Part shown: positions 1-64,000 of the stretch, piece after piece
Layout: each line of letters starts with the position of its first letter
Position numbering within the stretch: position 1 is the stretch's first letter
Source of the DNA: an uncultured Clostridia bacterium
GTDB lineage: Bacteria; Bacillota; Clostridia; Christensenellales; UBA1242
NCBI GenBank assembly: GCA_944380265.1
Contig: CALWGY010000002.1
Coordinates: 67,556-131,555 of the forward strand
DNA: 64,000 bases
Direction: 5' to 3'
Translations under genes and position numbers: made by a program
Notes under the pieces: generated by a model
What the model saw: only the letters and a program-made list of their open reading frames with translations
Database searches by the model: none
Told to the model about the DNA's origin: nothing

Positions 1-47
1 CAACATATGTTAACGGCGAAACCATTGTGGTTGATGGCGGATATTAA
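1..47 (+). CDS. 3' end of a short-chain dehydrogenase/enoyl reductase (partial)
   Basis: Only the last 14 codons lie in the window, read in frame from base 3. They give TYVNGETIVVDGGY and then TAA. The ending G-x-x-I-V-V-D-G-G is the usual C-terminal strand of FabG/FabI-type classical SDR enzymes, so this is probably the tail of a 3-oxoacyl-ACP reductase or a relative. Too little is present to name the substrate. The following 126 bases are nearly pure A/T with a repeated AAAATAAGTAATTAAAA-like unit, and no terminator hairpin stands out. Confidence 0.6.
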   Translation, partial: TYVNGETIVVDGGY

Positions 48-173
48 AATTTTGAGTAATTAAAAAAAGTAAAACATAAAAAAATAAATAATTAAAAAAT
101 AACAAAAATTAAAATAAGTAATTAAAATAAAATAAGTAATTAAAAACTAATACAAACAAAAAGAAGAAAAAAA

Positions 174-1256
174 ATGTATATTATTGATGCGGCAGAAAAA
201 TTTAATAACTTATATAAAAACCATAAAACCAAAGACATAATTGTTTTAGGCATTGAAAGCAGTTGCGATGAAACCAGCATTGCTGTTGTTAAAAATGGCA
301 GAGAGGTTTTAAGCAATGTTATTGCAAGTCAAATTGAAATTCACAAACGCTTTGGCGGAGTTGTGCCAGAAGTTGCAAGCCGAAACCATTTGATGGCAAT
401 AGACAATGTTTTAAATGAAGCGCTTTTAAAAGCAAACATAACTTTAAAGGATATTGATGCAATTGCGGTAACCTATGGTGCAGGGCTTATGGGAGCACTA
501 ATGGTTGGTGTTACATATGCAAAATCACTTGCGTTTGCACTTAACATTCCACTAATAAAAGTTAATCACATAAAAGGGCATATTAGTGCAAACTATATTG
601 CAACTCCACAACTAACACCACCATACATTGCATTAATTGTTAGTGGTGGACACACTGCAATTGTTAAGGTTGCCGACTATGTTAACAACATTTTAATTGG
701 CTCAACGGTTGATGATGCTGTGGGCGAAGCGTATGACAAAGTTGCAAAAGTTTTAGGGCTGGGGTATCCAGGTGGACCAATTATTGATAAAATGGCAAAA
801 ACTGGCAAACCTTCCATAAAATTTGTTAAGCACGATATGCTAAAAAACAGTTTTAATTTTAGTTATAGTGGTTTAAAAACTGCTGTTATAAACTATTTGC
901 ACAATTTAAGCCAGCATGGCGAAAAGCCAAATGTTGCCGATGTTTGCGCATCGTTTCAGGCAGAAGCCGTTGGTGCTTTGGTTGAAAAAAGCATTAGAGC
1001 TTGCAAAAAATTTAAGTCAAAAACTTTGGTGGTTGCTGGTGGTGTTGCAGCCAACAGTTATTTAAGGGAACAACTAAAAAATTCAGGAGAACAAAACAAC
1101 ATTGAAGTGTTGTTTCCACCAATGGTGTTGTGCACCGATAATGCTGCAATGATTGCAGCAGAAGGATATTTTAACATAATTTCCAATTCTGGACTTGCCG
1201 ACACCGACTTAACAGCAACACCAACACTAAACTTAAAATATGTTGCAAAAAAATAA
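174..1256 (+). CDS. tsaD: tRNA N6-adenosine threonylcarbamoyltransferase TsaD
   Basis: Catalyses transfer of the threonylcarbamoyl group from TC-AMP to A37 of ANN-decoding tRNAs, working with TsaB and TsaE in the cytoplasm. The 360-residue product has the family landmarks in order: GIESSCDETS near residue 26, GGVVPEVASRNH, the metal-binding NHIKGH (two histidines four apart), VSGGHT, GEAYDKVAKVLGLGYPGGP, SYSGLKTA, AGGVAANSYLR and CTDNAAMIAAEGY. About 22 residues precede the usual start of the fold. The ATG at 174 is preceded by an A/G-rich stretch, the only plausible ribosome site, so the extension is probably real. The SDR gene follows within 20 bases and is probably co-transcribed. Confidence 0.97.
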   Translation: MYIIDAAEKFNNLYKNHKTKDIIVLGIESSCDETSIAVVKNGREVLSNVIASQIEIHKRFGGVVPEVASRNHLMAIDNVLNEALLKANITLKDIDAIAVTYGAGLMGALMVGVTYAKSLAFALNIPLIKVNHIKGHISANYIATPQLTPPYIALIVSGGHTAIVKVADYVNNILIGSTVDDAVGEAYDKVAKVLGLGYPGGPIIDKMAKTGKPSIKFVKHDMLKNSFNFSYSGLKTAVINYLHNLSQHGEKPNVADVCASFQAEAVGALVEKSIRACKKFKSKTLVVAGGVAANSYLREQLKNSGEQNNIEVLFPPMVLCTDNAAMIAAEGYFNIISNSGLADTDLTATPTLNLKYVAKK

Positions 1257-1272
1257 AAACAAAGGAAAAATT

Positions 1273-2070
1273 ATGAAAAAAACAAACAGAGTGGTTGTAA
1301 TAACTGGCGATTCAAGCGGGTTTGGCTTGGAAATGGCTAAGTTGTTCATTGCAAATGGCGATAAGGTTTACGGAATTTCCAGAAGAGAATTTTCCTTGGA
1401 TGGACTAACGCACTATGCGTGCGACATTAGCGAACCAGAAAATTGTGCAAAGGTTGTGTGCGACATTGCAAGCCGTGAAGAAAACATTGACATTTTAATT
1501 AACAATGCAGGCTTTGGAATTTCAGGATCAGTGGAAGACACAAGCATTGAAAGTGCTAAAAAAATTTTTGATGTTAATTTTTTTGGTGCGTTTTATTTAA
1601 CAAAATATGCACTTCCATTTTTGCGAATTAAGGGCGGAAAAATAATTAACACAAGTTCAATTGCAAGCGTTGTTCCGCTTCCATTTCAAGCATTTTATTC
1701 TGCAACAAAAAGTGCTCTTGACACGCTGTTTAATGCTCTTAGGGAAGAAGTGCATGACTATAATGTAACAGTAACATCAATAATGCCAGGAGATGCAAAA
1801 ACAGATTTCACAAAAAACCGCGTTAAAAACCAAAGCAATCAAGCATATAAGGAAGTTTGTGAAAAAAGCGTTAAAACAATGGAAAAAGATGAAGCCCATG
1901 GCATAACACCACAAACTGTTGCCCGCGTGGCATTTAAAATTGCTAACAAAAAACGCCCGCCATACACAAAACTTGTTGGCAAAAAAGATAGTTTTTTGTG
2001 CTTTTTGTTCAAAATTTTACCAAAACGTTTTAGAAGTTTTTTGGTTAGAAAAATTTATGCAAGCAAATAA
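1273..2070 (+). CDS. SDR family NAD(P)-dependent oxidoreductase
   Basis: Classical short-chain dehydrogenase of 265 residues. It shows a nucleotide-binding TGDSSGFG loop near the N terminus, NNAGFG near residue 80, and the catalytic pair around YSATK with a preceding SS. The C-terminal part (lysine-rich, VARVAFKIANKKRPP) resembles DltE/YdfG-type SDRs of unknown substrate. The ATG at 1273 is chosen because AAAGGAAAAA lies just upstream; an in-frame upstream ATG at 1240 overlaps the end of tsaD and has no ribosome site. The short gap after tsaD suggests an operon. The substrate cannot be predicted. Confidence 0.9.
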   Translation: MKKTNRVVVITGDSSGFGLEMAKLFIANGDKVYGISRREFSLDGLTHYACDISEPENCAKVVCDIASREENIDILINNAGFGISGSVEDTSIESAKKIFDVNFFGAFYLTKYALPFLRIKGGKIINTSSIASVVPLPFQAFYSATKSALDTLFNALREEVHDYNVTVTSIMPGDAKTDFTKNRVKNQSNQAYKEVCEKSVKTMEKDEAHGITPQTVARVAFKIANKKRPPYTKLVGKKDSFLCFLFKILPKRFRSFLVRKIYASK

Positions 2071-2179
2071 CATTAAAAATTATAAAATAACATGCAAACA
2101 AATTGAAAGAACAATTAATTAATATAAAATAACAAGTAAGTAATAAACAAAAAATGAGTAAAAACACATGGTGTTTGTT

Positions 2180-2214
2180 AGAACTAAATTAATGCTTAAT
2201 TTAGTTCTTTTTTT
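2180..2214 (+). terminator. Rho-independent terminator after the tsaD-SDR unit
   Basis: A perfect 13-bp stem (AGAACTAAATTAA against TTAATTTAGTTCT) with a 3-base loop is followed by a T run. It closes the tsaD-SDR transcript. Confidence 0.85.
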
Positions 2215-2279
2215 GTTTGAATATTGACAACACCACAATTGTGGTTTAAAATGTTTTAGAAAATTTTTAGGAGAAAAGC

Positions 2280-3551
2280 ATGGATAAGGCATTAATGTTA
2301 ATTTATGAAAAAATTAATAATTATCTTAAAAATGGTGGATCACTAAGCGACCCAAATTTGCCATTTGATAAAGACATTAAAACATATGTTTTTAACAAAA
2401 ACAGGCAAAAAAGAAAACTTATGCAAACCGACCCATCAAATCCAATATGCTTTCAAACTTTTAGCAAAGATGAAGTGTTAAAAAGTTTGGGTTTTGAACC
2501 AGTAACAAAACACAAACCATTAACTTTTGAACGTGTTGTAAGTGAAATTTTTGAGTTTGTTAATGCTGGCGGAAAACTTAATTATGTTAATGCAAAACAA
2601 TATCCATTTTGGACTACATTTAGAAAGTTTCAGGAAAAAGAAGCAAAAAAAGGAATTAAAGTTTCGTTTGACCAAGTGCTAAGTTATTGTGGTTTTTATG
2701 AAAGCGAATTTGTTGGAGTTGAACAACTTCTTTCAAAATATGCCGACGAAAACAATTGCATAGATTCAATAAGGTTAACACGCGATTACAACACAATTAG
2801 AAGCAAGGCAACCACATTTGGTTGTTCTCCGGGGGAATATGTAACATTATTTTCAAAATATCACTTTTCAAAAGTGGTTGCCCCTGTTGAAAATTACATT
2901 GAAATTTTGAAAAAAGATATTCAGGAAGAATTGCATGGCGGAACAGATGCAACAGGTTTAAGATTAAAAAACTTTCCACTTTATTTGCGTATTAAACATT
3001 TAAGGGAATATTTCCCAGAAGGCAGTTTAGATTCCATTGAAGAAACTTTTAATGTTTTAGGTTTTAGTTATAATGGTTCTTTAAAACCAAAAACAAAAAT
3101 TAACGAAAATTATGTGATTGAAAAACTTGAAGCACTTTTTCCAAACAAAGTAATATCACACATAGACCATCATTCAACTTTGGGTAAAAACATTTTAAAA
3201 TTAAGTATTCAAAACAACATGTTTTTATATGACTACTTAAAAAGCAAAGGGTTTGAATATGAGGCAGCAAGAAATAGCAACAGATTAAATCAAACAAACG
3301 CCACAGACAAAATGGAAATTTTGCACAAAATTGTGGAACAAACAGCAATAAAATATAATCAAGAAAAAATGAATCTTAAATTTGAAGTTCCTGTTAGAAC
3401 TTTAAAAAGTGGCAAAAAAATTGTAAAACCCGATTGCAAAGTTTTAAGTGAAGGGCAAATAATTTATATGCCACACACCCTTGAAATGGATAATTCCAAA
3501 AAGGAAGTTGCAAGATTAAGTTTGAATGAGTTTAGAGAAAAACATATGTAA
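2280..3551 (+). CDS. Unknown protein with degenerate helical repeats
   Basis: No family recognised for this 423-residue protein. It has no signal peptide or membrane segment and looks soluble, basic and mainly helical. About four loosely repeated units of 70-100 residues can be traced. Each opens with a helix of the type I-x-x-x-I-x-x-x-x-x-x-G-G-x-L and closes with an L-G-F or K-G-F plus aromatic motif: VLKSLGFEPV, VLSYCGFYES, TFNVLGFSYN, YLKSKGFEYE. This pattern resembles serial helix-turn-helix-like modules, so nucleic-acid binding is possible but unproven. The ATG is preceded by AGGAGAAAAGC. The gene stands alone between two terminators. Confidence 0.75.
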   Translation: MDKALMLIYEKINNYLKNGGSLSDPNLPFDKDIKTYVFNKNRQKRKLMQTDPSNPICFQTFSKDEVLKSLGFEPVTKHKPLTFERVVSEIFEFVNAGGKLNYVNAKQYPFWTTFRKFQEKEAKKGIKVSFDQVLSYCGFYESEFVGVEQLLSKYADENNCIDSIRLTRDYNTIRSKATTFGCSPGEYVTLFSKYHFSKVVAPVENYIEILKKDIQEELHGGTDATGLRLKNFPLYLRIKHLREYFPEGSLDSIEETFNVLGFSYNGSLKPKTKINENYVIEKLEALFPNKVISHIDHHSTLGKNILKLSIQNNMFLYDYLKSKGFEYEAARNSNRLNQTNATDKMEILHKIVEQTAIKYNQEKMNLKFEVPVRTLKSGKKIVKPDCKVLSEGQIIYMPHTLEMDNSKKEVARLSLNEFREKHM

Positions 3552-3595
3552 TTAACAATGCAACTAATTTTGAAACATTAAACAAATAATCACAC

Positions 3596-3622
3596 AAAAA
3601 GCATTATTTTTAATGCTTTTTT
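3596..3622 (+). terminator. Terminator of the unknown helical-repeat gene
   Basis: AAAAAGCATTA pairs with TAATGCTTTTT across a four-base T loop and is followed by T-rich sequence. The flanking CACACAAAAA/TTTTTGTGTG extends the stem. Confidence 0.8.
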
Positions 3623-3682
3623 GTTTTTGTGTGATATAATTAAAAAAGTTAATAAAAAGTAACAAAAAAAGGATAAACCCTA

Positions 3683-4240
3683 ATGAAATTTGTTAAATTA
3701 ATTAAAAAAATTGAAAACAAGTACTTAAATTTTTATGTTGCACAATATGAAGACAAAAAGCCACTAGAATACTATTTTGTTTCCAGAAGAACAGGGGACA
3801 ATGTTCAAAAATCCGATTTTTGTGATGCAGTTAAGGTGCTTCCTTACATAAAAGAAACCGATGAAATTGTTTTTATTAAAAATTTTAGATATGCAGTTAA
3901 CAATTTTGTTTATGAAGTTCCAGCAGGTTTGGTTGACGAAAACGAAACACCACAGCATGCTGCACAGCGTGAAGTTATGGAAGAAATTGGTGCGGAAATA
4001 ATAACCCTTAAAAAAGTTTTAAAAGCAGGTTTTACAAGTGTTGGGCTAACGGACGAAACAAACGAACTTTACTTTGCAGAAGTTAAACTAACAGGGTTTC
4101 AACACCTTGATGAGCATGAAAACATTAGCATTATAAAAGTTAAAACCAAAGATGTTGAAAACTTTTTGCAAACTCACACATGTGACCTTGTTAGTGCATT
4201 AATGGCAAAATATTTTGTTGCATTAAATCAAAAAAAATAA
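3683..4240 (+). CDS. NUDIX hydrolase, ADP-ribose pyrophosphatase-like
   Basis: A 185-residue NUDIX protein. The box reads from G-L-V-D-E-N-E (near residue 80) to R-E-V-M-E-E-I-G-A-E, matching GX5EX7REUXEEXGU with all metal-binding glutamates. The upstream VYEVPAG matches the ADP-ribose pyrophosphatase (NudF) subgroup, which splits ADP-ribose into AMP and ribose 5-phosphate; this subgroup assignment is inference. It starts at the ATG after AAAAAAAGGATAAACCCTA. It is convergent with the next gene, and their shared terminator overlaps its last codons. Confidence 0.92.
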   Translation: MKFVKLIKKIENKYLNFYVAQYEDKKPLEYYFVSRRTGDNVQKSDFCDAVKVLPYIKETDEIVFIKNFRYAVNNFVYEVPAGLVDENETPQHAAQREVMEEIGAEIITLKKVLKAGFTSVGLTDETNELYFAEVKLTGFQHLDEHENISIIKVKTKDVENFLQTHTCDLVSALMAKYFVALNQKK

Positions 4241-4262
4241 AGGAGAGTTCCTTTATTTTTTT
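4231..4262. terminator. Bidirectional terminator overlapping both stop ends
   Basis: A long symmetrical stem (A-run, TAAAGGA / TCCTTTA, T-run) with loop GAGT lies across the NUDIX stop codon and the last codons of the convergent YgjV-like gene. It works in both directions because A and T runs flank it. Confidence 0.85.
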
Positions 4263-4945
4263 TGTTTATCTTTTTTCATTGTTTTACTTGTTGTTTCTGT
4301 AATATTATTTTCATTAACATCATTATTTATATTTTCATCATTCTTAATTTCATTATTATTTTCGGTGCTGTTTTCGGTTTCATTTTCTTGCTTGGTCTCA
4401 CTAGTTAAACCAACTTTTTCTTTCTTTTTGTTTGCTTTGTAATTTAAAATAATTCCAACAATTGCACTAATCATTAAAACAATTTCAAGTCCTGCACCAA
4501 AATATGAAGCAATTAAAAACATATAAATAACGTTAAGTGTGTTTCTAATTAATGCCCCTGTTTTGCAAATAATCAAGTTAGTAAAAATCATTGTTGTAAG
4601 ATAAACTAGCATTGAAAACATTGGTAAAAGCGAAATTGCACTTTCCCATGTGAAAATGCTTACAATAATTGTTGCAATAATAGCCAAAATTGTTGTTAAT
4701 AAATTAAACTTTGTTTTATCAAATTTTTCCAACAAGAACATTACAACCAAATAAACAACATCAATCAAAATTGTTGCTGCACCAGTAAGTCCACCGTCTA
4801 ATAAAAAATAATGTGATGCAAACAACACATCAGAAATAAATAAAAATGTAACCAAAGAAATTTTTTTCTTTGTTAACATTGAAATAACGTAAAGTAAATC
4901 AGCAAGGCAAACTAACACTTGCGAAATTATGTATGCTGCTCCCAT
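4253..4945 (-). CDS. YgjV-like multi-pass membrane protein
   Basis: A 230-residue membrane protein with about six hydrophobic segments between residues 3 and 170. ISDVLFASHYFLLDGGLTGA is the kind of motif seen in the YgjV/Imp-YgjV family, whose function is not established. The last 55 residues form a soluble tail rich in Asn and Glu (ENETENSTENNNEIKNDEN and following) that ends in lysines and is probably disordered in the cytoplasm. The start is the ATG at 4945; ribosome-site evidence is weak. It is transcribed towards the NUDIX gene. Confidence 0.7.
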   Translation of the reverse strand: MGAAYIISQVLVCLADLLYVISMLTKKKISLVTFLFISDVLFASHYFLLDGGLTGAATILIDVVYLVVMFLLEKFDKTKFNLLTTILAIIATIIVSIFTWESAISLLPMFSMLVYLTTMIFTNLIICKTGALIRNTLNVIYMFLIASYFGAGLEIVLMISAIVGIILNYKANKKKEKVGLTSETKQENETENSTENNNEIKNDENINNDVNENNITETTSKTMKKDKQKK

Positions 4946-5010
4946 AAAAGACCCCTATAAATTTTTTTTATTTTAACACTATTTAATTAAATTAGTAAAC
5001 TTTTTAAAAC

Positions 5011-5042
5011 AAAAAAAAGGAAACGATTCGTTTCCTTTTTTA
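5011..5042. terminator. Terminator downstream of rubrerythrin
   Basis: AAAAAGGAAACG-ATT-CGTTTCCTTTTT is a perfect stem flanked by A and T runs. It ends the rubrerythrin transcript on the minus strand. Confidence 0.85.
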
Positions 5043-5075
5043 ATTTTTAATCTAATTTAAAATTTTAAGTTAATT

Positions 5076-5618
5076 TTACTTAAAGTTTTCGCTTCTAACT
5101 TCAAAGAAACTTTGTGGGTGGTCACAAACTGGGCAAACCTCAGGAGCTTTTGTTCCTTTGTAAATGTGTCCGCAGTTTCTGCATTGCCAGTAAACTTCGC
5201 CATCTTTAACAAAAACTTTTTTGTCTTGAACGTTTTTAGCAAGTGCCCTGTAACGTTCTTCATGAGTTTTTTCAATTGCAGCAACAGCACGGAATTTGTA
5301 TGCAATTTGTGTAAATCCTTCTGCTTCTGCTTCTTCTGCCATACGTTTGTACATTTCTGTCCATTCGCCGTTTTCACCAGCAGCTGCATCTAACAAGTTT
5401 TCATATGTTCCAGGAATTTCTCCGCCATGAAGCAATTTAAACCACATTTTAGCATGTTCTTTTTCATTATCTGCGGTTTCAGTGAAAATTGCAGCAATTT
5501 GTTCATAACCATCTTTTTTTGCTTTGCTTGCATAATATGTATATTTGTTTCTTGCTTGGCTTTCACCAGCAAATGCTTCCATTAAATTTTTCTCGGTTTT
5601 TGTTCCTTTTAATTTCAT
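5076..5618 (-). CDS. rbr: Rubrerythrin
   Basis: A non-haem di-iron peroxidase that reduces hydrogen peroxide in the cytoplasm of anaerobes. The 180-residue product has a ferritin-like four-helix domain with the iron ligands in [31 protein letters not shown] and [11 protein letters not shown]-terminal rubredoxin-like centre follows ([10 protein letters not shown] and [11 protein letters not shown], CxxC pairs). The start at 5618 is chosen because GGAGG lies 8 bases upstream; an in-frame ATG at 5633 would contain that ribosome site. About 105 bases upstream is an inverted repeat sharing a half-site with the peroxiredoxin promoter, so control by the PerR-like protein encoded at 26.6 kb is likely. 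Confidence 0.97.
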
Positions 5619-5705
5619 TATTATTTCCTCCATTTTTTAATACTATTATTATAATATAATTTTAAACTTAACCATAATATTTTTAATACTTTTTAAAAAT
5701 AATTG

Positions 5706-5722
5706 TTGTGCATTTTGCACAA
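5706..5722. repeat. Short perfect inverted repeat next to the rbr operator
   Basis: TTGTGCA-TTT-TGCACAA is a perfect 7-bp inverted repeat abutting the putative PerR operator on the rubrerythrin side. It may be a second regulator site or a small leader hairpin. Confidence 0.45.
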
Positions 5723-5746
5723 AAAGTGGAAATCATTTCCATTAAT
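5722..5746. promoter_or_regulatory. Putative PerR/Fur-family operator upstream of rubrerythrin
   Basis: Two 12-base half-sites flank a central C. The right half, ATTTCCATTAAT, is identical to the right half of the site at the peroxiredoxin promoter. The left half matches the inverse at 9 of 12 positions. Length and symmetry resemble Fur/PerR boxes, although the sequence differs from the B. subtilis consensus. Confidence 0.6.
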
Positions 5747-5860
5747 AACAAAAATATTCTTTTTTTTAATTGAAAAACAATATTAATTATTAATCAAAAT
5801 TGCAACAATTTAATTTTATATTTGTTTTATGTATGGTAAAATAATGCTAGGAGATAATGT

Positions 5861-6619
5861 ATGAAACAACTAATATGTTCTCAGTGTGGTGCAAGCTTAA
5901 ATCCAAAAACACTAACTTGTGAATATTGTGGTTCTGTGTTTTTTGATAGTAATCAAAAAATAAACACCACTCAAACCGAAAGTTCAAAGCAAGAAGCGCA
6001 AGAAGTAAAGCAACAACTAACTGTTCGTGAGTTAACAAATGAAGAGCTTGCAAAATTACTTAAAAATATTTCTTCAATAGAAAAAAGTGGATTTGCAATT
6101 TTTTTCATTTTTATGGCAGTTTGGCTTGGCATTGCAATAACAATTTTTATTTCCACATTAAAAATTAATAATATGGGAGAGTTTAAATTTCCGTTTGTGT
6201 CGATAGTACCTTTTTTGTTTGCTGTTTTTGGTGTTTTTATGGTAATTTCAAACATAAAAAAACTAATAGATGCAGGTGTTTCAAAAGAAATTGATTTAAT
6301 AAAAAATGGTAAATTTCAAGAAGCGCACGATAGTTTGAAAGAAAGAGAACGCAAAAAACATAACAGAAACTATGTTGCAGGCTTAATTTTGTTAGACTAT
6401 TTTAGATTAAACAAATTTGAAGAAGCAAAAATACACATTTTAAGTTTGTCACAACCAGAGCTTATTGGTCTTATTAGGCAAAGCAATGTTATTTTGGAAA
6501 TTGCAAGGCATTTGGGTGTTAGAACACCAGATTGGCAAATAACATATTATTCTAGTGGTAGAAGCAGAAATAGTAGTTATAATTATAGGCGTAATCATTA
6601 CAGAAGAAGACGTTATTAA
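5861..6619 (+). CDS. Zinc-ribbon membrane protein of unknown function
   Basis: The 252-residue product begins with a zinc ribbon (CSQCGASLNPKTLTCEYCG: two CxxC knuckles). A charged linker follows, then two membrane segments (roughly residues 78-102 and 110-130), a soluble helical part of about 100 residues, and a C terminus dense in Arg, Ser and Tyr. N-terminal zinc ribbons on membrane proteins of this layout are common in Firmicutes without known function. GGAG seven bases before the ATG fixes the start. It stands alone, divergent from rubrerythrin. Confidence 0.75.
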   Translation: MKQLICSQCGASLNPKTLTCEYCGSVFFDSNQKINTTQTESSKQEAQEVKQQLTVRELTNEELAKLLKNISSIEKSGFAIFFIFMAVWLGIAITIFISTLKINNMGEFKFPFVSIVPFLFAVFGVFMVISNIKKLIDAGVSKEIDLIKNGKFQEAHDSLKERERKKHNRNYVAGLILLDYFRLNKFEEAKIHILSLSQPELIGLIRQSNVILEIARHLGVRTPDWQITYYSSGRSRNSSYNYRRNHYRRRRY

Positions 6620-6648
6620 AAAAACGTGGTTTAACCACGTTTTTTTTG
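6618..6648. terminator. Bidirectional terminator between the zinc-ribbon gene and leuS
   Basis: AACGTGGTT and AACCACGTT form a 9-bp stem flanked by A7 and T8, serving both convergent genes. Confidence 0.88.
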
Positions 6649-6736
6649 TTGAAATTTTGTTTAATTAATTTTTTATTAACATTTTTTTCTTACTAGCAAA
6701 AATTTGTGAGTATATTTTAATTTTGAAAATAAAGTT

Positions 6737-9151
6737 TTATTTTGCAATTATGTTAATTAATCTGTTTGGAATAACAATTGCTTTAACAAAGGTTTTTCCT
6801 TGCATTGCTGCTTTAACTTTTTCGTTTTCAAGTGCTTGTTTTTCAATTTCGGCATTTGTTAGTTTTGTTCCAAACATATCACGAGCCACAATTTTGTTGT
6901 TTATTTGAATTGCGTATTCAATTTCGTCTTTAACAAGTTTGTTTTCGTCCCAAACAGGCCATGTGGCATCTTTAATGTGTGGTTCAAAGTTTTGATTTGT
7001 CCAAATTTCTTCGGTTATGTGTGGTGCAAATGGGTTTAGAAGTAGTAACAAAGTTTTGTATTCGGCTTTGTTAATTTTTCCAACTTTTTGCACTTCATTT
7101 GCCAAAATCATAAGTGCAGCAATGGCTGTGTTAAATTTAACGCTGTCAATGTCGGTTGTAACTTTTTTAATTGCTGTGTGCATTGCAACACAAAGTTCGT
7201 TTGAATATTCATCTCCATCAACCAAAATGTTTTGGAAATTATAAATTTTGGTTATAAATTTGTTGCAAGCCTTAACGCCATCATCGCTCCAATTAACACT
7301 TTGGAAATAGTCACCCATAAATGCTTCCCAAACACGCAAACTATCAGCGCCATATTCATTAATAACATCGCGTGGGTCAACAACATTGCCCAAACTTTTG
7401 CTCATTTTAACACCGTTTGAGCCCAAAACCAATCCTTGACTTATTCTTGACTTAAATGGTTCGCTAACAGGGCTTAAACCAATGTCATACAAAAACTTGT
7501 TCCAAAATCTTGCATACAACAAATGTCTTGTTGTGTGTTCGTTTCCACCATTATATAGGTCAACAGGAAGCCAACTTTTAAGTGCGTCCATGCTGGCAAA
7601 TTCTTTTGTGTTGTGTGGGTCACAATAACGCATAAAGTACCAACTAGAACCAGCCCAACCAGGCATTGTGTCGGTTTCACGTTTTGCAGGTTTTCCACAT
7701 TTAGGGCAGGTTGTGTTAACCCAATCGGTAATAAGTGATAGTGGGCTTTCACCATCAAGTGTTGGTTCGTAACTGTCAACAATTGGAAGTGTTACTGGCA
7801 AATCTTTTTCCGGAACTGGTTGCCAACCGCAATGCTTGCAGTAAATCATTGGAATTGGCTCGCCCCAATAACGTTGACGGCTAAAAATCCAATCACGCAT
7901 TTTAAAGTTAACTTGTTTTTGAGCAACGCCCATTTTTTCAAGTTTTTCGGCAATTTTCTTTTTAGCATCTTCAACAACTAAGCCACTAAATTCTTCGCTG
8001 TTAACAAGTTTTGCATTAACGCCCAAATAACTTTGTTTTTCATATGCACAGCCATCGGTTTTGTTAACCCCATCAATAACTTCAATTTTTGGAATACCAT
8101 GAACATCTGCAAATTCATAGTCACGTTGGTCGTGTGAAGGAACTGCCATAACTGCACCAGTGCCATAGCTTGCTAAAACAAAATCGCCTAAGTAAACAGG
8201 AACTTCTTTTCCGTTTGCTGGGTTAATTGCTGTTATGCCTTTTAAGCAAACACCAGATTTTTCTTTGTTTAATTCGCTTCGTTCAAATTCGCTTTTCTTT
8301 TTTGCATTTTTAATGTAAGTGTCAACTTCATCCCAGTTTTCAATTTTATCCTTCAAAGTTAAAACAAGTGGATGTTCTGGTGCCAAAACCATAAAGGTTA
8401 TGCCATAAATGGTTTCAATGCAAGTTGTAAAAATGTCAAATGAGCCACCTTGTTTAATTTTAAATGTTACTTTTTCACCTTCGCTTTTTCCAATCCAGTT
8501 AATTTGGCTGGTTTTAATGTGTTCCATGTAATCGGTGTCTTTCAAATCTTCAAGCAAACGGTCGGCATATTTTGTCATTTTTAAAATCCATTGTGCTTTT
8601 GTTTTTTGTTGAACTTCGCTGTGGCATTGGCAACAATATCCACCTTCAACTTCTTCATTTGCAAGCACTCCGCAATTTGGGCACCAGTTAACAGTTGTTT
8701 CTTGTTTTTCTGCAAGCCCATGTTTGTAAAATTGCAAAAATTGCCATTGAGTCCATTTGTAATAATCTGGGTCACAGGTTGAAATTGCACGGCTCCAATC
8801 AATGCTTAAACCAACCATTTTAAGTTGTTCTCTAAAAACAGCAATGTTTCGTTCAACAATTTCTTGTGGAAGTTTGTGCTCTTTAATTGCAGTTCGTTCT
8901 GCTTCCAAACCAAACGAATCGCAACCCATAGGAAATAAAACATTATATCCTTGCATTCTCTTTTTTCTTGCAACAGCATCTAATGCTGAATAGCTTCTAA
9001 CATGTCCAGTGTGCAAACCTTTTCCACTAGGATATGGGAACTCAATTAAGATGTAGGCATTCTTTTTGCCATCTTCGTGGTTTTTAACAGCAAATCTGTT
9101 TTCTTTTTCCCAAATGTTTTGCCACTTTTCCTCAATCTTTTTAAAGTTCAT
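6737..9151 (-). CDS. leuS: Leucyl-tRNA synthetase
   Basis: Class I aminoacyl-tRNA synthetase charging tRNA-Leu. Its 804 residues are the normal bacterial length. The ATP-binding signatures are present: PYPSGKGLHTGHVRSY (HIGH as HTGH, residues about 37-52) and GVKMSKSLGN (KMSKS). The zinc-ribbon cysteines WCPNCGVLANEEVEGGYCCQC and CPKCGKPAKRETDTMPGWAGS are also visible, and the CP1 editing domain lies between. AAGGAG precedes the ATG. The 225-base upstream region shows no T-box-like structure that I can recognise. Confidence 0.98.
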   Translation of the reverse strand: MNFKKIEEKWQNIWEKENRFAVKNHEDGKKNAYILIEFPYPSGKGLHTGHVRSYSALDAVARKKRMQGYNVLFPMGCDSFGLEAERTAIKEHKLPQEIVERNIAVFREQLKMVGLSIDWSRAISTCDPDYYKWTQWQFLQFYKHGLAEKQETTVNWCPNCGVLANEEVEGGYCCQCHSEVQQKTKAQWILKMTKYADRLLEDLKDTDYMEHIKTSQINWIGKSEGEKVTFKIKQGGSFDIFTTCIETIYGITFMVLAPEHPLVLTLKDKIENWDEVDTYIKNAKKKSEFERSELNKEKSGVCLKGITAINPANGKEVPVYLGDFVLASYGTGAVMAVPSHDQRDYEFADVHGIPKIEVIDGVNKTDGCAYEKQSYLGVNAKLVNSEEFSGLVVEDAKKKIAEKLEKMGVAQKQVNFKMRDWIFSRQRYWGEPIPMIYCKHCGWQPVPEKDLPVTLPIVDSYEPTLDGESPLSLITDWVNTTCPKCGKPAKRETDTMPGWAGSSWYFMRYCDPHNTKEFASMDALKSWLPVDLYNGGNEHTTRHLLYARFWNKFLYDIGLSPVSEPFKSRISQGLVLGSNGVKMSKSLGNVVDPRDVINEYGADSLRVWEAFMGDYFQSVNWSDDGVKACNKFITKIYNFQNILVDGDEYSNELCVAMHTAIKKVTTDIDSVKFNTAIAALMILANEVQKVGKINKAEYKTLLLLLNPFAPHITEEIWTNQNFEPHIKDATWPVWDENKLVKDEIEYAIQINNKIVARDMFGTKLTNAEIEKQALENEKVKAAMQGKTFVKAIVIPNRLINIIAK

Positions 9152-9290
9152 GTTCTGCTCCTTAAATAGCTTAATACGGCTATTTTATTATAAAATTAAA
9201 AAAAAATCAATTATTTGCCTTAATTGCCTAAATTTTTAATGTTTTAAAGTTTGTTTTTGATTAATAATAAAAGCAAAACAAAAAAATAAA

Positions 9291-9316
9291 AAAAACACTG
9301 CAAAAGCAATGTTTTT
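9291..9316 (-). terminator. Terminator of the four-TM membrane protein gene
   Basis: On the minus strand AAAACATTGC-TTTT-GCAGTGTTTT (one G-T pair) is followed by a T run, just after the 9379-9858 gene. Confidence 0.7.
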
Positions 9317-9378
9317 AGTTTATAAATTTTTTTATATTTTAAATTTAAGCATTGTTAACAACATTGTTGTTTTTAGTT

Positions 9379-9858
9379 TTACTTTTTTTTAATTATCATG
9401 CCAGTTAAAACAAGGTGTAAAACAGCAAGTGCAAAAGCCAAAACTGAAAAAACAATTTTTGCAATAACATTTAAGTTAACAACCAAAACTGCAATTGCAA
9501 GCGCAATTAAAAATATTGAAAAAATAATGTTTAAAGATTTGTAAGCATTAATTTTTTTGCTTTTTGTTTCATTTTCTGAATTAAAAGATTTTTGCATTTT
9601 TTGGTTTGTAATTAGTAATCCAATGGAACACCCTAACAAAACTAGGCTCACAATTAAAAAAGTTATTCCTAAAACTAAAATCAAAACTCCAGCAATTCCA
9701 CCCACGGCTTCGGCACCAGTTCCGTTTTGCATGTTAGTAACTAATTTTGCAGCAGAAAAAATCATAGTAAGTGCAAAAATTGTTAAAGCACTAAACAAAA
9801 CAATTTCAACAATGTGCATAATTTTTCCAAATTTTGTAATATTTTCCAAATTTTCCAT
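9379..9858 (-). CDS. Small membrane protein, four predicted TM segments
   Basis: Unknown 159-residue protein. Hydrophobic segments lie at about residues 14-36, 55-88, 108-127 and 130-150; two short charged loops rich in Lys, Asn and Ser separate them. The start is placed at the ATG at 9858 (MENLENITKFGK) because AAAAAAGG precedes it. The reading frame stays open upstream for 20 more codons but without a ribosome site. No catalytic motif is seen. Confidence 0.65.
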   Translation of the reverse strand: MENLENITKFGKIMHIVEIVLFSALTIFALTMIFSAAKLVTNMQNGTGAEAVGGIAGVLILVLGITFLIVSLVLLGCSIGLLITNQKMQKSFNSENETKSKKINAYKSLNIIFSIFLIALAIAVLVVNLNVIAKIVFSVLAFALAVLHLVLTGMIIKKK

Positions 9859-10040
9859 TTTAAACCTTTTTTGTTTAATGTAGCACATTAGTATAAAGGT
9901 AGGCAATAAAATAAACAAAGTGTGGGGTTTTGTTATAAATTTTAAGGCAAATAAAAAAATTGACTTGTTAAAATTAAAAAAATAATGTAATCTATTTTAT
10001 GTAATAAAGTTTACAAATATTTAGTTTAAGGGATTTAAAA

Positions 10041-11069
10041 ATGTGTTTTAAAAGAAGCGATGGAAAACGTATTAAATACGAAGATATATTAGTTAAAATG
10101 ACACCACATTTCATGAAAACCAGAAATGATGCTGTTAACCAAATTATGCACTCAGTTAGGGTTGAAGACATGGATGCTTGGATTAGAGAAAAAAGTGAAA
10201 AAGAAGGAATTGTTTTTAACTATATGCATGTTGTTATGGCAACAATTGTTAGGTTGCTTGCAACACGTCAACGACTAAACCGTTTTGTTGTTAGGGGCGC
10301 AGTTTATCAACGTAACTGCATTTCAATTTCGTTAACAGTTAAAAGGTCGCTTCGTGATGAAGGGGCAGAAAGCACAATAAAAGTGCCATTTACTGGCGAA
10401 GAAACAATTTACGAAGTTAAAGAAAAAATTGACAATGCCATAAAAGAGAGCATTGATGAAGACAACAAAACACAAAAAGTCATAAAGAAATTGGCAATAT
10501 TACCAAACTGGCTTTTAAGGTTTGCAATTGGAACAATTAAGTGGTTAGATAACAGAAACATGTTGCCAAAAGCATTAATTAATGCAAGCCCATTTCACAC
10601 AAGTGTTTATGTTACTTACTTAAAATCAATTAGGTGTGATGCTGTTTTTCACCATATATATAATTTTGGAACAACCGGAATTTTTGTTGCAATTGGCAAA
10701 GAAAAATTTGCACCAGTTGCCGATTTTGAGGAGTTAAAAGTTGGCAAAATTATGAACCTTGGCATAACCATGGACGAGCGTTTTTGTGATGGATTTTATT
10801 TTGCAAAAAGTTTGAGAATTTGGAATGATATGTTCCATAATTTAAGTGAACTTGAAAAACCTTACAAAATAACAGACAACACAATAATTAATCAAAAAAT
10901 TAAGAACAAAAAAATTGAAAAAAAGAAAACCGCAAAACAGGTTAAAAAAACAAACAAAGTAACACACAAAAAAAATAAAAAAGAAGTTAAGAAAAACAAT
11001 AAACTTCAAAAACGTGAAGTTAAAGTTGCTAAAAAGTTAGAAAAAAAATCTAAAAAAGAAGCAGCATAA
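10041..11069 (+). CDS. E2-like (2-oxo acid dehydrogenase catalytic domain) acyltransferase family protein
   Basis: The 342-residue product matches the catalytic domain of lipoate acyltransferases and chloramphenicol acetyltransferase. It carries SPFHTSVYVTYLKSIRCDAV and FGTTGIFVAIGK, and a terminal MDERFCDGFYFAKSLRIW where E2 enzymes have D-H-R-x-x-D-G. The active-site His of HxxxDG is replaced by Glu, and there is no lipoyl or E1/E3-binding domain, so it is not an ordinary dehydrogenase E2. The last 60 residues are an almost pure Lys/Asn/Thr tail, which could bind nucleic acid or membrane. Its substrate is unknown. Confidence 0.75.
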   Translation: MCFKRSDGKRIKYEDILVKMTPHFMKTRNDAVNQIMHSVRVEDMDAWIREKSEKEGIVFNYMHVVMATIVRLLATRQRLNRFVVRGAVYQRNCISISLTVKRSLRDEGAESTIKVPFTGEETIYEVKEKIDNAIKESIDEDNKTQKVIKKLAILPNWLLRFAIGTIKWLDNRNMLPKALINASPFHTSVYVTYLKSIRCDAVFHHIYNFGTTGIFVAIGKEKFAPVADFEELKVGKIMNLGITMDERFCDGFYFAKSLRIWNDMFHNLSELEKPYKITDNTIINQKIKNKKIEKKKTAKQVKKTNKVTHKKNKKEVKKNNKLQKREVKVAKKLEKKSKKEAA

Positions 11070-11076
11070 AAGTGTT

Positions 11077-11106
11077 AAAAAAACAGGGTGTTTAGCCCTG
11101 TTTTTT
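11077..11106 (+). terminator. Terminator after the E2-like gene
   Basis: AAAAAACAGGG-TGTTTAG-CCCTGTTTTTT with flanking A and T runs immediately follows the stop codon. Confidence 0.85.
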
Positions 11107-11173
11107 ATTTTTTTTAAGTATAAAAAATTTTAAAAAGGGAAAAATTATGTAAAAATTTAAGGAGTTAGAATTT

Positions 11174-12433
11174 ATGAACGTAGTAAACCCTTTTAAAGAA
11201 AAAGGTATTAAAATTGAAAAAACATATGAAAACTGGAAAAAACTTGCAGCAAAACCATACAACCCCAAAACAACCAGTCCGTTCACAAAAGTTAGAATAA
11301 TTTTATTAAATGGTGTTGAATTTGAAGCCAACTGGTATTCGCATCAATTTCATAGGCACTGCAACAACAACGACCTTCGCCGTGAAATTGCACTAATTAG
11401 AAGGCGTGAACAACAACAACAAAAGAAAATTGCTGCACTAAAACCAATTGAAGAAACTGTTTTGCAACACACCATGGGATATGAACAACTTGCAGTTGAA
11501 TTAACAGCAATCTTGGCTCAACATGTTAAAGATAAGTATGTTAAAAAAGCCCTAGATTTTGCACTGCTTGAAGATTTTGACCATGTTTATCGTTTTGGCA
11601 ATTTGTTGGAAATGGACGAAGGCATTAAAGCGGAAACCTTGCTTGGATGCTACACCGAAATTATGCCAGGCAGACCAACCATTGCCGAACATCGCTACCC
11701 AGCAGATGAAATTAAAAAATTTATTAATTCCGAAAGTGCCGATTTGTTTACAAAACTAACAGTTAACATAATAACAGCAGCTGAACAACAAACTATGAAT
11801 TTTTATATGAATCAAGCCAACTTCTATAAAAACGAACTTGGCAGAAAATTGTTTAGCGAAATTGCCATGATTGAAGAACAACATGTTAGCCAATATGGCA
11901 GTTTGCTAGACACAAATTGTTCTTGGCTTGAAGGGCTTTTGATGCATGAATATGTTGAATGCTATTTGTATTATTCGTGCTATGAAGATGAATCCGATGA
12001 ATATGTCAAGGAAATTTGGCGTAATTTTTATTACGAAGAATGCGGACATTTGCAAAAGGTTGCTGAACTGTTAAAAAAATATGAAGGAAAAAACTGGATT
12101 GATGTTTTCCCTTGTGGCGGAGATTTTCCGGAACTATTAAAATTTGGCGGAAACAAAGAATATGTTAGAAAGGTACTAAAACAAACAGGTTGTCACACTG
12201 CCGACCTTGAAGACTATGCAAAAATAAGTGACATGCCAGAAAACGCAAACTACTTTAAATATAACACCACAGTTAACAAACCAATTAGTGAAGTTGCCAG
12301 CCACGAAGTAATTGAAAAACACATTAAAAAATATGGCGAAGATTATAGATTTGAAGAATCGCAAAACCCAATTCCAACTTTGCGTGATAGAACACAAGAC
12401 AATGTTGATTTTGCTAGAACCTTAAAAAAATAA
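11174..12433 (+). CDS. Ferritin-like domain protein of unknown function
   Basis: The 419-residue product shows a ferritin-like four-helix pattern in its middle. Candidate di-iron ligands occur in ITAAEQQTMNFYM, IAMIEEQHVSQYGS (E-x-x-H), LMHEYVECYLYY and FYYEECGHLQ (E-x-x-H). An earlier ALLEDFDHVYRFGNLLEM may be part of a second bundle. The N-terminal 90 residues are basic and glutamine-rich. This suggests a rubrerythrin/ferritin-superfamily oxidoreductase or iron-binding protein, but no named subfamily is recognised. AAGGAG lies 10 bases before the ATG. It lies just downstream of the E2-like gene, separated by a terminator. Confidence 0.72.
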   Translation: MNVVNPFKEKGIKIEKTYENWKKLAAKPYNPKTTSPFTKVRIILLNGVEFEANWYSHQFHRHCNNNDLRREIALIRRREQQQQKKIAALKPIEETVLQHTMGYEQLAVELTAILAQHVKDKYVKKALDFALLEDFDHVYRFGNLLEMDEGIKAETLLGCYTEIMPGRPTIAEHRYPADEIKKFINSESADLFTKLTVNIITAAEQQTMNFYMNQANFYKNELGRKLFSEIAMIEEQHVSQYGSLLDTNCSWLEGLLMHEYVECYLYYSCYEDESDEYVKEIWRNFYYEECGHLQKVAELLKKYEGKNWIDVFPCGGDFPELLKFGGNKEYVRKVLKQTGCHTADLEDYAKISDMPENANYFKYNTTVNKPISEVASHEVIEKHIKKYGEDYRFEESQNPIPTLRDRTQDNVDFARTLKK

Positions 12434-12653
12434 AATGATTTTGAAGTGTGCAAAATGTTTGAAATTTTTGAAAATATAAAATTGAAAAAACATAGTTGCC
12501 CCAAAATTAACAAATTAAAAATGGAAAATAAAAAATAAAAAGGTGAACAAATGCAAAATGCAAACAAAGTGTAAATTTCAAAAGAAAATAAAACGAAAAG
12601 TATTTGTTTGATTTTTAAAAATAGTTGTTAAGTTATTTTAATATAGTAAAAAC
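12434..12653. other. AT-rich intergenic stretch without a supported gene
   Basis: Between the ferritin-like gene and the terminator at 12654 I see only A-rich spacer. No ribosome-site-linked frame, no long repeat and no hairpin stronger than background is present. Confidence 0.5.
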
Positions 12654-12684
12654 AAAAAAAACTGGAAACTAACCAGTTTTTTTG
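12654..12684 (+). terminator. Terminator upstream of the leaderless-type promoter
   Basis: A7-ACTGG-AAACTAA-CCAGT-T6. It lies 220 bases past the ferritin-like stop codon and isolates the next promoter. Confidence 0.7.
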
Positions 12685-12703
12685 TTTTCAAAAATGTTAA
12701 GTA

Positions 12704-12731
12704 TTTACAAGATTTAATTTTTAAGTATAAT
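12704..12731 (+). promoter_or_regulatory. Strong sigma-A promoter placing the start codon at about +1
   Basis: TTTACA, a 16-base spacer and a perfect TATAAT end only seven bases before the ATG at 12739. Transcription starting at the usual distance would begin at or next to the A of the ATG, so the mRNA should be leaderless. Confidence 0.7.
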
Positions 12732-12738
12732 ATTGGGT

Positions 12739-13785
12739 ATGGAAGAAGATAAATTTAGTAACAGAATGCTAAACGAAGTGTATGACACAACACTTCCACG
12801 CATGGAATTTTTAATAAAAAACAAAGCCTTAACTTTAAAAACTGTTAAGTACATAACAAAGCATATGATGTTTGTTGCAAGCAGGGCTAAAGAAAGCGAA
12901 AAATATTGGCAATTTTTGTTAAACATTAAAGAAGCCATTGCTTTAAAAAAGTTGCGTGAAGAAATTGAAAGCATGCAAAAACAAGGAATAACTGAAGGAG
13001 TTCAGGAAAAAATTGATGATTTTAATAAGCGTGTTAAAATCTTTGATGTTTCAGGTTCCGAAAATGTTATTAGAGCAAAACAAGACAAAACTGAGTGGGT
13101 TGATTTTTATCATTTTGTTCAGGTGCTTGATGTTGTAGAACAAACAGTTGGCATTAAAGAAGATGAAAACAACAAAAACAAGCCAAAGAACACAAATGCT
13201 TTAAAAAGTGCAATTTTAAAGTGGAACGAAAATGGTGCAAATTTAACCGAAATGGCTGTTAGCGTTCACAACGAACAAATGACAGCATTAGGGCTTAAAC
13301 CACTAAAAGTTGAAATTATTGCTGGCAAAGAAATAAAAGCAAAAGTGCTAGATGGAAAAGTTTATGTGGGGCAAGATGCATTAACTGAAAACAAAAATTT
13401 AGCACTACTAAAACTTTTAATGGCAGGATACAACATTAAAAGTTTTAGTTTAATTAACAAACCGCTTTCAAAACTTAGTGCGGTTGACAAGGCTTGTGTG
13501 CTAAACTTTTGTTTGCAAATAAACTCCGCAATAAAAAATCAAACCCAAATTGTTGAAAATCCGGAACTAAAAGAATTGTTAAAATTTAAAAGTGCACAAT
13601 TAATGTTTAAATTGGGTGATGCTAGCCAAAAACAATTTGCTTCTGTCGTTTTGGGGCAAATTAAACAAGTTAATTTGGTTGTTCCAAATGAGGCAGGTAT
13701 TGTTGAAGAATATGTGGCATCAAAAATGGAAAATTTGCAAGAAGAAGTTAACAAACAAATTGTAACAGGCAAAAACTTTAATTAA
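12739..13785 (+). CDS. Unknown helical protein, probably translated from a leaderless mRNA
   Basis: No family recognised for this 348-residue soluble protein. The N-terminal 120 residues are charged helices (KKLREEIESMQKQGITEGV); an Asn/Lys-rich linker near residue 145 leads to a second, more hydrophobic helical half. There is no signal peptide. The ATG at 12739 is chosen: a TATAAT box ends seven bases before it and no ribosome site exists, so initiation is probably leaderless. A TTG two codons earlier is possible on sequence alone. It stands alone between two terminators. Confidence 0.75.
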   Translation: MEEDKFSNRMLNEVYDTTLPRMEFLIKNKALTLKTVKYITKHMMFVASRAKESEKYWQFLLNIKEAIALKKLREEIESMQKQGITEGVQEKIDDFNKRVKIFDVSGSENVIRAKQDKTEWVDFYHFVQVLDVVEQTVGIKEDENNKNKPKNTNALKSAILKWNENGANLTEMAVSVHNEQMTALGLKPLKVEIIAGKEIKAKVLDGKVYVGQDALTENKNLALLKLLMAGYNIKSFSLINKPLSKLSAVDKACVLNFCLQINSAIKNQTQIVENPELKELLKFKSAQLMFKLGDASQKQFASVVLGQIKQVNLVVPNEAGIVEEYVASKMENLQEEVNKQIVTGKNFN

Positions 13786-13874
13786 AAACACATACCAAAA
13801 AAATCATTATAAAAACAAAAATTAAAAAGCAAAAAAATAAAAAAATAGCAAAGAAAAATTAAATTAATTTTAAT

Positions 13875-13905
13875 AAAAAAAGAATGCTTTTTGCATTCTT
13901 TTTTT
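13875..13905. terminator. Bidirectional terminator between the unknown gene and pyk
   Basis: A-run, GAATGC, TTTTT loop, GCATTC, T-run. It serves the plus-strand gene ending at 13785 and the convergent pyk. Confidence 0.88.
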
Positions 13906-13969
13906 ATTGTTCAAATGAATTAAAAATTTGTTAAAATAAATTTTAGTATAAAAAATTTTATTTTTTAAC

Positions 13970-15379
13970 TTATTTAACATATTCAATTTTAATTAGGTTT
14001 GTGCAACCTGGTTGTTTTGGTGTTCCGCAGGTTATAACAATTAAGTCACTAACATGTGCCAAATTTAGGTTTTTAACAAAGGAATTTGCAATTGAAAACA
14101 TTTCATCAGTTGAATTGTAAACAGGTGTTAAAACTGGAAGCACACCCCAACTAAGTTCAAGTTGTCTAAACACTTTTTCATCTGGTGTTGCACCCAAAAT
14201 TGTTGAGCTTGGTCTAAATCTGCTAACCATTCTGGCACTTTCGCCCGAGTTTGTGAAAACAACAATAGATTTAATTTTTTGCAAAAAACTTGCGTTAACT
14301 GCACTGTGTGAAATAACGTCGGTTATGCTTTTTAGTTTTACATTTGCGTTATTAAAGCGTTTTGCATAGTTAATATGTTTTTCGGTTTCTTCCGCAATTT
14401 TTGCCATTTGTTTAACTGCTTCAACAGGATATTTTCCAGCAGCGGTTTCGCCCGATAGCATAACAACACTTGTTCCATCGTAAACTGCGTTTGCAACATC
14501 ACTAACTTCGGCACGTGTTGGGCGGTTGTTGTAAATCATGCTTTCAAGCATTTCTGTTGCTGTTATAACAACTTTTCCAATGTCACGAGTTTTCTTTATT
14601 ATCATTTTTTGAAGTTCTGGTAGTTTCGAAATTGGAACTTCAACGCCAAGGTCACCACGAGCAACCATAATTCCATCGCTGGCTTCAATTATTTCATCTA
14701 GGTTTTTAACACCCAAAGCACTTTCAATTTTTGAAATAATTTTAATTGTGCTGCCGTGTTCGTTTAAAAATTTTCTTAAATCGTAAACATCTTGTTTTGA
14801 GTTAACAAAACTTGCTGCCACAAAATCAATGTCATTTTCAACCGCCCACAAAATGTCTTTTTTGTCTAGGTCATTCAAATATGGTGTGTTAAACTTAATT
14901 CCAGGAATGCTCAAACTTTTATGGTTTGCAATAATACCTGAATTTAAGGCTTTTGTTTTAACTTCTGTTCCATTAACTTCCAAAACCTTAAAACTAATTA
15001 ATCCGTTAACAGCCAAAATTTTGTTGTTTGGTTTAATGCACTTAACAATTTCTGGTTCGTTAAAACTAACAATTTCTTCTGTTCCTTCAACATCTCTTCC
15101 AGTAAAAGTGAAAATTTGACCCTTTTTAATTTTTACTTCACCATTTTTAAATTTTTTAACTCTAATTTCCGGGCCTCTTGTGTCAATCATAATTGGAAGT
15201 GGAATGTTTAATTCTTGTCTAATGCGTTTAACATTTTCCAAAATTCCGTTCATGCCTTCAAGTGTGGCATGGCTTAAATTAATTCTAACAACATTAAGTC
15301 CAGCAAGTGCAAGTTCTTTTAATGTTTGATAATTCGAACTTGCAGGTCCAATTGTTCCAATGATTTTTGTTTTTCTCAT
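13970..15379 (-). CDS. pyk: Pyruvate kinase
   Basis: Converts phosphoenolpyruvate and ADP to pyruvate and ATP in glycolysis. The 469-residue product has GTIGPASSN at the N terminus, DTRGPEIRV, the catalytic-lysine signature IISKIESALGVKNLDEII, GIMVARGDLGVEVP, TATEMLESM and MLSGETAAGKYP. The length is that of the core enzyme, without the extra C-terminal PEP-utiliser domain found in some Bacillus enzymes. The start ATG is followed by RKTKIIGT, the usual beginning; its upstream AAAAGGAATTTG supports it. Confidence 0.98.
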   Translation of the reverse strand: MRKTKIIGTIGPASSNYQTLKELALAGLNVVRINLSHATLEGMNGILENVKRIRQELNIPLPIMIDTRGPEIRVKKFKNGEVKIKKGQIFTFTGRDVEGTEEIVSFNEPEIVKCIKPNNKILAVNGLISFKVLEVNGTEVKTKALNSGIIANHKSLSIPGIKFNTPYLNDLDKKDILWAVENDIDFVAASFVNSKQDVYDLRKFLNEHGSTIKIISKIESALGVKNLDEIIEASDGIMVARGDLGVEVPISKLPELQKMIIKKTRDIGKVVITATEMLESMIYNNRPTRAEVSDVANAVYDGTSVVMLSGETAAGKYPVEAVKQMAKIAEETEKHINYAKRFNNANVKLKSITDVISHSAVNASFLQKIKSIVVFTNSGESARMVSRFRPSSTILGATPDEKVFRQLELSWGVLPVLTPVYNSTDEMFSIANSFVKNLNLAHVSDLIVITCGTPKQPGCTNLIKIEYVK

Positions 15380-15509
15380 ACAAATTCCTTTTAAAACATA
15401 ATTTCAATTATAAGTATAACATAATTAAATCTAATAAAAAAATTATTAAAATATATTTTGCAAATTTTTTATTAATGCAAATTAAAATTTGTTTATTAGG
15501 TTTAATTCA

Positions 15510-15538
15510 TTGTAAATAAACAGTAGTTATGATATTAT
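15510..15538 (+). promoter_or_regulatory. Sigma-A promoter of marR-cysS
   Basis: TTGTAA, a 17-base spacer and TATTAT lie about 100 bases before the marR start, giving a leader of roughly that length. Confidence 0.55.
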
Positions 15539-15641
15539 ATCTATGTGAAATATTAAAGCAAATTTTATAAAATTTTCACTTAAAAAACAAGAATTGTAAA
15601 TTTTGCACATATATTTAATAAAGTTAAAATTTGGGTGTTAA

Positions 15642-16076
15642 ATGAAAAATTTGAAATTGCAAGAACAAATAGTTGAACTTCGCATATTGTTGCAAAACAT
15701 ATGTGATGGTTTTAGCACCGAAAATTTTAATAAAAAAACAACTTTAACCATGAGAACAAAAATTTTGTTTGTGTTAAATAAAAACGAAAAATGTGCTCCA
15801 AGTGTTTTAATTGAAACATTAGGAATTGCAAAAAGCAATTTGGCATTAATTTGCAAAAGCATGTGCGAAGATGGTGTTATTGTTGCATCTAAGGGCGATG
15901 GCGACAAGCGAAACATATATTATTCCATAACAAACAAAGGGGAACGTGAACTTAATGAATTTTATGTTTTGTTAAGTAACGAAACCGCAACGCTAAACGA
16001 ACGCGAAACAAAACTTATGGAAAAACGATTTGATGAAATAATTGAATTTTTAAACAAAAAATATATTAACAACTAG
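15642..16076 (+). CDS. MarR-family transcriptional regulator
   Basis: A 144-residue winged-helix protein. The helix-turn-helix lies near residues 52-75 (CAPSVLIETLGIAKSNLALICKSM written as two helices). The wing follows with G-D-G-D-K-R-N-I-Y-Y-S-I-T, the D-x-R signature of MarR proteins, and then a C-terminal dimerisation helix. The start has a weak GGGTG ribosome site. It is divergent from pyk and lies 11 bases before cysS, so the two are probably one operon. An effector or target outside its own operon cannot be deduced. Confidence 0.85.
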   Translation: MKNLKLQEQIVELRILLQNICDGFSTENFNKKTTLTMRTKILFVLNKNEKCAPSVLIETLGIAKSNLALICKSMCEDGVIVASKGDGDKRNIYYSITNKGERELNEFYVLLSNETATLNERETKLMEKRFDEIIEFLNKKYINN

Positions 16077-16087
16077 GAATTTTATTT

Positions 16088-17518
16088 ATGATTAAACTAT
16101 ACAACACTTTCACAAGAAAAAAAGAAGAATTCAAACCAATTGTTGAAGGCTCTGTTGGAATGTATGTTTGCGGACCAACTGTTTATGGAATGCCACACTT
16201 GGGTCATGCAAAAAGTTACATTAACTTTGACACAATTGTTAGATATTTTAAGTTTTGTGGCTACAAAGTTAAATATGTTCAAAACATAACCGATGTTGGG
16301 CATTTGGTTGGCGATGGTGACAGTGGCGAAGATAAAATTGCAAAACAAGCACAAATTGAAAAACTTGATGCTTACGAAATTGCATACAAATATGAAGTTG
16401 AATATTTTAAAAACATGGATGCTTTAAATGTGTTGCGTCCAAGCATTTCTTGCCGTGCAACAGGCTTTGTTATGGAAATGATTGACACTGTTAAAGACAT
16501 AATTGATAAAGGCTATGGCTACGTAACAGACGAGGGCAATGTTTATTTTGATGTTAGAAAATATAAAAACTATGGTCAACTTTCAAACAGAAAACTTGAA
16601 AACGCTGTTAGTGGAGAAAGAATTGAAGTTGCAACCGACAAAAAAAATCCGGAAGATTTTGCTCTTTGGAAAAAAACCGAACCTGGTGCATTAATGCAAT
16701 GGAAATCTCCTTGGGGAGTGGGTTGCCCGGGTTGGCATTTGGAATGCACAACTCTTGGCAAAAAGTTTTTGGGCGATAGGTTTGACATTCATGGTGGCGG
16801 AATTGACAACATTTTTCCACATCACGAATGCGAGTGCGCACAAGCCGACATTGTTAACGGACACTTGCCAATGAACTATTTTATGCATAATGGTTTGGTT
16901 ACTGTTAACGGAACAAAAATGGGTAAGTCGCTTGGCAATTTTATAACTTTGCCAGACCTATTTAAAAAATATGACCCAATGGTTGTTAGATATTTAATTT
17001 TGCAATTCCATTACAGGTCTTCGGTTGATTTTAGTGATGATGCATTAAAACTTGCCGACAAACAATTTAGCAAAATTAAGGAAACAGTTTTAAAACTAAG
17101 AAACGTAACAAGTGAAACTTCTAATGAAATTACAAACCCAGAACTAAAACAAATTTACGATAATTTTGTTAATGCCATGAACGATGACTTTAACACATCT
17201 GTTGCAATGGTTGAATTTAACAACCTAATTAAAGTGATTAACAAATTGTTAACCGAAAACAATTTGGAAGTTTTAAAACAAGCAAACTCTTTGGTTTGTG
17301 GAATTGCAGAAAGTGTTTTTGGATTAATTTTTTCGAACTGTAAAAGTGAAGAAATTTTAGATGATATTCCACAAAATGTAAAAGAACTTGCAAACAAACG
17401 CTGGGAAGCAAAACAAAACAAAAACTGGGCACTTGCAGATGAGTTAAGGGAACAAATTAAACAACTAGGTTTTGTTGTAAACGACAAAAAAGATAGCTAC
17501 GAAATTGAAAAACTTTAA
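16088..17518 (+). CDS. cysS: Cysteinyl-tRNA synthetase
   Basis: Charges tRNA-Cys. The 476-residue product has the zinc-ligand and ATP-site start YVCGPTVYGMPHLGHAKSY (HIGH as HLGH), CPGWHLECT and HHECECAQ as the remaining zinc ligands, and GTKMGKSLGNFI as the KMSKS loop with Gly for the first Ser. Length and order are normal. It follows marR by 11 bases and ends at its own terminator. Coupling with a MarR regulator is unusual but may be chance operon structure. Confidence 0.98.
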   Translation: MIKLYNTFTRKKEEFKPIVEGSVGMYVCGPTVYGMPHLGHAKSYINFDTIVRYFKFCGYKVKYVQNITDVGHLVGDGDSGEDKIAKQAQIEKLDAYEIAYKYEVEYFKNMDALNVLRPSISCRATGFVMEMIDTVKDIIDKGYGYVTDEGNVYFDVRKYKNYGQLSNRKLENAVSGERIEVATDKKNPEDFALWKKTEPGALMQWKSPWGVGCPGWHLECTTLGKKFLGDRFDIHGGGIDNIFPHHECECAQADIVNGHLPMNYFMHNGLVTVNGTKMGKSLGNFITLPDLFKKYDPMVVRYLILQFHYRSSVDFSDDALKLADKQFSKIKETVLKLRNVTSETSNEITNPELKQIYDNFVNAMNDDFNTSVAMVEFNNLIKVINKLLTENNLEVLKQANSLVCGIAESVFGLIFSNCKSEEILDDIPQNVKELANKRWEAKQNKNWALADELREQIKQLGFVVNDKKDSYEIEKL

Positions 17519-17536
17519 CACAAATTTTTAAAAATT

Positions 17537-17561
17537 AAAAAGGCAAGATGTTTGCCTTTTT
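17537..17561 (+). terminator. Terminator after cysS
   Basis: AAAAAGGCAA-GATGT-TTGCCTTTTT immediately after cysS. It also rules out the upstream in-frame start of the following methyltransferase. Confidence 0.8.
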
Positions 17562-17578
17562 GTTTTAAAGGAGACCTT

Positions 17579-18181
17579 ATGGAGCAACATCACTACTTTT
17601 TAAATGTGGAACATAGCAAGGAAGATTTTTTCACATTTGAAGATTATTTTAATAACGAAAAACTAACCTTCAACAGTTGCACCGACATTTTTTCAAAGGA
17701 TTGCATCGACTATGGAACAAGTGTGCTTTTAAAAACCGTGTTAAGTTCCGTTAACCTTTCAGGTTCAGTTTTAGATGTTGGTTGTGGTTATGGTGCAATT
17801 GGCATTATACTTAAAAAATATTTTCCAAACCTAATGGTAACAATGATTGATGTTAACAAAACAGCGGTTGAACTTGCAAAACAAAACAGCAAACTAAACA
17901 ATGTTGAAACAATGGTGTTTGAAAGCAATTTATATGATAATGTTGACAAAAAATATAATCATATTATCACAAACCCACCAATTAAGGCAGGGAAGGAAAC
18001 ATTGTTTAAAGTTGTTAGCGGAGCAAAAGAAGTGCTTGAACAAAACGGAACAATAACACTTGTAATTAAGAAAAAGCACGGAATGGAAAGTTTGAAAAAA
18101 CATATGCAATCAGTTTTTGGAAATGTTACAATTTTAAAACGAGATGCAGGATATTACATTTTGCAGTCACAAAAAAATTAA
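17579..18181 (+). CDS. RsmC/YbxB-like class I SAM-dependent methyltransferase
   Basis: The 200-residue product has the SAM-binding DVGCGYGAIG loop near residue 67 and the NPPIKAGK motif near residue 130. This NPPI[RK]AGK form is typical of the Firmicutes YbxB proteins related to the 16S rRNA m2G1207 methyltransferase RsmC; the exact rRNA target is inferred. The N-terminal swap domain of E. coli RsmC is absent, as usual in this subgroup. AAAGGAGACCTT before the ATG at 17579 fixes the start. Confidence 0.9.
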   Translation: MEQHHYFLNVEHSKEDFFTFEDYFNNEKLTFNSCTDIFSKDCIDYGTSVLLKTVLSSVNLSGSVLDVGCGYGAIGIILKKYFPNLMVTMIDVNKTAVELAKQNSKLNNVETMVFESNLYDNVDKKYNHIITNPPIKAGKETLFKVVSGAKEVLEQNGTITLVIKKKHGMESLKKHMQSVFGNVTILKRDAGYYILQSQKN

Positions 18182-18209
18182 AACCACTTTAACGTAAAGT
18201 GGTTTTTTT
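18181..18209. terminator. Bidirectional terminator overlapping both stop codons
   Basis: CCACTTTA-ACG-TAAAGTGG is flanked by A and T runs. The stem contains the stop codon and last codons of glycerate kinase and abuts the methyltransferase stop. Confidence 0.88.
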
Positions 18210-19292
18210 GTTGTTTAAAAATTGGTTAACAGCATCAATCAAATTTTGTTTTGTGTTTTTAATTGCACCTAATAAACTTTGGTTTGGTTTGTTTATTTCA
18301 ATGATTTCAAATTTTGGATTTTCAACTTTGCAAACTCCACAAAAAGCAACAAACTTTTTGCCTTTACTTTTGTTTAAAAGCGAATAAACAACTTTTCCAA
18401 ATTCCGATTGATTGTCAATGCTGCCTTCGCCAGAAATAATTAAATCGGCATTATCAATTTTTTCGGAAATATTGGTTAGTTCAAAAAATGTTTCCACTCC
18501 GCTTTTAAGTGTGGCATTTAAAAACATCATTGCACCAGCACCCATTCCACCAGCAGCGCCACTGCCTTTAACATGTTCAAAGTTGAAACCATACTTTTTG
18601 CATAGGGTGTTAAAACTTTTTAGGTTTTCATCTAAAAGTTCGATGTCTAAATTGTTTGCACCTTTTTGTTTTGCATAAACATATGCCGCACCATTTTTTC
18701 CAAACAAAACATTTTTAACATCACACAAAACAACAACTTTTGCATTAATCTTTTTTTGGGGTGGAACAATTGTTTTAATTTGGCACAGCGTTTCGCCAGT
18801 TGGAACAAACTCGTTTTTTTGTTTGTTAAAAAATTTGTAACCAAGCCCCACTGCCATGCCACAACCAGCATCGTTTGTTGCACTTCCGCCAATTGCCAAG
18901 TAAATTGTTTTTGCACCATTATTTATTGCACTCAAAATTTGTTCGCCCACACCAAGCGTGGTTGTTATTTTTGGGTTTTTAATTTTTGTGTTAACAAGCC
19001 CTGCGGTTTGAGCAAGTTCAACAAATGCAACGTCGTTTAACATTGCATAACTTGCTTTAACTTTTTTAAAATTTGCATTTGTGAAAGTGTTGGTTATTTG
19101 TTTTGCATTGGTTGCATTTAAAAAACATTCCAAACTTCCTTCGCCACCATCTGCAAGTGGAACACAATCAACATTAATGCTTGGGTCAAATTTGTAAAAA
19201 CAATCTTTCACAATTTCGCAAAATTGGGTGGATGTTAAACTTCCTTTAAATTTGTCGGGAGCAACCAAAACATTTTTAAATTTTGTACACAT
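18189..19292 (-). CDS. glxK: Glycerate kinase (GlxK/GarK family)
   Basis: Phosphorylates D-glycerate to a phosphoglycerate using ATP. The 367-residue product shows the family landmarks: VAPDKFKGSLTS at the start, PLADGGEGS near residue 46, AIGGSATNDAGCGMA near 128, GSGAAGGMGAGA near 240 and ISGEGSID near 290. Length is normal. The start overlaps the end of the C69 peptidase gene by 17 bases, so the two are translationally coupled. Whether 2- or 3-phosphoglycerate is made cannot be told from sequence. Confidence 0.93.
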   Translation of the reverse strand: MCTKFKNVLVAPDKFKGSLTSTQFCEIVKDCFYKFDPSINVDCVPLADGGEGSLECFLNATNAKQITNTFTNANFKKVKASYAMLNDVAFVELAQTAGLVNTKIKNPKITTTLGVGEQILSAINNGAKTIYLAIGGSATNDAGCGMAVGLGYKFFNKQKNEFVPTGETLCQIKTIVPPQKKINAKVVVLCDVKNVLFGKNGAAYVYAKQKGANNLDIELLDENLKSFNTLCKKYGFNFEHVKGSGAAGGMGAGAMMFLNATLKSGVETFFELTNISEKIDNADLIISGEGSIDNQSEFGKVVYSLLNKSKGKKFVAFCGVCKVENPKFEIIEINKPNQSLLGAIKNTKQNLIDAVNQFLNNKKTTLR

Positions 19293-20502
19293 TTTTTAAT
19301 TCCTTGGTTTTTTTGTTCCAGTAATGTTTAAAGTATGGCGAGCCCTTAATTTTAATTTTTTTGTTTTTATTTTCTTCCAGTAATGACAAAACAAAATTGT
19401 TTTCTTTTTCAAAACATTGCTTAGAAACTGTTTCAAGTTCTTCTTCGGTTTTTGTTTGTAATGCTAGTTTTAAAAATTCATCTTCCAAACTTTTTGCCTT
19501 TTGTAAGTAATCATCAAGGTTAATGTTTCCGCTTAAAATGTGTCGGTTAACAAGTTCACGATTAATCCAAAAGTTTAGTGCTTGTTTTTCATCTTCCGGT
19601 AAAACTTCCGCTTTTGCACTTAGTGGTTTAAAAATTGAAAGGCAAGGAAAAGATGAGCCAGTTACAAAATACATTTTGTTAATCTCGCCAAAATAACTGC
19701 CAGTTGTTTGGTCACCAAACAAGTTTCCAGCATGCATGCAAGCACTGCAAGTTGATGCTTTGTTAACAGTAACTTTTTTGTTTGCGTGGCTTTTTAATGC
19801 ATTCATTAAAAGGTTTAAAGGGTGGTTGGTTCCACTTAAAATGTTTTTTGTTGTTAATCTTCTTGTTTCTGCACCAGCAACTTTTGTGAACAAATTGTTT
19901 TGAAAAGTTTCCTTAAAATTTCCGTTAAAATTTTTGGAAGCAAAATCGTAATTGTTTGTAATGCTTAAACAGTTCGAAATTGTTTCAATGTTGTCTGCTC
20001 TTTTAACAACCCAATTTTTCCCAGCAGTTTCCAAAACATATGCTTCGTTTTGGTTGGCAATTAAAAATGCATTATCGTAATAGAATTTTTTGTCAAAACC
20101 GCAATTTCCAACTTGTCCATAAGTTTCAATTAAATTTGTTATTAATGTTATTGCTTCCTTAGGTGTTTTGCATCTTTCAAGTGCCAAACGCAAAAGGTCC
20201 ATTCCAATAAGCCCATTTTGTTTTGTTCGCTTAACGTTTGTAAAAACTGCTTCATTTCCAATGTTTAAACCAAATTCGTTCCAGCCCATTTCGGCGCCCC
20301 AAATCCAGTGTGGTTTAAGTAGCACGCAAGAATAGGTGTGTTTGGCTTGCGGAATTTCAATGTAGGTTGTTTTTAGTGTTTCGCCATTTTCATAATCTTT
20401 TGCAGGCACTCTAATCATTAAATGTGCTTCGTTTGGCGACCTATCGCTGTTTTTACCAAAATATGTTTTCCCATCTCTTTTAAAATATATTGTGTCACAC
20501 AT
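19276..20502 (-). CDS. C69-family dipeptidase (secernin-like Ntn hydrolase)
   Basis: The 408-residue product begins MCDTIYF and continues G-K-N-S-D-R-S-P-N-E, the hallmark of peptidase family C69/secernins. Removal of Met1 would expose Cys2 as the N-terminal nucleophile. Other conserved stretches include NEAVFTN, CGFDKKFYYDNAFLIA and TCSACMHAGNLFG, close to family patterns. There is no signal peptide, so a cytoplasmic dipeptidase is likely; the substrate is unknown. It heads a two-gene unit with glycerate kinase. Confidence 0.88.
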   Translation of the reverse strand: MCDTIYFKRDGKTYFGKNSDRSPNEAHLMIRVPAKDYENGETLKTTYIEIPQAKHTYSCVLLKPHWIWGAEMGWNEFGLNIGNEAVFTNVKRTKQNGLIGMDLLRLALERCKTPKEAITLITNLIETYGQVGNCGFDKKFYYDNAFLIANQNEAYVLETAGKNWVVKRADNIETISNCLSITNNYDFASKNFNGNFKETFQNNLFTKVAGAETRRLTTKNILSGTNHPLNLLMNALKSHANKKVTVNKASTCSACMHAGNLFGDQTTGSYFGEINKMYFVTGSSFPCLSIFKPLSAKAEVLPEDEKQALNFWINRELVNRHILSGNINLDDYLQKAKSLEDEFLKLALQTKTEEELETVSKQCFEKENNFVLSLLEENKNKKIKIKGSPYFKHYWNKKTKELKNVYKI

Positions 20503-20701
20503 AAATTTTAATTTTCCCCCAATACTTTTTTGTTATTATACCACACAAAGCAAAAAAGTAATTAAAAATGGTGTGCAAAATAAAACAAACATTCAAAAAC
20601 AAAACTCATTTCATTTAAAAACACATTTAATTTCATAAACAAAAAAACTGGAACATATAAATATAAAAAATCATATATTAATATTTAATTTTGAGGTGAA
20701 A

Positions 20702-20992
20702 ATGGAAAACATCACAAAAGTTTTAAACGAAAAAAAATTTACAAACAACAAAATTGTTCTAGATAACAGAAAAAAACTTACTGTAACAGGGGTGGAAAAA
20801 GCACTAAGTTCAAATGAAAATTGCATAATTTTGCAAACATCAGATAATAAACTTTTCATTTCCGGGCATAATTTACATATCGAAAAGCTTGATGTTGAAG
20901 CAGGTGTGGTTGAAGCAGAAGGAGATTTTGATTCCTTTAAGTATGGCAACACAACTAATAAGGGCAATGTTTTTAAAAGGATTTTTAAATAG
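20702..20992 (+). CDS. yabP: Sporulation protein YabP
   Basis: The 96-residue product has the YabP pattern: LDNRKKLTVTGVEKALS, then I-L-Q-T-S-D-N-K-L-F-I-S-G-H-N-L-H-I-E-K-L-D, then G-V-V-E-A-E-G-D-F. YabP is needed for spore coat/cortex formation in B. subtilis. The ATG at 20702 is preceded by TTGAGGTGAA. It overlaps yabQ by one base and is followed by divIC, exactly the B. subtilis order. The preceding yabO (an S4-domain protein) is missing here. Confidence 0.9.
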   Translation: MENITKVLNEKKFTNNKIVLDNRKKLTVTGVEKALSSNENCIILQTSDNKLFISGHNLHIEKLDVEAGVVEAEGDFDSFKYGNTTNKGNVFKRIFK

Positions 20993-21345
20993 TGGAAGAT
21001 TACAAAATTTTTTTAATTTGTGTGGGCGTTGGAATTTGCTTGGGTGCATTTTATGGCGTTGTTAACTTTTTAAAAATATTATTAAAAAAAAACATCATAA
21101 CTAACAATGTTTTAAGTTTTTTGTATGCCTTAATTTTTGGAGCCGTTGTTTTAATTGTTATAATAGAACATAATTTTGGACAATTTAGATTGTTTTTGCT
21201 TTTAGGTTTTGCTCTTGGGGTTTTGATTGAACGAAAAACAATTGGCAAAATGTTTGCAAAAATATATTTGTGGTTATATAATAAATTATGTAGGGCATTT
21301 TGTCGCCTTAAAAAAACAAAGTTGGTTAAGAAAGTTTTAAAATGA
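20992..21345 (+). CDS. yabQ: Spore cortex protein YabQ
   Basis: The 117-residue membrane protein has about three hydrophobic segments (residues 5-28, 40-62 and 64-80) and a basic C-terminal tail. Position between yabP and divIC, size and topology identify it as YabQ, required for cortex formation. It starts at a GTG overlapping the TAG of yabP by one base and ends in a TGA that overlaps the divIC start, so translation is coupled. Sequence-only similarity is weak; the call rests on context plus topology. Confidence 0.85.
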   Translation: MEDYKIFLICVGVGICLGAFYGVVNFLKILLKKNIITNNVLSFLYALIFGAVVLIVIIEHNFGQFRLFLLLGFALGVLIERKTIGKMFAKIYLWLYNKLCRAFCRLKKTKLVKKVLK

Positions 21346-21608
21346 GAAAGGAAAAAGTTGTAAAATTAATAAGCATAATTTGTGCAGTGTTAACATTTGC
21401 ACTTGTTTGCGTGCTTGTTTTTCAATTTGTTAAAATTTCAAATTTAAAAAAGAAAGAACAAGAACTTAGTTCAAGCCTAAAAACTTTGGAACAACAAATT
21501 GTTGATTACACAAACCAAAGTGATTACATGAACTCAGCTGAATTTTTGGAAGATTACGCAAGAGAAGTTTTGGGCTGGGGCAAAGATAACGAAATGTATT
21601 TTAAATAA
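21342..21608 (+). CDS. divIC: Septum formation initiator DivIC/FtsB family
   Basis: The 88-residue bitopic protein has a short basic N terminus, one membrane helix (about residues 10-30), a coiled-coil region (LKKKEQELSSSLKTLEQQI) and an extracytoplasmic tail ending YAREVLGWGKDNEMYF. That matches the A-R-E-x-L-G-x-x-x-x-x-E-x-x-Y/F signature of DivIC/FtsB. It bridges the divisome FtsL-FtsQ complex. It overlaps yabQ by four bases. Confidence 0.9.
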   Translation: MRKEKVVKLISIICAVLTFALVCVLVFQFVKISNLKKKEQELSSSLKTLEQQIVDYTNQSDYMNSAEFLEDYAREVLGWGKDNEMYFK

Positions 21609-21633
21609 ACCACATGTGTGGTTTATTTTTTTT
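21603..21633 (+). terminator. Terminator of yabP-yabQ-divIC
   Basis: A perfect 12-bp palindromic stem AAATAAACCACA/TGTGGTTTATTT is followed by T-rich sequence. It overlaps the divIC stop codon. Confidence 0.85.
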
Positions 21634-21685
21634 GCTAAATTTGTTCTATAATTGTTTTTTTATAATAAACAAACAAAAAAAACGC

Positions 21686-21718
21686 TTTGCAAGTTTTATG
21701 TTTAACTTGCTTTTTTTT
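21686..21718 (+). terminator. Second terminator-like hairpin after divIC
   Basis: GCAAGTT pairs with AACTTGC across an 8-base loop and is followed by a T9 run. No gene lies between it and the first terminator, so it is either a backup or the 3' end of a short unannotated RNA. Confidence 0.55.
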
Positions 21719-21778
21719 TAAAACAATTTGTAAATTAATTTAACATAACCTAATTGCAGTAAATAAATTAAGTATCAA

Positions 21779-21807
21779 TTGCAAAATTAAAATTAATGTG
21801 TTATACT
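21779..21807 (+). promoter_or_regulatory. Sigma-A promoter for the tRNA-Arg transcript
   Basis: TTGCAA, a 17-base spacer and TATACT give a start near 21814, about 97 bases before the mature tRNA. Confidence 0.65.
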
Positions 21808-21812
21808 TTGCA

Positions 21813-21910
21813 TGTTGCAATCATCATTATAACCACGCTGAAACCTGATGATAAAAAAGTGTTGCAATTTAAAAAAATGTGTTGCAATTATCAATTAAAA
21901 ACAAAAACAT
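21813..21910 (+). other. Structured leader preceding tRNA-Arg, with three TGTTGCAAT repeats
   Basis: TGTTGCAAT occurs at 21813, 21860 and 21880. Between the first two copies, ATCATCA at 21820 can pair with TGATGAT at 21846. The self-complementary TTGCAA cores can pair outside that stem, giving a nested hairpin. The leader is longer than needed for a tRNA 5' end; whether it has its own role is unknown. Confidence 0.4.
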
Positions 21911-21987
21911 GTTTCCGTAGCTCAGCTGGATAGAGCAGCGCCCTCCTAAGGCGAAGATCGCGCGTTCGAATCGCGCCGGGAACACCA
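21911..21987 (+). tRNA. tRNA-Arg (anticodon CCU)
   Basis: Cloverleaf of 77 bases with CCA encoded. Acceptor GTTTCCG pairs with CGGGAAC (one G-T pair), the D arm is GCTC/GAGC, and the anticodon loop CTCCTAA carries CCT. The T arm is GCGCG-TTCGAAT-CGCGC, followed by discriminator A and CCA. The first pair of the anticodon stem is a G-A mismatch. It is followed directly by a terminator. Confidence 0.96.
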
Positions 21988-21988
21988 A

Positions 21989-22018
21989 AAAACAACTCGG
22001 TTAAGAGTTGTTTTTTTA
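21989..22018 (+). terminator. Terminator of tRNA-Arg
   Basis: CAACTC-GGTTAA-GAGTTG followed by T8 starts two bases after the CCA end. Confidence 0.88.
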
Positions 22019-22066
22019 TAAAAAACTGAATTTTAGTTTATATGTTTAAATTAATAATTTTTTTAA

Positions 22067-23308
22067 TTAATTTTTAGTGCCTTCAATTTTTTCTAATGCT
22101 GGTTCATTTGTTTCGCTGATTGCAGTTAATTCAGTTTTAATTTCTTTAATTGATTTGTCTGCCTTTAACAAATATAAAATTGAAATTAATTTTATAATCA
22201 TAAAAATTGTTATAATAATTGGAATTGCAAGTTCAATTGGTGCTAAAATGCAAACAACAATTCCAACAACATATGAAATTATTTCTGCCATTAGTCCAAA
22301 CACTCCATATGTGAAAACATGTTCAGAATCATACATTGAAAATTCGTTATATTTAACTGCTCCAAATAAGGTTGAAATTTCTGCATTACTAAAAAATGAA
22401 CTAACAATTTTGTTTATAAAATAATAAATTATGTAAACAACTGGATTAATTAAAAATATTAATAAAATTGACATAATGATTGAAATAACATCAGAAACTA
22501 TCAAAATTGTGTGTTTATGTGCATATAATTTCACAAAAATTGGAAGCAGAATTGCAGTGCAAACGGAAGCAATTGAGGCATAAATTCCAATTGAAAAACC
22601 GCTTCCTAATTTCATATATAACATAATTGGAATAATTGAAGAAACAACACCAGCTTCGGCCATTCTTTTAAAAAAATGTGAAGTGTAAATATTTTTCAAA
22701 TGAGGATACTTTTTAAATGTTGTAAAATATTTTTTTGGTTCAAATTTATTATCAACATTAATGGTTGGAATAAACATACTTAACACAAACATAACAACAA
22801 CATCAATCAAAATTATTGAAAGTAAAACATAAATACTAAAAAAGTCGAACAAATATGAAACAAACAAGTTGCAAACAACTGTTATTACAATACTAAAAAC
22901 ACTTTGCCATGCTAAAAAGTTTGGAACACTTTTTTGCGTGGTGCTGTGAATTGTTTCAATTTCATGTGGCACATAAAACAACAAACAAAAAATATAACGC
23001 AAAGCATTAATTAAAATTAATGCAAAAGCAAATGCTGAGTTAACAAGCATACTTAAAATTGTTAGAACAAATGAAAAAACAAAACTAATTCTATAAAGCC
23101 AAATTGCTGTTTTTTTATTTAAAATTTTAAAAAAAGGATAATAAAGCAATAATGCAAAAATAATTCCAATTAAATAATATAAAAACAAACTAACAATGTT
23201 GCTTGTAACATTTTCCATAATATATATGTTAAAAAAAAGGTTGTAAAAAACATCAACCAAACACATACAGCTAGAAATTGCAATTAAAATTTTTTTAGTT
23301 TTTGTCAT
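22067..23308 (-). CDS. MFS-type transporter, 12 predicted TM helices
   Basis: The 413-residue product has about twelve membrane helices in two halves, separated by a cytoplasmic loop near residues 195-215 (INVDNKFEPKKYFTTFKKYP) as in the major facilitator superfamily. A soluble tail rich in Glu, Lys and Thr ends the protein. No substrate motif is recognisable. The start ATG follows CTTGGAGTACTA. A promoter and a strongly folded leader of about 190 bases precede it on the minus strand, so expression may be set by a cis-acting RNA. Confidence 0.75.
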   Translation of the reverse strand: MTKTKKILIAISSCMCLVDVFYNLFFNIYIMENVTSNIVSLFLYYLIGIIFALLLYYPFFKILNKKTAIWLYRISFVFSFVLTILSMLVNSAFAFALILINALRYIFCLLFYVPHEIETIHSTTQKSVPNFLAWQSVFSIVITVVCNLFVSYLFDFFSIYVLLSIILIDVVVMFVLSMFIPTINVDNKFEPKKYFTTFKKYPHLKNIYTSHFFKRMAEAGVVSSIIPIMLYMKLGSGFSIGIYASIASVCTAILLPIFVKLYAHKHTILIVSDVISIIMSILLIFLINPVVYIIYYFINKIVSSFFSNAEISTLFGAVKYNEFSMYDSEHVFTYGVFGLMAEIISYVVGIVVCILAPIELAIPIIITIFMIIKLISILYLLKADKSIKEIKTELTAISETNEPALEKIEGTKN

Positions 23309-23498
23309 TAGTACTCCAAGATTACAAAATTAAGTTTTTTTATCGGAAATTGTAGGCAAGCAGCACTGAAAGTGATATTTGCATACAACTGATGGTTATT
23401 CAAACTGTGATGCCACTTTTAAGTGGATTTGCGTTTAGCAAATTGGTTTGCGAACATCGTGAGCAAATCAACATCACATAGCTTATATTAGTTAATCA
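23309..23498 (-). ncRNA. Candidate structured 5' leader (riboswitch-like) of the MFS gene
   Basis: Two folded modules sit in a GC-richer island. On the plus strand, GTGATG at 23407 closes with CATCAC at 23472 around three hairpins: CCACTT/AAGTGG, ATTTGC/GCAAAT and TTTGC/GCAAA, making a four-way junction. The second module, 23350-23388, is a symmetrical hairpin TTGTA-GCAA-CACT/AGTG-TTGC-TACAA with opposed internal loops. Transcribed from the minus-strand promoter at 23505-23533, the junction comes first and the hairpin sits about 40 bases before the MFS start. I do not recognise a known riboswitch class. Orientation is inferred from the promoter. Confidence 0.5.
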
Positions 23499-23504
23499 TT
23501 AAAT

Positions 23505-23533
23505 ATAATAAGCAATTAAAAAATAATAGTCAA
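23505..23533 (-). promoter_or_regulatory. Sigma-A promoter driving the MFS leader
   Basis: On the minus strand TTGACT, exactly 17 bases, then TATTAT: each box is one mismatch from consensus. Transcription would start near 23498. Confidence 0.65.
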
Positions 23534-23697
23534 ATTTTAATGCTGCTCATTTAAATTTTCAAATTGTTTTTTATATGTTAAAATTAATTTAATGGAATAA
23601 ACCAACCCAAATTGGAGTGATAAATAAAAATTGTGTGTAAATCCATTAAAATTGACAATACAGAAAAATGGGGCAAGCTCTAAAAAGGAGTTTTTAA

Positions 23698-24219
23698 TTG
23701 GATAACTTTAAGTGCATTGTTGCAACAAAACAAGATGTTATAAATTATTATGATGAAAAAATTTCTAACAACCCAACCGATGAAAGTTTGAAAATTTATA
23801 AAAATCATTTTGTTAGCGCAGTTGAAGAAAAAACAAGAATTTGCTATTTTGGAATTCTTAACAACCAAATAATTTGCAAAACAACGGCAGTTGTTTCATT
23901 GCTTGATAGGTTTGTGCAAAACAAAGAAAATTTGATTGATAATAACACTGCATACTTAACAGCATTTCAAACCAAACCAGAGTTTGAAGGCAAGGGTTAT
24001 TTTTCAAAACTATATAAGTTTATGGAACAAGACCTAAAAAAACGTGGATTCAAAAAATTAACGCTTGGGGTTGAACCATGTGAAGTTAGAAACATGCAAA
24101 TATATTTTCATTTGGGCTACACAAAATTTATAAAACATGGTTTTGAGACATACGAACCAATAACAAAAGGTGAAAAAGGCGAAACCGTTTTGGTTTGCTT
24201 TTATGAAAAAAAATTGTAA
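23698..24219 (+). CDS. GNAT family N-acetyltransferase
   Basis: The 173-residue product fits the GNAT fold. Residues 93-125 hold the acetyl-CoA region (TKPEFEGKGYFSKLYKFM, where the pyrophosphate loop Q/R-x-x-G-x-G/A appears as E-F-E-G-K-G). A following L-G-V-E-P then N-M-Q-I-Y-F-H-L-G-Y is the usual N-x-x-x-x-x-F-Y-x-x-x-G-F/Y region. It starts at a TTG with AAAAAGGAG ten bases upstream. The acceptor substrate is unknown. Confidence 0.85.
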   Translation: MDNFKCIVATKQDVINYYDEKISNNPTDESLKIYKNHFVSAVEEKTRICYFGILNNQIICKTTAVVSLLDRFVQNKENLIDNNTAYLTAFQTKPEFEGKGYFSKLYKFMEQDLKKRGFKKLTLGVEPCEVRNMQIYFHLGYTKFIKHGFETYEPITKGEKGETVLVCFYEKKL

Positions 24220-24252
24220 AAATTGCATGTTAAAAAACAATTTTTTTAACAT

Positions 24253-24292
24253 AAAAAGTTCAAATATGTGCCACATATTTGACTTTTTTTTT
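24253..24292 (+). terminator. Terminator after the GNAT gene
   Basis: CAAATATGTG/CACATATTTG extended by AAAAAGT/ACTTTTT with one bulge, then a T run. Confidence 0.88.
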
Positions 24293-24336
24293 AAAATAAA
24301 CTAAATTAAAAATAATAAAACATTAAGGAGAATATG

Positions 24337-26391
24337 ATGGATAAAAAATACGAGTCGTTGTTCACTCCATGGAAAATTGGCAATGTTGAAATTAAAAACA
24401 GAATTGTGCTTTGTCCAATGGGTGGAACCTCCATTTTTGGTTGGATGGAACCACATCATTTCGATAAAGATGCAGCCGACTTTTTTATGGATCTAGCAAA
24501 AAATAATGTTGGGCTAATCATTCCTGGAATTGCTCCAATTAGAAACTTAATTGGCAATGGTTGGCTATACAAAGCGAAAGGTGCTTTTAAAAAATTAAAA
24601 CCTTACATGGAAGAATTCCACAAAACTGGAGCAAAAATGTTCATTCAATTAACTGCTGGTTTTGGAAGGTCTTTCTCAATTCCAAACTCAATGGTTCCAA
24701 TGCTTAAAAACAAATTTTTAGGAACACTTGTAAAACCAATTTTTGATGTTTCAAGGTTATGTGCTTCTCCAAGCGAACTTCCATCTCGTTGGGCAGAAGG
24801 TGTTAAATGCAGAGCAATAACCAAAAAAGAAATTAAACAAATGATTGAAGCTTTTGCAAAAACTGCAAAAATGTGTAAAGAAGCAGGCGTTGACGGTGTT
24901 GAAGTTCATGCTGTGCACGAAGGATATTTGCTTGACCAGTTCACAACCGAGTACACAAACAAACGTACCGATGAATATGGTGGAAGTTTTGAAAACAGAT
25001 ATCGTTTTCCAGTTGAAATTGTTAAAGCAATTAAAGCTGCTTGTGGCGAAGATTATCCTGTTTCATTAAGATATTCTGTGCTAAGCAAAACAGTTGATTT
25101 TTGCGAAGGCGCTCTTCCTGGCGAAACCTACAAAGAAATTGGTAGAGACATGGAAGAAAGCGAACGTGCTGCAAAATATTTGCAAGATGCAGGTTACGAC
25201 ATGCTTAATGCCGATAATGGCACATATGATGCTTGGTATTGGGCACATCCACCAGTTTATATGCCAAACAACTGCAACCTAGAAGATGTTGCGCACATTA
25301 GAAAATTTGTTGATATTCCAGTTGTTTGTGCCGGAAAAATGCAACCAGAAGTTGCAGCAAAAGCAATTAAAGAACAAAAAATTGATGCAATGGGTGTTGC
25401 ACGCCAATTTTTAACAGACAGCCATTGGGTAACAAAACTAATGGAAGACAAAAGTGAAGACATAATGCCATGCATTCATTGCCACAATGGTTGCTTTGCA
25501 ATTTCACATTATAAAGGAGTTGCAAATGCAGGTGCAATGAGTGACACAATGCACATGTCTCGTTGTGCATTAAATCCAATGACAATGGACGGCGGGAAAT
25601 ATGACTATAAACCTGCAAAAAAGGTTAAGAAAATTGCTGTTATTGGTGGCGGAATTGGCGGAATGGAAGCGGCAAGAGTGGCAACACTTCGTGGTCACAA
25701 AGTAACACTATATGAAAAATCCGACAAACTTGGTGGTGTTTTCATTGCTGCTGCCGCACCAGAATTTAAAGATGCCGACAAACGTTTAATTGAATGGTAT
25801 CGTCGTCAAATGGCAAACATGCCAATTGAAATTAAACTTAACACAGAAGTTAAAAATTTAAGTGAACTTGATGCTGATGAAATCATTGTTGCAACAGGTG
25901 CAAAACCAAGACATTTAAGAGTTGTTGGAGCAGAGCGTTGCATTGAAGCAATTGATTATTTAAACGGCACACAAAAAATTGGCGAAAATGTTGTTGTTGT
26001 GGGTGGCGGTTTAACTGGTTGCGAAATTGCTTATGACCTATTCCTAAAAGGTAAAAAACCTGTTATTGTTGAAACTATGAACGACTTAATGGTTTCAAAT
26101 GGTTTGTGCCTTGCAAATTCATCATATTTAAGAGATTTCTTTAAACACAACAACGTTCCTGTTTATTTGGAAAGTGGAGTTAAAGAAATTAATCCAACAA
26201 CAGTTGTAATTAAAGAAAAAGATGGCAAACTAACAGAAGTTAAAGCCGACAGCGTTATAACTGCAATTGGCTATAATCCTGCACCAATTGTTAAAGAAAC
26301 AAAAAATGTTCATGTTATTGGTGATGCTTACAAAGTTGGCAACTTACGCACTGTTATTTGGCGTGCTTGGGATGTTGCAACAAAAATTTAA
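24337..26391 (+). CDS. NADH:flavin oxidoreductase (OYE-type, FadH/BaiCD-like)
   Basis: The 684-residue product has an N-terminal FMN TIM barrel (residues 5-370; LFTPWKIGNVEIKNRIVLCPM, VDGVEVHAVHEGYLLDQF). An iron-sulphur cluster motif follows (PCIHCHNGC and then SRCALNP: CxxCxxxC...C), and then a C-terminal FAD/NAD part with AVIGGGIGGMEAARVA and VVVGGGLTGCEIAYDL. This is the 2,4-dienoyl-CoA reductase/bile-acid BaiCD-BaiH architecture; the physiological substrate is unknown. Two ATG codons are adjacent at 24334 and 24337; the second sits better after AAGGAG. It is a single-gene unit. Confidence 0.92.
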   Translation: MDKKYESLFTPWKIGNVEIKNRIVLCPMGGTSIFGWMEPHHFDKDAADFFMDLAKNNVGLIIPGIAPIRNLIGNGWLYKAKGAFKKLKPYMEEFHKTGAKMFIQLTAGFGRSFSIPNSMVPMLKNKFLGTLVKPIFDVSRLCASPSELPSRWAEGVKCRAITKKEIKQMIEAFAKTAKMCKEAGVDGVEVHAVHEGYLLDQFTTEYTNKRTDEYGGSFENRYRFPVEIVKAIKAACGEDYPVSLRYSVLSKTVDFCEGALPGETYKEIGRDMEESERAAKYLQDAGYDMLNADNGTYDAWYWAHPPVYMPNNCNLEDVAHIRKFVDIPVVCAGKMQPEVAAKAIKEQKIDAMGVARQFLTDSHWVTKLMEDKSEDIMPCIHCHNGCFAISHYKGVANAGAMSDTMHMSRCALNPMTMDGGKYDYKPAKKVKKIAVIGGGIGGMEAARVATLRGHKVTLYEKSDKLGGVFIAAAAPEFKDADKRLIEWYRRQMANMPIEIKLNTEVKNLSELDADEIIVATGAKPRHLRVVGAERCIEAIDYLNGTQKIGENVVVVGGGLTGCEIAYDLFLKGKKPVIVETMNDLMVSNGLCLANSSYLRDFFKHNNVPVYLESGVKEINPTTVVIKEKDGKLTEVKADSVITAIGYNPAPIVKETKNVHVIGDAYKVGNLRTVIWRAWDVATKI

Positions 26392-26472
26392 TTTTAAAAA
26401 AACTTTAATTAAGTTGTTAAAAAGTTTGGTTTAATAAAATAATAAAAAACAAAAGCCAAAATTAATTAAAAC

Positions 26473-26504
26473 AAAAAAATATGGCAGTTTTGCCATATTT
26501 TTTT
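26473..26504. terminator. Bidirectional terminator between the OYE gene and perR
   Basis: A7-TATGGCA-GTTT-TGCCATA-T7: a 14-bp stem flanked by A/T, serving the convergent genes. Confidence 0.88.
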
Positions 26505-26602
26505 GTTTGCGCGCTGTTAAAATATTGCCAAAACAATTTTTAATTAATCAAAATTATTAAAATTTGCTTTTATAAATAAAATTAAAAATTATAAGTAAAA
26601 AT

Positions 26603-27010
26603 TTATTTAGAACTTTTGTTAGTGTATTTGTTGTTGGTAACCGTTTTGCAGTTTTCACATTTTCCAAAAAATGCTATGTCCTGTGTGTTTAAGTTAAAGC
26701 CATGAAAATTGCAATTAAACTTGTCGGAAAAAACTTCTTCATTATTAACATCAACAATTTTTCCGCAGTTGTTGCAAACCAAGTGCACATGGTTGTTTCT
26801 AACAAAGTCGTAATGTGCAATGTTATCTTTGGTAATAATTTTGCAAACCAATCCTTTTTTAATTAAGTCATTTAAAATTCTGTAAACCGATGTTATGCCA
26901 ATTTCAATGTTTTTAAGTTTGGCATCGGAAACAATTTGGTATGCTGTTGGGTGGTCATACCTAAGTTTTAAATTATTAAAAACAAAATCTTTTTGTTTAG
27001 TGTTTCTCAT
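26603..27010 (-). CDS. perR: PerR-like Fur-family metalloregulator
   Basis: The 135-residue product has the Fur fold. A winged helix ends near residue 65 (GITSVYRILNDLIKKGLV). Metal-site residues are His in DHPTA, H-Y-D-F and N-H-V-H, and Asp in KIVD, matching the five PerR ligands (His37, Asp85, His91, His93, Asp104 in B. subtilis numbering). The structural zinc cysteines are CNNC and CENC. It lies 117 bases downstream of the peroxiredoxin gene on the same strand. With the shared operators upstream of peroxiredoxin and rubrerythrin, a peroxide-sensing role is inferred. Confidence 0.88.
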   Translation of the reverse strand: MRNTKQKDFVFNNLKLRYDHPTAYQIVSDAKLKNIEIGITSVYRILNDLIKKGLVCKIITKDNIAHYDFVRNNHVHLVCNNCGKIVDVNNEEVFSDKFNCNFHGFNLNTQDIAFFGKCENCKTVTNNKYTNKSSK

Positions 27011-27127
27011 TTTCTAACTATAAGATATATATTATTTAATTAATTATACGTATTAACATATAAAATGTCAAAAATACAAAAGTTAAGTTATTTATGTTAA
27101 ACAACTTTTCAAACATTTTTTAACAAT

Positions 27128-27802
27128 CTATTTTTTTTCACGTTTAAAACACATAAACCAGTCTAGGCAATATTGGTTTGGGTCTTTACTTTCAACACGA
27201 TCTTTTGCCACTCCGCAAGAACCAGCGGTTGGAATAATAACATCATCGCCAGGTCTCCAATCAGCAGGGGTTGCAACAGCATCTTTGTCGGCTTTTTGAA
27301 GTGCCAAAACTAAACGTTTAATTTCATCAAAGTTTCTGCCAGTTGAAAGTGGGTAGTAAAGTATTGCTCTAATTTTTGCTTGTGGGTCAATAACAAACAC
27401 AGCCCTAACTGCTTGTGTTGTTGATTGTCCTGGTTGAATCATTCCAAATTTGTTTGCAATTTCCATTTTAATATCTTCAATTAAAGGGAATTTAACTTCA
27501 ATTTTTTTAAGGTCTTTCCATTCAAGTTCCTGAATTTTTCTAAGCCAAGCAATATGTGAATAAAGCGAATCAACACTAAGACCAATTAATTCTGTGTTCA
27601 TACTTTTAAATTCGTCCATCATTGAACCAAAAGTCATAAACTCTGTTGTGCAAACTGGTGTAAAATCAGCGGGATGTGAGAACAATATTACCCATTTTCC
27701 TTCATAATCTTGCGGAAAATTAATTTCTCCTTGTGTTGTAACAGCAGTAAAACTTGGTGCTGTGTCGCCAATAAGTGGCATTTTATAATTTTTTTCTTCC
27801 AT
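27128..27802 (-). CDS. Peroxiredoxin, Prx6/AhpC-TSA type
   Basis: Reduces peroxides with a peroxidatic cysteine. The 224-residue product has SHPADFTPVCTTEFM (PxxxT/SxxC), with the active Cys near residue 51. The long C-terminal domain is typical of the Prx6 group and carries further cysteines (GSCGVAKDRVE, YCLDWFMCF), as in the archaeal two-Cys versions. AAGGAGATAAATT precedes the ATG. It is the first gene of a probable unit with perR, and its promoter overlaps the putative PerR operator. Confidence 0.95.
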   Translation of the reverse strand: MEEKNYKMPLIGDTAPSFTAVTTQGEINFPQDYEGKWVILFSHPADFTPVCTTEFMTFGSMMDEFKSMNTELIGLSVDSLYSHIAWLRKIQELEWKDLKKIEVKFPLIEDIKMEIANKFGMIQPGQSTTQAVRAVFVIDPQAKIRAILYYPLSTGRNFDEIKRLVLALQKADKDAVATPADWRPGDDVIIPTAGSCGVAKDRVESKDPNQYCLDWFMCFKREKK

Positions 27803-27821
27803 AATTTATCTCCTTTTTCCT

Positions 27822-27846
27822 ATTAATGAAAATGATTTCCATTAAT
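27822..27846. promoter_or_regulatory. Putative PerR operator at the peroxiredoxin transcription start
   Basis: A 12-1-12 inverted repeat, ATTAATGAAAAT-G-ATTTCCATTAAT, with one mismatch. It begins where the minus-strand -10 box ends, so a bound regulator would block initiation. The half-site ATTTCCATTAAT recurs exactly upstream of rubrerythrin. Confidence 0.68.
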
Positions 27847-27873
27847 TTATAATGAGTATATAAAAACTTTCAA
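27846..27873 (-). promoter_or_regulatory. Peroxiredoxin-perR promoter
   Basis: On the minus strand TTGAAA, a 16-base spacer and TATAAA, followed directly by the operator and, 44 bases downstream of the -10 box, the ATG. Confidence 0.65.
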
Positions 27874-28034
27874 AAAAAGGCAACAAAATTTGTATATTCA
27901 ATAGAAAAATAATTATTTAATGTTAAAATTAATAAAAAAAATATTTTTTTTGAACAAAATTATAATAAAAAATCAAAAAAGTGTTGTAAAAATTGATTAA
28001 ATGTGTAATAATTAATTGTGTTAGGGATTTATAA

Positions 28035-28436
28035 ATGCAAAAAGTAACAAACTCATCAATAAAAATTAATAAGTTAAAACTTTGTGCACAACTAATTTTG
28101 TTGGGTATTGTTTTCTTTTTTGTGTTTGACAAGGGTATTATTAGAGAATTTAAATTAGTTTTTGAAATGTTAGATATGCGTAACATGGATAAAGTAATAA
28201 CATATTTTATTTTGCCGATTAAAACTTTTTATGATTTATCACAACTAGTAACATTTACTTATCTTGTTTTAAAAGTTGTTTTATGTGCAGTAATTGTGCC
28301 ATTATTAATTTTGGCACTTATAAATTCAATAAAATTCTTACATATTGAAAAAAACAAAAACAACTTTTCTTTAAAAAATTTTAGTGCAAAAAGTTTTGCA
28401 CCGGTTTACATTGTTCAACAAAAATTTTTATGTTAA
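28035..28436 (+). CDS. Small membrane protein, unknown
   Basis: A 133-residue protein with two strong hydrophobic segments (about residues 15-34 and 74-100) separated by a charged loop (REFKLVFEMLDMRNMDKV), and a basic C-terminal tail. No family recognised. The ATG is preceded by TTAGGGATTTATAA, a modest ribosome site. It ends just before a hairpin, supporting a real transcript. Confidence 0.6.
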   Translation: MQKVTNSSIKINKLKLCAQLILLGIVFFFVFDKGIIREFKLVFEMLDMRNMDKVITYFILPIKTFYDLSQLVTFTYLVLKVVLCAVIVPLLILALINSIKFLHIEKNKNNFSLKNFSAKSFAPVYIVQQKFLC

Positions 28437-28442
28437 ATTTGT

Positions 28443-28475
28443 CACTAATGCAAATTAATGTTGCATTAGTGTTTT
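28443..28475 (+). terminator. Terminator of the small membrane protein gene
   Basis: An 11-bp stem CACTAATGCAA/TTGCATTAGTG with a 7-base loop followed by TTTT. Confidence 0.75.
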
Positions 28476-28579
28476 CGCAATCACATTTTAAAAACACAAG
28501 TTTTTAAGTTTGATTGGGTTGTGAAATTTAATATTAAAAATTTTAAAAAAATTAACAAAACTAGGCAAAAACTAGGGAA

Positions 28580-28628
28580 TTTCGTATATTTTTAATATTA
28601 AAAATAGTGTTAGTTATGAATAACTAAC
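28580..28628. repeat. Pair of adjacent perfect palindromes in an intergenic stretch
   Basis: TTTTTAATATTAAAAA near 28589 and GTTAGTTAT-GA-ATAACTAAC at 28609-28628 lie close together. With the terminator at 28659 they may belong to a short untranslated RNA. No supported reading frame is present between 28476 and 28772. Confidence 0.4.
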
Positions 28629-28658
28629 ATTAACATAATCTAATAGAAAAAAATAAAA

Positions 28659-28697
28659 ACAAACTTAAAAACATGCGTTTTTAGGTCTGTTTTTTTT
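28659..28697 (+). terminator. Orphan terminator before the ABC operon
   Basis: ACAAACTTAAAAAC and GTTTTTAGGTCTGT pair with one mismatch and one G-T around ATGC; T8 follows. No gene lies directly upstream. Confidence 0.6.
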
Positions 28698-28740
28698 GTT
28701 ACACATAACCATTCACACATAATTATTTAATAAATAATTA
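28696..28740 (+). promoter_or_regulatory. Promoter with overlapping inverted repeat for the ABC operon
   Basis: TTGTTA at 28696, 16 bases, CATAAT at 28718. A perfect 9-3-9 inverted repeat (TAATTATTT/AAATAATTA) spans 28720-28740 over the -10 box and start site, the place expected for a repressor operator. Confidence 0.5.
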
Positions 28741-28772
28741 AACTAAATTAAAGTGCCAAGGAGAAAACCCAA

Positions 28773-31079
28773 GTGTTGCTAGGTCAAATTTTAAGTTTGG
28801 TAGTAATTGCTACTTCGCTTATTACAACATATTTAATATTAAAACACAAAAAAATTGAAATATCAAACACAGCGAAAAAAATTGTGTCTGGTGTTTTGGC
28901 TGTTGTTTTTGTGTTTAGGTTCATGCTTGGGCAAGATGCTTTAAAAAATATTTTTGCATTAAACAATTCACCAATTGAATCTAATGCGTTAACAGCAATA
29001 AGTTTAATTTTAAACTGGGCATTTTATTCGGTTGTTTTGCTTGTTATTTTGTATCCATTTTTTAAAAACTCACAGTTTGCAAGCATAATTAAGTACTACG
29101 GAACAATTGTAACACTGCTTTGTGCGGGATTTATATATTATTTGTCAACAGGCATTGTGGGTGTTAATGCATATAGCGGATTTCAAATTAGAACACTTTT
29201 AATGGGTGTTGAAATTGGAATTACTCTTGCATACTGCTTTGTTGTGTTTATGGAAAACAACAAATTCAAAATTAAAAAGTCTGATTTGTGGGGTGCTGCA
29301 TATATTGCTGGAATGTTGCTTGCCACCATGCCACCATACATGCTTGAAGCATTGTTTGGCAATTTTAGAATTTGGTTTGACTTAAAAGAACTTGCACCAG
29401 CGCACAGAGTTATTTTATATTTGTCAATTTTAATTCCAATTGCACTTTATTTGCTTTTAAAAAACAAAAACAAAGAAATGGTTCGTGGAATTTTGCTTTA
29501 CATAAGTTTAGGAACACTTTTGTCGTTCAGTGTTAGTTACAAATTTGAAAACTTTTTACATGTTACAAGTTGGCCATTCCATTTGTGTAACACTGCAATG
29601 TATATAATTCCACTATGTTTAATTTTTAAATGGGAAAAACTTTTTTACTTTACTTACTTTATAAATGTTTTGGGTGCATTTTTAGCAATGGCAATGCCAA
29701 ATTATGCAGAAGGGTTAAATTTGTTCTCAACTAGAATTGTTAATTTCTATATAAACCATTACATTGCTTTCTTTATGCCGTTGTTAATGGTGTCACTTAA
29801 AGTTTATGACCGACCAAAACTTAAACAGTTTAAGTATTCCATGATTGGTTTTGGAATTTACTTTGTGTTGGTTTTAATTTTAAATGCATGGTTTTCAAAT
29901 TATGGTACAGTTGATTATTTCTTCCTTAATTCCGATTTTATTGCAGAAAAACTTGGCACATGGGCAGAAGATTTAAGAAACATTGTTTGGTCATTTAACA
30001 TTAATGATTTAAGCTTTACATTCTATCCGTTATATCAATTCTTATTTTTCTTGGTTTATGTTGCATTGGGTGCAGCAATGTGGTTTGTTTACGAACAAGC
30101 ATATGCATTTGCCGATATGATGGTTGATATAAATGCAAGAAACAAAAAAATAAAAGCAGATTTATTAGCATTGCAAGTTGCATCTGCTAAAAAAAGTGAG
30201 GAAGAAATGATTAACACAGAAACTAAATTAGAATTAATAGATTTTTCAAAGCGTTATGGGTCAAGTAAAGTTTATGCTGTTCAAAATGCAAACTTGGAAA
30301 TTCACGGTGGCGAAATATTTGGGTTTTTAGGCCATAACGGTGCAGGTAAAAGCACAATTATTAAAAGCATTGTTGGAATTCAACCAATAACAAGTGGAAC
30401 AATTAAAGTTTGTGGCTATGATGTTGATAAACAACCTGTTTTGGCAAAAAAACAAATTGGATTTGTTCCAGATCATTATGCACTTTATGAAAAACTTACC
30501 GGACGTGAATATGTTAACTATATTGCAGATTTATATGAAGTTTCAAAAGAAGAAAGAAATGAACGTATTGAAAATTATGTTAAACTTTTTGAATTAGAAA
30601 ACGCTTTTGATAATCAAATTAAAACATATTCTCATGGAATGAAACAAAAAATAACAATAATGTCGGCACTTGTTCATAATCCAAAAGTTTGGATTTTGGA
30701 CGAACCATTAACAGGTTTGGACCCTAACAGCATTTACCAAGTTAAAGAATGTATGAAAGCTCATGCAAAAGCAGGAAACATTGTGTTTTTCAGCAGTCAC
30801 ATTATTGATGTTGTTGAAAGCATTTGTGATAGAATTGCTGTTATTAAAAAAGGTAAAATTTTAACCACTAAAACAATGAAAGAAATTGAACAAGAATGTG
30901 GACTTGAAGAATTTTACTTAAAAATTACTAGTCAAGATGTTAAGGCAAAATTAGTTGGCGAAAAAGAAGAAAATAGTATTACTAATGAAGAAACAAATGA
31001 TAATATTTCAAAAGTAAAAAAGGCAAACAAGAAAAAAGAAGTCGCAAAAAAATCTAAAACAAAGGTAGATAAAAAATGA
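28773..31079 (+). CDS. Fusion of a YwaF/TIGR02206-like membrane domain with an ABC ATPase
   Basis: The 768-residue protein has about ten membrane helices in residues 1-450. The segment SWPFHLCNTAMYIIPLC followed by FINVLGAFLAMAMPN is like the P-x-H-L-C core of YwaF/TMEM164-type proteins. Residues 480-700 are a complete ABC ATPase: GHNGAGKST (Walker A, near 520), YSHGMKQK (signature), VWILDEPLTGLDP (Walker B) and the switch His in FFSSHI. The tail is Lys/Glu-rich. This arrangement is unusual: ATPase and multi-TM domain are normally separate genes. It starts at GTG after AAGGAG and overlaps the permease gene by four bases. Export is inferred from the ABC-2-like partner. Confidence 0.85.
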   Translation: MLLGQILSLVVIATSLITTYLILKHKKIEISNTAKKIVSGVLAVVFVFRFMLGQDALKNIFALNNSPIESNALTAISLILNWAFYSVVLLVILYPFFKNSQFASIIKYYGTIVTLLCAGFIYYLSTGIVGVNAYSGFQIRTLLMGVEIGITLAYCFVVFMENNKFKIKKSDLWGAAYIAGMLLATMPPYMLEALFGNFRIWFDLKELAPAHRVILYLSILIPIALYLLLKNKNKEMVRGILLYISLGTLLSFSVSYKFENFLHVTSWPFHLCNTAMYIIPLCLIFKWEKLFYFTYFINVLGAFLAMAMPNYAEGLNLFSTRIVNFYINHYIAFFMPLLMVSLKVYDRPKLKQFKYSMIGFGIYFVLVLILNAWFSNYGTVDYFFLNSDFIAEKLGTWAEDLRNIVWSFNINDLSFTFYPLYQFLFFLVYVALGAAMWFVYEQAYAFADMMVDINARNKKIKADLLALQVASAKKSEEEMINTETKLELIDFSKRYGSSKVYAVQNANLEIHGGEIFGFLGHNGAGKSTIIKSIVGIQPITSGTIKVCGYDVDKQPVLAKKQIGFVPDHYALYEKLTGREYVNYIADLYEVSKEERNERIENYVKLFELENAFDNQIKTYSHGMKQKITIMSALVHNPKVWILDEPLTGLDPNSIYQVKECMKAHAKAGNIVFFSSHIIDVVESICDRIAVIKKGKILTTKTMKEIEQECGLEEFYLKITSQDVKAKLVGEKEENSITNEETNDNISKVKKANKKKEVAKKSKTKVDKK

Positions 31080-32722
31080 AAACATTAATGCCTTTAATTG
31101 CGATGCAGTTAAAAGATAAATTAGATTTTAGCTTTCAAAAAAGTAATTGGAAACAAATATTATTCAAAACAATATTCTTTTTCATTAAATTTTTTGCCAT
31201 TACAGCTGTTATCTACGTTGGATTTATGGTTTTATCTATATTGCGACTAATAGATTTAGCTTCAGGAATTCCAGATAAATTTTTAGGTGTTTTGTTTACA
31301 ATAATGATAATACTATCAATTTTAACATGCACTATTGGTTTGGTAAAATCACTATATTATGCAAAAGATAACCAAGTGTTATTAACAATGCCAACAAACA
31401 GGGTTAACATTTTCTTTTCAAAATTGATTGTTTATTATATTTATGAATTATTTAGAAATTTAACATTTATTTTGCCATTATTTATAGCGTTTGGAATGGT
31501 TAATGCTTATCAATTTTATTATTATATTTGGGTATTAATTGGCTTATTGTTTGTTACTGCAATTCCGGTTTCTATTGGCGCATTACTTTCAATTCCTGCA
31601 ATGTATGTAAGCAACTTTTTTAGAAATTTTAAGGTATTACAATATTTAGTTATTGTGTTGCTAATTGCTTTGGGAATTTGGGCTGTTGTTGCAGTAATCA
31701 ATTTAATTCCAACAAACTTCAACTTAATTGAAACTTGGGGAACAACTTTTTGGGAAATACAAAGCTTTTTTGAAAAATTTCAATTAATGTTTATTCCATT
31801 TTATTGGTTAATGGAAAGTGTTGTGGGAACTCGTTATGGTGTTTCACACACAATGTTTAATGCTGAACAATGGTTTTGCATTTTAGGTGTTTTAGGCACA
31901 ATTATTGTTTTATTAGGTGTTTGTTATTTAGTTGTTAGACCATTATTTTTCCATATTGCAAGTTCACCATTTGAATATAAAAAATCAATAATTAAAAAAT
32001 CAAAATCAAATGTGAAACATAGTTCTTTTGTTTCAGGATTTAAAAAAGAAATTTTGTTAAATTTAAGAACCCCAGAAAAATTATATTCATTAATTGGAAT
32101 TGCCATTTTAATGCCTATTGCAATTTTATTGTTAAACAAAATTTTTAATGCTATGGACACAAGGTTAACTGGGGCTTATATGACTATTGCATTTAATGTT
32201 TTAATGATAATGTTGTTTGCACTTTCTTCTAATGCTAGCATGGCAAAAATTTATAGTGAAGAAGGAAATTCTGTTTATTTAATTAAAACAAATCCGCAAA
32301 AATATTTAAAAACATTACTAGTTAAATTAGTTCCAAATGCAATAGTTATGACAATTTCAATTTTAGCATCGGTAATTATTTATAGTGAATTTGCAGGAAA
32401 TCTGGTTAATATTCCGCTATTATTTATAAGTATTGAAGGTTTTTATTTAGGGCACTTATTATGGAGTGCTGAATTAGACATTATGAATCCTCAAACAGCA
32501 CAATATGCAACAACAGGCACTCATACTAACAATCCAAACGAAGTAAAATCAACAATTTATGCTTTCTTATTATCCATTTTCTTAGCTTTTGTAACATTCT
32601 TTATTATTGGCGAAGGTGAAATGGTTTTCTGGATTAAAGCAATGATTATAGGAATTATTTTCTTATTAATAAGAATTTATTTCTATTACATTAAAGTAAA
32701 AGTTTATTATAAGGAGAAGTAA
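31076..32722 (+). CDS. ABC-2-type exporter permease subunit
   Basis: The 548-residue membrane protein has about 12-14 hydrophobic segments. It begins with a cytoplasmic amphipathic stretch (MQLKDKLDFSFQKSNWKQ), carries an L-L-T-M-P motif around residue 105 seen in large ABC exporter permeases, and has a middle soluble loop near residues 300-330. It overlaps the ATPase fusion by four bases and is followed after one base by the anchored Ig-like gene, so it is the translationally coupled membrane partner of the ATPase. The transported compound is unknown. Confidence 0.82.
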   Translation: MKTLMPLIAMQLKDKLDFSFQKSNWKQILFKTIFFFIKFFAITAVIYVGFMVLSILRLIDLASGIPDKFLGVLFTIMIILSILTCTIGLVKSLYYAKDNQVLLTMPTNRVNIFFSKLIVYYIYELFRNLTFILPLFIAFGMVNAYQFYYYIWVLIGLLFVTAIPVSIGALLSIPAMYVSNFFRNFKVLQYLVIVLLIALGIWAVVAVINLIPTNFNLIETWGTTFWEIQSFFEKFQLMFIPFYWLMESVVGTRYGVSHTMFNAEQWFCILGVLGTIIVLLGVCYLVVRPLFFHIASSPFEYKKSIIKKSKSNVKHSSFVSGFKKEILLNLRTPEKLYSLIGIAILMPIAILLLNKIFNAMDTRLTGAYMTIAFNVLMIMLFALSSNASMAKIYSEEGNSVYLIKTNPQKYLKTLLVKLVPNAIVMTISILASVIIYSEFAGNLVNIPLLFISIEGFYLGHLLWSAELDIMNPQTAQYATTGTHTNNPNEVKSTIYAFLLSIFLAFVTFFIIGEGEMVFWIKAMIIGIIFLLIRIYFYYIKVKVYYKEK

Positions 32723-32723
32723 T

Positions 32724-33173
32724 ATGAAAAAGTCAACTTTAATTATAATTTTGATAATTTATGTTGCTTCAATTGCAATAATTAACTTTTTTGGAATGTC
32801 TGTTAAATTATATGATGAAGTAATTAATGTTACAGCTGTTGAATGTATTAATAAAACCGATAAAAACACAGAAGTTATTGATAACGGCGAACGAAAAATT
32901 TTAAAGGTGAAATTTACTGAACCTGCAAACGCAACTGATTTAACAGGAACAATGTTGCAACTGCAATGGAGAGTGCTTCCAGACAATGCAACAGTTAAAG
33001 ATGTTCAGTTTGTTTATAACACACAAAACACTCGTGTTGAATTTTATGAGGACGAGAAAGGCAGAAAAACAGGTTTAATGTTGTTTTCTGGACCAACAAT
33101 GTTAGATGTTAGAATTATGTCAACCGATGGTTTAAGAAAATATGCCGATGTTTTAGTGTGGGTTTATGCTTAA
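32724..33173 (+). CDS. Membrane-anchored protein with an Ig-like (BIG2-type) domain
   Basis: A 149-residue protein with an N-terminal membrane helix (residues 5-25) and an outside domain of beta strands. The end, DVRIMSTDGLRKYADVLVWV, resembles the last strands of bacterial group-2 Ig-like domains. No cysteine lipobox is present, so it stays as a signal-anchored protein. AAGGAG precedes the ATG. As third gene of the ABC operon it may interact with the exporter or the lipoprotein encoded next. Confidence 0.72.
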   Translation: MKKSTLIIILIIYVASIAIINFFGMSVKLYDEVINVTAVECINKTDKNTEVIDNGERKILKVKFTEPANATDLTGTMLQLQWRVLPDNATVKDVQFVYNTQNTRVEFYEDEKGRKTGLMLFSGPTMLDVRIMSTDGLRKYADVLVWVYA

Positions 33174-33226
33174 AATGGTATAACGCAATTTAATTGCTTT
33201 ATATAAATAAAAATAAGGAGATAAAA

Positions 33227-35515
33227 ATGAGAAAATTAACAAAATTTGCTAGTGCAGTAGTTGTTTGTTTATTTTCAGCAATATTGTTAGTTGCTTGTGG
33301 CGGAACAAAAATTGAATCTGCTTACATTAAAACTGGAACAATGGCAACAACAATAATTAAAGGTGAAACTTTAGACACTTCAAAAGCCATTGCTGTTGTT
33401 ACTTATAGTGATGACAAAACTAAAGAAGTTCCTAATTCTGAATTAACCTTTGGAACAATAGACACTTCAACAACAGGCACAAAAAACCTAGAAGTAACTT
33501 ATGGCGACTTTAAATTTTATGTTCAAATTAAAGTTGTTGCAAGTGAAGCAGATGTTAACACAATAACATCATTTTCAAGTGATTTGTTAACTGACTTTGC
33601 TGCAAACTCATCAGCTAAAGAAAACAAACAAGAAGAATTTTTCCAATTAAATAAAACTCATCTTGTTGGTGATGACAATGCTTTAGATTTTAGAATTAAT
33701 GCAAAAGGTATTAATGCAGATGGCGAATTAGTTGAAGGTTTAACAAAAGTTAGAACAACAATTAAAATTGAAGAAATTTCTGGTTCAACATCAAATCCTG
33801 TTTACACAGAATTAACTGGCTCAAATTTAAGTGCCAAAGTTGATTACACTGATACAGAAATGTCAACCATCGATTTCTCAAACAATGCTATTAATAAGCA
33901 ATTTAGAATTACTGTTAGTGCAGTAAATTATGACCCAACAATGTTTGATGAACAAAACCCAGCAAGTTTTACTGCTGTTGTTAAAGTTGTTGATGGTTAC
34001 AATGTTTATAATGCTCAACAACTTTCTGTTATGGATAATGGAAACAGAGATAATAGTTGGACATCATTAAAAGAACAATGGGGTTTAACAGGAATTAACC
34101 CAAATGCTGTTGTTTTGCAATCTTCAATTAAAATAACAGATAACGATATTCCTGCAAGACATTTTTACACACAAGAAGAAGTTAATGGACTTTCAGCTGA
34201 TATAAAAAACAAAACCAATCAACCAATTGTTGGAAGTATGAAAGATGAACACACTGAAATTTATTACAGATTAGTTGCAAATGGAGAATCATTTAATTTC
34301 TATGGTAACTATTTTGATATTGATGTTGCAGAAGTTTCAAGAAGTGTTATCGATATTGATAATAACGGTGTTAGGGTTGCAGAAGGTGAAGGTGATGCTT
34401 CATATATAACAACTCACATACCATTAATGAGAATTTATGGTGGAAAATATGAAAATACAAAATTAACACAAGTTAACTTAGAGTCAGGTGAAAACACTAA
34501 TGGCGAAGTTAATTTAGTTGACACATACTTTATTGGTAATGGCGAAAGAAGTGCAAACCCACTAGCATCTGGTGGTATGATTTTGCTTAAAACTGCAGGT
34601 GTTAACTTTGAAGCAAACAACACAATTCACAAAAATTTCTTTATTGGCTATTTTGCTGAATATGGTTACAATTTAGATACAACTGGTGTAACAGACCCAG
34701 AACAAATTAAAAACATTAAAAATGATGGTAATCCAGACAAAAACAATGAATATAGATTTATTGATTGTAAAGGTTACAATGCTTATAACACTCTTTACTA
34801 TTTATGGGGTGCAAGCAACGTTTACATGGAAAATAACGAAATGATTGGTGCTGGTGGTCCTGCTATTATTGCCGACCATGTAACAAGCGTCAATGATTTC
34901 AAAAAACAAACTGGTGAAGGTGGTTTCCCAACCAACTTAAACATTGTTAATTTAAAAAATTCAAAAATAGAATCGTGGGTTAATGGATATGAACCTTGGT
35001 TTGCAACATATGACGGGGCTTCTCAACAATTTGCAAGTTTAACAACAGTAAATACATTAATTTATGACAAAATGGGTTATGGTTTTGTAAAATCAATTGA
35101 TGGCGTTGATGGTTTTATGAATTTAATTATTGTTCATAAATGGGGAATAAAGAAATTTAATGAAGACAAAGCAATGACAAGAGGAACAACAAATATTTTT
35201 GATAGTGTTAAAGATTACAATGCTTATATGGAAACAGGTAAACTAGCCAACGGTTCAACTTATTATGGTTATAATAAATCTATGAGTTATGCTGGTGATA
35301 GTTATGCATACGAATCAAATGCTGTTAAAGCTTTCTTACAATATGCACAAGGTGGTGCACCAGTTGGATTTGAAGCTAGCACAAGTGGACATATTGCAAT
35401 TCCAACAGGTGAAACTGCAGCAATGCCATTAGGAAATAAAATTACAGATGGTAAACAATTAAATATTTATATGGCTAATGGTTTTGGAGCTGTTGTTGAT
35501 TTATTTAAAAAATAA
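33227..35515 (+). CDS. Large surface lipoprotein with Ig-like and beta-helix-like parts
   Basis: The 762-residue product has a signal peptide and lipobox (LLVACGG; Cys near residue 24). Residues 30-110 form an Ig-like domain (T-x-x-x-K-G-E-T-L-D-T-S-K-A-I-A-V-V-T-Y). Later, residues 300-560 alternate short strands with Asn/Gly turns (MRIYGGKYENT, VYMENNEMIGAGGPAIIADH), as in right-handed parallel beta-helix proteins. No catalytic motif is evident. AAGGAG fixes the start; an upstream in-frame ATG at 33194 lacks one. Last gene of the ABC operon: probably a binding or processing partner of the exporter (inference). Confidence 0.8.
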   Translation: MRKLTKFASAVVVCLFSAILLVACGGTKIESAYIKTGTMATTIIKGETLDTSKAIAVVTYSDDKTKEVPNSELTFGTIDTSTTGTKNLEVTYGDFKFYVQIKVVASEADVNTITSFSSDLLTDFAANSSAKENKQEEFFQLNKTHLVGDDNALDFRINAKGINADGELVEGLTKVRTTIKIEEISGSTSNPVYTELTGSNLSAKVDYTDTEMSTIDFSNNAINKQFRITVSAVNYDPTMFDEQNPASFTAVVKVVDGYNVYNAQQLSVMDNGNRDNSWTSLKEQWGLTGINPNAVVLQSSIKITDNDIPARHFYTQEEVNGLSADIKNKTNQPIVGSMKDEHTEIYYRLVANGESFNFYGNYFDIDVAEVSRSVIDIDNNGVRVAEGEGDASYITTHIPLMRIYGGKYENTKLTQVNLESGENTNGEVNLVDTYFIGNGERSANPLASGGMILLKTAGVNFEANNTIHKNFFIGYFAEYGYNLDTTGVTDPEQIKNIKNDGNPDKNNEYRFIDCKGYNAYNTLYYLWGASNVYMENNEMIGAGGPAIIADHVTSVNDFKKQTGEGGFPTNLNIVNLKNSKIESWVNGYEPWFATYDGASQQFASLTTVNTLIYDKMGYGFVKSIDGVDGFMNLIIVHKWGIKKFNEDKAMTRGTTNIFDSVKDYNAYMETGKLANGSTYYGYNKSMSYAGDSYAYESNAVKAFLQYAQGGAPVGFEASTSGHIAIPTGETAAMPLGNKITDGKQLNIYMANGFGAVVDLFKK

Positions 35516-35602
35516 AAATTATTTTGCTTTTTAAAATATGAAATTTTTAAATTCTTTATATTTTAAAGCAATAATTAAAATTAAAAATATTAAATTTTAA
35601 TT

Positions 35603-35636
35603 AAAAAAAGAACGAAATTAATTCGTTCTTTTTTTA
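35603..35636. terminator. Bidirectional terminator between the lipoprotein and giant protein genes
   Basis: A7-GAACGAA-ATTAA-TTCGTTC-T7, flanked on both sides by A/T runs, at the convergent end of both genes. Confidence 0.88.
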
Positions 35637-35651
35637 TTTTTAAAATTATTT

Positions 35652-38600
35652 TTAATGGCAATTTTCTTTGCAACTTGTGCCAAACACACCCCAATAATGG
35701 AAGTATGTTGAAGTTGTGTATTTAGCATAAAGTGTAATATCACCAGTTATTGGTTCGCCGTTGTATGGTTTTGTTAATTCTGGGTCTAAGTACCAACCTG
35801 CAAAGGTATATTTTGTGTGTGTGCACTCTCTACCTTTAAATGCAACATAACTTCCAGAAACTTTATCATCGCATTTATGTGGAACATAAGCACTTAAATC
35901 AACGCTTGTGTTTTCAGCAATGGTTAAGTCGGAATAACTTCCGTTGCCACCATTTAAGTTAAATTTTATGGTGTAATATTTTGTTACAATTGTTTCAGTT
36001 AAATTCCATTTAGCATAAAGGGTTGTGTCTTTTCGTGGCATAACACTTGAAACAAATTTTGTGTTTTCTTCCAAACCAGGTGAAGTGTACCAGCCAGCAA
36101 ATTCATAAACATATTTTGTGTTGTTTTGAACATCGTTAATGGTTAAGTTTTCGGTGTAGGTTGGAACAACAATTGCCGAGCCCGGTGCACCCGAAATGTT
36201 GTTTAGTTCACTTCCACCATTTTCTTCAAAGGCAATTGTGTAAATAACTTCATCTGCTTTTGTCCATTCACCATCATATGCTTCCCAACTTGCGCCTTCA
36301 CTGTATGTGTAAGAAGAAATGTAGGAATACATACTATTAAAGTCCAAAGTTTTGCCAATGTTAATTAATTTTAGGTTATCGCTTTCCAAAGTTAACTTAA
36401 ACACATCGGCAAGTGGCATATACATGTTAAATGTTGCATTGCCAACATAGTTTTTGTTGTTTGTTTGTTCGTTGTTAACAACGCCCAAACCAATTGCCAT
36501 GGTTCCCATTTTTGGATCGTTTGTTAGTTCTTGCATGTTAAGTTCAATTTTAAAGTTTTTAGAATCATTAACAACAAACGAATTAATAACGTTACCCAAG
36601 TTTGGTGTGTGACCTTCACTTAGTGCAAGTGAATCCTTAATTGCTTTCATAATATCGTCAGTAAATCCAATTGCATATTGAACATATTTTAGTGGGTCAG
36701 CAATCAATTCTTCAAGTGATACTTTAAGTTTCTTTTCGTAAATTCTGTTGCTACTTGCAAACACAGGAACTTCTTCATGTCTGTAAAAATATACAAACTC
36801 ATCTTTATAGTAAACAGTTAAAATTCTGTTTAAGCCTGCATAAATTCCACTAACAGTGTTTCCAAATTTGTATGGAGCATCATCATTAACGCCAGGAACA
36901 ACTGGAATTGCACCAACTGTTGCCATAATTTCAGGTTTTCTGTTTTCATCTAATTTAATTTTAACATTAAGTGGAACATTCCAATTAATATCAATTCCAA
37001 TTAATTCTCCATTAATGTCCAAACTTCCATCAATTTCGTAGTAGTTAAGTTCTGCGGTGTTAATTATTGCTTTAATAAGTTCGTTAGCACCCGACAAATC
37101 AATGTAACCATCATCGGAAACTCCTTTAACTCCTTTAAATGTTTCAAAATTAATATTTAAGTTAAAGTGTTCATTGTTTGTAACACCAGTGTAAATGTTG
37201 CTTAATTCAACACCACTTAGGCAGTTGTTTGTTGTGTTTATTTGAACAACCATGTTCTTTGCATTTGGGTTGTTAGAAATTTGTGTGCCATCAAGTGTTA
37301 TTTTTAGGTTGTTGTTAGTAAATTCAATGTTTTTAACAATTTTTAACATACTTAATGGATTGTTAACATCAAACGAAGGAATTAAATTTGAAACTGAATC
37401 AAAGTTAATGTTGTTTAAGTCGTTTGCAGCATCTTCCAAAATTGGAATTAAATTTGGGTCAACTCCAATCAAATTCAAAATTATTGCAAGCAAACTCTTC
37501 AAGTCTTCTTCACAAATTTTTAATTTTAGGTTGTTGTAGTTAACAAACAAATATTTGTTCCAGTAGTTTATGTCAAAGCCAATGTTATATTTTCCAGTTA
37601 AAGTTGCCTTTCCGTTTAATAGCAAGTTGTTTTTAATGTCTAAATCTAAATTAACTAGTGCATTGGTTGTAACTTTTTCGCCGTCATAAACTTCTGCATT
37701 TGCAAACAAACTAAATTGTTTTGTTTTAACAAATTCGGTTGTGTTTTCAATTATGTTTGTTAATGTGCAGTAGTGAACATAATCGGCTTCCGCCAAACTT
37801 TCAAATTCAACATTTCCAAATTTAACAAAGTTTATGTTTGCAAACAATTTTGTGTGGTTCAAAATTATTTGAGCAAAGTTTTCATTGTAACTTAAAACAA
37901 GTTCTTGTGGTGTTGTGGTTAGGTCTTCGTTTATAAAGTCATATAAGTCAATCATCAAACCATTTTCGGTTTTGTAAATTTGTTTAATGTTTTCGCCAAA
38001 AGCAAATTCGCCAAACAAATTAACAATGTTGTTTAAGTCTATTCCGCCCAAATCAATTGGCTCACTTAAATTAAAGGTGGTGTTAATCCAGTTAACTAGT
38101 TCCGAAATTTCGGTGGTTTTTATGTAAAGTTTTAAGTCGCTAATTTGTGCATAAATTGTGCCGTTTAAAATTGTTAGATTTATGTTTATTCCATAAAATT
38201 CAATGCTTGCACTTAGTTTTAAGTTGTTAACATCGTTAAAGTCAACTTTCAAACTGTTAACGGTTACTTCTTGTTTTGTTTCATCCAAATCAAATTTAAT
38301 TGTTCCGTTAAGTTCAAATGCCTTTGCATTAATTAAATTTGCAATTGGTTTAATTAATGTTGTTAGGTCATCTAAATTTGTTGTGTAATCGCTTTCATTA
38401 AATTCAATGTTTGTTTCAGCACCTAGTGTTGTGTTTATGTTAACATTTATTCCTTCAAATTGTGCCGTTATGTTTTTAAGTTCGTTAAGCTTGTTAAACT
38501 CAACTGTTGCAGCAATGGTTTTTCCGTTAATTGCAAAGTTAACATTAAAACCATAGCCCAAGTTTGTTTCAAATTTTTTAAATTTTGAAATGTAAATTTT

Positions 38601-41600
38601 TATGTTGCTTGTGTCAATTTTTGTGTTAATTTGAGTGTTGAAATTTAAGTTTATTTGTTTAATTAAACTTTCAAGATTGTTTAAATCATATTGTGCTTTA
38701 AGCCCGTCAATGTTTGCATAAATTGTGTTGTTGCTAAAAATTATTTCAATTGTTTTATTTAAAACATTTGTTGCAAGTTTAATTTGTAAATCATTTTCAA
38801 AATTAACTTGTGCGTAAACTGGCAAGTTAAAGTTTTCACTAATATTAATTTCGCCATTTAGTTCAAGTTGCTTGTTTTGTAAATTTTTAAGGTTTGTTTT
38901 AACCAAATTTACAATATATTCAATGTTTTCGTATGCCGATGTGTCAATAACAGGCATTAAAACATCGTTTGCAAATTTTGTTAAATCAAGTTTTGCTTTA
39001 ACATCTGTGTTATTAATGTTGATGGTTTTTATTGTGTCATTAAACAACAATTCAACATCTGTGTTAAACAAGTTTAGTTTTAAGTTTGTGTTTGTTGCAC
39101 TTAAAATTTTTATGTCGCCAAATGATACCAAATTTAAAATGCTATTTGCATCAGGTGTTAAATTAATGTTTAGCTTTTCGCAAATCAAGCTAATTATGTT
39201 TTCAAGTTCCGAAAAACTTGCACAAACATTAACATTTCCAACAGTTGCATAAATTGCATTATCAAACACATTTAGTTTAATGTTCAAACCAAAAATGTTT
39301 GTTGAAGCCCAAATTTGAAGTGGATTTAATGAAACTTTGTATTCCACCAAAATTGGTTTGTTGTTAACAACCACATTTATGTTGCCTGCAAATTTGTTTG
39401 CATTAATTGTGTTTAACAAACTTTCTGCAAAAGGTAAAAGTTTTGAAATGTTAAAGTAATCGTTTAAAATGGTTACGTCTTGTTTTTTGTTTGTTAGTTG
39501 TGCATAAACGCTTAGGTCATTGTAACTTGCAAGTAAGTCTTTGTTTTCAAAATTAATTAAAATTTGTGCTAAATCATTTTTAATTGTTAAAGTGTTATTT
39601 AAAAGTGTTAATGTTAAACCTTTCAAAATTGAATTGTCGCCTTGCAAATCAAAATTTTTGGTAATGGTTTCAAGGGCATTTGAAACATCTAAGTTAAAAT
39701 GTTTTTTAACAAAATCTAACACTTTATCCACATCGTTTATGTTAAACATTGCGTTAAAGCCATCAAGTTCGGCATAAATAACGCCATTTAAAAGTTTAAC
39801 AGAAACTTGTTTTCCTAAAACTGTGGTGTTAAGGCTTGCACTTAAACCATCAAAAATGTTGTTTCCGTTAGGTTCAAAGTTAACAAATCCATAAATTTCA
39901 AAGTCACCATAAGTTATGTTAACATCGGCATAAAACTTTTTGGCTTTAATAAAGTTTATAATTTGTTCACTGTTTTCAATAACGTTTGAAACCGAAACAT
40001 ATTTTGTTTTATCAAAGTCAAAGTTTCCTTGTTCGTTGTTTGAAGTTAGTGTTGCATTAACATTAAAGTTGTTTCCGCTAACACTAACAAAGTTAACATA
40101 GTTGTTATAACCAAAGTTTAGTTTTAATTTTTCTAAAATTTCAATTTCCAGTCCGGCATCGGTTTTTGTTATTTTTGAAATCAACAAACTTTGTTGTGTT
40201 AAAATGTTTGAAACAATGTTCTTAACATCATCTACTGAAATTTGTGGTAAATCTAAGTTTAAATTTTCTTTAATAGTTTTAATAAGTTTGTTAATGTCAC
40301 TCAAACTGCATGTTAAGTAAACTTCCGAAACTTGAACATAAACATTTTCACCAACAATAACAACTGATACTGGAATGTTATAAATTTGTGTTTCAAGTTT
40401 TAGTTTTAATTCATTTAACAAGTCTAGTTCGTAGTTAATGTTTAAATTTATGTTGTTAACACTTAAATTAATTGTTCCAAAGTGATGTTTTAATTTTATG
40501 GTGTTTAAAATTGAGTTTGCTAGTGGTAAAACATCGTTTAAGTTTGCATAAGTTTCTTCTGATTTTGTTAGATTAATTTTTTGTGGGGTAGTGGATTCAA
40601 GTTTTGCAAAAATGTTTGAACCTTCAAAAGTTATGTTTTTAAATTCGTGATCCACAAATTCAAATTTAATTTCGCCAATGTTTGTTATGCTTAATGAGTA
40701 AACGCCGTTTTCGTAGTTAAATTTTTCAAGTATGCCCAAATCAATTTTTGAAATGTCAAAATCATTCAAATCAAAATTTAAATTTTCTAGGTTTGCAGTG
40801 TTTTTAGAAATGGCAACCAAAAGCTCACTTATTTGGTCAATTGGAATGTTTATTCCAAAATGATTTTTTAAAAGTTCGGCAATTTCGCTTACACTATTTA
40901 AATCAAATTTTGCAAACAAGTTGCCAAATTCAATGTAAATAACATTGTCAATTGCAAAAACCTGCAATTTTTCATTTAAAATGTTTGTTTCAAATTTTGC
41001 ACTGTAATTTGTTAAATCACAACTCAAAATTCCTTCAAAGTTAAAGTTGTTATAATTAATTTTTGCAGTTAATCCAATTTGATTGTTTTTTGTGAAATTA
41101 ATTAATCCTTCCACCAAATTTAAAACATGTGTAACATTAATAAATTCTTGTTCTGGTTTACCTACTTCCAAATCTTCTGGGTATGTGGCAGTAACTTGAA
41201 CACTAAGTTCTGTTCCATCAATGTTAACTGCAGGCACATCAATTGATTTAATTGAATAGTTTAGGTCGCAAACAATGGTTATGTTTCCAACAAAAGGAAG
41301 TTCAATTGTTAATGTTGTTTCGGTGTTTGTTTTTTCTTCTTTTATGCCATCAAACATTGAAAGCAAACTGTTTAAGTCTAAGTTTTCTAGGTCAAAACCA
41401 AGGTTTGGCATTTCAACATTTAACAAATTTAAAATTTGTGTTACCGATTGCATTAAGTTTTCGGTTTCAATTTTATAATTTCCGTTAAGCAAACTTAAAT
41501 ATAGTTCGCCATTTAAAAATGTTATGTTAACAGGAATTTCGGTTTCATTAATTTTAACATTTAAAGCACCTTGTGCGGCAATGTTTTGAAGACCGTTTTC

Positions 41601-41873
41601 CATGTTAAGCAAAACATTTGCACCAATTAAAATGTTTTGGCTTTGTGTTTTAATTTGAGCATTTGCATTTATGTTCATGCCGTCAAGCGTTGAAAAATTA
41701 TCAATTATGTAAGTTATTGGGGAAGTTACTTGGCTTTGGTTTCCGTTATCAACATTTGTTGATTGGTTGGAAGCACCTGTTGGGTTGGAAATAAGAACCA
41801 CACCCAGTGCAGTTAAAAATGTTATTGCAATGTATGTTAATAAATACATTAAAAATCTTTTAATTTTTGTCAT
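35652..41873 (-). CDS. Giant exported repeat protein (2073 aa)
   Basis: Residues 7-30 form a signal/anchor helix without a lipobox; everything after lies outside. From about residue 50 to 1870 there are roughly nine degenerate repeats of 165-290 residues, starting near 50, 246, 441, 623, 804, 975, 1163, 1363 and 1589. Each has an opening helix (L-x-x-x-I-E-x-x-x-x-I-I-N-x-I-K-x-K), a run of amphipathic strands, a core strand of the type V-x-L-L-N-G-V-I-Y-A-E-L, and a second helix. The last 190 residues hold two InlB/Flg_new-type repeats (FAGWYTSPGLEEN...TTLYAKW and FAGWYLDPELTKP...ITLYAKY). The strand pattern recalls LppX/LolA-like half-barrels, but no match is certain. Function unknown; surface-exposed. 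Confidence 0.85.
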   Translation of the reverse strand: MTKIKRFLMYLLTYIAITFLTALGVVLISNPTGASNQSTNVDNGNQSQVTSPITYIIDNFSTLDGMNINANAQIKTQSQNILIGANVLLNMENGLQNIAAQGALNVKINETEIPVNITFLNGELYLSLLNGNYKIETENLMQSVTQILNLLNVEMPNLGFDLENLDLNSLLSMFDGIKEEKTNTETTLTIELPFVGNITIVCDLNYSIKSIDVPAVNIDGTELSVQVTATYPEDLEVGKPEQEFINVTHVLNLVEGLINFTKNNQIGLTAKINYNNFNFEGILSCDLTNYSAKFETNILNEKLQVFAIDNVIYIEFGNLFAKFDLNSVSEIAELLKNHFGINIPIDQISELLVAISKNTANLENLNFDLNDFDISKIDLGILEKFNYENGVYSLSITNIGEIKFEFVDHEFKNITFEGSNIFAKLESTTPQKINLTKSEETYANLNDVLPLANSILNTIKLKHHFGTINLSVNNINLNINYELDLLNELKLKLETQIYNIPVSVVIVGENVYVQVSEVYLTCSLSDINKLIKTIKENLNLDLPQISVDDVKNIVSNILTQQSLLISKITKTDAGLEIEILEKLKLNFGYNNYVNFVSVSGNNFNVNATLTSNNEQGNFDFDKTKYVSVSNVIENSEQIINFIKAKKFYADVNITYGDFEIYGFVNFEPNGNNIFDGLSASLNTTVLGKQVSVKLLNGVIYAELDGFNAMFNINDVDKVLDFVKKHFNLDVSNALETITKNFDLQGDNSILKGLTLTLLNNTLTIKNDLAQILINFENKDLLASYNDLSVYAQLTNKKQDVTILNDYFNISKLLPFAESLLNTINANKFAGNINVVVNNKPILVEYKVSLNPLQIWASTNIFGLNIKLNVFDNAIYATVGNVNVCASFSELENIISLICEKLNINLTPDANSILNLVSFGDIKILSATNTNLKLNLFNTDVELLFNDTIKTININNTDVKAKLDLTKFANDVLMPVIDTSAYENIEYIVNLVKTNLKNLQNKQLELNGEINISENFNLPVYAQVNFENDLQIKLATNVLNKTIEIIFSNNTIYANIDGLKAQYDLNNLESLIKQINLNFNTQINTKIDTSNIKIYISKFKKFETNLGYGFNVNFAINGKTIAATVEFNKLNELKNITAQFEGINVNINTTLGAETNIEFNESDYTTNLDDLTTLIKPIANLINAKAFELNGTIKFDLDETKQEVTVNSLKVDFNDVNNLKLSASIEFYGININLTILNGTIYAQISDLKLYIKTTEISELVNWINTTFNLSEPIDLGGIDLNNIVNLFGEFAFGENIKQIYKTENGLMIDLYDFINEDLTTTPQELVLSYNENFAQIILNHTKLFANINFVKFGNVEFESLAEADYVHYCTLTNIIENTTEFVKTKQFSLFANAEVYDGEKVTTNALVNLDLDIKNNLLLNGKATLTGKYNIGFDINYWNKYLFVNYNNLKLKICEEDLKSLLAIILNLIGVDPNLIPILEDAANDLNNINFDSVSNLIPSFDVNNPLSMLKIVKNIEFTNNNLKITLDGTQISNNPNAKNMVVQINTTNNCLSGVELSNIYTGVTNNEHFNLNINFETFKGVKGVSDDGYIDLSGANELIKAIINTAELNYYEIDGSLDINGELIGIDINWNVPLNVKIKLDENRKPEIMATVGAIPVVPGVNDDAPYKFGNTVSGIYAGLNRILTVYYKDEFVYFYRHEEVPVFASSNRIYEKKLKVSLEELIADPLKYVQYAIGFTDDIMKAIKDSLALSEGHTPNLGNVINSFVVNDSKNFKIELNMQELTNDPKMGTMAIGLGVVNNEQTNNKNYVGNATFNMYMPLADVFKLTLESDNLKLINIGKTLDFNSMYSYISSYTYSEGASWEAYDGEWTKADEVIYTIAFEENGGSELNNISGAPGSAIVVPTYTENLTINDVQNNTKYVYEFAGWYTSPGLEENTKFVSSVMPRKDTTLYAKWNLTETIVTKYYTIKFNLNGGNGSYSDLTIAENTSVDLSAYVPHKCDDKVSGSYVAFKGRECTHTKYTFAGWYLDPELTKPYNGEPITGDITLYAKYTTSTYFHYWGVFGTSCKENCH

Positions 41874-41998
41874 TGCTTTCTCAACTTTACATAATTTGAT
41901 AGTTAAATTTTTAGTTTTTGATAATATTATAAAATTTTAGTTTTTAATTAATTATTGATTAATTTTTATAATTTATAAGTTTGATCTATTTTTTTAAA

Positions 41999-42958
41999 TT
42001 AAACCTTTGGTAATGTAACAGGGTCGTTAATTGTAAAATCTAGGTTTAATGTTCCTTTACACGATGGTTTTAGCATTCCATAAACAACTCTGTAATTTTC
42101 TTCGGAATTAAACTTGCACAAATTCCAGTTTTCATCTAGCACAATGGTTATTGAAATGTTGCTAAATTCCGGAAAATCATTTAAACCACTGGTTTGTTTA
42201 ACCTGTTTAACATAGTTAATAACACTTTTAACAGGGTCTAATGAAATTGTGTAAGTGTAATATGTTTTTCCGTTAGTTTCATTTGCCGAAATTGTGCTGC
42301 CACTTAAAATTGTTTTTGAGGAAATTATGTAAGGAATAACTTTGTCGGGTGTTCCACCATTGTTTTCTTTGCATTCAATGGTTGTCATGGTTGATTTTGA
42401 ACCAGTCCAACTTGCACTTGTGCTTGAAACATTTTCACCTTTAATTTTTGTAATAGTGCTTGCACCTTTTTCCATAACCAAGCAATCAGCAACTGTTAAA
42501 ATACCTTTGCTTATGCTTTCAAATGTGTAGGTGTTGCCATCAAACATTTTTGCGCTGTATATGCTTTGAGATGTTCCCATAACTGCAACCTTGCCTGTTC
42601 CAATTGCGGAATATGAGTTTGCTAAACCCAAATTATATTCTGCAAGCATAAAATTTTCTGCGGCAGTTAGGTTTTGTGGGGTAATCCCGCGTGATTTTGC
42701 AGTTTCAACCCAGTTTTCTTTTTCAGAGTTAGTTGGGTTTTTAATTCCAATTGCTTTAAAAAATGCATCGTTAATGTCATCTTTTAGGGTTTCTTCGGTG
42801 TATTGCGAATAGTTTATGGGGTTGGATTGTCTTAAAGATAAATACCAACTGCCCAAAAACAATCCCGAGCCAATTCCAATGATACCAACAAGTGCAAAGT
42901 TTATTAATTTTCTTTTCCTAGTAATTTGCCTACGTTCTTTAACTTCACTTTTTACCAT
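41999..42958 (-). CDS. Membrane-anchored extracytoplasmic protein, unknown
   Basis: The 319-residue product has a basic N terminus (KERRQITRKRK), one membrane helix (about residues 20-42) and an outer domain of about 275 residues. The outer domain has a helical section with conserved-looking AENFMLAEYNLG and then a beta-rich section ending YGMLKPSCKGTLNLDF. Two cysteine pairs may form disulphides. No family recognised. The ATG at 42958 lies inside the end of the RAYT-like gene (14-base overlap), so translation is coupled to it. It shares strand and probably transcript with the giant protein gene. Confidence 0.68.
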   Translation of the reverse strand: MVKSEVKERRQITRKRKLINFALVGIIGIGSGLFLGSWYLSLRQSNPINYSQYTEETLKDDINDAFFKAIGIKNPTNSEKENWVETAKSRGITPQNLTAAENFMLAEYNLGLANSYSAIGTGKVAVMGTSQSIYSAKMFDGNTYTFESISKGILTVADCLVMEKGASTITKIKGENVSSTSASWTGSKSTMTTIECKENNGGTPDKVIPYIISSKTILSGSTISANETNGKTYYTYTISLDPVKSVINYVKQVKQTSGLNDFPEFSNISITIVLDENWNLCKFNSEENYRVVYGMLKPSCKGTLNLDFTINDPVTLPKV

Positions 42959-43694
42959 TGTTAACCCCACTTTCAGTTTTGTTCTTTTTATTCAAATTCC
43001 AAAGCATTCTAAGCGGTAAACTGGTTATTCTTGCAACTTGCCTGCAAGAAGCCGATGTTTTTAAAATGATTTCGGAAATTAAAGTTTTAAGTTTTCCTTT
43101 TGGAAGGTTTTTAATGTCTTCAATTGGCATAAGTTCTTTTGTTATGTAGGCAACAAGTTCGGCATCTTTAATTTTTGTTTTAATTATTTTGCTTTTTAAG
43201 GTTTCTGGATTGTTTCTGTTAATAACGGCAATTTCAAAGTTTTGTTTGGAACCATAAAATTGCTTTGCACATTCCAAATTTAAGTAAGGGTTTTCAAAAT
43301 AATTGTTAACACTGTTAAAATTATTGTTTTCTAGGTTGTGCACATCAAACACCATATCCCAAACATCTTTAATGCTGTGTGCTGGCAAACTAACAAATCT
43401 ATCTTTAAAAACCTTGCCAGATCTGTTGTGATACAAATTATATTTGCTAACAAAACTTACAACAATTTTTCGCATTGCTGTGTCAATGGCTGTGTCGCAA
43501 TCATACAAAACAAATGTTAAAAGGGTGTTAGACAAATTGTATGCCAAAAACTTATAGTTCAAAATTGAACTATACTTAAAAACAGTTTCCAAAAACAACT
43601 GTTTATCGTGGTCGTTAAAAACAATTTCTTCCTTAGCTTTTAAAATTATTGTATAGGAATTAATTTCACTAATTAATCTTGCTTTTCGTGCCAA
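42945..43694 (-). CDS. RAYT/Y1-transposase-like protein without the HUH motif
   Basis: A 249-residue relative of REP-associated tyrosine transposases. The frame is familiar: MARKARLISEINSYTIILKA at the start, then helix FNDHDKQLFLETVFKYS, then K-Y-N-L-Y-H-N-R-S-G-K-V-F-K-D-R-F-V-S with the catalytic-type Tyr. The C-terminal helix-turn-helix is SCRQVARITSLPLRMLW. Where active enzymes have N-H-V-H-L, this protein reads L-L-T-F-V-L-Y-D: both metal-binding histidines are lost. It starts at TTG after AAAAGGAG. Not flanked by recognisable REP or IS ends, it looks domesticated, perhaps DNA-binding and regulatory. Confidence 0.78.
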   Translation of the reverse strand: MARKARLISEINSYTIILKAKEEIVFNDHDKQLFLETVFKYSSILNYKFLAYNLSNTLLTFVLYDCDTAIDTAMRKIVVSFVSKYNLYHNRSGKVFKDRFVSLPAHSIKDVWDMVFDVHNLENNNFNSVNNYFENPYLNLECAKQFYGSKQNFEIAVINRNNPETLKSKIIKTKIKDAELVAYITKELMPIEDIKNLPKGKLKTLISEIILKTSASCRQVARITSLPLRMLWNLNKKNKTESGVNNGKK

Positions 43695-44044
43695 AGTTTT
43701 CTCCTTTTAACATTTTTGATTTTAACATCACATAAAGTATAGTCTTAAACATTAACTAAGTCAATAAAAATTTGAAAGAAGTGTCCCCTTGCAACACTTT
43801 TTTTAATGTTATGATAATAATTTGTCGAATATTACAAAATTTTTGGTTTTTTTAATTAAAATAACTTAATAAAATTTGGTTATATTTTTTTTTAAAAAAA
43901 CATATAAAAAATAATTATATATTTTTTTATATAATTAAATTTAATATAATAAACATTTTAATAACACTTAAAAAAACAAAACCTAACGTTCTAAAATCAA
44001 ACCTTGTCCCATACAATATATTAATTAAAAAATTGGGGGCAACT
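43695..44044. other. Divergent intergenic region with one terminator-like hairpin
   Basis: Very AT-rich. AAGTGT-CCCCTTGCA-ACACTT followed by T7 at 43779-43804 reads as a plus-strand terminator although no plus-strand gene precedes it. The remainder holds A/T palindromes and probably the promoters of the two divergent genes. No reading frame is supported. Confidence 0.45.
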
Positions 44045-45523
44045 ATGAAAAAAGTACTATTAATTTTTGCTTGTTGTTTTTTGTTTTTGTGTGGCTGTGG
44101 CAAAATTGAACTAAACATTAACAAAGTTAGTAAAGACTTAAACACATACACAATGGAATTAACTTACAATTCCGACCACACATTAATTGGCAAACAAAAG
44201 TTAAACTACAAAAACAAAACCGACACATTTTTAAAAAAGTTGTGTTTTCATTTGTATCCAAAAGCGTTTGCCGAAGGGGCAGTTAACAAACCAGTTTCAA
44301 CTGTTAACATAAACAAAGCATATCCAAATGGTGTGGACTATGGCGATGTTGAAATTTTGTCGGCAAATGTTAATGGACAAACAAGTGAGTTTACATATTC
44401 GGGCACAGATAACAACATTTTAAACGTAACATTACTTCAAGAACTTGAACCACTGGATAGTGTGCAAGTTGAAATTGAATATAAAGTTTATGTTCCAAAC
44501 ATAAACCACAGGTTTGGTTATGGAAACAACACAGTTAACATGGCAAACTTTTATCCTGTTGTGGCAGTGTTTGAAAATGGCGAATTTGTGCTTGACCCAT
44601 ACAATTCTAATGGTGACCCATTTTATTCCGACTGTTCAAATTATGATGTGACCCTAACGGTTCCAAACACATACACTGTTGCAAGCACTGGGGTGCAGGA
44701 AAAAGTTACAGACAACGGCGAACAAAAAACCTATAACATAAAAGCAAACTGTGTTAGAGATTTTGCATTTGTTATGTCGGAAAAATTTGAAGTGGCAGAG
44801 CAAAGTGTTGATGGAGTGAAAGTTTCATATTATTATTATGACGATGAAAACTTTGAAGAAAGTTTGAAGGCTGGTGTGGATGCAGTTAAAACCTTTAACA
44901 AAATTTTTGGTAAGTATCCATATTCAACATTAAGTGTTGTTAAATCAAACTTTGTTCATGGCGGAATGGAATATCCAAACCTAATTTACATTTCCGATGA
45001 AGTTGAAGGAAGTGACTACTTAAACGTTATTGTGCACGAAACCGCTCATCAATGGTGGTATGGTGTTGTTGGAAGCAATGCGTTCAGATACGGTTGGTTA
45101 GATGAGGGGCTAACAGAATACTCAACAGTTTTGTTTTATGAAGAAAATCCAGACTATGGTGTTAACACCGAAGAACTAATAAAAAACACAAATAACAGTT
45201 ACGTAACCTTTGTTGATTTGTATAATGAAGTGCTAGGAAAAATTGATACTTCAATGAATAGACACCTAGATGAATACAACACAGAACCTGAATATGTTTA
45301 CATGGCTTATGTTAAGGGATTGCTACTTTTTGACAATTTACGTGATGTTGTTGGCAAAAACAAGTTCGAAGAAGCAATTCAAACTTATTACAAAACTTAT
45401 GCTTTTCAAAATGTTACGCCAGAGCATTTAATTGGAATTTTTGAAAAAGTTTGCAAAACTGAACTTAAAAGTTACATTAATTCTTGGGTGGAAGGCAAGG
45501 TTGTAATAATTAGCATGAACTAG
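44045..45523 (+). CDS. M1-family metallopeptidase lipoprotein
   Basis: The 492-residue product has a signal peptide with lipobox FLCGCGK, so it is anchored outside the cell. The catalytic region has G-G-M-E-Y-P (the exopeptidase-type GxMEN variant), then V-H-E-T-A-H-Q-W-W-Y-G and, 18 residues on, W-L-D-E-G-L-T-E-Y: the HExxH-18-E zinc site of gluzincins. The N-terminal 220 residues form the beta-rich M1 domain. It starts at the ATG after TTGGGGGCAACT. A cell-surface aminopeptidase taking up peptides is likely. Confidence 0.92.
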   Translation: MKKVLLIFACCFLFLCGCGKIELNINKVSKDLNTYTMELTYNSDHTLIGKQKLNYKNKTDTFLKKLCFHLYPKAFAEGAVNKPVSTVNINKAYPNGVDYGDVEILSANVNGQTSEFTYSGTDNNILNVTLLQELEPLDSVQVEIEYKVYVPNINHRFGYGNNTVNMANFYPVVAVFENGEFVLDPYNSNGDPFYSDCSNYDVTLTVPNTYTVASTGVQEKVTDNGEQKTYNIKANCVRDFAFVMSEKFEVAEQSVDGVKVSYYYYDDENFEESLKAGVDAVKTFNKIFGKYPYSTLSVVKSNFVHGGMEYPNLIYISDEVEGSDYLNVIVHETAHQWWYGVVGSNAFRYGWLDEGLTEYSTVLFYEENPDYGVNTEELIKNTNNSYVTFVDLYNEVLGKIDTSMNRHLDEYNTEPEYVYMAYVKGLLLFDNLRDVVGKNKFEEAIQTYYKTYAFQNVTPEHLIGIFEKVCKTELKSYINSWVEGKVVIISMN

Positions 45524-45551
45524 TTTAAAGCACAAAAATTTAATAAAACAA

Positions 45552-45585
45552 AAATAAAGTTTAGTTGATTTACTAAACTTTATTT
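45552..45585 (+). terminator. Terminator after the M1 peptidase gene
   Basis: A perfect 14-bp stem AAATAAAGTTTAGT/ACTAAACTTTATTT with a 6-base loop; the T-run is partly within the stem. Confidence 0.75.
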
Positions 45586-45622
45586 GTTAAACTAATGTAG
45601 CATAAAAGGTAAAAAGCAAATG

Positions 45623-46414
45623 ATGAAAGTTGTAACATTGTCTAGTTCCAGCAAAGGCAACTCTGTTTTAATTATGGGTGAGCAAACAAACTTGTTAATT
45701 GATGCTGGAATTAAGATGAGTAGTTTAATAGAAAAATTACAAATTTTAAATTGTGACCCAAACAGCATTAAAGCAATTTTATCAACTCACGAACATTCCG
45801 ACCACATAAAATCTGTTGGAAGCATGATGCGAAAATTTGGTTGTATGCTATATGTTCATGCCGATGGCCACGATGCGGTTTTAAAAAAAATTGGACACGT
45901 TGATGAACGAAAGGTTGTAACATTTTATGATCAACCTTTTTGCGTGGGCGAATTTGAAATTAAATGTTTTCATTTGCCACACGATTCTGTTTCGTGTGTT
46001 GGGTTTGTTGTTAAGTGTGGTTCAAGCAAATTTGCCTATGCCACCGATTTGGGTTATGCAAGTGAAGAAACTGTGGAAAATTTGAAAAATTGCAAATTGG
46101 TAATTTTGGAAAGTAATCACGATGATAAAATGCTAATTAACAATCCAAACTATTCCGATTTTTTAAAACGCAGAATAATTGGCAGACGTGGGCATTTAAG
46201 CAATGTTGCCAGTGCAAAAGTTATTTGCACTCTTGCGCAAAACAATGTTAAGCAAGTGGTGCTTGCACACCTAAGTTTGGAAAACAACACTCCAAGTTTG
46301 TGTTATCAAACAGTTTGTGAATATTTGGAAGCAATGGGAATAATTCCTGGAACAAACATTAAAATTGATGTTGCACCTGCCCAGGCTATTGGAACTGTTT
46401 TTGTTATTAAATAA
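45623..46414 (+). CDS. walJ: MBL-fold hydrolase WalJ/YycJ
   Basis: The 263-residue product has the metallo-beta-lactamase signature THEHSDHIKSVG near residue 55, GNSVLI at the start, LPHDSVSCVGF, YATDLGYASEE and VLAHLSLENN. This is the YycJ/WalJ branch, proposed to coordinate DNA processing or cell-wall events with the WalRK system. Two ATG codons are adjacent (45620 and 45623). The order walJ, htrC-like protease, later rlmH repeats the B. subtilis arrangement, which strengthens the name; walRKHI are not in this window. Confidence 0.93.
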   Translation: MKVVTLSSSSKGNSVLIMGEQTNLLIDAGIKMSSLIEKLQILNCDPNSIKAILSTHEHSDHIKSVGSMMRKFGCMLYVHADGHDAVLKKIGHVDERKVVTFYDQPFCVGEFEIKCFHLPHDSVSCVGFVVKCGSSKFAYATDLGYASEETVENLKNCKLVILESNHDDKMLINNPNYSDFLKRRIIGRRGHLSNVASAKVICTLAQNNVKQVVLAHLSLENNTPSLCYQTVCEYLEAMGIIPGTNIKIDVAPAQAIGTVFVIK

Positions 46415-46499
46415 AAAACAACACAAAAGGCAGTTTGGTGGTAAATTTTAACACCTTAGTTTTAGAATATTGAAAGCAAAATTTAAACAACATAATAAT

Positions 46500-47228
46500 A
46501 TGGAAAACAAAGTTAAAAATTCAACCAAGTTTTTAATATTAATTATGTTGTTTTTTTGCTTTTTTGTGTGCGGTTGCAAAAATGGCAACGAAAAATTTTT
46601 TAGTGTTACAGAAAGCGAAAAAATTGAAAGATTATCCACCGAAAATTCCGAGCAATTGGCAAAAATTGTAAGCCCTGCAATTGTTGGAATTGAAAGTGCA
46701 AAAGGAACAACTGCAAGCATTGGCAGTGGTGTTTCAGTTAAAAGCGGCGGATATGTTTTAACAAACTATCATGTTGTTTCTAATAATGGCAAAATAACAT
46801 TATATTTGCACGATGGAAAAACTTGTGAAGCCATAATGATTTATTCCAACCCAGATTTGGACTTGGCGGTTTTAAAAGCAAATTACGAAATTCCATATTT
46901 AACCATAAACGATGAAGATGTTTTTGTTGGGCAAGTTGTTTTTGCGGTTGGAACACCAGTGGCTTTGCAATTTAAGCACACATTCACAAAAGGAATTGTT
47001 AGTGCTACAAACCGAAAAATTAACATTGAACTTGTTAACAGCAATGTTAATGTTATGGAAAACCTTATTCAACATGATGCAAGCATAAACTCGGGCAATT
47101 CGGGTGGTCCGCTTTTAAATGTGTATGGTGAAGTTGTGGGCATTAATACCCTAAAAATTACTAATGCTGAAGGTATGGGCTTTGCAATTGGGGCAAAAGT
47201 TTTTAAAAACATAATTTCAAACTTGTAG
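46500..47228 (+). CDS. htrC: HtrA/HtrC-like trypsin-type serine protease lipoprotein, no PDZ
   Basis: The 242-residue product has a signal peptide with lipobox FFVCGCKNG. The chymotrypsin-type triad is complete: LTNYHVV (His), DLDLAVLKA (Asp) and INSGNSGGPLLN (Ser). The PDZ domain that follows in HtrA/DegP is missing; the protein stops right after the protease domain. An extracytoplasmic quality-control role is inferred. Neither the ATG at 46500 nor the TTG at 46470 has a clear ribosome site. It lies directly downstream of walJ as in Bacillus. Confidence 0.88.
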   Translation: MENKVKNSTKFLILIMLFFCFFVCGCKNGNEKFFSVTESEKIERLSTENSEQLAKIVSPAIVGIESAKGTTASIGSGVSVKSGGYVLTNYHVVSNNGKITLYLHDGKTCEAIMIYSNPDLDLAVLKANYEIPYLTINDEDVFVGQVVFAVGTPVALQFKHTFTKGIVSATNRKINIELVNSNVNVMENLIQHDASINSGNSGGPLLNVYGEVVGINTLKITNAEGMGFAIGAKVFKNIISNL

Positions 47229-47304
47229 TTTAAAATTGAAAATTTTTAACATTGTGGGCTAAAAATTAAAACCTAATAAGTGTTAAAACTTTAAAAACAA
47301 CAAA

Positions 47305-47333
47305 CAAAAAAGAACAATTTTGCTGTTCTTTTT
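47305..47333 (+). terminator. Terminator after the htrC-like gene
   Basis: A6-GAACA-ATTTTGC-TGTTC-T5: hairpin with T-rich tail. Confidence 0.8.
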
Positions 47334-47461
47334 GTTTTGTTTACTTAATATTTTATTTATTTAATATATAATAAATAATTTTAAAATTAGTTTTTTATGT
47401 GTTATAATTTTAGTTAGTAAAAAAAATATTTAGAATTATTAGGAAATTTTGAAGGATTAAA

Positions 47462-48706
47462 ATGAAAAAAGAAAGTGTTTTAGCAGTGGAAAAAAGAAGT
47501 TGTTTTTCTGTTAAAGATAGTAGCATAAACTTTATGCTTGCGTTAATTGTGCCATTTGTTGCATCTTTGGCTTTAATTATTTTATTTATGTTTTTGGCAA
47601 GTGCCACAGGCAACAACTATAATGATTTTATTAAAACTGAATTTGTTGAAGTTGTAAATTTAATGTTCACTCCAATTGTGTTTTTCTTTATATATTTTAT
47701 ATACACAAAAAAATTTAGGTTTAATGTTTTTGAAGCATCTCAAATTTCCTTTAAAGTTAACCCGCTAAAAATTGTTGCTGTTATAATAATTGGCGTTGCA
47801 AGTGTGTTTTTAATTTCACCATTTATTTCGCTTATTGATTATGGTTTTTCGCTTATTGGTTACAACCCAGCAAACTCTTTGCCATATGTTATGAATAATG
47901 GTTGGCGATTTGTTTTGGGTGTTATTGCGATGGCAGTTTTGCCAGCAATTTGTGAAGAACTTTTGTTTAGGGGACTAATTTTTAGGGGATTACAATCAAA
48001 ATTTAGTTCACATTTTGCTGTTTTAATTTCTGCTTTAATGTTCACACTTTTGCATGGCAGTTTGCAACAAACAGTTTATCAATTCATGCTTGGATTAATG
48101 CTTGGATATGTTATGCTATATGGCAAAAACATAATTTATCCAATGCTTTTGCACTTTGTTAACAATTTAATTGTTGTAATAACTTCGTTTGTTTACACAT
48201 TAAACAATATTGATGTTGATGCGGAACCAATGTATGGCACTGCATGGGACTATGTTTATCCAATTTTGATGCTTATTTTGGCGGCTGTCATTGTTGTTGG
48301 TGCTATTTATTTGGTTCAATATTTAGATAAACAAGAACAAATTAAGAAAAACAGTTTGAAAGTTCAAAATAATAATGACAAAAACATAAGCAACAATCAA
48401 AATGCTGATGAACAAAACATAAATGATGAAGATAAGAATGCTTCAAAACCACAAACAAATAATAAAAAATCAAAAAATAAGGCAATAATTGTTAACGAAA
48501 ATAGTATAATAGAAAGTAATAAAACTGAAAATTTGAATAAAACTGATAATTTAGAAAATTCAAATGAACAAACCAATGAAAAAGTTTTAAATGAAGATGT
48601 TAATTTGGAACTAACAAAAGAAGAAAAAATTTTTGTTTGGTGTTCAATTGGATTAGGATTGTTTTTGTGGATAACAAACACAATAATGCAATTTTTTGGA
48701 TTATAA
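47462..48706 (+). CDS. CPBP-family intramembrane metalloprotease (first copy)
   Basis: The 414-residue product has about eight membrane helices. The Abi/CPBP (CAAX protease and bacteriocin-processing) motifs lie between residues 155 and 240: CEELLFRGLIFRG (EExxxR), LMFTLLHGS (FxxxH) and LLHFVNNL (HxxxN). Residues 300-380 are an Asn/Lys/Glu-rich cytoplasmic stretch, and a last helix (WCSIGLGLFLWITNTIM) ends the protein. The targets of this copy are unknown. AAGGATTAAA precedes the ATG. Confidence 0.9.
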   Translation: MKKESVLAVEKRSCFSVKDSSINFMLALIVPFVASLALIILFMFLASATGNNYNDFIKTEFVEVVNLMFTPIVFFFIYFIYTKKFRFNVFEASQISFKVNPLKIVAVIIIGVASVFLISPFISLIDYGFSLIGYNPANSLPYVMNNGWRFVLGVIAMAVLPAICEELLFRGLIFRGLQSKFSSHFAVLISALMFTLLHGSLQQTVYQFMLGLMLGYVMLYGKNIIYPMLLHFVNNLIVVITSFVYTLNNIDVDAEPMYGTAWDYVYPILMLILAAVIVVGAIYLVQYLDKQEQIKKNSLKVQNNNDKNISNNQNADEQNINDEDKNASKPQTNNKKSKNKAIIVNENSIIESNKTENLNKTDNLENSNEQTNEKVLNEDVNLELTKEEKIFVWCSIGLGLFLWITNTIMQFFGL

Positions 48707-48726
48707 AATAAAACTTAAAGGGTGTT

Positions 48727-49866
48727 ATGAAAAAGTCGAAAGTTTTTAAAGTTTACTTAATATATTTTATTTGCATGTTGCTTTTTTGCTTGCTAAGAAT
48801 TGGTTCAAGTTTTGGCATGCTAGATTTTTTGCACCCTGATATTGCCGACATTGTTTACACTGCAATAATTCAAATTGGAATAATTTTGGTGTTGCCAATG
48901 TCGCTTTACACGTTGTTTTTACATAACAAAACTGGCTTTGTTGACACATTTAGAGATACGCAATTAAATGGGAAAATTAATTTTAAAGTAATTTTAATCT
49001 CCTTTGGACTTGGGCTTTTAGCATTTTTTGTTAACATTGCAATCTCAACATTGTTTAATGGCATATTGTCATTTTTTGGCTATTCTCAACCGGTTTCGGT
49101 TTCAACCGGATACGAGTCAATGTTCCCAAACTGGGCAACATTTTTAATTCAGTTAACCACAGTTGCAATTTTGCCTGCAATTTGTGAAGAATTTTTGCAC
49201 CGTGGAGTGCTACTTAATGGGCTTAAAGAAATTGGAATTAAAAAGGCAATTTTAATAAGTTCGTTAATGTTTGGTTTGTTGCACTTTAACATTAATCAAT
49301 TTTTCTATGCAACAATTTTAGGAATGCTTATGGCACTTGTTAGTGTGGTTTCAAAAAGCATTTATCCTGCAATGATTATTCACTTTACAAACAATGCAAT
49401 TAGTGTTTACTTGTCCAGTGCCGAAAGTTATGGCTGGTTTGGAAAAAACTTTTATAACTACTTAAACAATTTTTTGCAAAGTAACAATGCATTTTTAACA
49501 TTTCTAGCTTGTTTTGCCTTTTTGGTTTTGGTTGTTGTTTTGTTAATTTACTTAGTAAGCAAATTGTTCAGAATTTCAACCTTAAACAGAGTTCAAAAAG
49601 TTATTGACTCAATGTACACTGCCGATGACCGTGCAACAACAAACTCGCCAATTGTGATTGAAAAAAGCAAAATGTTGCAAGAAATGTTGGAAAACAACAC
49701 AACATTAAACCTTAATTATGAAGAAATGAAAAGCCCAATTGATGTGGTTTTGCCAAAACAAAAAAACATATATAAGCCAACGCTAGAAGATAATTTGTTT
49801 TTAATATCTTCTTGCGTGCTTGGTGGGCTTGTAACACTGTTCACTTTCATTTGGGGGTTGTTATGA
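48727..49866 (+). CDS. CPBP-family intramembrane metalloprotease (second copy)
   Basis: The 379-residue product has the same layout as its upstream neighbour: motifs CEEFLHRGVLLNG, LMFGLLHFN and IIHFTNNAI, an acidic cytoplasmic stretch, and a final membrane helix (LFLISSCVLGGLVTLFTF). The two are a tandem duplication that has diverged well. It lies 20 bases after the first copy, with a ribosome site AAAGGGTGTT. Its last codons overlap the rlmH start (ATGA), so the three are one transcript. Confidence 0.9.
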   Translation: MKKSKVFKVYLIYFICMLLFCLLRIGSSFGMLDFLHPDIADIVYTAIIQIGIILVLPMSLYTLFLHNKTGFVDTFRDTQLNGKINFKVILISFGLGLLAFFVNIAISTLFNGILSFFGYSQPVSVSTGYESMFPNWATFLIQLTTVAILPAICEEFLHRGVLLNGLKEIGIKKAILISSLMFGLLHFNINQFFYATILGMLMALVSVVSKSIYPAMIIHFTNNAISVYLSSAESYGWFGKNFYNYLNNFLQSNNAFLTFLACFAFLVLVVVLLIYLVSKLFRISTLNRVQKVIDSMYTADDRATTNSPIVIEKSKMLQEMLENNTTLNLNYEEMKSPIDVVLPKQKNIYKPTLEDNLFLISSCVLGGLVTLFTFIWGLL

Positions 49867-50336
49867 TAAACCTTAATGTTGTTTGCGTTGGAAATGTTAA
49901 GGAAACAAGTTTTAAGGAAGCAATAAGTGAGTATTTTAAACGAATAACCAAATTTGCAAACATAAAAATTGTTGAAGTTAAGGAAGAAAGAATTTCTAAA
50001 AACCCAACAAAAGCAGAAATTGAAAATGTTGTGGAAGAAGAAGGTAAACGTATTTTAAGCCACATGCAAGGCTTTGTTGTTGTGTGCGATGGTGGTGGGA
50101 AAATGCTTACATCTAGGGAACTAGCAAACAAGTTAAAAAAGGTGGAAAGCAGTTTTAGCACCATAACTTTTGTTATTGGAGGAAGTTATGGCCTTAGTGA
50201 TTTAGTAAAATCAAAAGCAAATTTATTGTTAAGTTTTAGTGCTTTCACTTTTCCACATCAATTGTTTAGAATAATGCTTTTAGAACAGATTTATAGGGCA
50301 TACACAATTGTAAACAACATCACTTATCACAAGTAA
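49863..50336 (+). CDS. rlmH: 23S rRNA pseudouridine1915 N3-methyltransferase RlmH
   Basis: SPOUT-class methyltransferase acting on assembled 70S ribosomes. The 157-residue product has the conserved FVIGGSYGLSD loop and C-terminal TFPHQLFRIMLLEQIYRAYTIVNNITYHK (split here as TFPHQLFRIMLLEQIYRA plus YHK), the SAM/active-site knot region. The start ATG shares bases with the TGA of the CPBP gene. In Bacillus rlmH (yydA) follows walJ-htrC; here two protease genes have come between. Confidence 0.96.
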   Translation: MINLNVVCVGNVKETSFKEAISEYFKRITKFANIKIVEVKEERISKNPTKAEIENVVEEEGKRILSHMQGFVVVCDGGGKMLTSRELANKLKKVESSFSTITFVIGGSYGLSDLVKSKANLLLSFSAFTFPHQLFRIMLLEQIYRAYTIVNNITYHK

Positions 50337-50353
50337 TTTAAGGTGAGTTAAGC

Positions 50354-50830
50354 ATGAACGAAACAATCGAAAATAAAAATTATTTTATGAACATTGCAAT
50401 AAATGAAGCAAAAAAAGCAGCAAAAAAGGGCGACGTTCCTGTTGGTGCTTGTGTTGTTTGCAACAACAAAATTATTGCAAAAGCCCACAACAAAAAAGAA
50501 CTAAAAAAAAATGCAATTTTGCATGCTGAAATAATTGCAATTTCTCATGCTAGCAAAAAACTTAAAAGTTACAGACTTAACAACTGCGATTTGTATGTTA
50601 CATTTGAGCCATGCCTTATGTGCGTGGGCGCAATTTTAAGTGCCAGAATTAACAATGTTTATTTTGGCGCATTTGACACAAGATTTGGTGCAAGCGAACA
50701 ACTTGTTAACAACAAATTTAACCACACATCAAATTTTGAAGGTGGAATTTTGGAAAACGAGTGTTCAACTTTGATTTCAAACTTTTTTAAAAACATTCGA
50801 GAAAGTAAAAAAGATAAAAACAAAAATTAA
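50354..50830 (+). CDS. tadA: tRNA-specific adenosine deaminase TadA
   Basis: Deaminates A34 of tRNA-Arg(ACG) to inosine. The 158-residue zinc deaminase has H-A-E-I (zinc ligand and proton-shuttle Glu) near residue 57 and E-P-C-L-M-C (the other two zinc ligands). The F-D-x-R-F-G-A pattern of TadA follows the active site. The C-terminal tail is lysine-rich. Ribosome site AAGGTGAGTTAAGC. It is 18 bases from rlmH and probably co-transcribed. Confidence 0.95.
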   Translation: MNETIENKNYFMNIAINEAKKAAKKGDVPVGACVVCNNKIIAKAHNKKELKKNAILHAEIIAISHASKKLKSYRLNNCDLYVTFEPCLMCVGAILSARINNVYFGAFDTRFGASEQLVNNKFNHTSNFEGGILENECSTLISNFFKNIRESKKDKNKN

Positions 50831-51013
50831 CTAAAATTCACTAAAATTTTTAAAAATTAATATTTAATTATGTAATAACAAAAATCAAGTTTAGGTTTTA
50901 GTTTGAAAATTTAAAAAGTTAAAACAATACAATAAAAATTTGGTTTTGGGTAACACTCATTTTTAGTGGTTACTTTTAACAATTAATAAATAATAAATTT
51001 GGAGGGGTGTGTT

Positions 51014-51862
51014 TTGGTTGAAACCACAACAAAATTAAAGGAAATAAAACTTGAAAACAACATGGTTCAAGTAATAATTTTTAAAATGAAAAATGCCGAT
51101 GTGACACTACTTGAAAAACCAATGATTAACTGGGTTGAAGATGCAACAGAAAAGTTTGAAATAAAGGTTGTGGAATTTAGCACTTCCAAAACCGAATTTG
51201 AACAAATAAAAAGTGCAATAACCCAAAAACCATACACAATGGTGCTTTATTCTTTTTGCCCATTATTAACTCAAAAAAATGTGGAACTTTGCCTAGATTA
51301 CGTGTTTTTTAAAGGAGAAAAAATAATAAAACTGCCACATGGATATGTGTTTGAAACAAGTTTTTTTAACACACTAAATAAATTTGAAAATATGCCTGAA
51401 TTTAGTGCAGATGCCAGTGAATTTTTAAAAATTGAAACCGAAAACGAAATTGGTTATGCAACAGAAATTTTACAACGAAGAATTATTCAAAATTTAATTT
51501 TAAATGGCGTTAAGTTCATAAACCCATCAAATGTTGTTATTAATGCTTTTGCCTGCATTGAAAGTGGTGCAACAATTTATCCTTTCAACACTTTAAGTGG
51601 AGACACAGTAATAAAAAAAGATGCTGTTTTAAAGGAAGGCAACACCATTGTTTCAAGCGAAATTGGTGCAGGCACAGTTGTTGCAAACAGCATTATTAAA
51701 AACAGTACAATTTGTTCTAATTGCATAATTTATCCGTTCAACACCATTTTGGAAAACAGTTTTGTTGGTGCAAATTGCGTAATTAAAAGTTACAACAAAA
51801 TTAGTAATGCTTATGTTGGCGAAAACACAAATATTGAAAGTTTTAATAACATTGGTAAGTAA
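51014..51862 (+). CDS. N-terminal half of a split GlmU-like protein, degenerate uridylyltransferase
   Basis: Residues 150-282 match GlmU from its linker helix and first hexapeptide coils ([20 protein letters not shown], then [11 protein letters not shown], and more I-x-x-x-x-x units of a left-handed beta helix). The first 150 residues align with a shrunken pyrophosphorylase domain. KPMINWV corresponds to GKPM-x-x-H-V, but the L-A-A-G-x-G-T-R-M loop is gone, and Y-S-F-C-P-L-L replaces x-x-G-D-x-P-L-L. UDP-GlcNAc synthesis by this part is therefore unlikely. It starts at TTG six bases after GGAGGGG; the second half follows after 16 bases. Confidence 0.78.
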
Positions 51863-51878
51863 TTTTTTAGGAGTTAAA

Positions 51879-52460
51879 ATGGCAAATAAAAACTTAAACA
51901 ACAACAAAACCTATGCAACAAAAATTTTAGCAGGTTCGCTTATTGGCAGTTACAACAACTTAAATAACAGCGAAATTTGTGGCGAAATTTGTGCAAGTGA
52001 CATAGCAAATAGTCAAATTAACAATGCCAAAGTGTTGCACAGTTATGTGCGTGGTGCATGCGTTCAAGAAAATTCACAAATTGGTGTTTTTGCACATTTA
52101 AGGGAAGGAAGCAACATAATGGAAAATTGCCGAATTGGTAATTTTGTTGAAACCAAAAAAGCGGTTATTAAAAGCGGAAGCAAGGTTTCGCACTTAACAT
52201 ATGTTGGCGATGCAATTATTGGCAAAAATGTTAATGTTGGTTGTGGAACGGTTTTTTGCAACTATAACGGAAAAATTAAACAACAAACAGTGGTGGGCGA
52301 CAATGTTTTTATTGGTTCAAATTCAAACTTGGTTGCACCTTTGGTTGTGGAAGACAACAGTTTTATTGCCGCAGGAAGCACCATAACAGAGCCTGTGCCA
52401 TCAAAGTGTTTGGCAATTGCAAGGGCAAGGCAAGTTAACAAGGAAAATTATTTAAAATAA
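51879..52460 (+). CDS. glmU: C-terminal half of split GlmU: glucosamine-1-phosphate acetyltransferase domain
   Basis: The 193-residue product is the left-handed beta-helix acetyltransferase of GlmU. Present are A-H-L-R-E-G-S (substrate Arg), [10 protein letters not shown] (Lys), [10 protein letters not shown] (catalytic His), [13 protein letters not shown], and the closing [11 protein letters not shown]. It has no uridylyltransferase part and its N-terminal coils partly repeat those in the preceding gene. AGGAGTTAAA precedes the ATG. Position before pth-mfd is the glmU position of Firmicutes. Two products may form a mixed trimer (inference). Confidence 0.88.
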
Positions 52461-52698
52461 AATTGTTGTGTTTTTTGTTTAATTTTTAAATTTATTGAAA
52501 ACAAAATAAATAATCACTTATATATAAAAACCTAAAAACATTGCATTAAAATTTAAGCCACAATTTTTAGCGTATATATTTTTTAAGAAAAGTTTAATGC
52601 ATTAAATTAACAATAATTAACACAAAAGGCAAAAAAAGTGTTATTATTAAAGTGTTATTATTTATATAGTAAAAATTTTAAACCATAGGAGAAAAACA

Positions 52699-53253
52699 AT
52701 GATTGCAATTGTTGGGCTTGGAAATGTTGGACTAGCATACGAAAAAACCTACCACAACATGGGTTTTATGGCAATTGATAATTTTGCCAAAAAAAATGGA
52801 TTTAAGTTTAACAAATCAAAATACGCAGGGTCTGTTGCTGAAGGCGTGTTTGATGGTGTTAAGGTGGTTTTGTTAAAGCCATCAACTTTTATGAATTTAA
52901 GTGGTCAAAGCGTGTTAAAAATGGTTAAAATGTTAAAACTTGACCTTAAAAACTTGCTTGTTATTTATGATGATATTGATTTGCCTGTTGGCACAATTAG
53001 AATTAGAAAAAGCGGAAGTGCTGGCACACACAATGGTATGCGAAACATTATTTCGCTTTTGGGCACAGAAAACTTTGCAAGGCTTAGAATTGGCATTGGC
53101 AGAGATGAAAAACTTAATCTTGCCGACTATGTTTTAAGCAAAGTTAGTGCTGAAAATTTTGAAAAACTAAACCCAGCATTTGAAAAATGCACAAACATTG
53201 TGGAACAATTTATAAAACTTAATGGTGATGTTGAAAAAATAAGGTTAGATTAA
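52699..53253 (+). CDS. pth: Peptidyl-tRNA hydrolase
   Basis: Releases tRNA from peptidyl-tRNA dropped by ribosomes. The 184-residue product has GLGNVGLAYEKTYHNMGF (catalytic His in the last part), KPSTFMNLSGQSV (Asn), YDDIDLPVG (Asp) and GTHNGMRNI (Asn), and normal length. AGGAGAAAAAC precedes the ATG. Its TAA overlaps the ATG of mfd by one base, the spoVC-mfd coupling known in Firmicutes. Confidence 0.97.
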   Translation: MIAIVGLGNVGLAYEKTYHNMGFMAIDNFAKKNGFKFNKSKYAGSVAEGVFDGVKVVLLKPSTFMNLSGQSVLKMVKMLKLDLKNLLVIYDDIDLPVGTIRIRKSGSAGTHNGMRNIISLLGTENFARLRIGIGRDEKLNLADYVLSKVSAENFEKLNPAFEKCTNIVEQFIKLNGDVEKIRLD

Positions 53254-56200
53254 TGCTAAAAAGTTTAATAAGTTCTTCTGGCAACTTAAACAAGTTGTTG
53301 CAAACAATTGAAAACCACATTCCAGTTAGCGTGTTTGGTGTGGGAATGCCAGAAAAAGTTTTAATATTAAACGAGTTTGAAGGCACAAAACTTGTTGTTT
53401 GCGTAAATGATGAGGAAGCCATTTTACTTAATGAAATCCTTGAAAGTGTTGGAAAAACCACAAACTTGTTGCTTAACAATTTAGAAACTGATGTTTCTAA
53501 TTTTTCTTCATTTTCACAAATAAATTTGCTAACCACACTTCAAAACATTGTGTTTAACAATGTGGAATATGTTGTTTCATCTCCAAATGCACTTTTAAAC
53601 AAACTTCCAAGCGTTAATTACGTTAAAAATTTGAGTTTAAATTTGGAAGTTGGAAAAAAATATAACGCAAAATTCCTTATAAAAAAACTAACCCAAATGG
53701 GTTATAAACGGGCAGATGTTGTAACTGATTCGTTGCAATTCAGTTTTAAGGGCGACATCTTAACTTTGTATCCAATAAACTTTGAAAATCCAATTAGAAT
53801 TTCGTTTTTTGATGACGAAATTGAGTTTATTAAAAGTTTTTTAATTGAATCACAACAGTTGCAAACAAGTTACGATAGTGCCTGTGTTTACAGTGTTAAT
53901 TTTTTAACCGAACAAAAAACAATCAACTTTGAAAAGTTAAAGTTTCAGTCACGTGAAGCCGAAGAAAATTTTAATGAAATTAAGTTTGAAGTGCTAAAAA
54001 GTGTTGAAGATGGAGTTTTGCCAGTTTGGGCAATGCCATATTTTAACGATTTTAATCATAGTTTGTATGAATTTTTTTCCGACGAACTAATTGTTTTTGA
54101 CAATCCAAAATTAATTTTGAACAAACTAACAGAGGTTGTTAAGGAAAACAAAAGTTTAATAAAAGAAAAAATTGAGTTAGGAAAACTAACGAACACACAC
54201 AAAAATTTTTATTTTGATGTGCCACAACTAACCGAATTTGGTGGCTTAAATGCTGGGCTTGTGGCATTTCAAAACCTAAACAATGCCAACAACATTTTTA
54301 AGCCAAATGCCGTTTTTTCAATTAAAACAACACCGCAAATTAATTATGGCTACAACAAAACAACCATTTATGATGATGTGGCAAGAAACATAATGCTTGG
54401 CTACACGGTTATAATCTTTGCCGAAAACAAGGAACTAGCAAGCAAAATGGCTGGCATGTTTTTACCAAAAAATGTTTTAACTTGCACCATAAATTCAATT
54501 AGTCAAGTGCAAAAAAATTGTGTTAATTTGTTAACAAAATCCAGCACAATTTCTTGCTGTTTTAACGAAGAAAAATTAATTATTATTGGGCTAAAAAACA
54601 TAAAACAAAACAAAAAAGTTAATTCGGCAGTTTCCAGTTTTAACAACTTTTTGCCCGAAGTTGGCGACTATGTTGTGCACAACACATATGGAATTGGAAA
54701 ATGCGTTGGCATTACAAAACTTAATGTTAATTCCGCTCAAAAAGATTACATTGAAATTGAGTATAAAAACAACGACAAACTTTTTTTGCCTGTTGAAAAC
54801 ATAGATTCCATTTCAAAATATGTTGGTGGCGAAAAACCAAAACTTAACAAACTTGGTTCAACAGAGTTTTTAAAAACCAAACAAAAAGTTAAGGAAGGCA
54901 TTAAAAAATTAACTTTCGACCTTAAAAAATTGTATGCCGAACGTAGCCAAGTTAAGGGCATTGAATTTCCGGCAGATGATGAAATTCAGGAAGAGTTTGA
55001 AAAAACTTGTCCGTTTAATTTAACCAACGACCAAGACCGTGCTGTTATGGAAGTTAAAAAGGATATGCAAAGCAAAAAAGCCATGGATAGGCTTATTTGT
55101 GGCGATGTGGGATTTGGTAAAACCGAAGTTGCTTTGCGTGCTGCATTTAAGGCAATTATGGCAGGTTATCAGGTTATGCTTTTGTGTCCAACAACCATTT
55201 TAAGTGAACAGCATTACAACACCGTAATGGTTAGAATGAAAAATTTTGGAGTTAGAGCAGAGTGTTTAAACAGGTTTAAAACAAAAGCGGAAACAACAAA
55301 AATTTTAAAGGATTTGGAAAGTGGCGAAATAGACATTATTGTTGGCACACACAGGCTTCTTAGTGCCGATGTTAAAACAAAAAATTTGGGTCTTTTAATT
55401 TTGGATGAAGAACAACGTTTTGGTGTTGAGCATAAGGAAAAAATTAAACGACTAAAAAGTAACATTGATGTTTTAACATTGTCGGCAACGCCAATTCCAC
55501 GCACCATGCATGCTTCCTTAATTGGCATTAAAGATATTAGCGTTATTGAAACACCGCCAACAGGCAGAGTGCCAGTTATAACAGCAGTTACGGAACAAAG
55601 CGATGATGTTATTTTAAATGCAATAATGCGTGAACTTAACCGTGATGGACAAGTTTTAATTGTTTATAACCGAGTTGAAACAATTTATGAGTTTTGTGCA
55701 CACATCAAAAATTTGGTGGGCGAAAACGTTTCAATTGATGTTGCACATGGGCAAATGGATGAAAAAACACTGGAAAATGCAATTTTAAATTTGTATAATG
55801 GCAAAACTCAAATTTTAATTAGCACAACATTAATTGAAAATGGTGTTGACTTGCCACGAGCGAACACTTTAATTGTTATTAATGCCGACATGTTGGGGCT
55901 TGGTCAACTTTATCAGTTAAAAGGCAGAATTGGCAGAAGCGATAAGCAAGGATATGCAATTTTTTGCTATGACAAATCAAAAATGCTTTCCGAAGAAGCC
56001 TATAAAAGGCTTGGTGCCATTGTGGAATATAGTGGGCTTGGAAACGGGTTTAAAATTGCCATGCGCGATTTGGAAATTAGGGGCGCAGGAAGCCTGTTTG
56101 GTGCCGAACAAAGCGGACACATTGAAAGTGTTGGATACAGCATGTATTTGTCGCTGTTAAGTGAGGCGGTTAAGGAACTTAAAGGCGAAAAAACAAATGT

Positions 56201-56654
56201 GGTAAGTGATGTTAAAATTGACTGTTACTTTGACGCAAACTTGCCAAACTATTATGTTGAAAACACATCAAACCGCATTGAAATTTACAGCGAAATTGCA
56301 AAAATAAATTCAAAACAAAAAGCCGATGAGTTTTTAAGTAAGATAGAATTTAATTTTGGCGAAGTTCCAAAAGAAGTGGAAAATTTGGTGTATGTTGCCC
56401 GAATTAAAAACAGTTGCCCAAGTTTTGTTAAAAGAGTTAGCATAACACCAAACAGTTCAAACATTTATTTTAGTTATTCAAACGAAGAAATTTTGAAAAC
56501 ATTAACGCAAATTTTGGCAAACACAAAAAATCAAATTGTATTAAATTTAGAAAATTTGCCAATAATTACAATAAAAAACGACACCAAATTGTTTAATACC
56601 TTAGAAAACGTTGAAAATGTTTTAAACTTACTTAGCAAAAACGAAAATAAATAA
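53253..56654 (+). CDS. mfd: Transcription-repair coupling factor Mfd
   Basis: The 1133-residue superfamily-2 translocase frees stalled RNA polymerase and recruits UvrA. The UvrB-homology region lies at residues 1-300. The RNA polymerase-interaction domain near 465 begins GDYVVHNTYGIGKCVGI. Helicase motifs are GDVGFGKTEVALRAAF (Walker A, near 615), ILDEEQRFGVEHK (DEEQ, near 717) and LSATPIPRTMHASL. The TRG motif lies around 900 (QLYQLKGRIGRSDKQGYA) and a C-terminal TRCF domain follows. Length is normal. Confidence 0.98.
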   Translation: MLKSLISSSGNLNKLLQTIENHIPVSVFGVGMPEKVLILNEFEGTKLVVCVNDEEAILLNEILESVGKTTNLLLNNLETDVSNFSSFSQINLLTTLQNIVFNNVEYVVSSPNALLNKLPSVNYVKNLSLNLEVGKKYNAKFLIKKLTQMGYKRADVVTDSLQFSFKGDILTLYPINFENPIRISFFDDEIEFIKSFLIESQQLQTSYDSACVYSVNFLTEQKTINFEKLKFQSREAEENFNEIKFEVLKSVEDGVLPVWAMPYFNDFNHSLYEFFSDELIVFDNPKLILNKLTEVVKENKSLIKEKIELGKLTNTHKNFYFDVPQLTEFGGLNAGLVAFQNLNNANNIFKPNAVFSIKTTPQINYGYNKTTIYDDVARNIMLGYTVIIFAENKELASKMAGMFLPKNVLTCTINSISQVQKNCVNLLTKSSTISCCFNEEKLIIIGLKNIKQNKKVNSAVSSFNNFLPEVGDYVVHNTYGIGKCVGITKLNVNSAQKDYIEIEYKNNDKLFLPVENIDSISKYVGGEKPKLNKLGSTEFLKTKQKVKEGIKKLTFDLKKLYAERSQVKGIEFPADDEIQEEFEKTCPFNLTNDQDRAVMEVKKDMQSKKAMDRLICGDVGFGKTEVALRAAFKAIMAGYQVMLLCPTTILSEQHYNTVMVRMKNFGVRAECLNRFKTKAETTKILKDLESGEIDIIVGTHRLLSADVKTKNLGLLILDEEQRFGVEHKEKIKRLKSNIDVLTLSATPIPRTMHASLIGIKDISVIETPPTGRVPVITAVTEQSDDVILNAIMRELNRDGQVLIVYNRVETIYEFCAHIKNLVGENVSIDVAHGQMDEKTLENAILNLYNGKTQILISTTLIENGVDLPRANTLIVINADMLGLGQLYQLKGRIGRSDKQGYAIFCYDKSKMLSEEAYKRLGAIVEYSGLGNGFKIAMRDLEIRGAGSLFGAEQSGHIESVGYSMYLSLLSEAVKELKGEKTNVVSDVKIDCYFDANLPNYYVENTSNRIEIYSEIAKINSKQKADEFLSKIEFNFGEVPKEVENLVYVARIKNSCPSFVKRVSITPNSSNIYFSYSNEEILKTLTQILANTKNQIVLNLENLPIITIKNDTKLFNTLENVENVLNLLSKNENK

Positions 56655-56737
56655 TTTTAATTATTTGCAATAAAACATTAAATTTGGTACAATACCTAAG
56701 ACTTTATTATTAATATTAACTATTTTATGGAGCAATA

Positions 56738-58405
56738 ATGAAAAAATTTATAACCTACATCTTCTCGCTATTGTTTTGTGTAACAATGTTTGCGGGTTGT
56801 AGTTTAATACAACTTAATCCAACCAAATATTATTCTCAAACAGTTGCTCAAATTGTTTATGATAAAAACAACAAAGTAAACTTTGCCATGAAAGATTTGT
56901 TGGAAGCATATAAAAACTATGGCTATCAGTTGCAACAAAACAATTCAACACTGTCAAGTGAAGATGCGCTAAAACAAACAGCTGAACTTATGGTTCAACG
57001 TTATATGTTGGTTAAAGAAATTAAAAATCAAATTGGTGAACTAACCCAAGGTGAAAAGAATGTTTTAATGCGTGAAACCTATGAACACATAAACACAACT
57101 CTTGCTTCATTAGAAGATGAAATTAGGGTTGAATGGGATAGGGTTGTAAACGAAGATGATAAAGAAGAAGATTCCAGCACCGAAGAAGAAGGCCCAACAG
57201 AATATCAAGAATATAAACCAACAGTTGAAAGAGTTTATTACGAAGAAGAAGTTAATGACGTAACAAAATATAAAAGCAAACTTGTTAGGGTTGAAGAAGA
57301 AAAAGAACCAGAAGATGAATCTGACCCAGGCAAATTTGTTCAAAACATAACAGATGCCGATGTTAGTGCCGAAGCATGGAAACGTTACATGAAAACTTTG
57401 CAAAAAAATAATGAAGAACTTGGCATTAAACTAAGCGATGAAAAAGCATTTCAAGAAGAAATTAACAGAATTTATGGTGTTTTGGAAGAAAACAAATACA
57501 TTTCAAAATATCAAGAACATCTAACCAAAAACTTAGAAATTGATTCAAAAAGTGTTGTTGAAAGTTACAAACAAAAATATAAAAGAGATTACGAACTATA
57601 TTCCAACAACGAAAGTGCATATCACACAGCAATGGCAAATGATGCATCAACTGTTTATTATCATCCAAACAGTGGTAACGAATATGTTTATGTAACTCAT
57701 GTTTTGCTAGGATTTTCTGATGAAACACTTGCAGAAATTGAAACTTTGGAAAAACTATATCAATCAAACAGCATTGAAAAAAGTGTTTATGAAGCAAAAT
57801 TAAAACAACTTCAAAACATTGAAACAACAATGATTGATTATTACGATGAAAAAGGCAACAAAAAACAAATTTCAGCACAACTAGCATATGAAGAAATTTT
57901 AAATAATGTTTCAAAATATGACAAAGATGTTAATTTTGAATTAAGAGCAAAAGAATTTAACAAATACATTTACAAATACAACACCGACAAAGGCATTTTA
58001 AACAGAGATTTTGCTTATGTTGTTAACCTAGACACCAATGTTAAAGACCAAATGGTTAAACCATTTGCCGATGAGGCAAGAAGACTTCAAAAAGAAGAAG
58101 GTGTTGGGGCTATGAGTGAACCAATTTTAACTGATTATGGTTATCACATAATTTTAAATTTGGGTCCAGTTACAAATGTTGTGGAATACAATAACATTGA
58201 CAACTTAACATGGGAAGCATTATATAATGTTAAAACACAACCATCATCGGAAAAAACTTTGTTCCATGTTGAATATGATGCATTAAATTCCGATGAAACA
58301 AAAGTTAATGCAATTTTAACAAGTTTGGTTAATGACTTGGCTGCACAAGTTGAAGTTGTAAACTATTGGGAAAAAAGATATTTAACTTTGTTAAAACAAC
58401 AATAA
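56738..58405 (+). CDS. prsA: PrsA/SurA-like foldase lipoprotein (PPIC-type)
   Basis: The 555-residue product has a signal peptide with lipobox MFAGCSL. The SurA-type N-terminal helical region contains an inserted very acidic segment (residues 130-200; DDKEEDSSTEEEGPTEYQEY). The parvulin domain is recognised from Y-V-T-H-V-L-L-G-F to G-A-M-S-E-P-I-L-T-D-Y-G-Y-H-I-I-L, with a long insertion between. It should help fold exported proteins at the outer face of the membrane. Longer than Bacillus PrsA (about 290), mainly from the two insertions. Name by architecture, not orthology. Confidence 0.82.
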   Translation: MKKFITYIFSLLFCVTMFAGCSLIQLNPTKYYSQTVAQIVYDKNNKVNFAMKDLLEAYKNYGYQLQQNNSTLSSEDALKQTAELMVQRYMLVKEIKNQIGELTQGEKNVLMRETYEHINTTLASLEDEIRVEWDRVVNEDDKEEDSSTEEEGPTEYQEYKPTVERVYYEEEVNDVTKYKSKLVRVEEEKEPEDESDPGKFVQNITDADVSAEAWKRYMKTLQKNNEELGIKLSDEKAFQEEINRIYGVLEENKYISKYQEHLTKNLEIDSKSVVESYKQKYKRDYELYSNNESAYHTAMANDASTVYYHPNSGNEYVYVTHVLLGFSDETLAEIETLEKLYQSNSIEKSVYEAKLKQLQNIETTMIDYYDEKGNKKQISAQLAYEEILNNVSKYDKDVNFELRAKEFNKYIYKYNTDKGILNRDFAYVVNLDTNVKDQMVKPFADEARRLQKEEGVGAMSEPILTDYGYHIILNLGPVTNVVEYNNIDNLTWEALYNVKTQPSSEKTLFHVEYDALNSDETKVNAILTSLVNDLAAQVEVVNYWEKRYLTLLKQQ

Positions 58406-58410
58406 TTATT

Positions 58411-58441
58411 AAAAAAAACAAGCAAAAATGCTTGTTTTTTT
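58411..58441 (+). terminator. Terminator after prsA
   Basis: A7-CAAGCA-AAAA-TGCTTG-T7 right after the stop codon. Confidence 0.88.
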
Positions 58442-58471
58442 GTTTATAATTAAACATTAAAACTTATTCGT

Positions 58472-58500
58472 TTGACTAACAAATTTTGGTTTGATAAACT
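58472..58500 (+). promoter_or_regulatory. Sigma-A promoter of the LPG-synthase-like gene
   Basis: TTGACT, 17 bases, TAAACT. The start site falls near 58507, exactly where an in-frame GTG stands. Confidence 0.5.
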
Positions 58501-58548
58501 TAATTAGTGGAAACAATGTTGTTCCAAAACTTTTTAACGGAAAAAATT

Positions 58549-59952
58549 ATGCCTCTAAAAAATAAGGAAACAAAACTTAATGAATCAAAAAATAACACAT
58601 GGAGAAGTGTTTTCTTTTTTAATGATAGGCAATCAAATAAAAAAATTAGCGTAAAATTAAGTACATCAAAGCAACTTAAAAGCAACAAACCAATTAAATA
58701 TTCAACAGTTTTCATGCTTGATAAAACAAATTTAAAAGTTACAGATGAAGACATTGAACTTCCAAAAGAAAACATTATAACTGAAACCTTAAAGGAAGCA
58801 ACAGAAAAGGTTGAAGAACAAAAATCGAGCAAATCAAAATGGTTTAACTTAGCATTTTTTGTTATTAACATTTTGGTTTTGACAATTGTTTTAATTTATC
58901 AAGGTAACACACTGGGTGTTGAATCGCTGGATGTGTTAAAGGAAAATGCCAAAATAAGCGTTTTAATTTATGCGTTTTTATTGTTTGGCGTAATTATGCT
59001 TTTAGAAACTTTAAGAACCCATATTTTGCTTTATAAGGCAACAAAGCAAACCAGACTAATTTTGTGTTACAAAGCGTCTGCAATCAGTCGTTATTACGAT
59101 TGCATAACACCATTTGCAACAGGTGGTCAACCTTTTGAAATTTTCTATTTAAACAGCAGGGGTGTTCATGGTGGCATTGCAACGGCTGTTCCACTAACAA
59201 AATCAATTTTTGGAAGTTTATCTTTCATTTTGGTTTCCTTAATTGTTTTAACTTGTGGTGCTGATTTGTTTGGTGCCGACCAACATGTTATTATAACTTG
59301 GGGAATTATAAGCTTAGTTATTTCGTGTTTAATTTTGCTTGTTTTAATTTTGTTTGCAATAAGCAAAAAAACCATGCCTAAAATTTTGATGTTCTTTTTA
59401 AAATTGGGTTACAAAATGCATCTTGTAAAAAACTATCATGTAACATTTAACAAATGCATGCGAACAATTTTGGAATATCAAAAAAGTTCTAAGTTTTACA
59501 TCACAAATTGGTGGGTAACGCTGTCTTCAATTTTAATTTATTCAATGATTATAATTGTTAAAGCATTAATTCCGTTCATGCTATATTGGGCATTTAATGA
59601 TGTTGTTTCTGGGCAAATAATGCTTGAAATTTTCAGCAAATTCATTTTGGTTGAACTTGCCACAAAATACATTCCAATTCCGGGTGGAACAGGCGTTGCA
59701 GAAATATCGTTTTCAGCATTGTTTGCAAGCTTATTTAATGATGGAACGCTTTTCTGGGCAATGTTGTTCTGGCGAATTTTGAACTACTTTATTTACTTAT
59801 TTCAAGGAATTATTGTTATTGTTTATGATTTTGCTTATGGAAACAAGAAAAACAGAGCAAACAAAATTAACATAATTAAAAAAGAAAAAGAAATAATGGA
59901 ACGAACCAAACGTTTAAAACTAGAAAAACAACAAAATTCAAAACAAAAATAA
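58549..59952 (+). CDS. LPG-synthase/flippase TM-domain membrane protein (UPF0104/YbhN-like)
   Basis: The 467-residue product has about 100 soluble N-terminal residues, then eight or nine membrane helices of the lysylphosphatidylglycerol synthase TM domain. Motifs are TPFATGGQPFEIFYL and Y-I-P-I-P-G-G-T-G-V-A-E. The C-terminal aminoacyltransferase domain of MprF is missing; a short basic tail ends the protein, so a lipid flippase-like role is inferred. The start is uncertain: the ATG at 58549 has a weak GGAAAAAATT site, while GTG at 58507 sits near the predicted transcription start and could be leaderless. Confidence 0.82.
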   Translation: MPLKNKETKLNESKNNTWRSVFFFNDRQSNKKISVKLSTSKQLKSNKPIKYSTVFMLDKTNLKVTDEDIELPKENIITETLKEATEKVEEQKSSKSKWFNLAFFVINILVLTIVLIYQGNTLGVESLDVLKENAKISVLIYAFLLFGVIMLLETLRTHILLYKATKQTRLILCYKASAISRYYDCITPFATGGQPFEIFYLNSRGVHGGIATAVPLTKSIFGSLSFILVSLIVLTCGADLFGADQHVIITWGIISLVISCLILLVLILFAISKKTMPKILMFFLKLGYKMHLVKNYHVTFNKCMRTILEYQKSSKFYITNWWVTLSSILIYSMIIIVKALIPFMLYWAFNDVVSGQIMLEIFSKFILVELATKYIPIPGGTGVAEISFSALFASLFNDGTLFWAMLFWRILNYFIYLFQGIIVIVYDFAYGNKKNRANKINIIKKEKEIMERTKRLKLEKQQNSKQK

Positions 59953-60169
59953 ACAAAAAAAAAGATGTGAAGGTTAGTAGATTTTGAAACTAGCAGAATA
60001 TTTGAGACTAGCAGAATAAAAATAATAAAAGGAGTTCTACTTTTTAAAGTAAAACTTTTTTTATAATAAGTTTCAAAAATAATAGACTAAGGTTAAAATA
60101 TTTTGAAACTAGAAAAAAGACTATCAAATTATTAAATTGTATGTTATAATTAAAACATAGGAGTAAAAA

Positions 60170-61138
60170 GTGAATTTTATAGTAGATAAACGAACAGAGT
60201 TGATGAGCATTGTTTTAGCATTGTCGCAAGGAAATGAATATATTGAAGAACACTTTTCTTTTGACATTAAAGATGAATATAGACAACTAGCATATAATCA
60301 CTTTTCCAAGTTCAAAAATCACAAAGCTGTTGCACTAGCCAAACAAATAGCCAAGAATGTTGAAGGGTTTAATTTTGATAACCCAATTAGATTAGCATTT
60401 GCATTAAACAAACAATTAAAATTTGATGGTAAAATAGAAAAATATTTATTGCAAGAGCTTGAACACGAAGAACTATTAAAAGAATTTATGTGTAAAATCG
60501 TTAATTTTGCAAAAGATAGCAATTTTAAAAAATTCTATATTGATAATTATGTTTACTATTCTTCTAAAATTGAAGAATTAAAGCAAATGTTTAATACAGA
60601 TCTTTTTATTTATGAATTGCAAAAATTTTTAAAATATAAAATTCAAGATAATTTTGTTGTAAATATTATTCCAATGTTAGCTAATGCTAATCATGGATTT
60701 AAAGTTAACAATAATAATTTTGCCAATATTGGTATGCTAAGCGAAGACTTTAAAACGATTGATAAATTCAATAACGGAACAATTCATACAATTATCCACG
60801 AATTTGGACATAACTTTGTGAATTGCTACACCGATAACAATCAACTACAAATACCAGATGAATTAAGAAACAAACTCAAAAATATGGGATATGGAAATCC
60901 AATTTCTTACCTTAACGATACAATCGTTAGAGCAATTACAATAAGATTAAGAGAAAAGATAGAAGACATTGATACTCAAAAGTTCTTTGACACAGAAAAT
61001 AAATTTGGATTTGTTTATGTTGAAAAAATATATAAAGAGTTGCTTGAATATGAAAGCCAAACGACTTCTTGGAAAGAATATATTCCTAAATTATTAGAAT
61101 CAATTACAAGAAAAGAAGAAAACAATAAAACATTATAA
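60170..61138 (+). CDS. DUF4932-like protein with HExxH motif
   Basis: The 322-residue product opens V-D-K-R-T-E-L-M-S-I-V-L-A-L-S-Q-G-N-E-Y, as in DUF4932 proteins, and has T-I-I-H-E-F-G-H-N-F-V-N near residue 205: an HExxH zinc-protease motif. No signal peptide or membrane helix, so it is cytoplasmic unless exported by other means. It starts at GTG after TAGGAG. The function of DUF4932 is unknown; proteolysis is inferred from the motif only. Base composition is more AT-rich than that of neighbours such as mfd. Confidence 0.78.
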   Translation: MNFIVDKRTELMSIVLALSQGNEYIEEHFSFDIKDEYRQLAYNHFSKFKNHKAVALAKQIAKNVEGFNFDNPIRLAFALNKQLKFDGKIEKYLLQELEHEELLKEFMCKIVNFAKDSNFKKFYIDNYVYYSSKIEELKQMFNTDLFIYELQKFLKYKIQDNFVVNIIPMLANANHGFKVNNNNFANIGMLSEDFKTIDKFNNGTIHTIIHEFGHNFVNCYTDNNQLQIPDELRNKLKNMGYGNPISYLNDTIVRAITIRLREKIEDIDTQKFFDTENKFGFVYVEKIYKELLEYESQTTSWKEYIPKLLESITRKEENNKTL

Positions 61139-61140
61139 AA

Positions 61141-61435
61141 ATGGCAGTTAAACGTGTGCTTGTCTTGATACAAGTGCTTCGCTTCGCTCCAGCAGACAAG
61201 CACACGCAAATAATCTAATTGTGTTGCAAAAAGAGCGGTTGCTGGCAGGGCGTAACGCAATCCGCTCTTTTGCTTTTTTGTTTTCTTCTCTCTATTTTCT
61301 AGTGTAAGCGAATATTCTTTGTTGTCAAGGTTAAAGTGCATGTCAAAAGATTTGTAGATGTTGTGTTTCTCACGACAACCTATGACAACGACAGAAGTAT
61401 TCGTTTTTTTTTGCAATTAAGAGAGTTAGGTGTAA
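61141..61435. repeat. GC-richer hairpin zone at the right end of the element
   Basis: A perfect 12-bp stem CGTGTGCTTGTC/GACAAGCACACG (61153-61164 with 61195-61206) and a long stem GCAAAAAGAGCGG/CCGCTCTTTTGC (61226-61273, one bulge) with nested TTGC/GCAA lie within 150 bases. A 133-codon minus-strand frame crosses this zone but overlaps the DUF4932 gene and follows the palindromes, so it is not called. Confidence 0.6.
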
Positions 61436-61476
61436 AAAGAGAAACATAGACGATTTTTTTGTCTATGTTTCTCTTT
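61436..61476. terminator. Long perfect hairpin abutting the right inner repeat
   Basis: A 16-bp perfect stem (AAAGAGAAACATAGAC with its complement) around a 9-base T-rich loop. It ends at 61476, next to the inverted repeat beginning at 61477; it may be a terminator or part of the element end. Confidence 0.55.
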
Positions 61477-61524
61477 AATATTCTGCTAGTTTCAAAAGTA
61501 AGTGACTAATATCACATCTTTTTT

Positions 61525-61661
61525 AATTTTATAACATTAACACAAACTGCAACACGAGTGATTGTTTTGTTATTCTAATTATTTTGTTGTTAAATATGTT
61601 TTAAAATGTTTTAAAATATGAGTTATTAAATTTGGTAAGTATTAATTGATGCGTCTTATTG
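61525..61661. other. Intergenic region beyond the element
   Basis: AT-rich spacer up to the end of the polysaccharide deacetylase gene. It contains a tandem TGTTTTAAAA-like doublet near 61598 but no strong hairpin or gene. Confidence 0.4.
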
Positions 61662-63092
61662 TTATGAATTAAAAGGCACTGTGCGGTTTGTGTGGTCATA
61701 AACTTGCTTTGCATCAAACAAATGAGCGTAATAATCGCCAAACTGCCTTAATGTTCTACCATCAATTGGTTTTCTGTCCATAAACAATGTATGGGTGTCT
61801 TTTGTTCCAATTGGCACATAACTAAAAAATGTTTTAGCGCCCACTCCACAAAATAATTCAAAGCCAGAATCTAACAAAAGTTTGTGTTTGTAACTAATGT
61901 TGCCATCATCGGTTGTAACTTCCCATTCACCGTATGGATACACATAAATGTTTGTTTTGCCGATGATTGGCTCAACTTCATTTTGCCAACTGTTAACTTC
62001 TTTTGCAAATTCCATATCACTTATTTTTTTCATATGGTAATGGCCATATGAGTGGCAGGCAAATTTCCAACCTAAATCTTTTAATCTGTTAACAACTTCT
62101 TGTGCTTTTTTAATTTCAAACCTGCTTGTGGCATTAGATTTTTGAGTTCTATAACCCAAAATTCCATCGTAACCAGTTAAGCAAATTAAACCTTTTGCTC
62201 CATTATGGCTAAAATCTGGATATGTTTTAACAAAGTTTTCTAAAATTGGAATAAACTCGTTGTCGTAACTAACACGCTTTGCAATTGTTTGTTTTGATGT
62301 GTAAGTGGCAATGTTGTTGTTTCGGTCTAAAATAATTTTGTCAACCATGCCTTTGTTTTTCTTTTTGCTGTCGTAATTGCAATCGTCAAAAGAAAATATT
62401 AGTGGTTTTTTGCCTGCTGGCAAATATAGTGTTTTCTTTTTGCAAACACCATTAACATTTTCATAAACACTGTTAATATCAACCAAAACATAGTTATTGT
62501 TGTAAAGCGACAATAATATTTTTTTAAACTCACTTGGTGTTAAGCAATCACGGTCAAAATCGGTGCTAAGTGGGTTTTTAGGGTTTAATGCCATTTCAGG
62601 GAAAGCAAGCAGGCAGTGTGTGAATAAGTGTTCAACTTCGCCATTGTAAGCAACCAAGTTTTTGCTTTTAATTTGGTTTGTGTTGTATGTAATTAAGGCA
62701 TTAATGTTTTCATCATCTATATAATATTTTTGTCTGCTATTTAACAGGTTTAATGCAAAGGCATAATCGCCACCACTTGAATATGCGTTTGCTTCATCAA
62801 TTAAAATTTTTTTGTATTCCTTCAAAAGTTCCTTAAATTTTAATGAATTATAGTTAATCAGGGTCATATCAACATTTTCAATTTGTTCTAGTGCATTAAA
62901 CGCCTGTTTATATTCTTTTTGATCAATTAAATTAATAACATTTTGAATTTCATAATTTCGTTGTAGTTCTGCGTTCATTGCACTTTGTGGTGAACAGTTC
63001 GTTTCACCAACAAAAAAAATCAAACAAGCAAAAATTGTGTAAACAAGCAAAATCACTTTTAAAATTTCAGTTTTATTTTTCACATTTGTCAT
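61662..63092 (-). CDS. Polysaccharide deacetylase-like protein (CE4), secreted or anchored
   Basis: The 476-residue product has an N-terminal membrane segment (about residues 10-30). A helical TPR-like section lies at residues 40-140 (QKEYKQAFNALEQI, SSGGDYAFALNLLNSRQ). Then comes a NodB-type fold with I-F-S-F-D-D (catalytic Asp pair) and C-H-S-Y-G-H-Y-H (zinc His pair) near residue 355. An F-E-L-F-C-G-V-G segment follows. It probably deacetylates a cell-wall or capsule glycan outside the cell. The start is the ATG after AAAAAGGTGATTGAT. Confidence 0.85.
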   Translation of the reverse strand: MTNVKNKTEILKVILLVYTIFACLIFFVGETNCSPQSAMNAELQRNYEIQNVINLIDQKEYKQAFNALEQIENVDMTLINYNSLKFKELLKEYKKILIDEANAYSSGGDYAFALNLLNSRQKYYIDDENINALITYNTNQIKSKNLVAYNGEVEHLFTHCLLAFPEMALNPKNPLSTDFDRDCLTPSEFKKILLSLYNNNYVLVDINSVYENVNGVCKKKTLYLPAGKKPLIFSFDDCNYDSKKKNKGMVDKIILDRNNNIATYTSKQTIAKRVSYDNEFIPILENFVKTYPDFSHNGAKGLICLTGYDGILGYRTQKSNATSRFEIKKAQEVVNRLKDLGWKFACHSYGHYHMKKISDMEFAKEVNSWQNEVEPIIGKTNIYVYPYGEWEVTTDDGNISYKHKLLLDSGFELFCGVGAKTFFSYVPIGTKDTHTLFMDRKPIDGRTLRQFGDYYAHLFDAKQVYDHTNRTVPFNS

Positions 63093-63255
63093 ATCAATCA
63101 CCTTTTTTGTTAGTATGTTTAATTTTAATTAAATTATTATTTTATCTTTTAACAAAAATTTAAACACTAAATCTTTTTTTTAAACAAAATCTGTCACTCA
63201 ATTTTATTTATTGATAAATAATAATGTTTTAAAATTATTACTGATGGAGAATTTT

Positions 63256-64000
63256 ATGGAAATTTTTAATGGTGATAATGCAAGTGAAAAAGTTTTAAAG
63301 TTAATAAACAATAAATATAAATTGTTTAAAGTGTTGCTTTTAAACAATATTGAACTAAACAAGCAATCTCAATTGTTTTTGGAAAAGTTGCAAAGCATGG
63401 TTAAAAATTTAGAAACAATAAAATTGCCCAGCAACATACAACAAGGGGAACTTGCAACAAGTTTAATTTTGCCAAAAATAACCGAAGATGTTGGACTTAT
63501 TATTGTTGTTGGAAACGTGAGTCTTAAAAATGTTGTTTTAAGTTTGAACACAAAGGTTAAAACTTTGCTGGTTTTAACAGAACCAAATTTGTTACTTTTT
63601 GATGAAAAACTAACTTATGTTTTGGCAGATACAAAATTAATTAATTGTTCAAACAAAGCACTTGCATCGTGCTTAGGAACATTGTGTTCCAACTGTTTTT
63701 ACATTTTGGAAGAGGTGTTTAACAAGGCGGTTTACTTAAAGGAAATTAACAGTTCAAAACTTTTAGAAATAGAAAATTGCATGCAAAGTTTAAGCATGAT
63801 TCCAAGTTCGGTTTTAAAAAGTGAAGTTGGAAAAACCATTTTATTAAAAATGTGTTTAAAGTTGTGCGAAGTTGTTAACTTTGAGCATTTCGAAAATTGT
63901 TTTGTTTTCAAACTTGCTAACAACATAAAAAGCATGTCAAAACACAAAAACTTGTTGTTGGGCGAAAGCCTTATGATTTCAAACGTTGTTGCATTTAAAC
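63256..64000 (+). CDS. 5' part of an unrecognised gene, possibly Rossmann-like (partial)
   Basis: Open from the ATG at 63256 (GGAG ten bases upstream) to the window end, 248 codons. The product is soluble and reads MEIFNGDNASEKVLKLINNK. It contains G-L-I-I-V-V-G-N-V-S-L-K-N-V-V and L-L-V-L-T-E-P-N-L-L-L, which recall the G-G-G-S-x-x-D region and next strand of iron-dependent alcohol dehydrogenase/glycerol-1-phosphate dehydrogenase enzymes, but the glycines are lost. A degenerate relative is possible; I do not name it. Confidence 0.7.
   Translation, partial: MEIFNGDNASEKVLKLINNKYKLFKVLLLNNIELNKQSQLFLEKLQSMVKNLETIKLPSNIQQGELATSLILPKITEDVGLIIVVGNVSLKNVVLSLNTKVKTLLVLTEPNLLLFDEKLTYVLADTKLINCSNKALASCLGTLCSNCFYILEEVFNKAVYLKEINSSKLLEIENCMQSLSMIPSSVLKSEVGKTILLKMCLKLCEVVNFEHFENCFVFKLANNIKSMSKHKNLLLGESLMISNVVAFK

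Follow-up and report, generated by a model that had tools for sequence, protein, structure and literature searches.

How may an ABC transporter and a membrane enzyme be linked when they are encoded as a single polypeptide? This question is raised by a 64,000-nucleotide stretch of DNA (hereafter, the window) from an uncultured Clostridia bacterium, which contains four consecutive genes, A to D, the first encoding a membrane domain of the TMEM164/YwaF type fused to an ABC ATPase. The initial annotation described the locus as an export system of unusual composition, overlooking that the membrane domain keeps a Cys/His pair in common with a family of lipid acyltransferases; in view of this pair, the locus is better read as an exporter combined with a probable enzyme than as an odd exporter.

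Layout, conservation and origin of the fused operon

The list of open reading frames and their translations place the four genes on the + strand in one operon. Gene A (28773-31079, +; 768 aa, GTG start) includes a membrane domain (residues 1-478; 28773-30206, +), composed of six N-terminal transmembrane (TM) helices and the TMEM164/YwaF (ATGY) domain, and an ABC ATPase domain (residues 479-768; 30207-31079, +). The following genes encode an ABC-2-like permease (B; 31076-32722, +; 548 aa), a short protein with an N-terminal TM anchor (C; 32724-33173, +; 149 aa) and a lipoprotein with Ig domains and a parallel beta-helix (D; 33227-35515, +; 762 aa). The spacing of 1-4 bases proposed at first holds for A and B, which overlap by 4 bases, and for B and C, separated by 1 base, but not for C and D, which are 53 bases apart. 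The best start for D is the ATG at 33227, preceded by an AGGAG-type ribosome site, and a terminator-like hairpin with a T tail (35602-35636, +), found by consensus scan only, would close the operon. A 133-aa open reading frame of the two-helix membrane type located upstream of A (28035-28436, +) is outside the module and is shared by few of its closest relatives. On the opposite side and convergent to the operon, 35652-41873 (-) encodes a secreted-looking protein of 2073 aa with many similar repeats and C-terminal Listeria-Bacteroides repeats, for which a long match (55% identity) was found only in L028, a locus from a metagenome-assembled genome (MAG) of the same genus.

The fusion recurs in independent genomes. 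Of 98 genomes belonging to the same family, about 40 contain a match spanning both halves of A, nearly all as one open frame of at least 700 aa, and a contig scan of public genomes added 80 further fused loci from MAGs labeled as Clostridia, Bacilli, Erysipelotrichales, Oscillospiraceae, Christensenella and Anaeroplasma. The A-B-C-D order is likewise found in independent genomes: B lies directly downstream of A on the same strand in all the loci with enough sequence (97 of 97), and in the two loci without B the sequence stops soon after A. Neither of the outcomes that the initial annotation named as contrary to it, a fusion confined to this genome or a gene order shared with no relative, was thus observed. 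The A, B, C and D families are present in 81, 80, 72 and 67 of 82 loci, respectively, and the next recurring neighbor family in only 8, so that the module is discrete and self-contained. That the fusion or the operon represents an artefact of assembly or gene calling is hardly credible, considering that these genomes derive from many projects and that the fused ATPases form a single clade. The distribution of the module is patchy: among the genomes examined it occurs in 2 of 291 from the class, in 1 of 299 from the phylum and in 13 of 295 from the phylum to which the Anaeroplasma-labeled MAG belongs; it is carried by many small-genome gut bacteria, and no match to it was obtained in viral, plasmid and phage collections.

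Relatives in which these components are not fused were also found. In two members of the family, L141 (same genus) and L142, the membrane domain and the ATPase are encoded by separate adjacent genes, and B, C and an Ig/beta-helix protein similar to D come next, which makes five genes; the split-form membrane domain matches PF14808 with 46.8 bits and the D-like protein aligns with D with an hhalign E of 2e-6. Other relatives (L143-L151) have only the ATPase and B, without a YwaF domain, and several of these pairs occur near a large lipoprotein or signal-bearing protein without Pfam matches above cut-off. In the ATPase tree the fused forms constitute one clade (support 100/96), apart from the split and the domain-less forms, and taken together these relationships indicate an ABC core that is complete by itself, with the YwaF domain as an accessory. 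The fusion probably joined neighboring genes once. Divergence of A, B and D is correlated (r 0.85-0.90), which is consistent with joint evolution; shared descent alone would give the same result.

Membrane domain and ATPase of A, and permease B

The membrane domain of A belongs to the TMEM164/YwaF (ATGY) superfamily by profile, Cys/His pair and fold, as its resemblance to YwaF/TMEM164 had suggested. The Pfam profile PF14808 (TMEM164), which also gives a detection in B. subtilis, matches residues 210-425 with 74 bits (cut-off 25). The AlphaFold2 model of residues 1-478 (mean pLDDT 92) contains 13 TM helices instead of the approximately ten counted originally. When this model was compared with solved structures by VIA-align, TMEM164 with its substrate (9lw1_A) was the top match with a Z of 9.7, a moderate value for a helical protein (rmsd 3.6, 187 residues), and the next one scored 5.2. 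Foldseek returned no confident match to the membrane model and the sequence search of PDB with this domain gave nothing useful, TMEM164 thus surfacing by structure only. By eye, the six N-terminal helices could pass for a second, degenerate copy of the ATGY domain; the hhalign comparison covered only 44 columns with an E of about 0.006-0.009, and such duplication is not claimed.

In the alignment of 77 fused sequences the residues that never change are His211, Arg212, Tyr216, His270, Cys272, Asn298, His329 and a few others, and Cys272 and His329 are the sole invariant columns when the fused domain is compared with eight stand-alone YwaF proteins. The density of Lys plus Arg is 0.25 in the predicted inner loops vs 0.055 in the outer ones, with a clean alternation that locates the N-terminus outside and the ATPase inside. 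Cys272 and His211-Arg212 are located at the starts of helices 9 and 7, respectively, and His329 in the outer half of helix 11; considering the loop charges and the cytosolic ATPase, these residues are predicted to cluster at the extracytoplasmic face. The VIA-align register (model residue 233 = chain residue 85) would put positions 272 and 329 near the catalytic residues of TMEM164, which we take to be C123 and H181, a lead for relating both pairs.

The host genome (G000) encodes five further stand-alone TMEM164/YwaF proteins (L130 and L132-L135; C9:21685, C8:39967, C8:40970, C1:22566 and C7:3485), which adds up to six matches with the fusion. Only 17 of the 299 genomes of the phylum sample, host included, have TMEM164/YwaF matches, and six is an unusual expansion of the family for a genome of 1.2 Mb.

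The ATPase domain is complete. Pfam ABC_tran matches residues 504-646 with 101 bits, Walker A and B, the signature and the H-loop are all present with catalytic motifs intact, and the motifs GHNGAGKST, YSHGMKQ, LDEP and SSHIID are conserved in 94 homologues. DrrA and GldA are the nearest NCBIfam families and the best PDB relatives are ABCA phospholipid transporters, whose lead over single-domain proteins is overstated since ABCA has two ATPase domains and their scores add. The permease, already described as separate and ABC-2-like, has 11-14 hydrophobic segments and matches PF16949 (ABC_tran_2) with 45.6 bits (cut-off 25.7); comparison of its two halves by hhalign gave an E of 0.0085 over 58 columns, which does not establish statistically that they are homologous. 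A defence or phage origin was rejected, the generic ATPase being all that PADLOC and PHROGs recognized.

Outside partners C and D

Protein C had been considered an anchored Ig-like protein. The anchor was confirmed (TM segment at residues 6-24), and for the small outer domain a probable Ig-like nature is hinted at by a weak, sub-threshold match to Big_7 in Pfam.

The description of D as a 762-residue lipoprotein with a beta-helix was sustained in both respects. A signal peptide with a lipobox (LVAC, residues 21-24) follows the ATG start at 33227, and the lipobox is present in nearly all of 66 homologues, and the host genome encodes Lgt (196 bits), which indicates that lipoproteins are made. 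The N-terminal part carries a Big_3 Ig domain (Pfam) and Ig-like domains that vary in number among homologues. In four loci (L069, L071, L083 and L087) Listeria-Bacteroides (Flg_new) repeats occur in the D homologue or directly upstream, from which the lipoprotein stalk appears to have been swapped between lineages. The AlphaFold2 model (mean pLDDT 85) shows a parallel beta-helix and its best structural matches, with Z 12-15, are solved parallel beta-helices of polysaccharide lyases, alginate epimerase/lyase, polygalacturonases and phage tailspikes; Foldseek matches were weak by E-value and the sequence comparison of D with PDB gave nothing useful. The beta-helix also resembles those of adhesins, and non-enzymes with this fold include PfbA and the LH3 capsid protein. 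No invariant catalytic acid/base was detected in the alignment of D homologues, the best candidates being Asp340 and Glu589 (~93% conserved) and the invariant residues being Gly, Asn, Pro, Trp and Phe, thus D may not be an enzyme. Mean column identity in the homologue alignments is 17% for D vs 36% for the membrane domain of A; this much lower conservation fits an exposed surface protein.

Possible function and relation to known systems

Characterized ATGY members are acyltransferases that act on lipoproteins (LhaT) or on lyso-ether-phospholipids (TMEM164) (PMC12345273). LhaT acetylates lipoproteins at the extracytoplasmic face (PMC12345273) and TMEM164 shifts an acyl chain between phospholipids (PMC12345273; PMC10474074). 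In the acetylation of B. subtilis lipoproteins, the step that carries the donor across the membrane is still open (PMC12345273).

The preferred reading, to which we give a little less than even confidence, is that of a four-gene surface module in which an ABC-2-type exporter is joined to an outward-facing Cys/His acyltransferase for lipids or lipoproteins. The exporter in the cell membrane would consist of B and the ATPase half of A, judging from the families to which they belong and the intact motifs, and the membrane half of A would be an ATGY acyltransferase whose cluster of His211, Arg212, His270, Cys272 and His329 opens extracytoplasmically. At the expense of ATP, the exporter would carry a lipid, or a molecule linked to one, to the outer leaflet or lift it from there, and the attached domain would load an acyl group on Cys272 and hand it to a surface acceptor; the membrane-anchored C and the lipoprotein D, with its carbohydrate-enzyme-like beta-helix, may bind, position or receive the product outside. 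What argues for an exporter-coupled extracytoplasmic acyltransferase is that Cys272 and His329 are common to the stand-alone relatives and that the predicted topology places them at the outer face. As biosynthetic genes do not accompany the module, it probably acts on one of the ordinary lipids of the membrane or on its own lipoprotein instead of a dedicated capsule sugar. A search of the host genome for PcrB and LhaT (DUF1405) gave no match to DUF1405 and one partial match to PcrB below the cut-off, which argues against the known extracellular acetyl-donor route. A more specific version, less likely than not although with a substantial chance, is a flippase-acyltransferase of a new type: ATP would serve to place a lipid, as donor or as acceptor, in the outer leaflet, where the same polypeptide that contains the ATPase would transfer the acyl group. 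If true, no separate donor pathway would be needed for acyl groups to arrive at acceptors on the surface.

A point that counts against the acyltransferase reading is the existence of ATPase-permease pairs without a YwaF domain, which makes the enzyme dispensable for the core transporter. The moderate Z to TMEM164 and the Foldseek result, the failure to find PcrB and LhaT at their cut-offs and the lack of an invariant acid/base in D count against it too. The existence of pairs without the YwaF domain also favors an ordinary ABC-2 exporter, with this domain as a non-catalytic membrane scaffold or a lipid-binding regulator of the ATPase, and the six extra N-terminal helices, which have no assigned role, could be accommodated there as well. 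This explanation is the less likely one, as Cys272, His329, His211 and Arg212 are invariant in all the fused sequences while most other positions vary, and the retention of the catalytic pair common to stand-alone enzymes would be unexpected for a pure scaffold.

The resemblance of the D beta-helix to polysaccharide lyases, alginate epimerase/lyase, polygalacturonases and tailspikes (Z 12-15) would agree with export and tailoring of a glycan, where A and B export a polysaccharide, free or linked to a lipid, which the YwaF domain would acylate on the outside and D would trim, epimerise or bind. Such a role seems improbable: glycosyltransferases or other glycan genes do not recur beside the module in the 82 loci, D lacks an invariant catalytic acid/base and shares its fold with the non-enzymes mentioned above, and the module is also present in the MAG labeled as Anaeroplasma, a genus that has no cell wall. 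It is slightly more improbable that D itself is the client, the ABC pair acting on it after Sec (extraction, release or folding) in a manner similar to LolCDE or MacB, with the YwaF domain modifying or recognizing its lipidated N-terminus. D is encoded in the operon and is a lipoprotein in nearly all homologues, other ATPase-permease pairs of the branch also lie near a lipoprotein or large signal-bearing protein, and with LhaT there is an example of an ATGY enzyme capable of modifying the N-termini of lipoproteins; however, ABC-2 permeases have a design unrelated to that of LolCDE or MacB, and an outer membrane is not expected in these Bacillota.

Regarded as an exporter-coupled acyltransferase, the module combines parts that are known separately. 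The domain of A resembles TMEM164/YwaF proteins in PF14808, predicted fold, invariant Cys and His and a 7-helix core, but the members described are stand-alone, whereas in A it sits between six extra helices and an ABC ATPase. LhaT (YpjA), the lipoprotein N-acetyltransferase of B. subtilis, is of the same ATGY superfamily as A (PMC12345273) and works at the outer face, where the Cys/His cluster of A is predicted to open, and would need a lipid donor from inside; unlike A, it is neither fused to nor encoded with an ABC transporter as described (PMC12345273). The ABC-2 or type V exporters (DrrAB, GldA and the ABCA lipid extruders) are similar in having an ATPase of the DrrA/GldA/ABCA group and a multi-helix PF16949 permease, to which the module adds an enzyme-like membrane domain on the ATPase and the outside partners C and D. 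The C-terminal part of D has the fold of parallel beta-helix surface proteins (polysaccharide lyases, tailspikes, PfbA) and differs from them in being lipid-anchored and ABC-linked, with variable Ig-like N-terminal repeats and no invariant acid/base. The suggestion that this composition had not been described agrees with the literature searched, which covers subscription journals only to a small extent: no paper in it treats YwaF together with an ABC transporter, and as far as searched the combination is undescribed.

For acylation outside the cell, the acyl donor has to be present across the membrane, and a conserved fusion between an ABC ATPase and an ATGY acyltransferase domain would provide direct genetic evidence for a single machine that can combine transport with acyl transfer. 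It would also assign a function to YwaF-type proteins, on which the literature searched holds almost nothing, and to a surface system of many small-genome gut bacteria.

The locus has a close counterpart in the MAG of the same genus. When positions 28800-35800 of the window were compared with L028:2116-9300, the DNA from about 30000 to 35600 was mostly 95-100% identical, with a few patches of 88-89%, and identity was 59-76% in both flanks and in the first part of the membrane domain encoded by A. This sharply mosaic pattern suggests either a recent exchange of the ATPase-B-C-D segment between species, with a breakpoint inside A, or a chimeric MAG contig.
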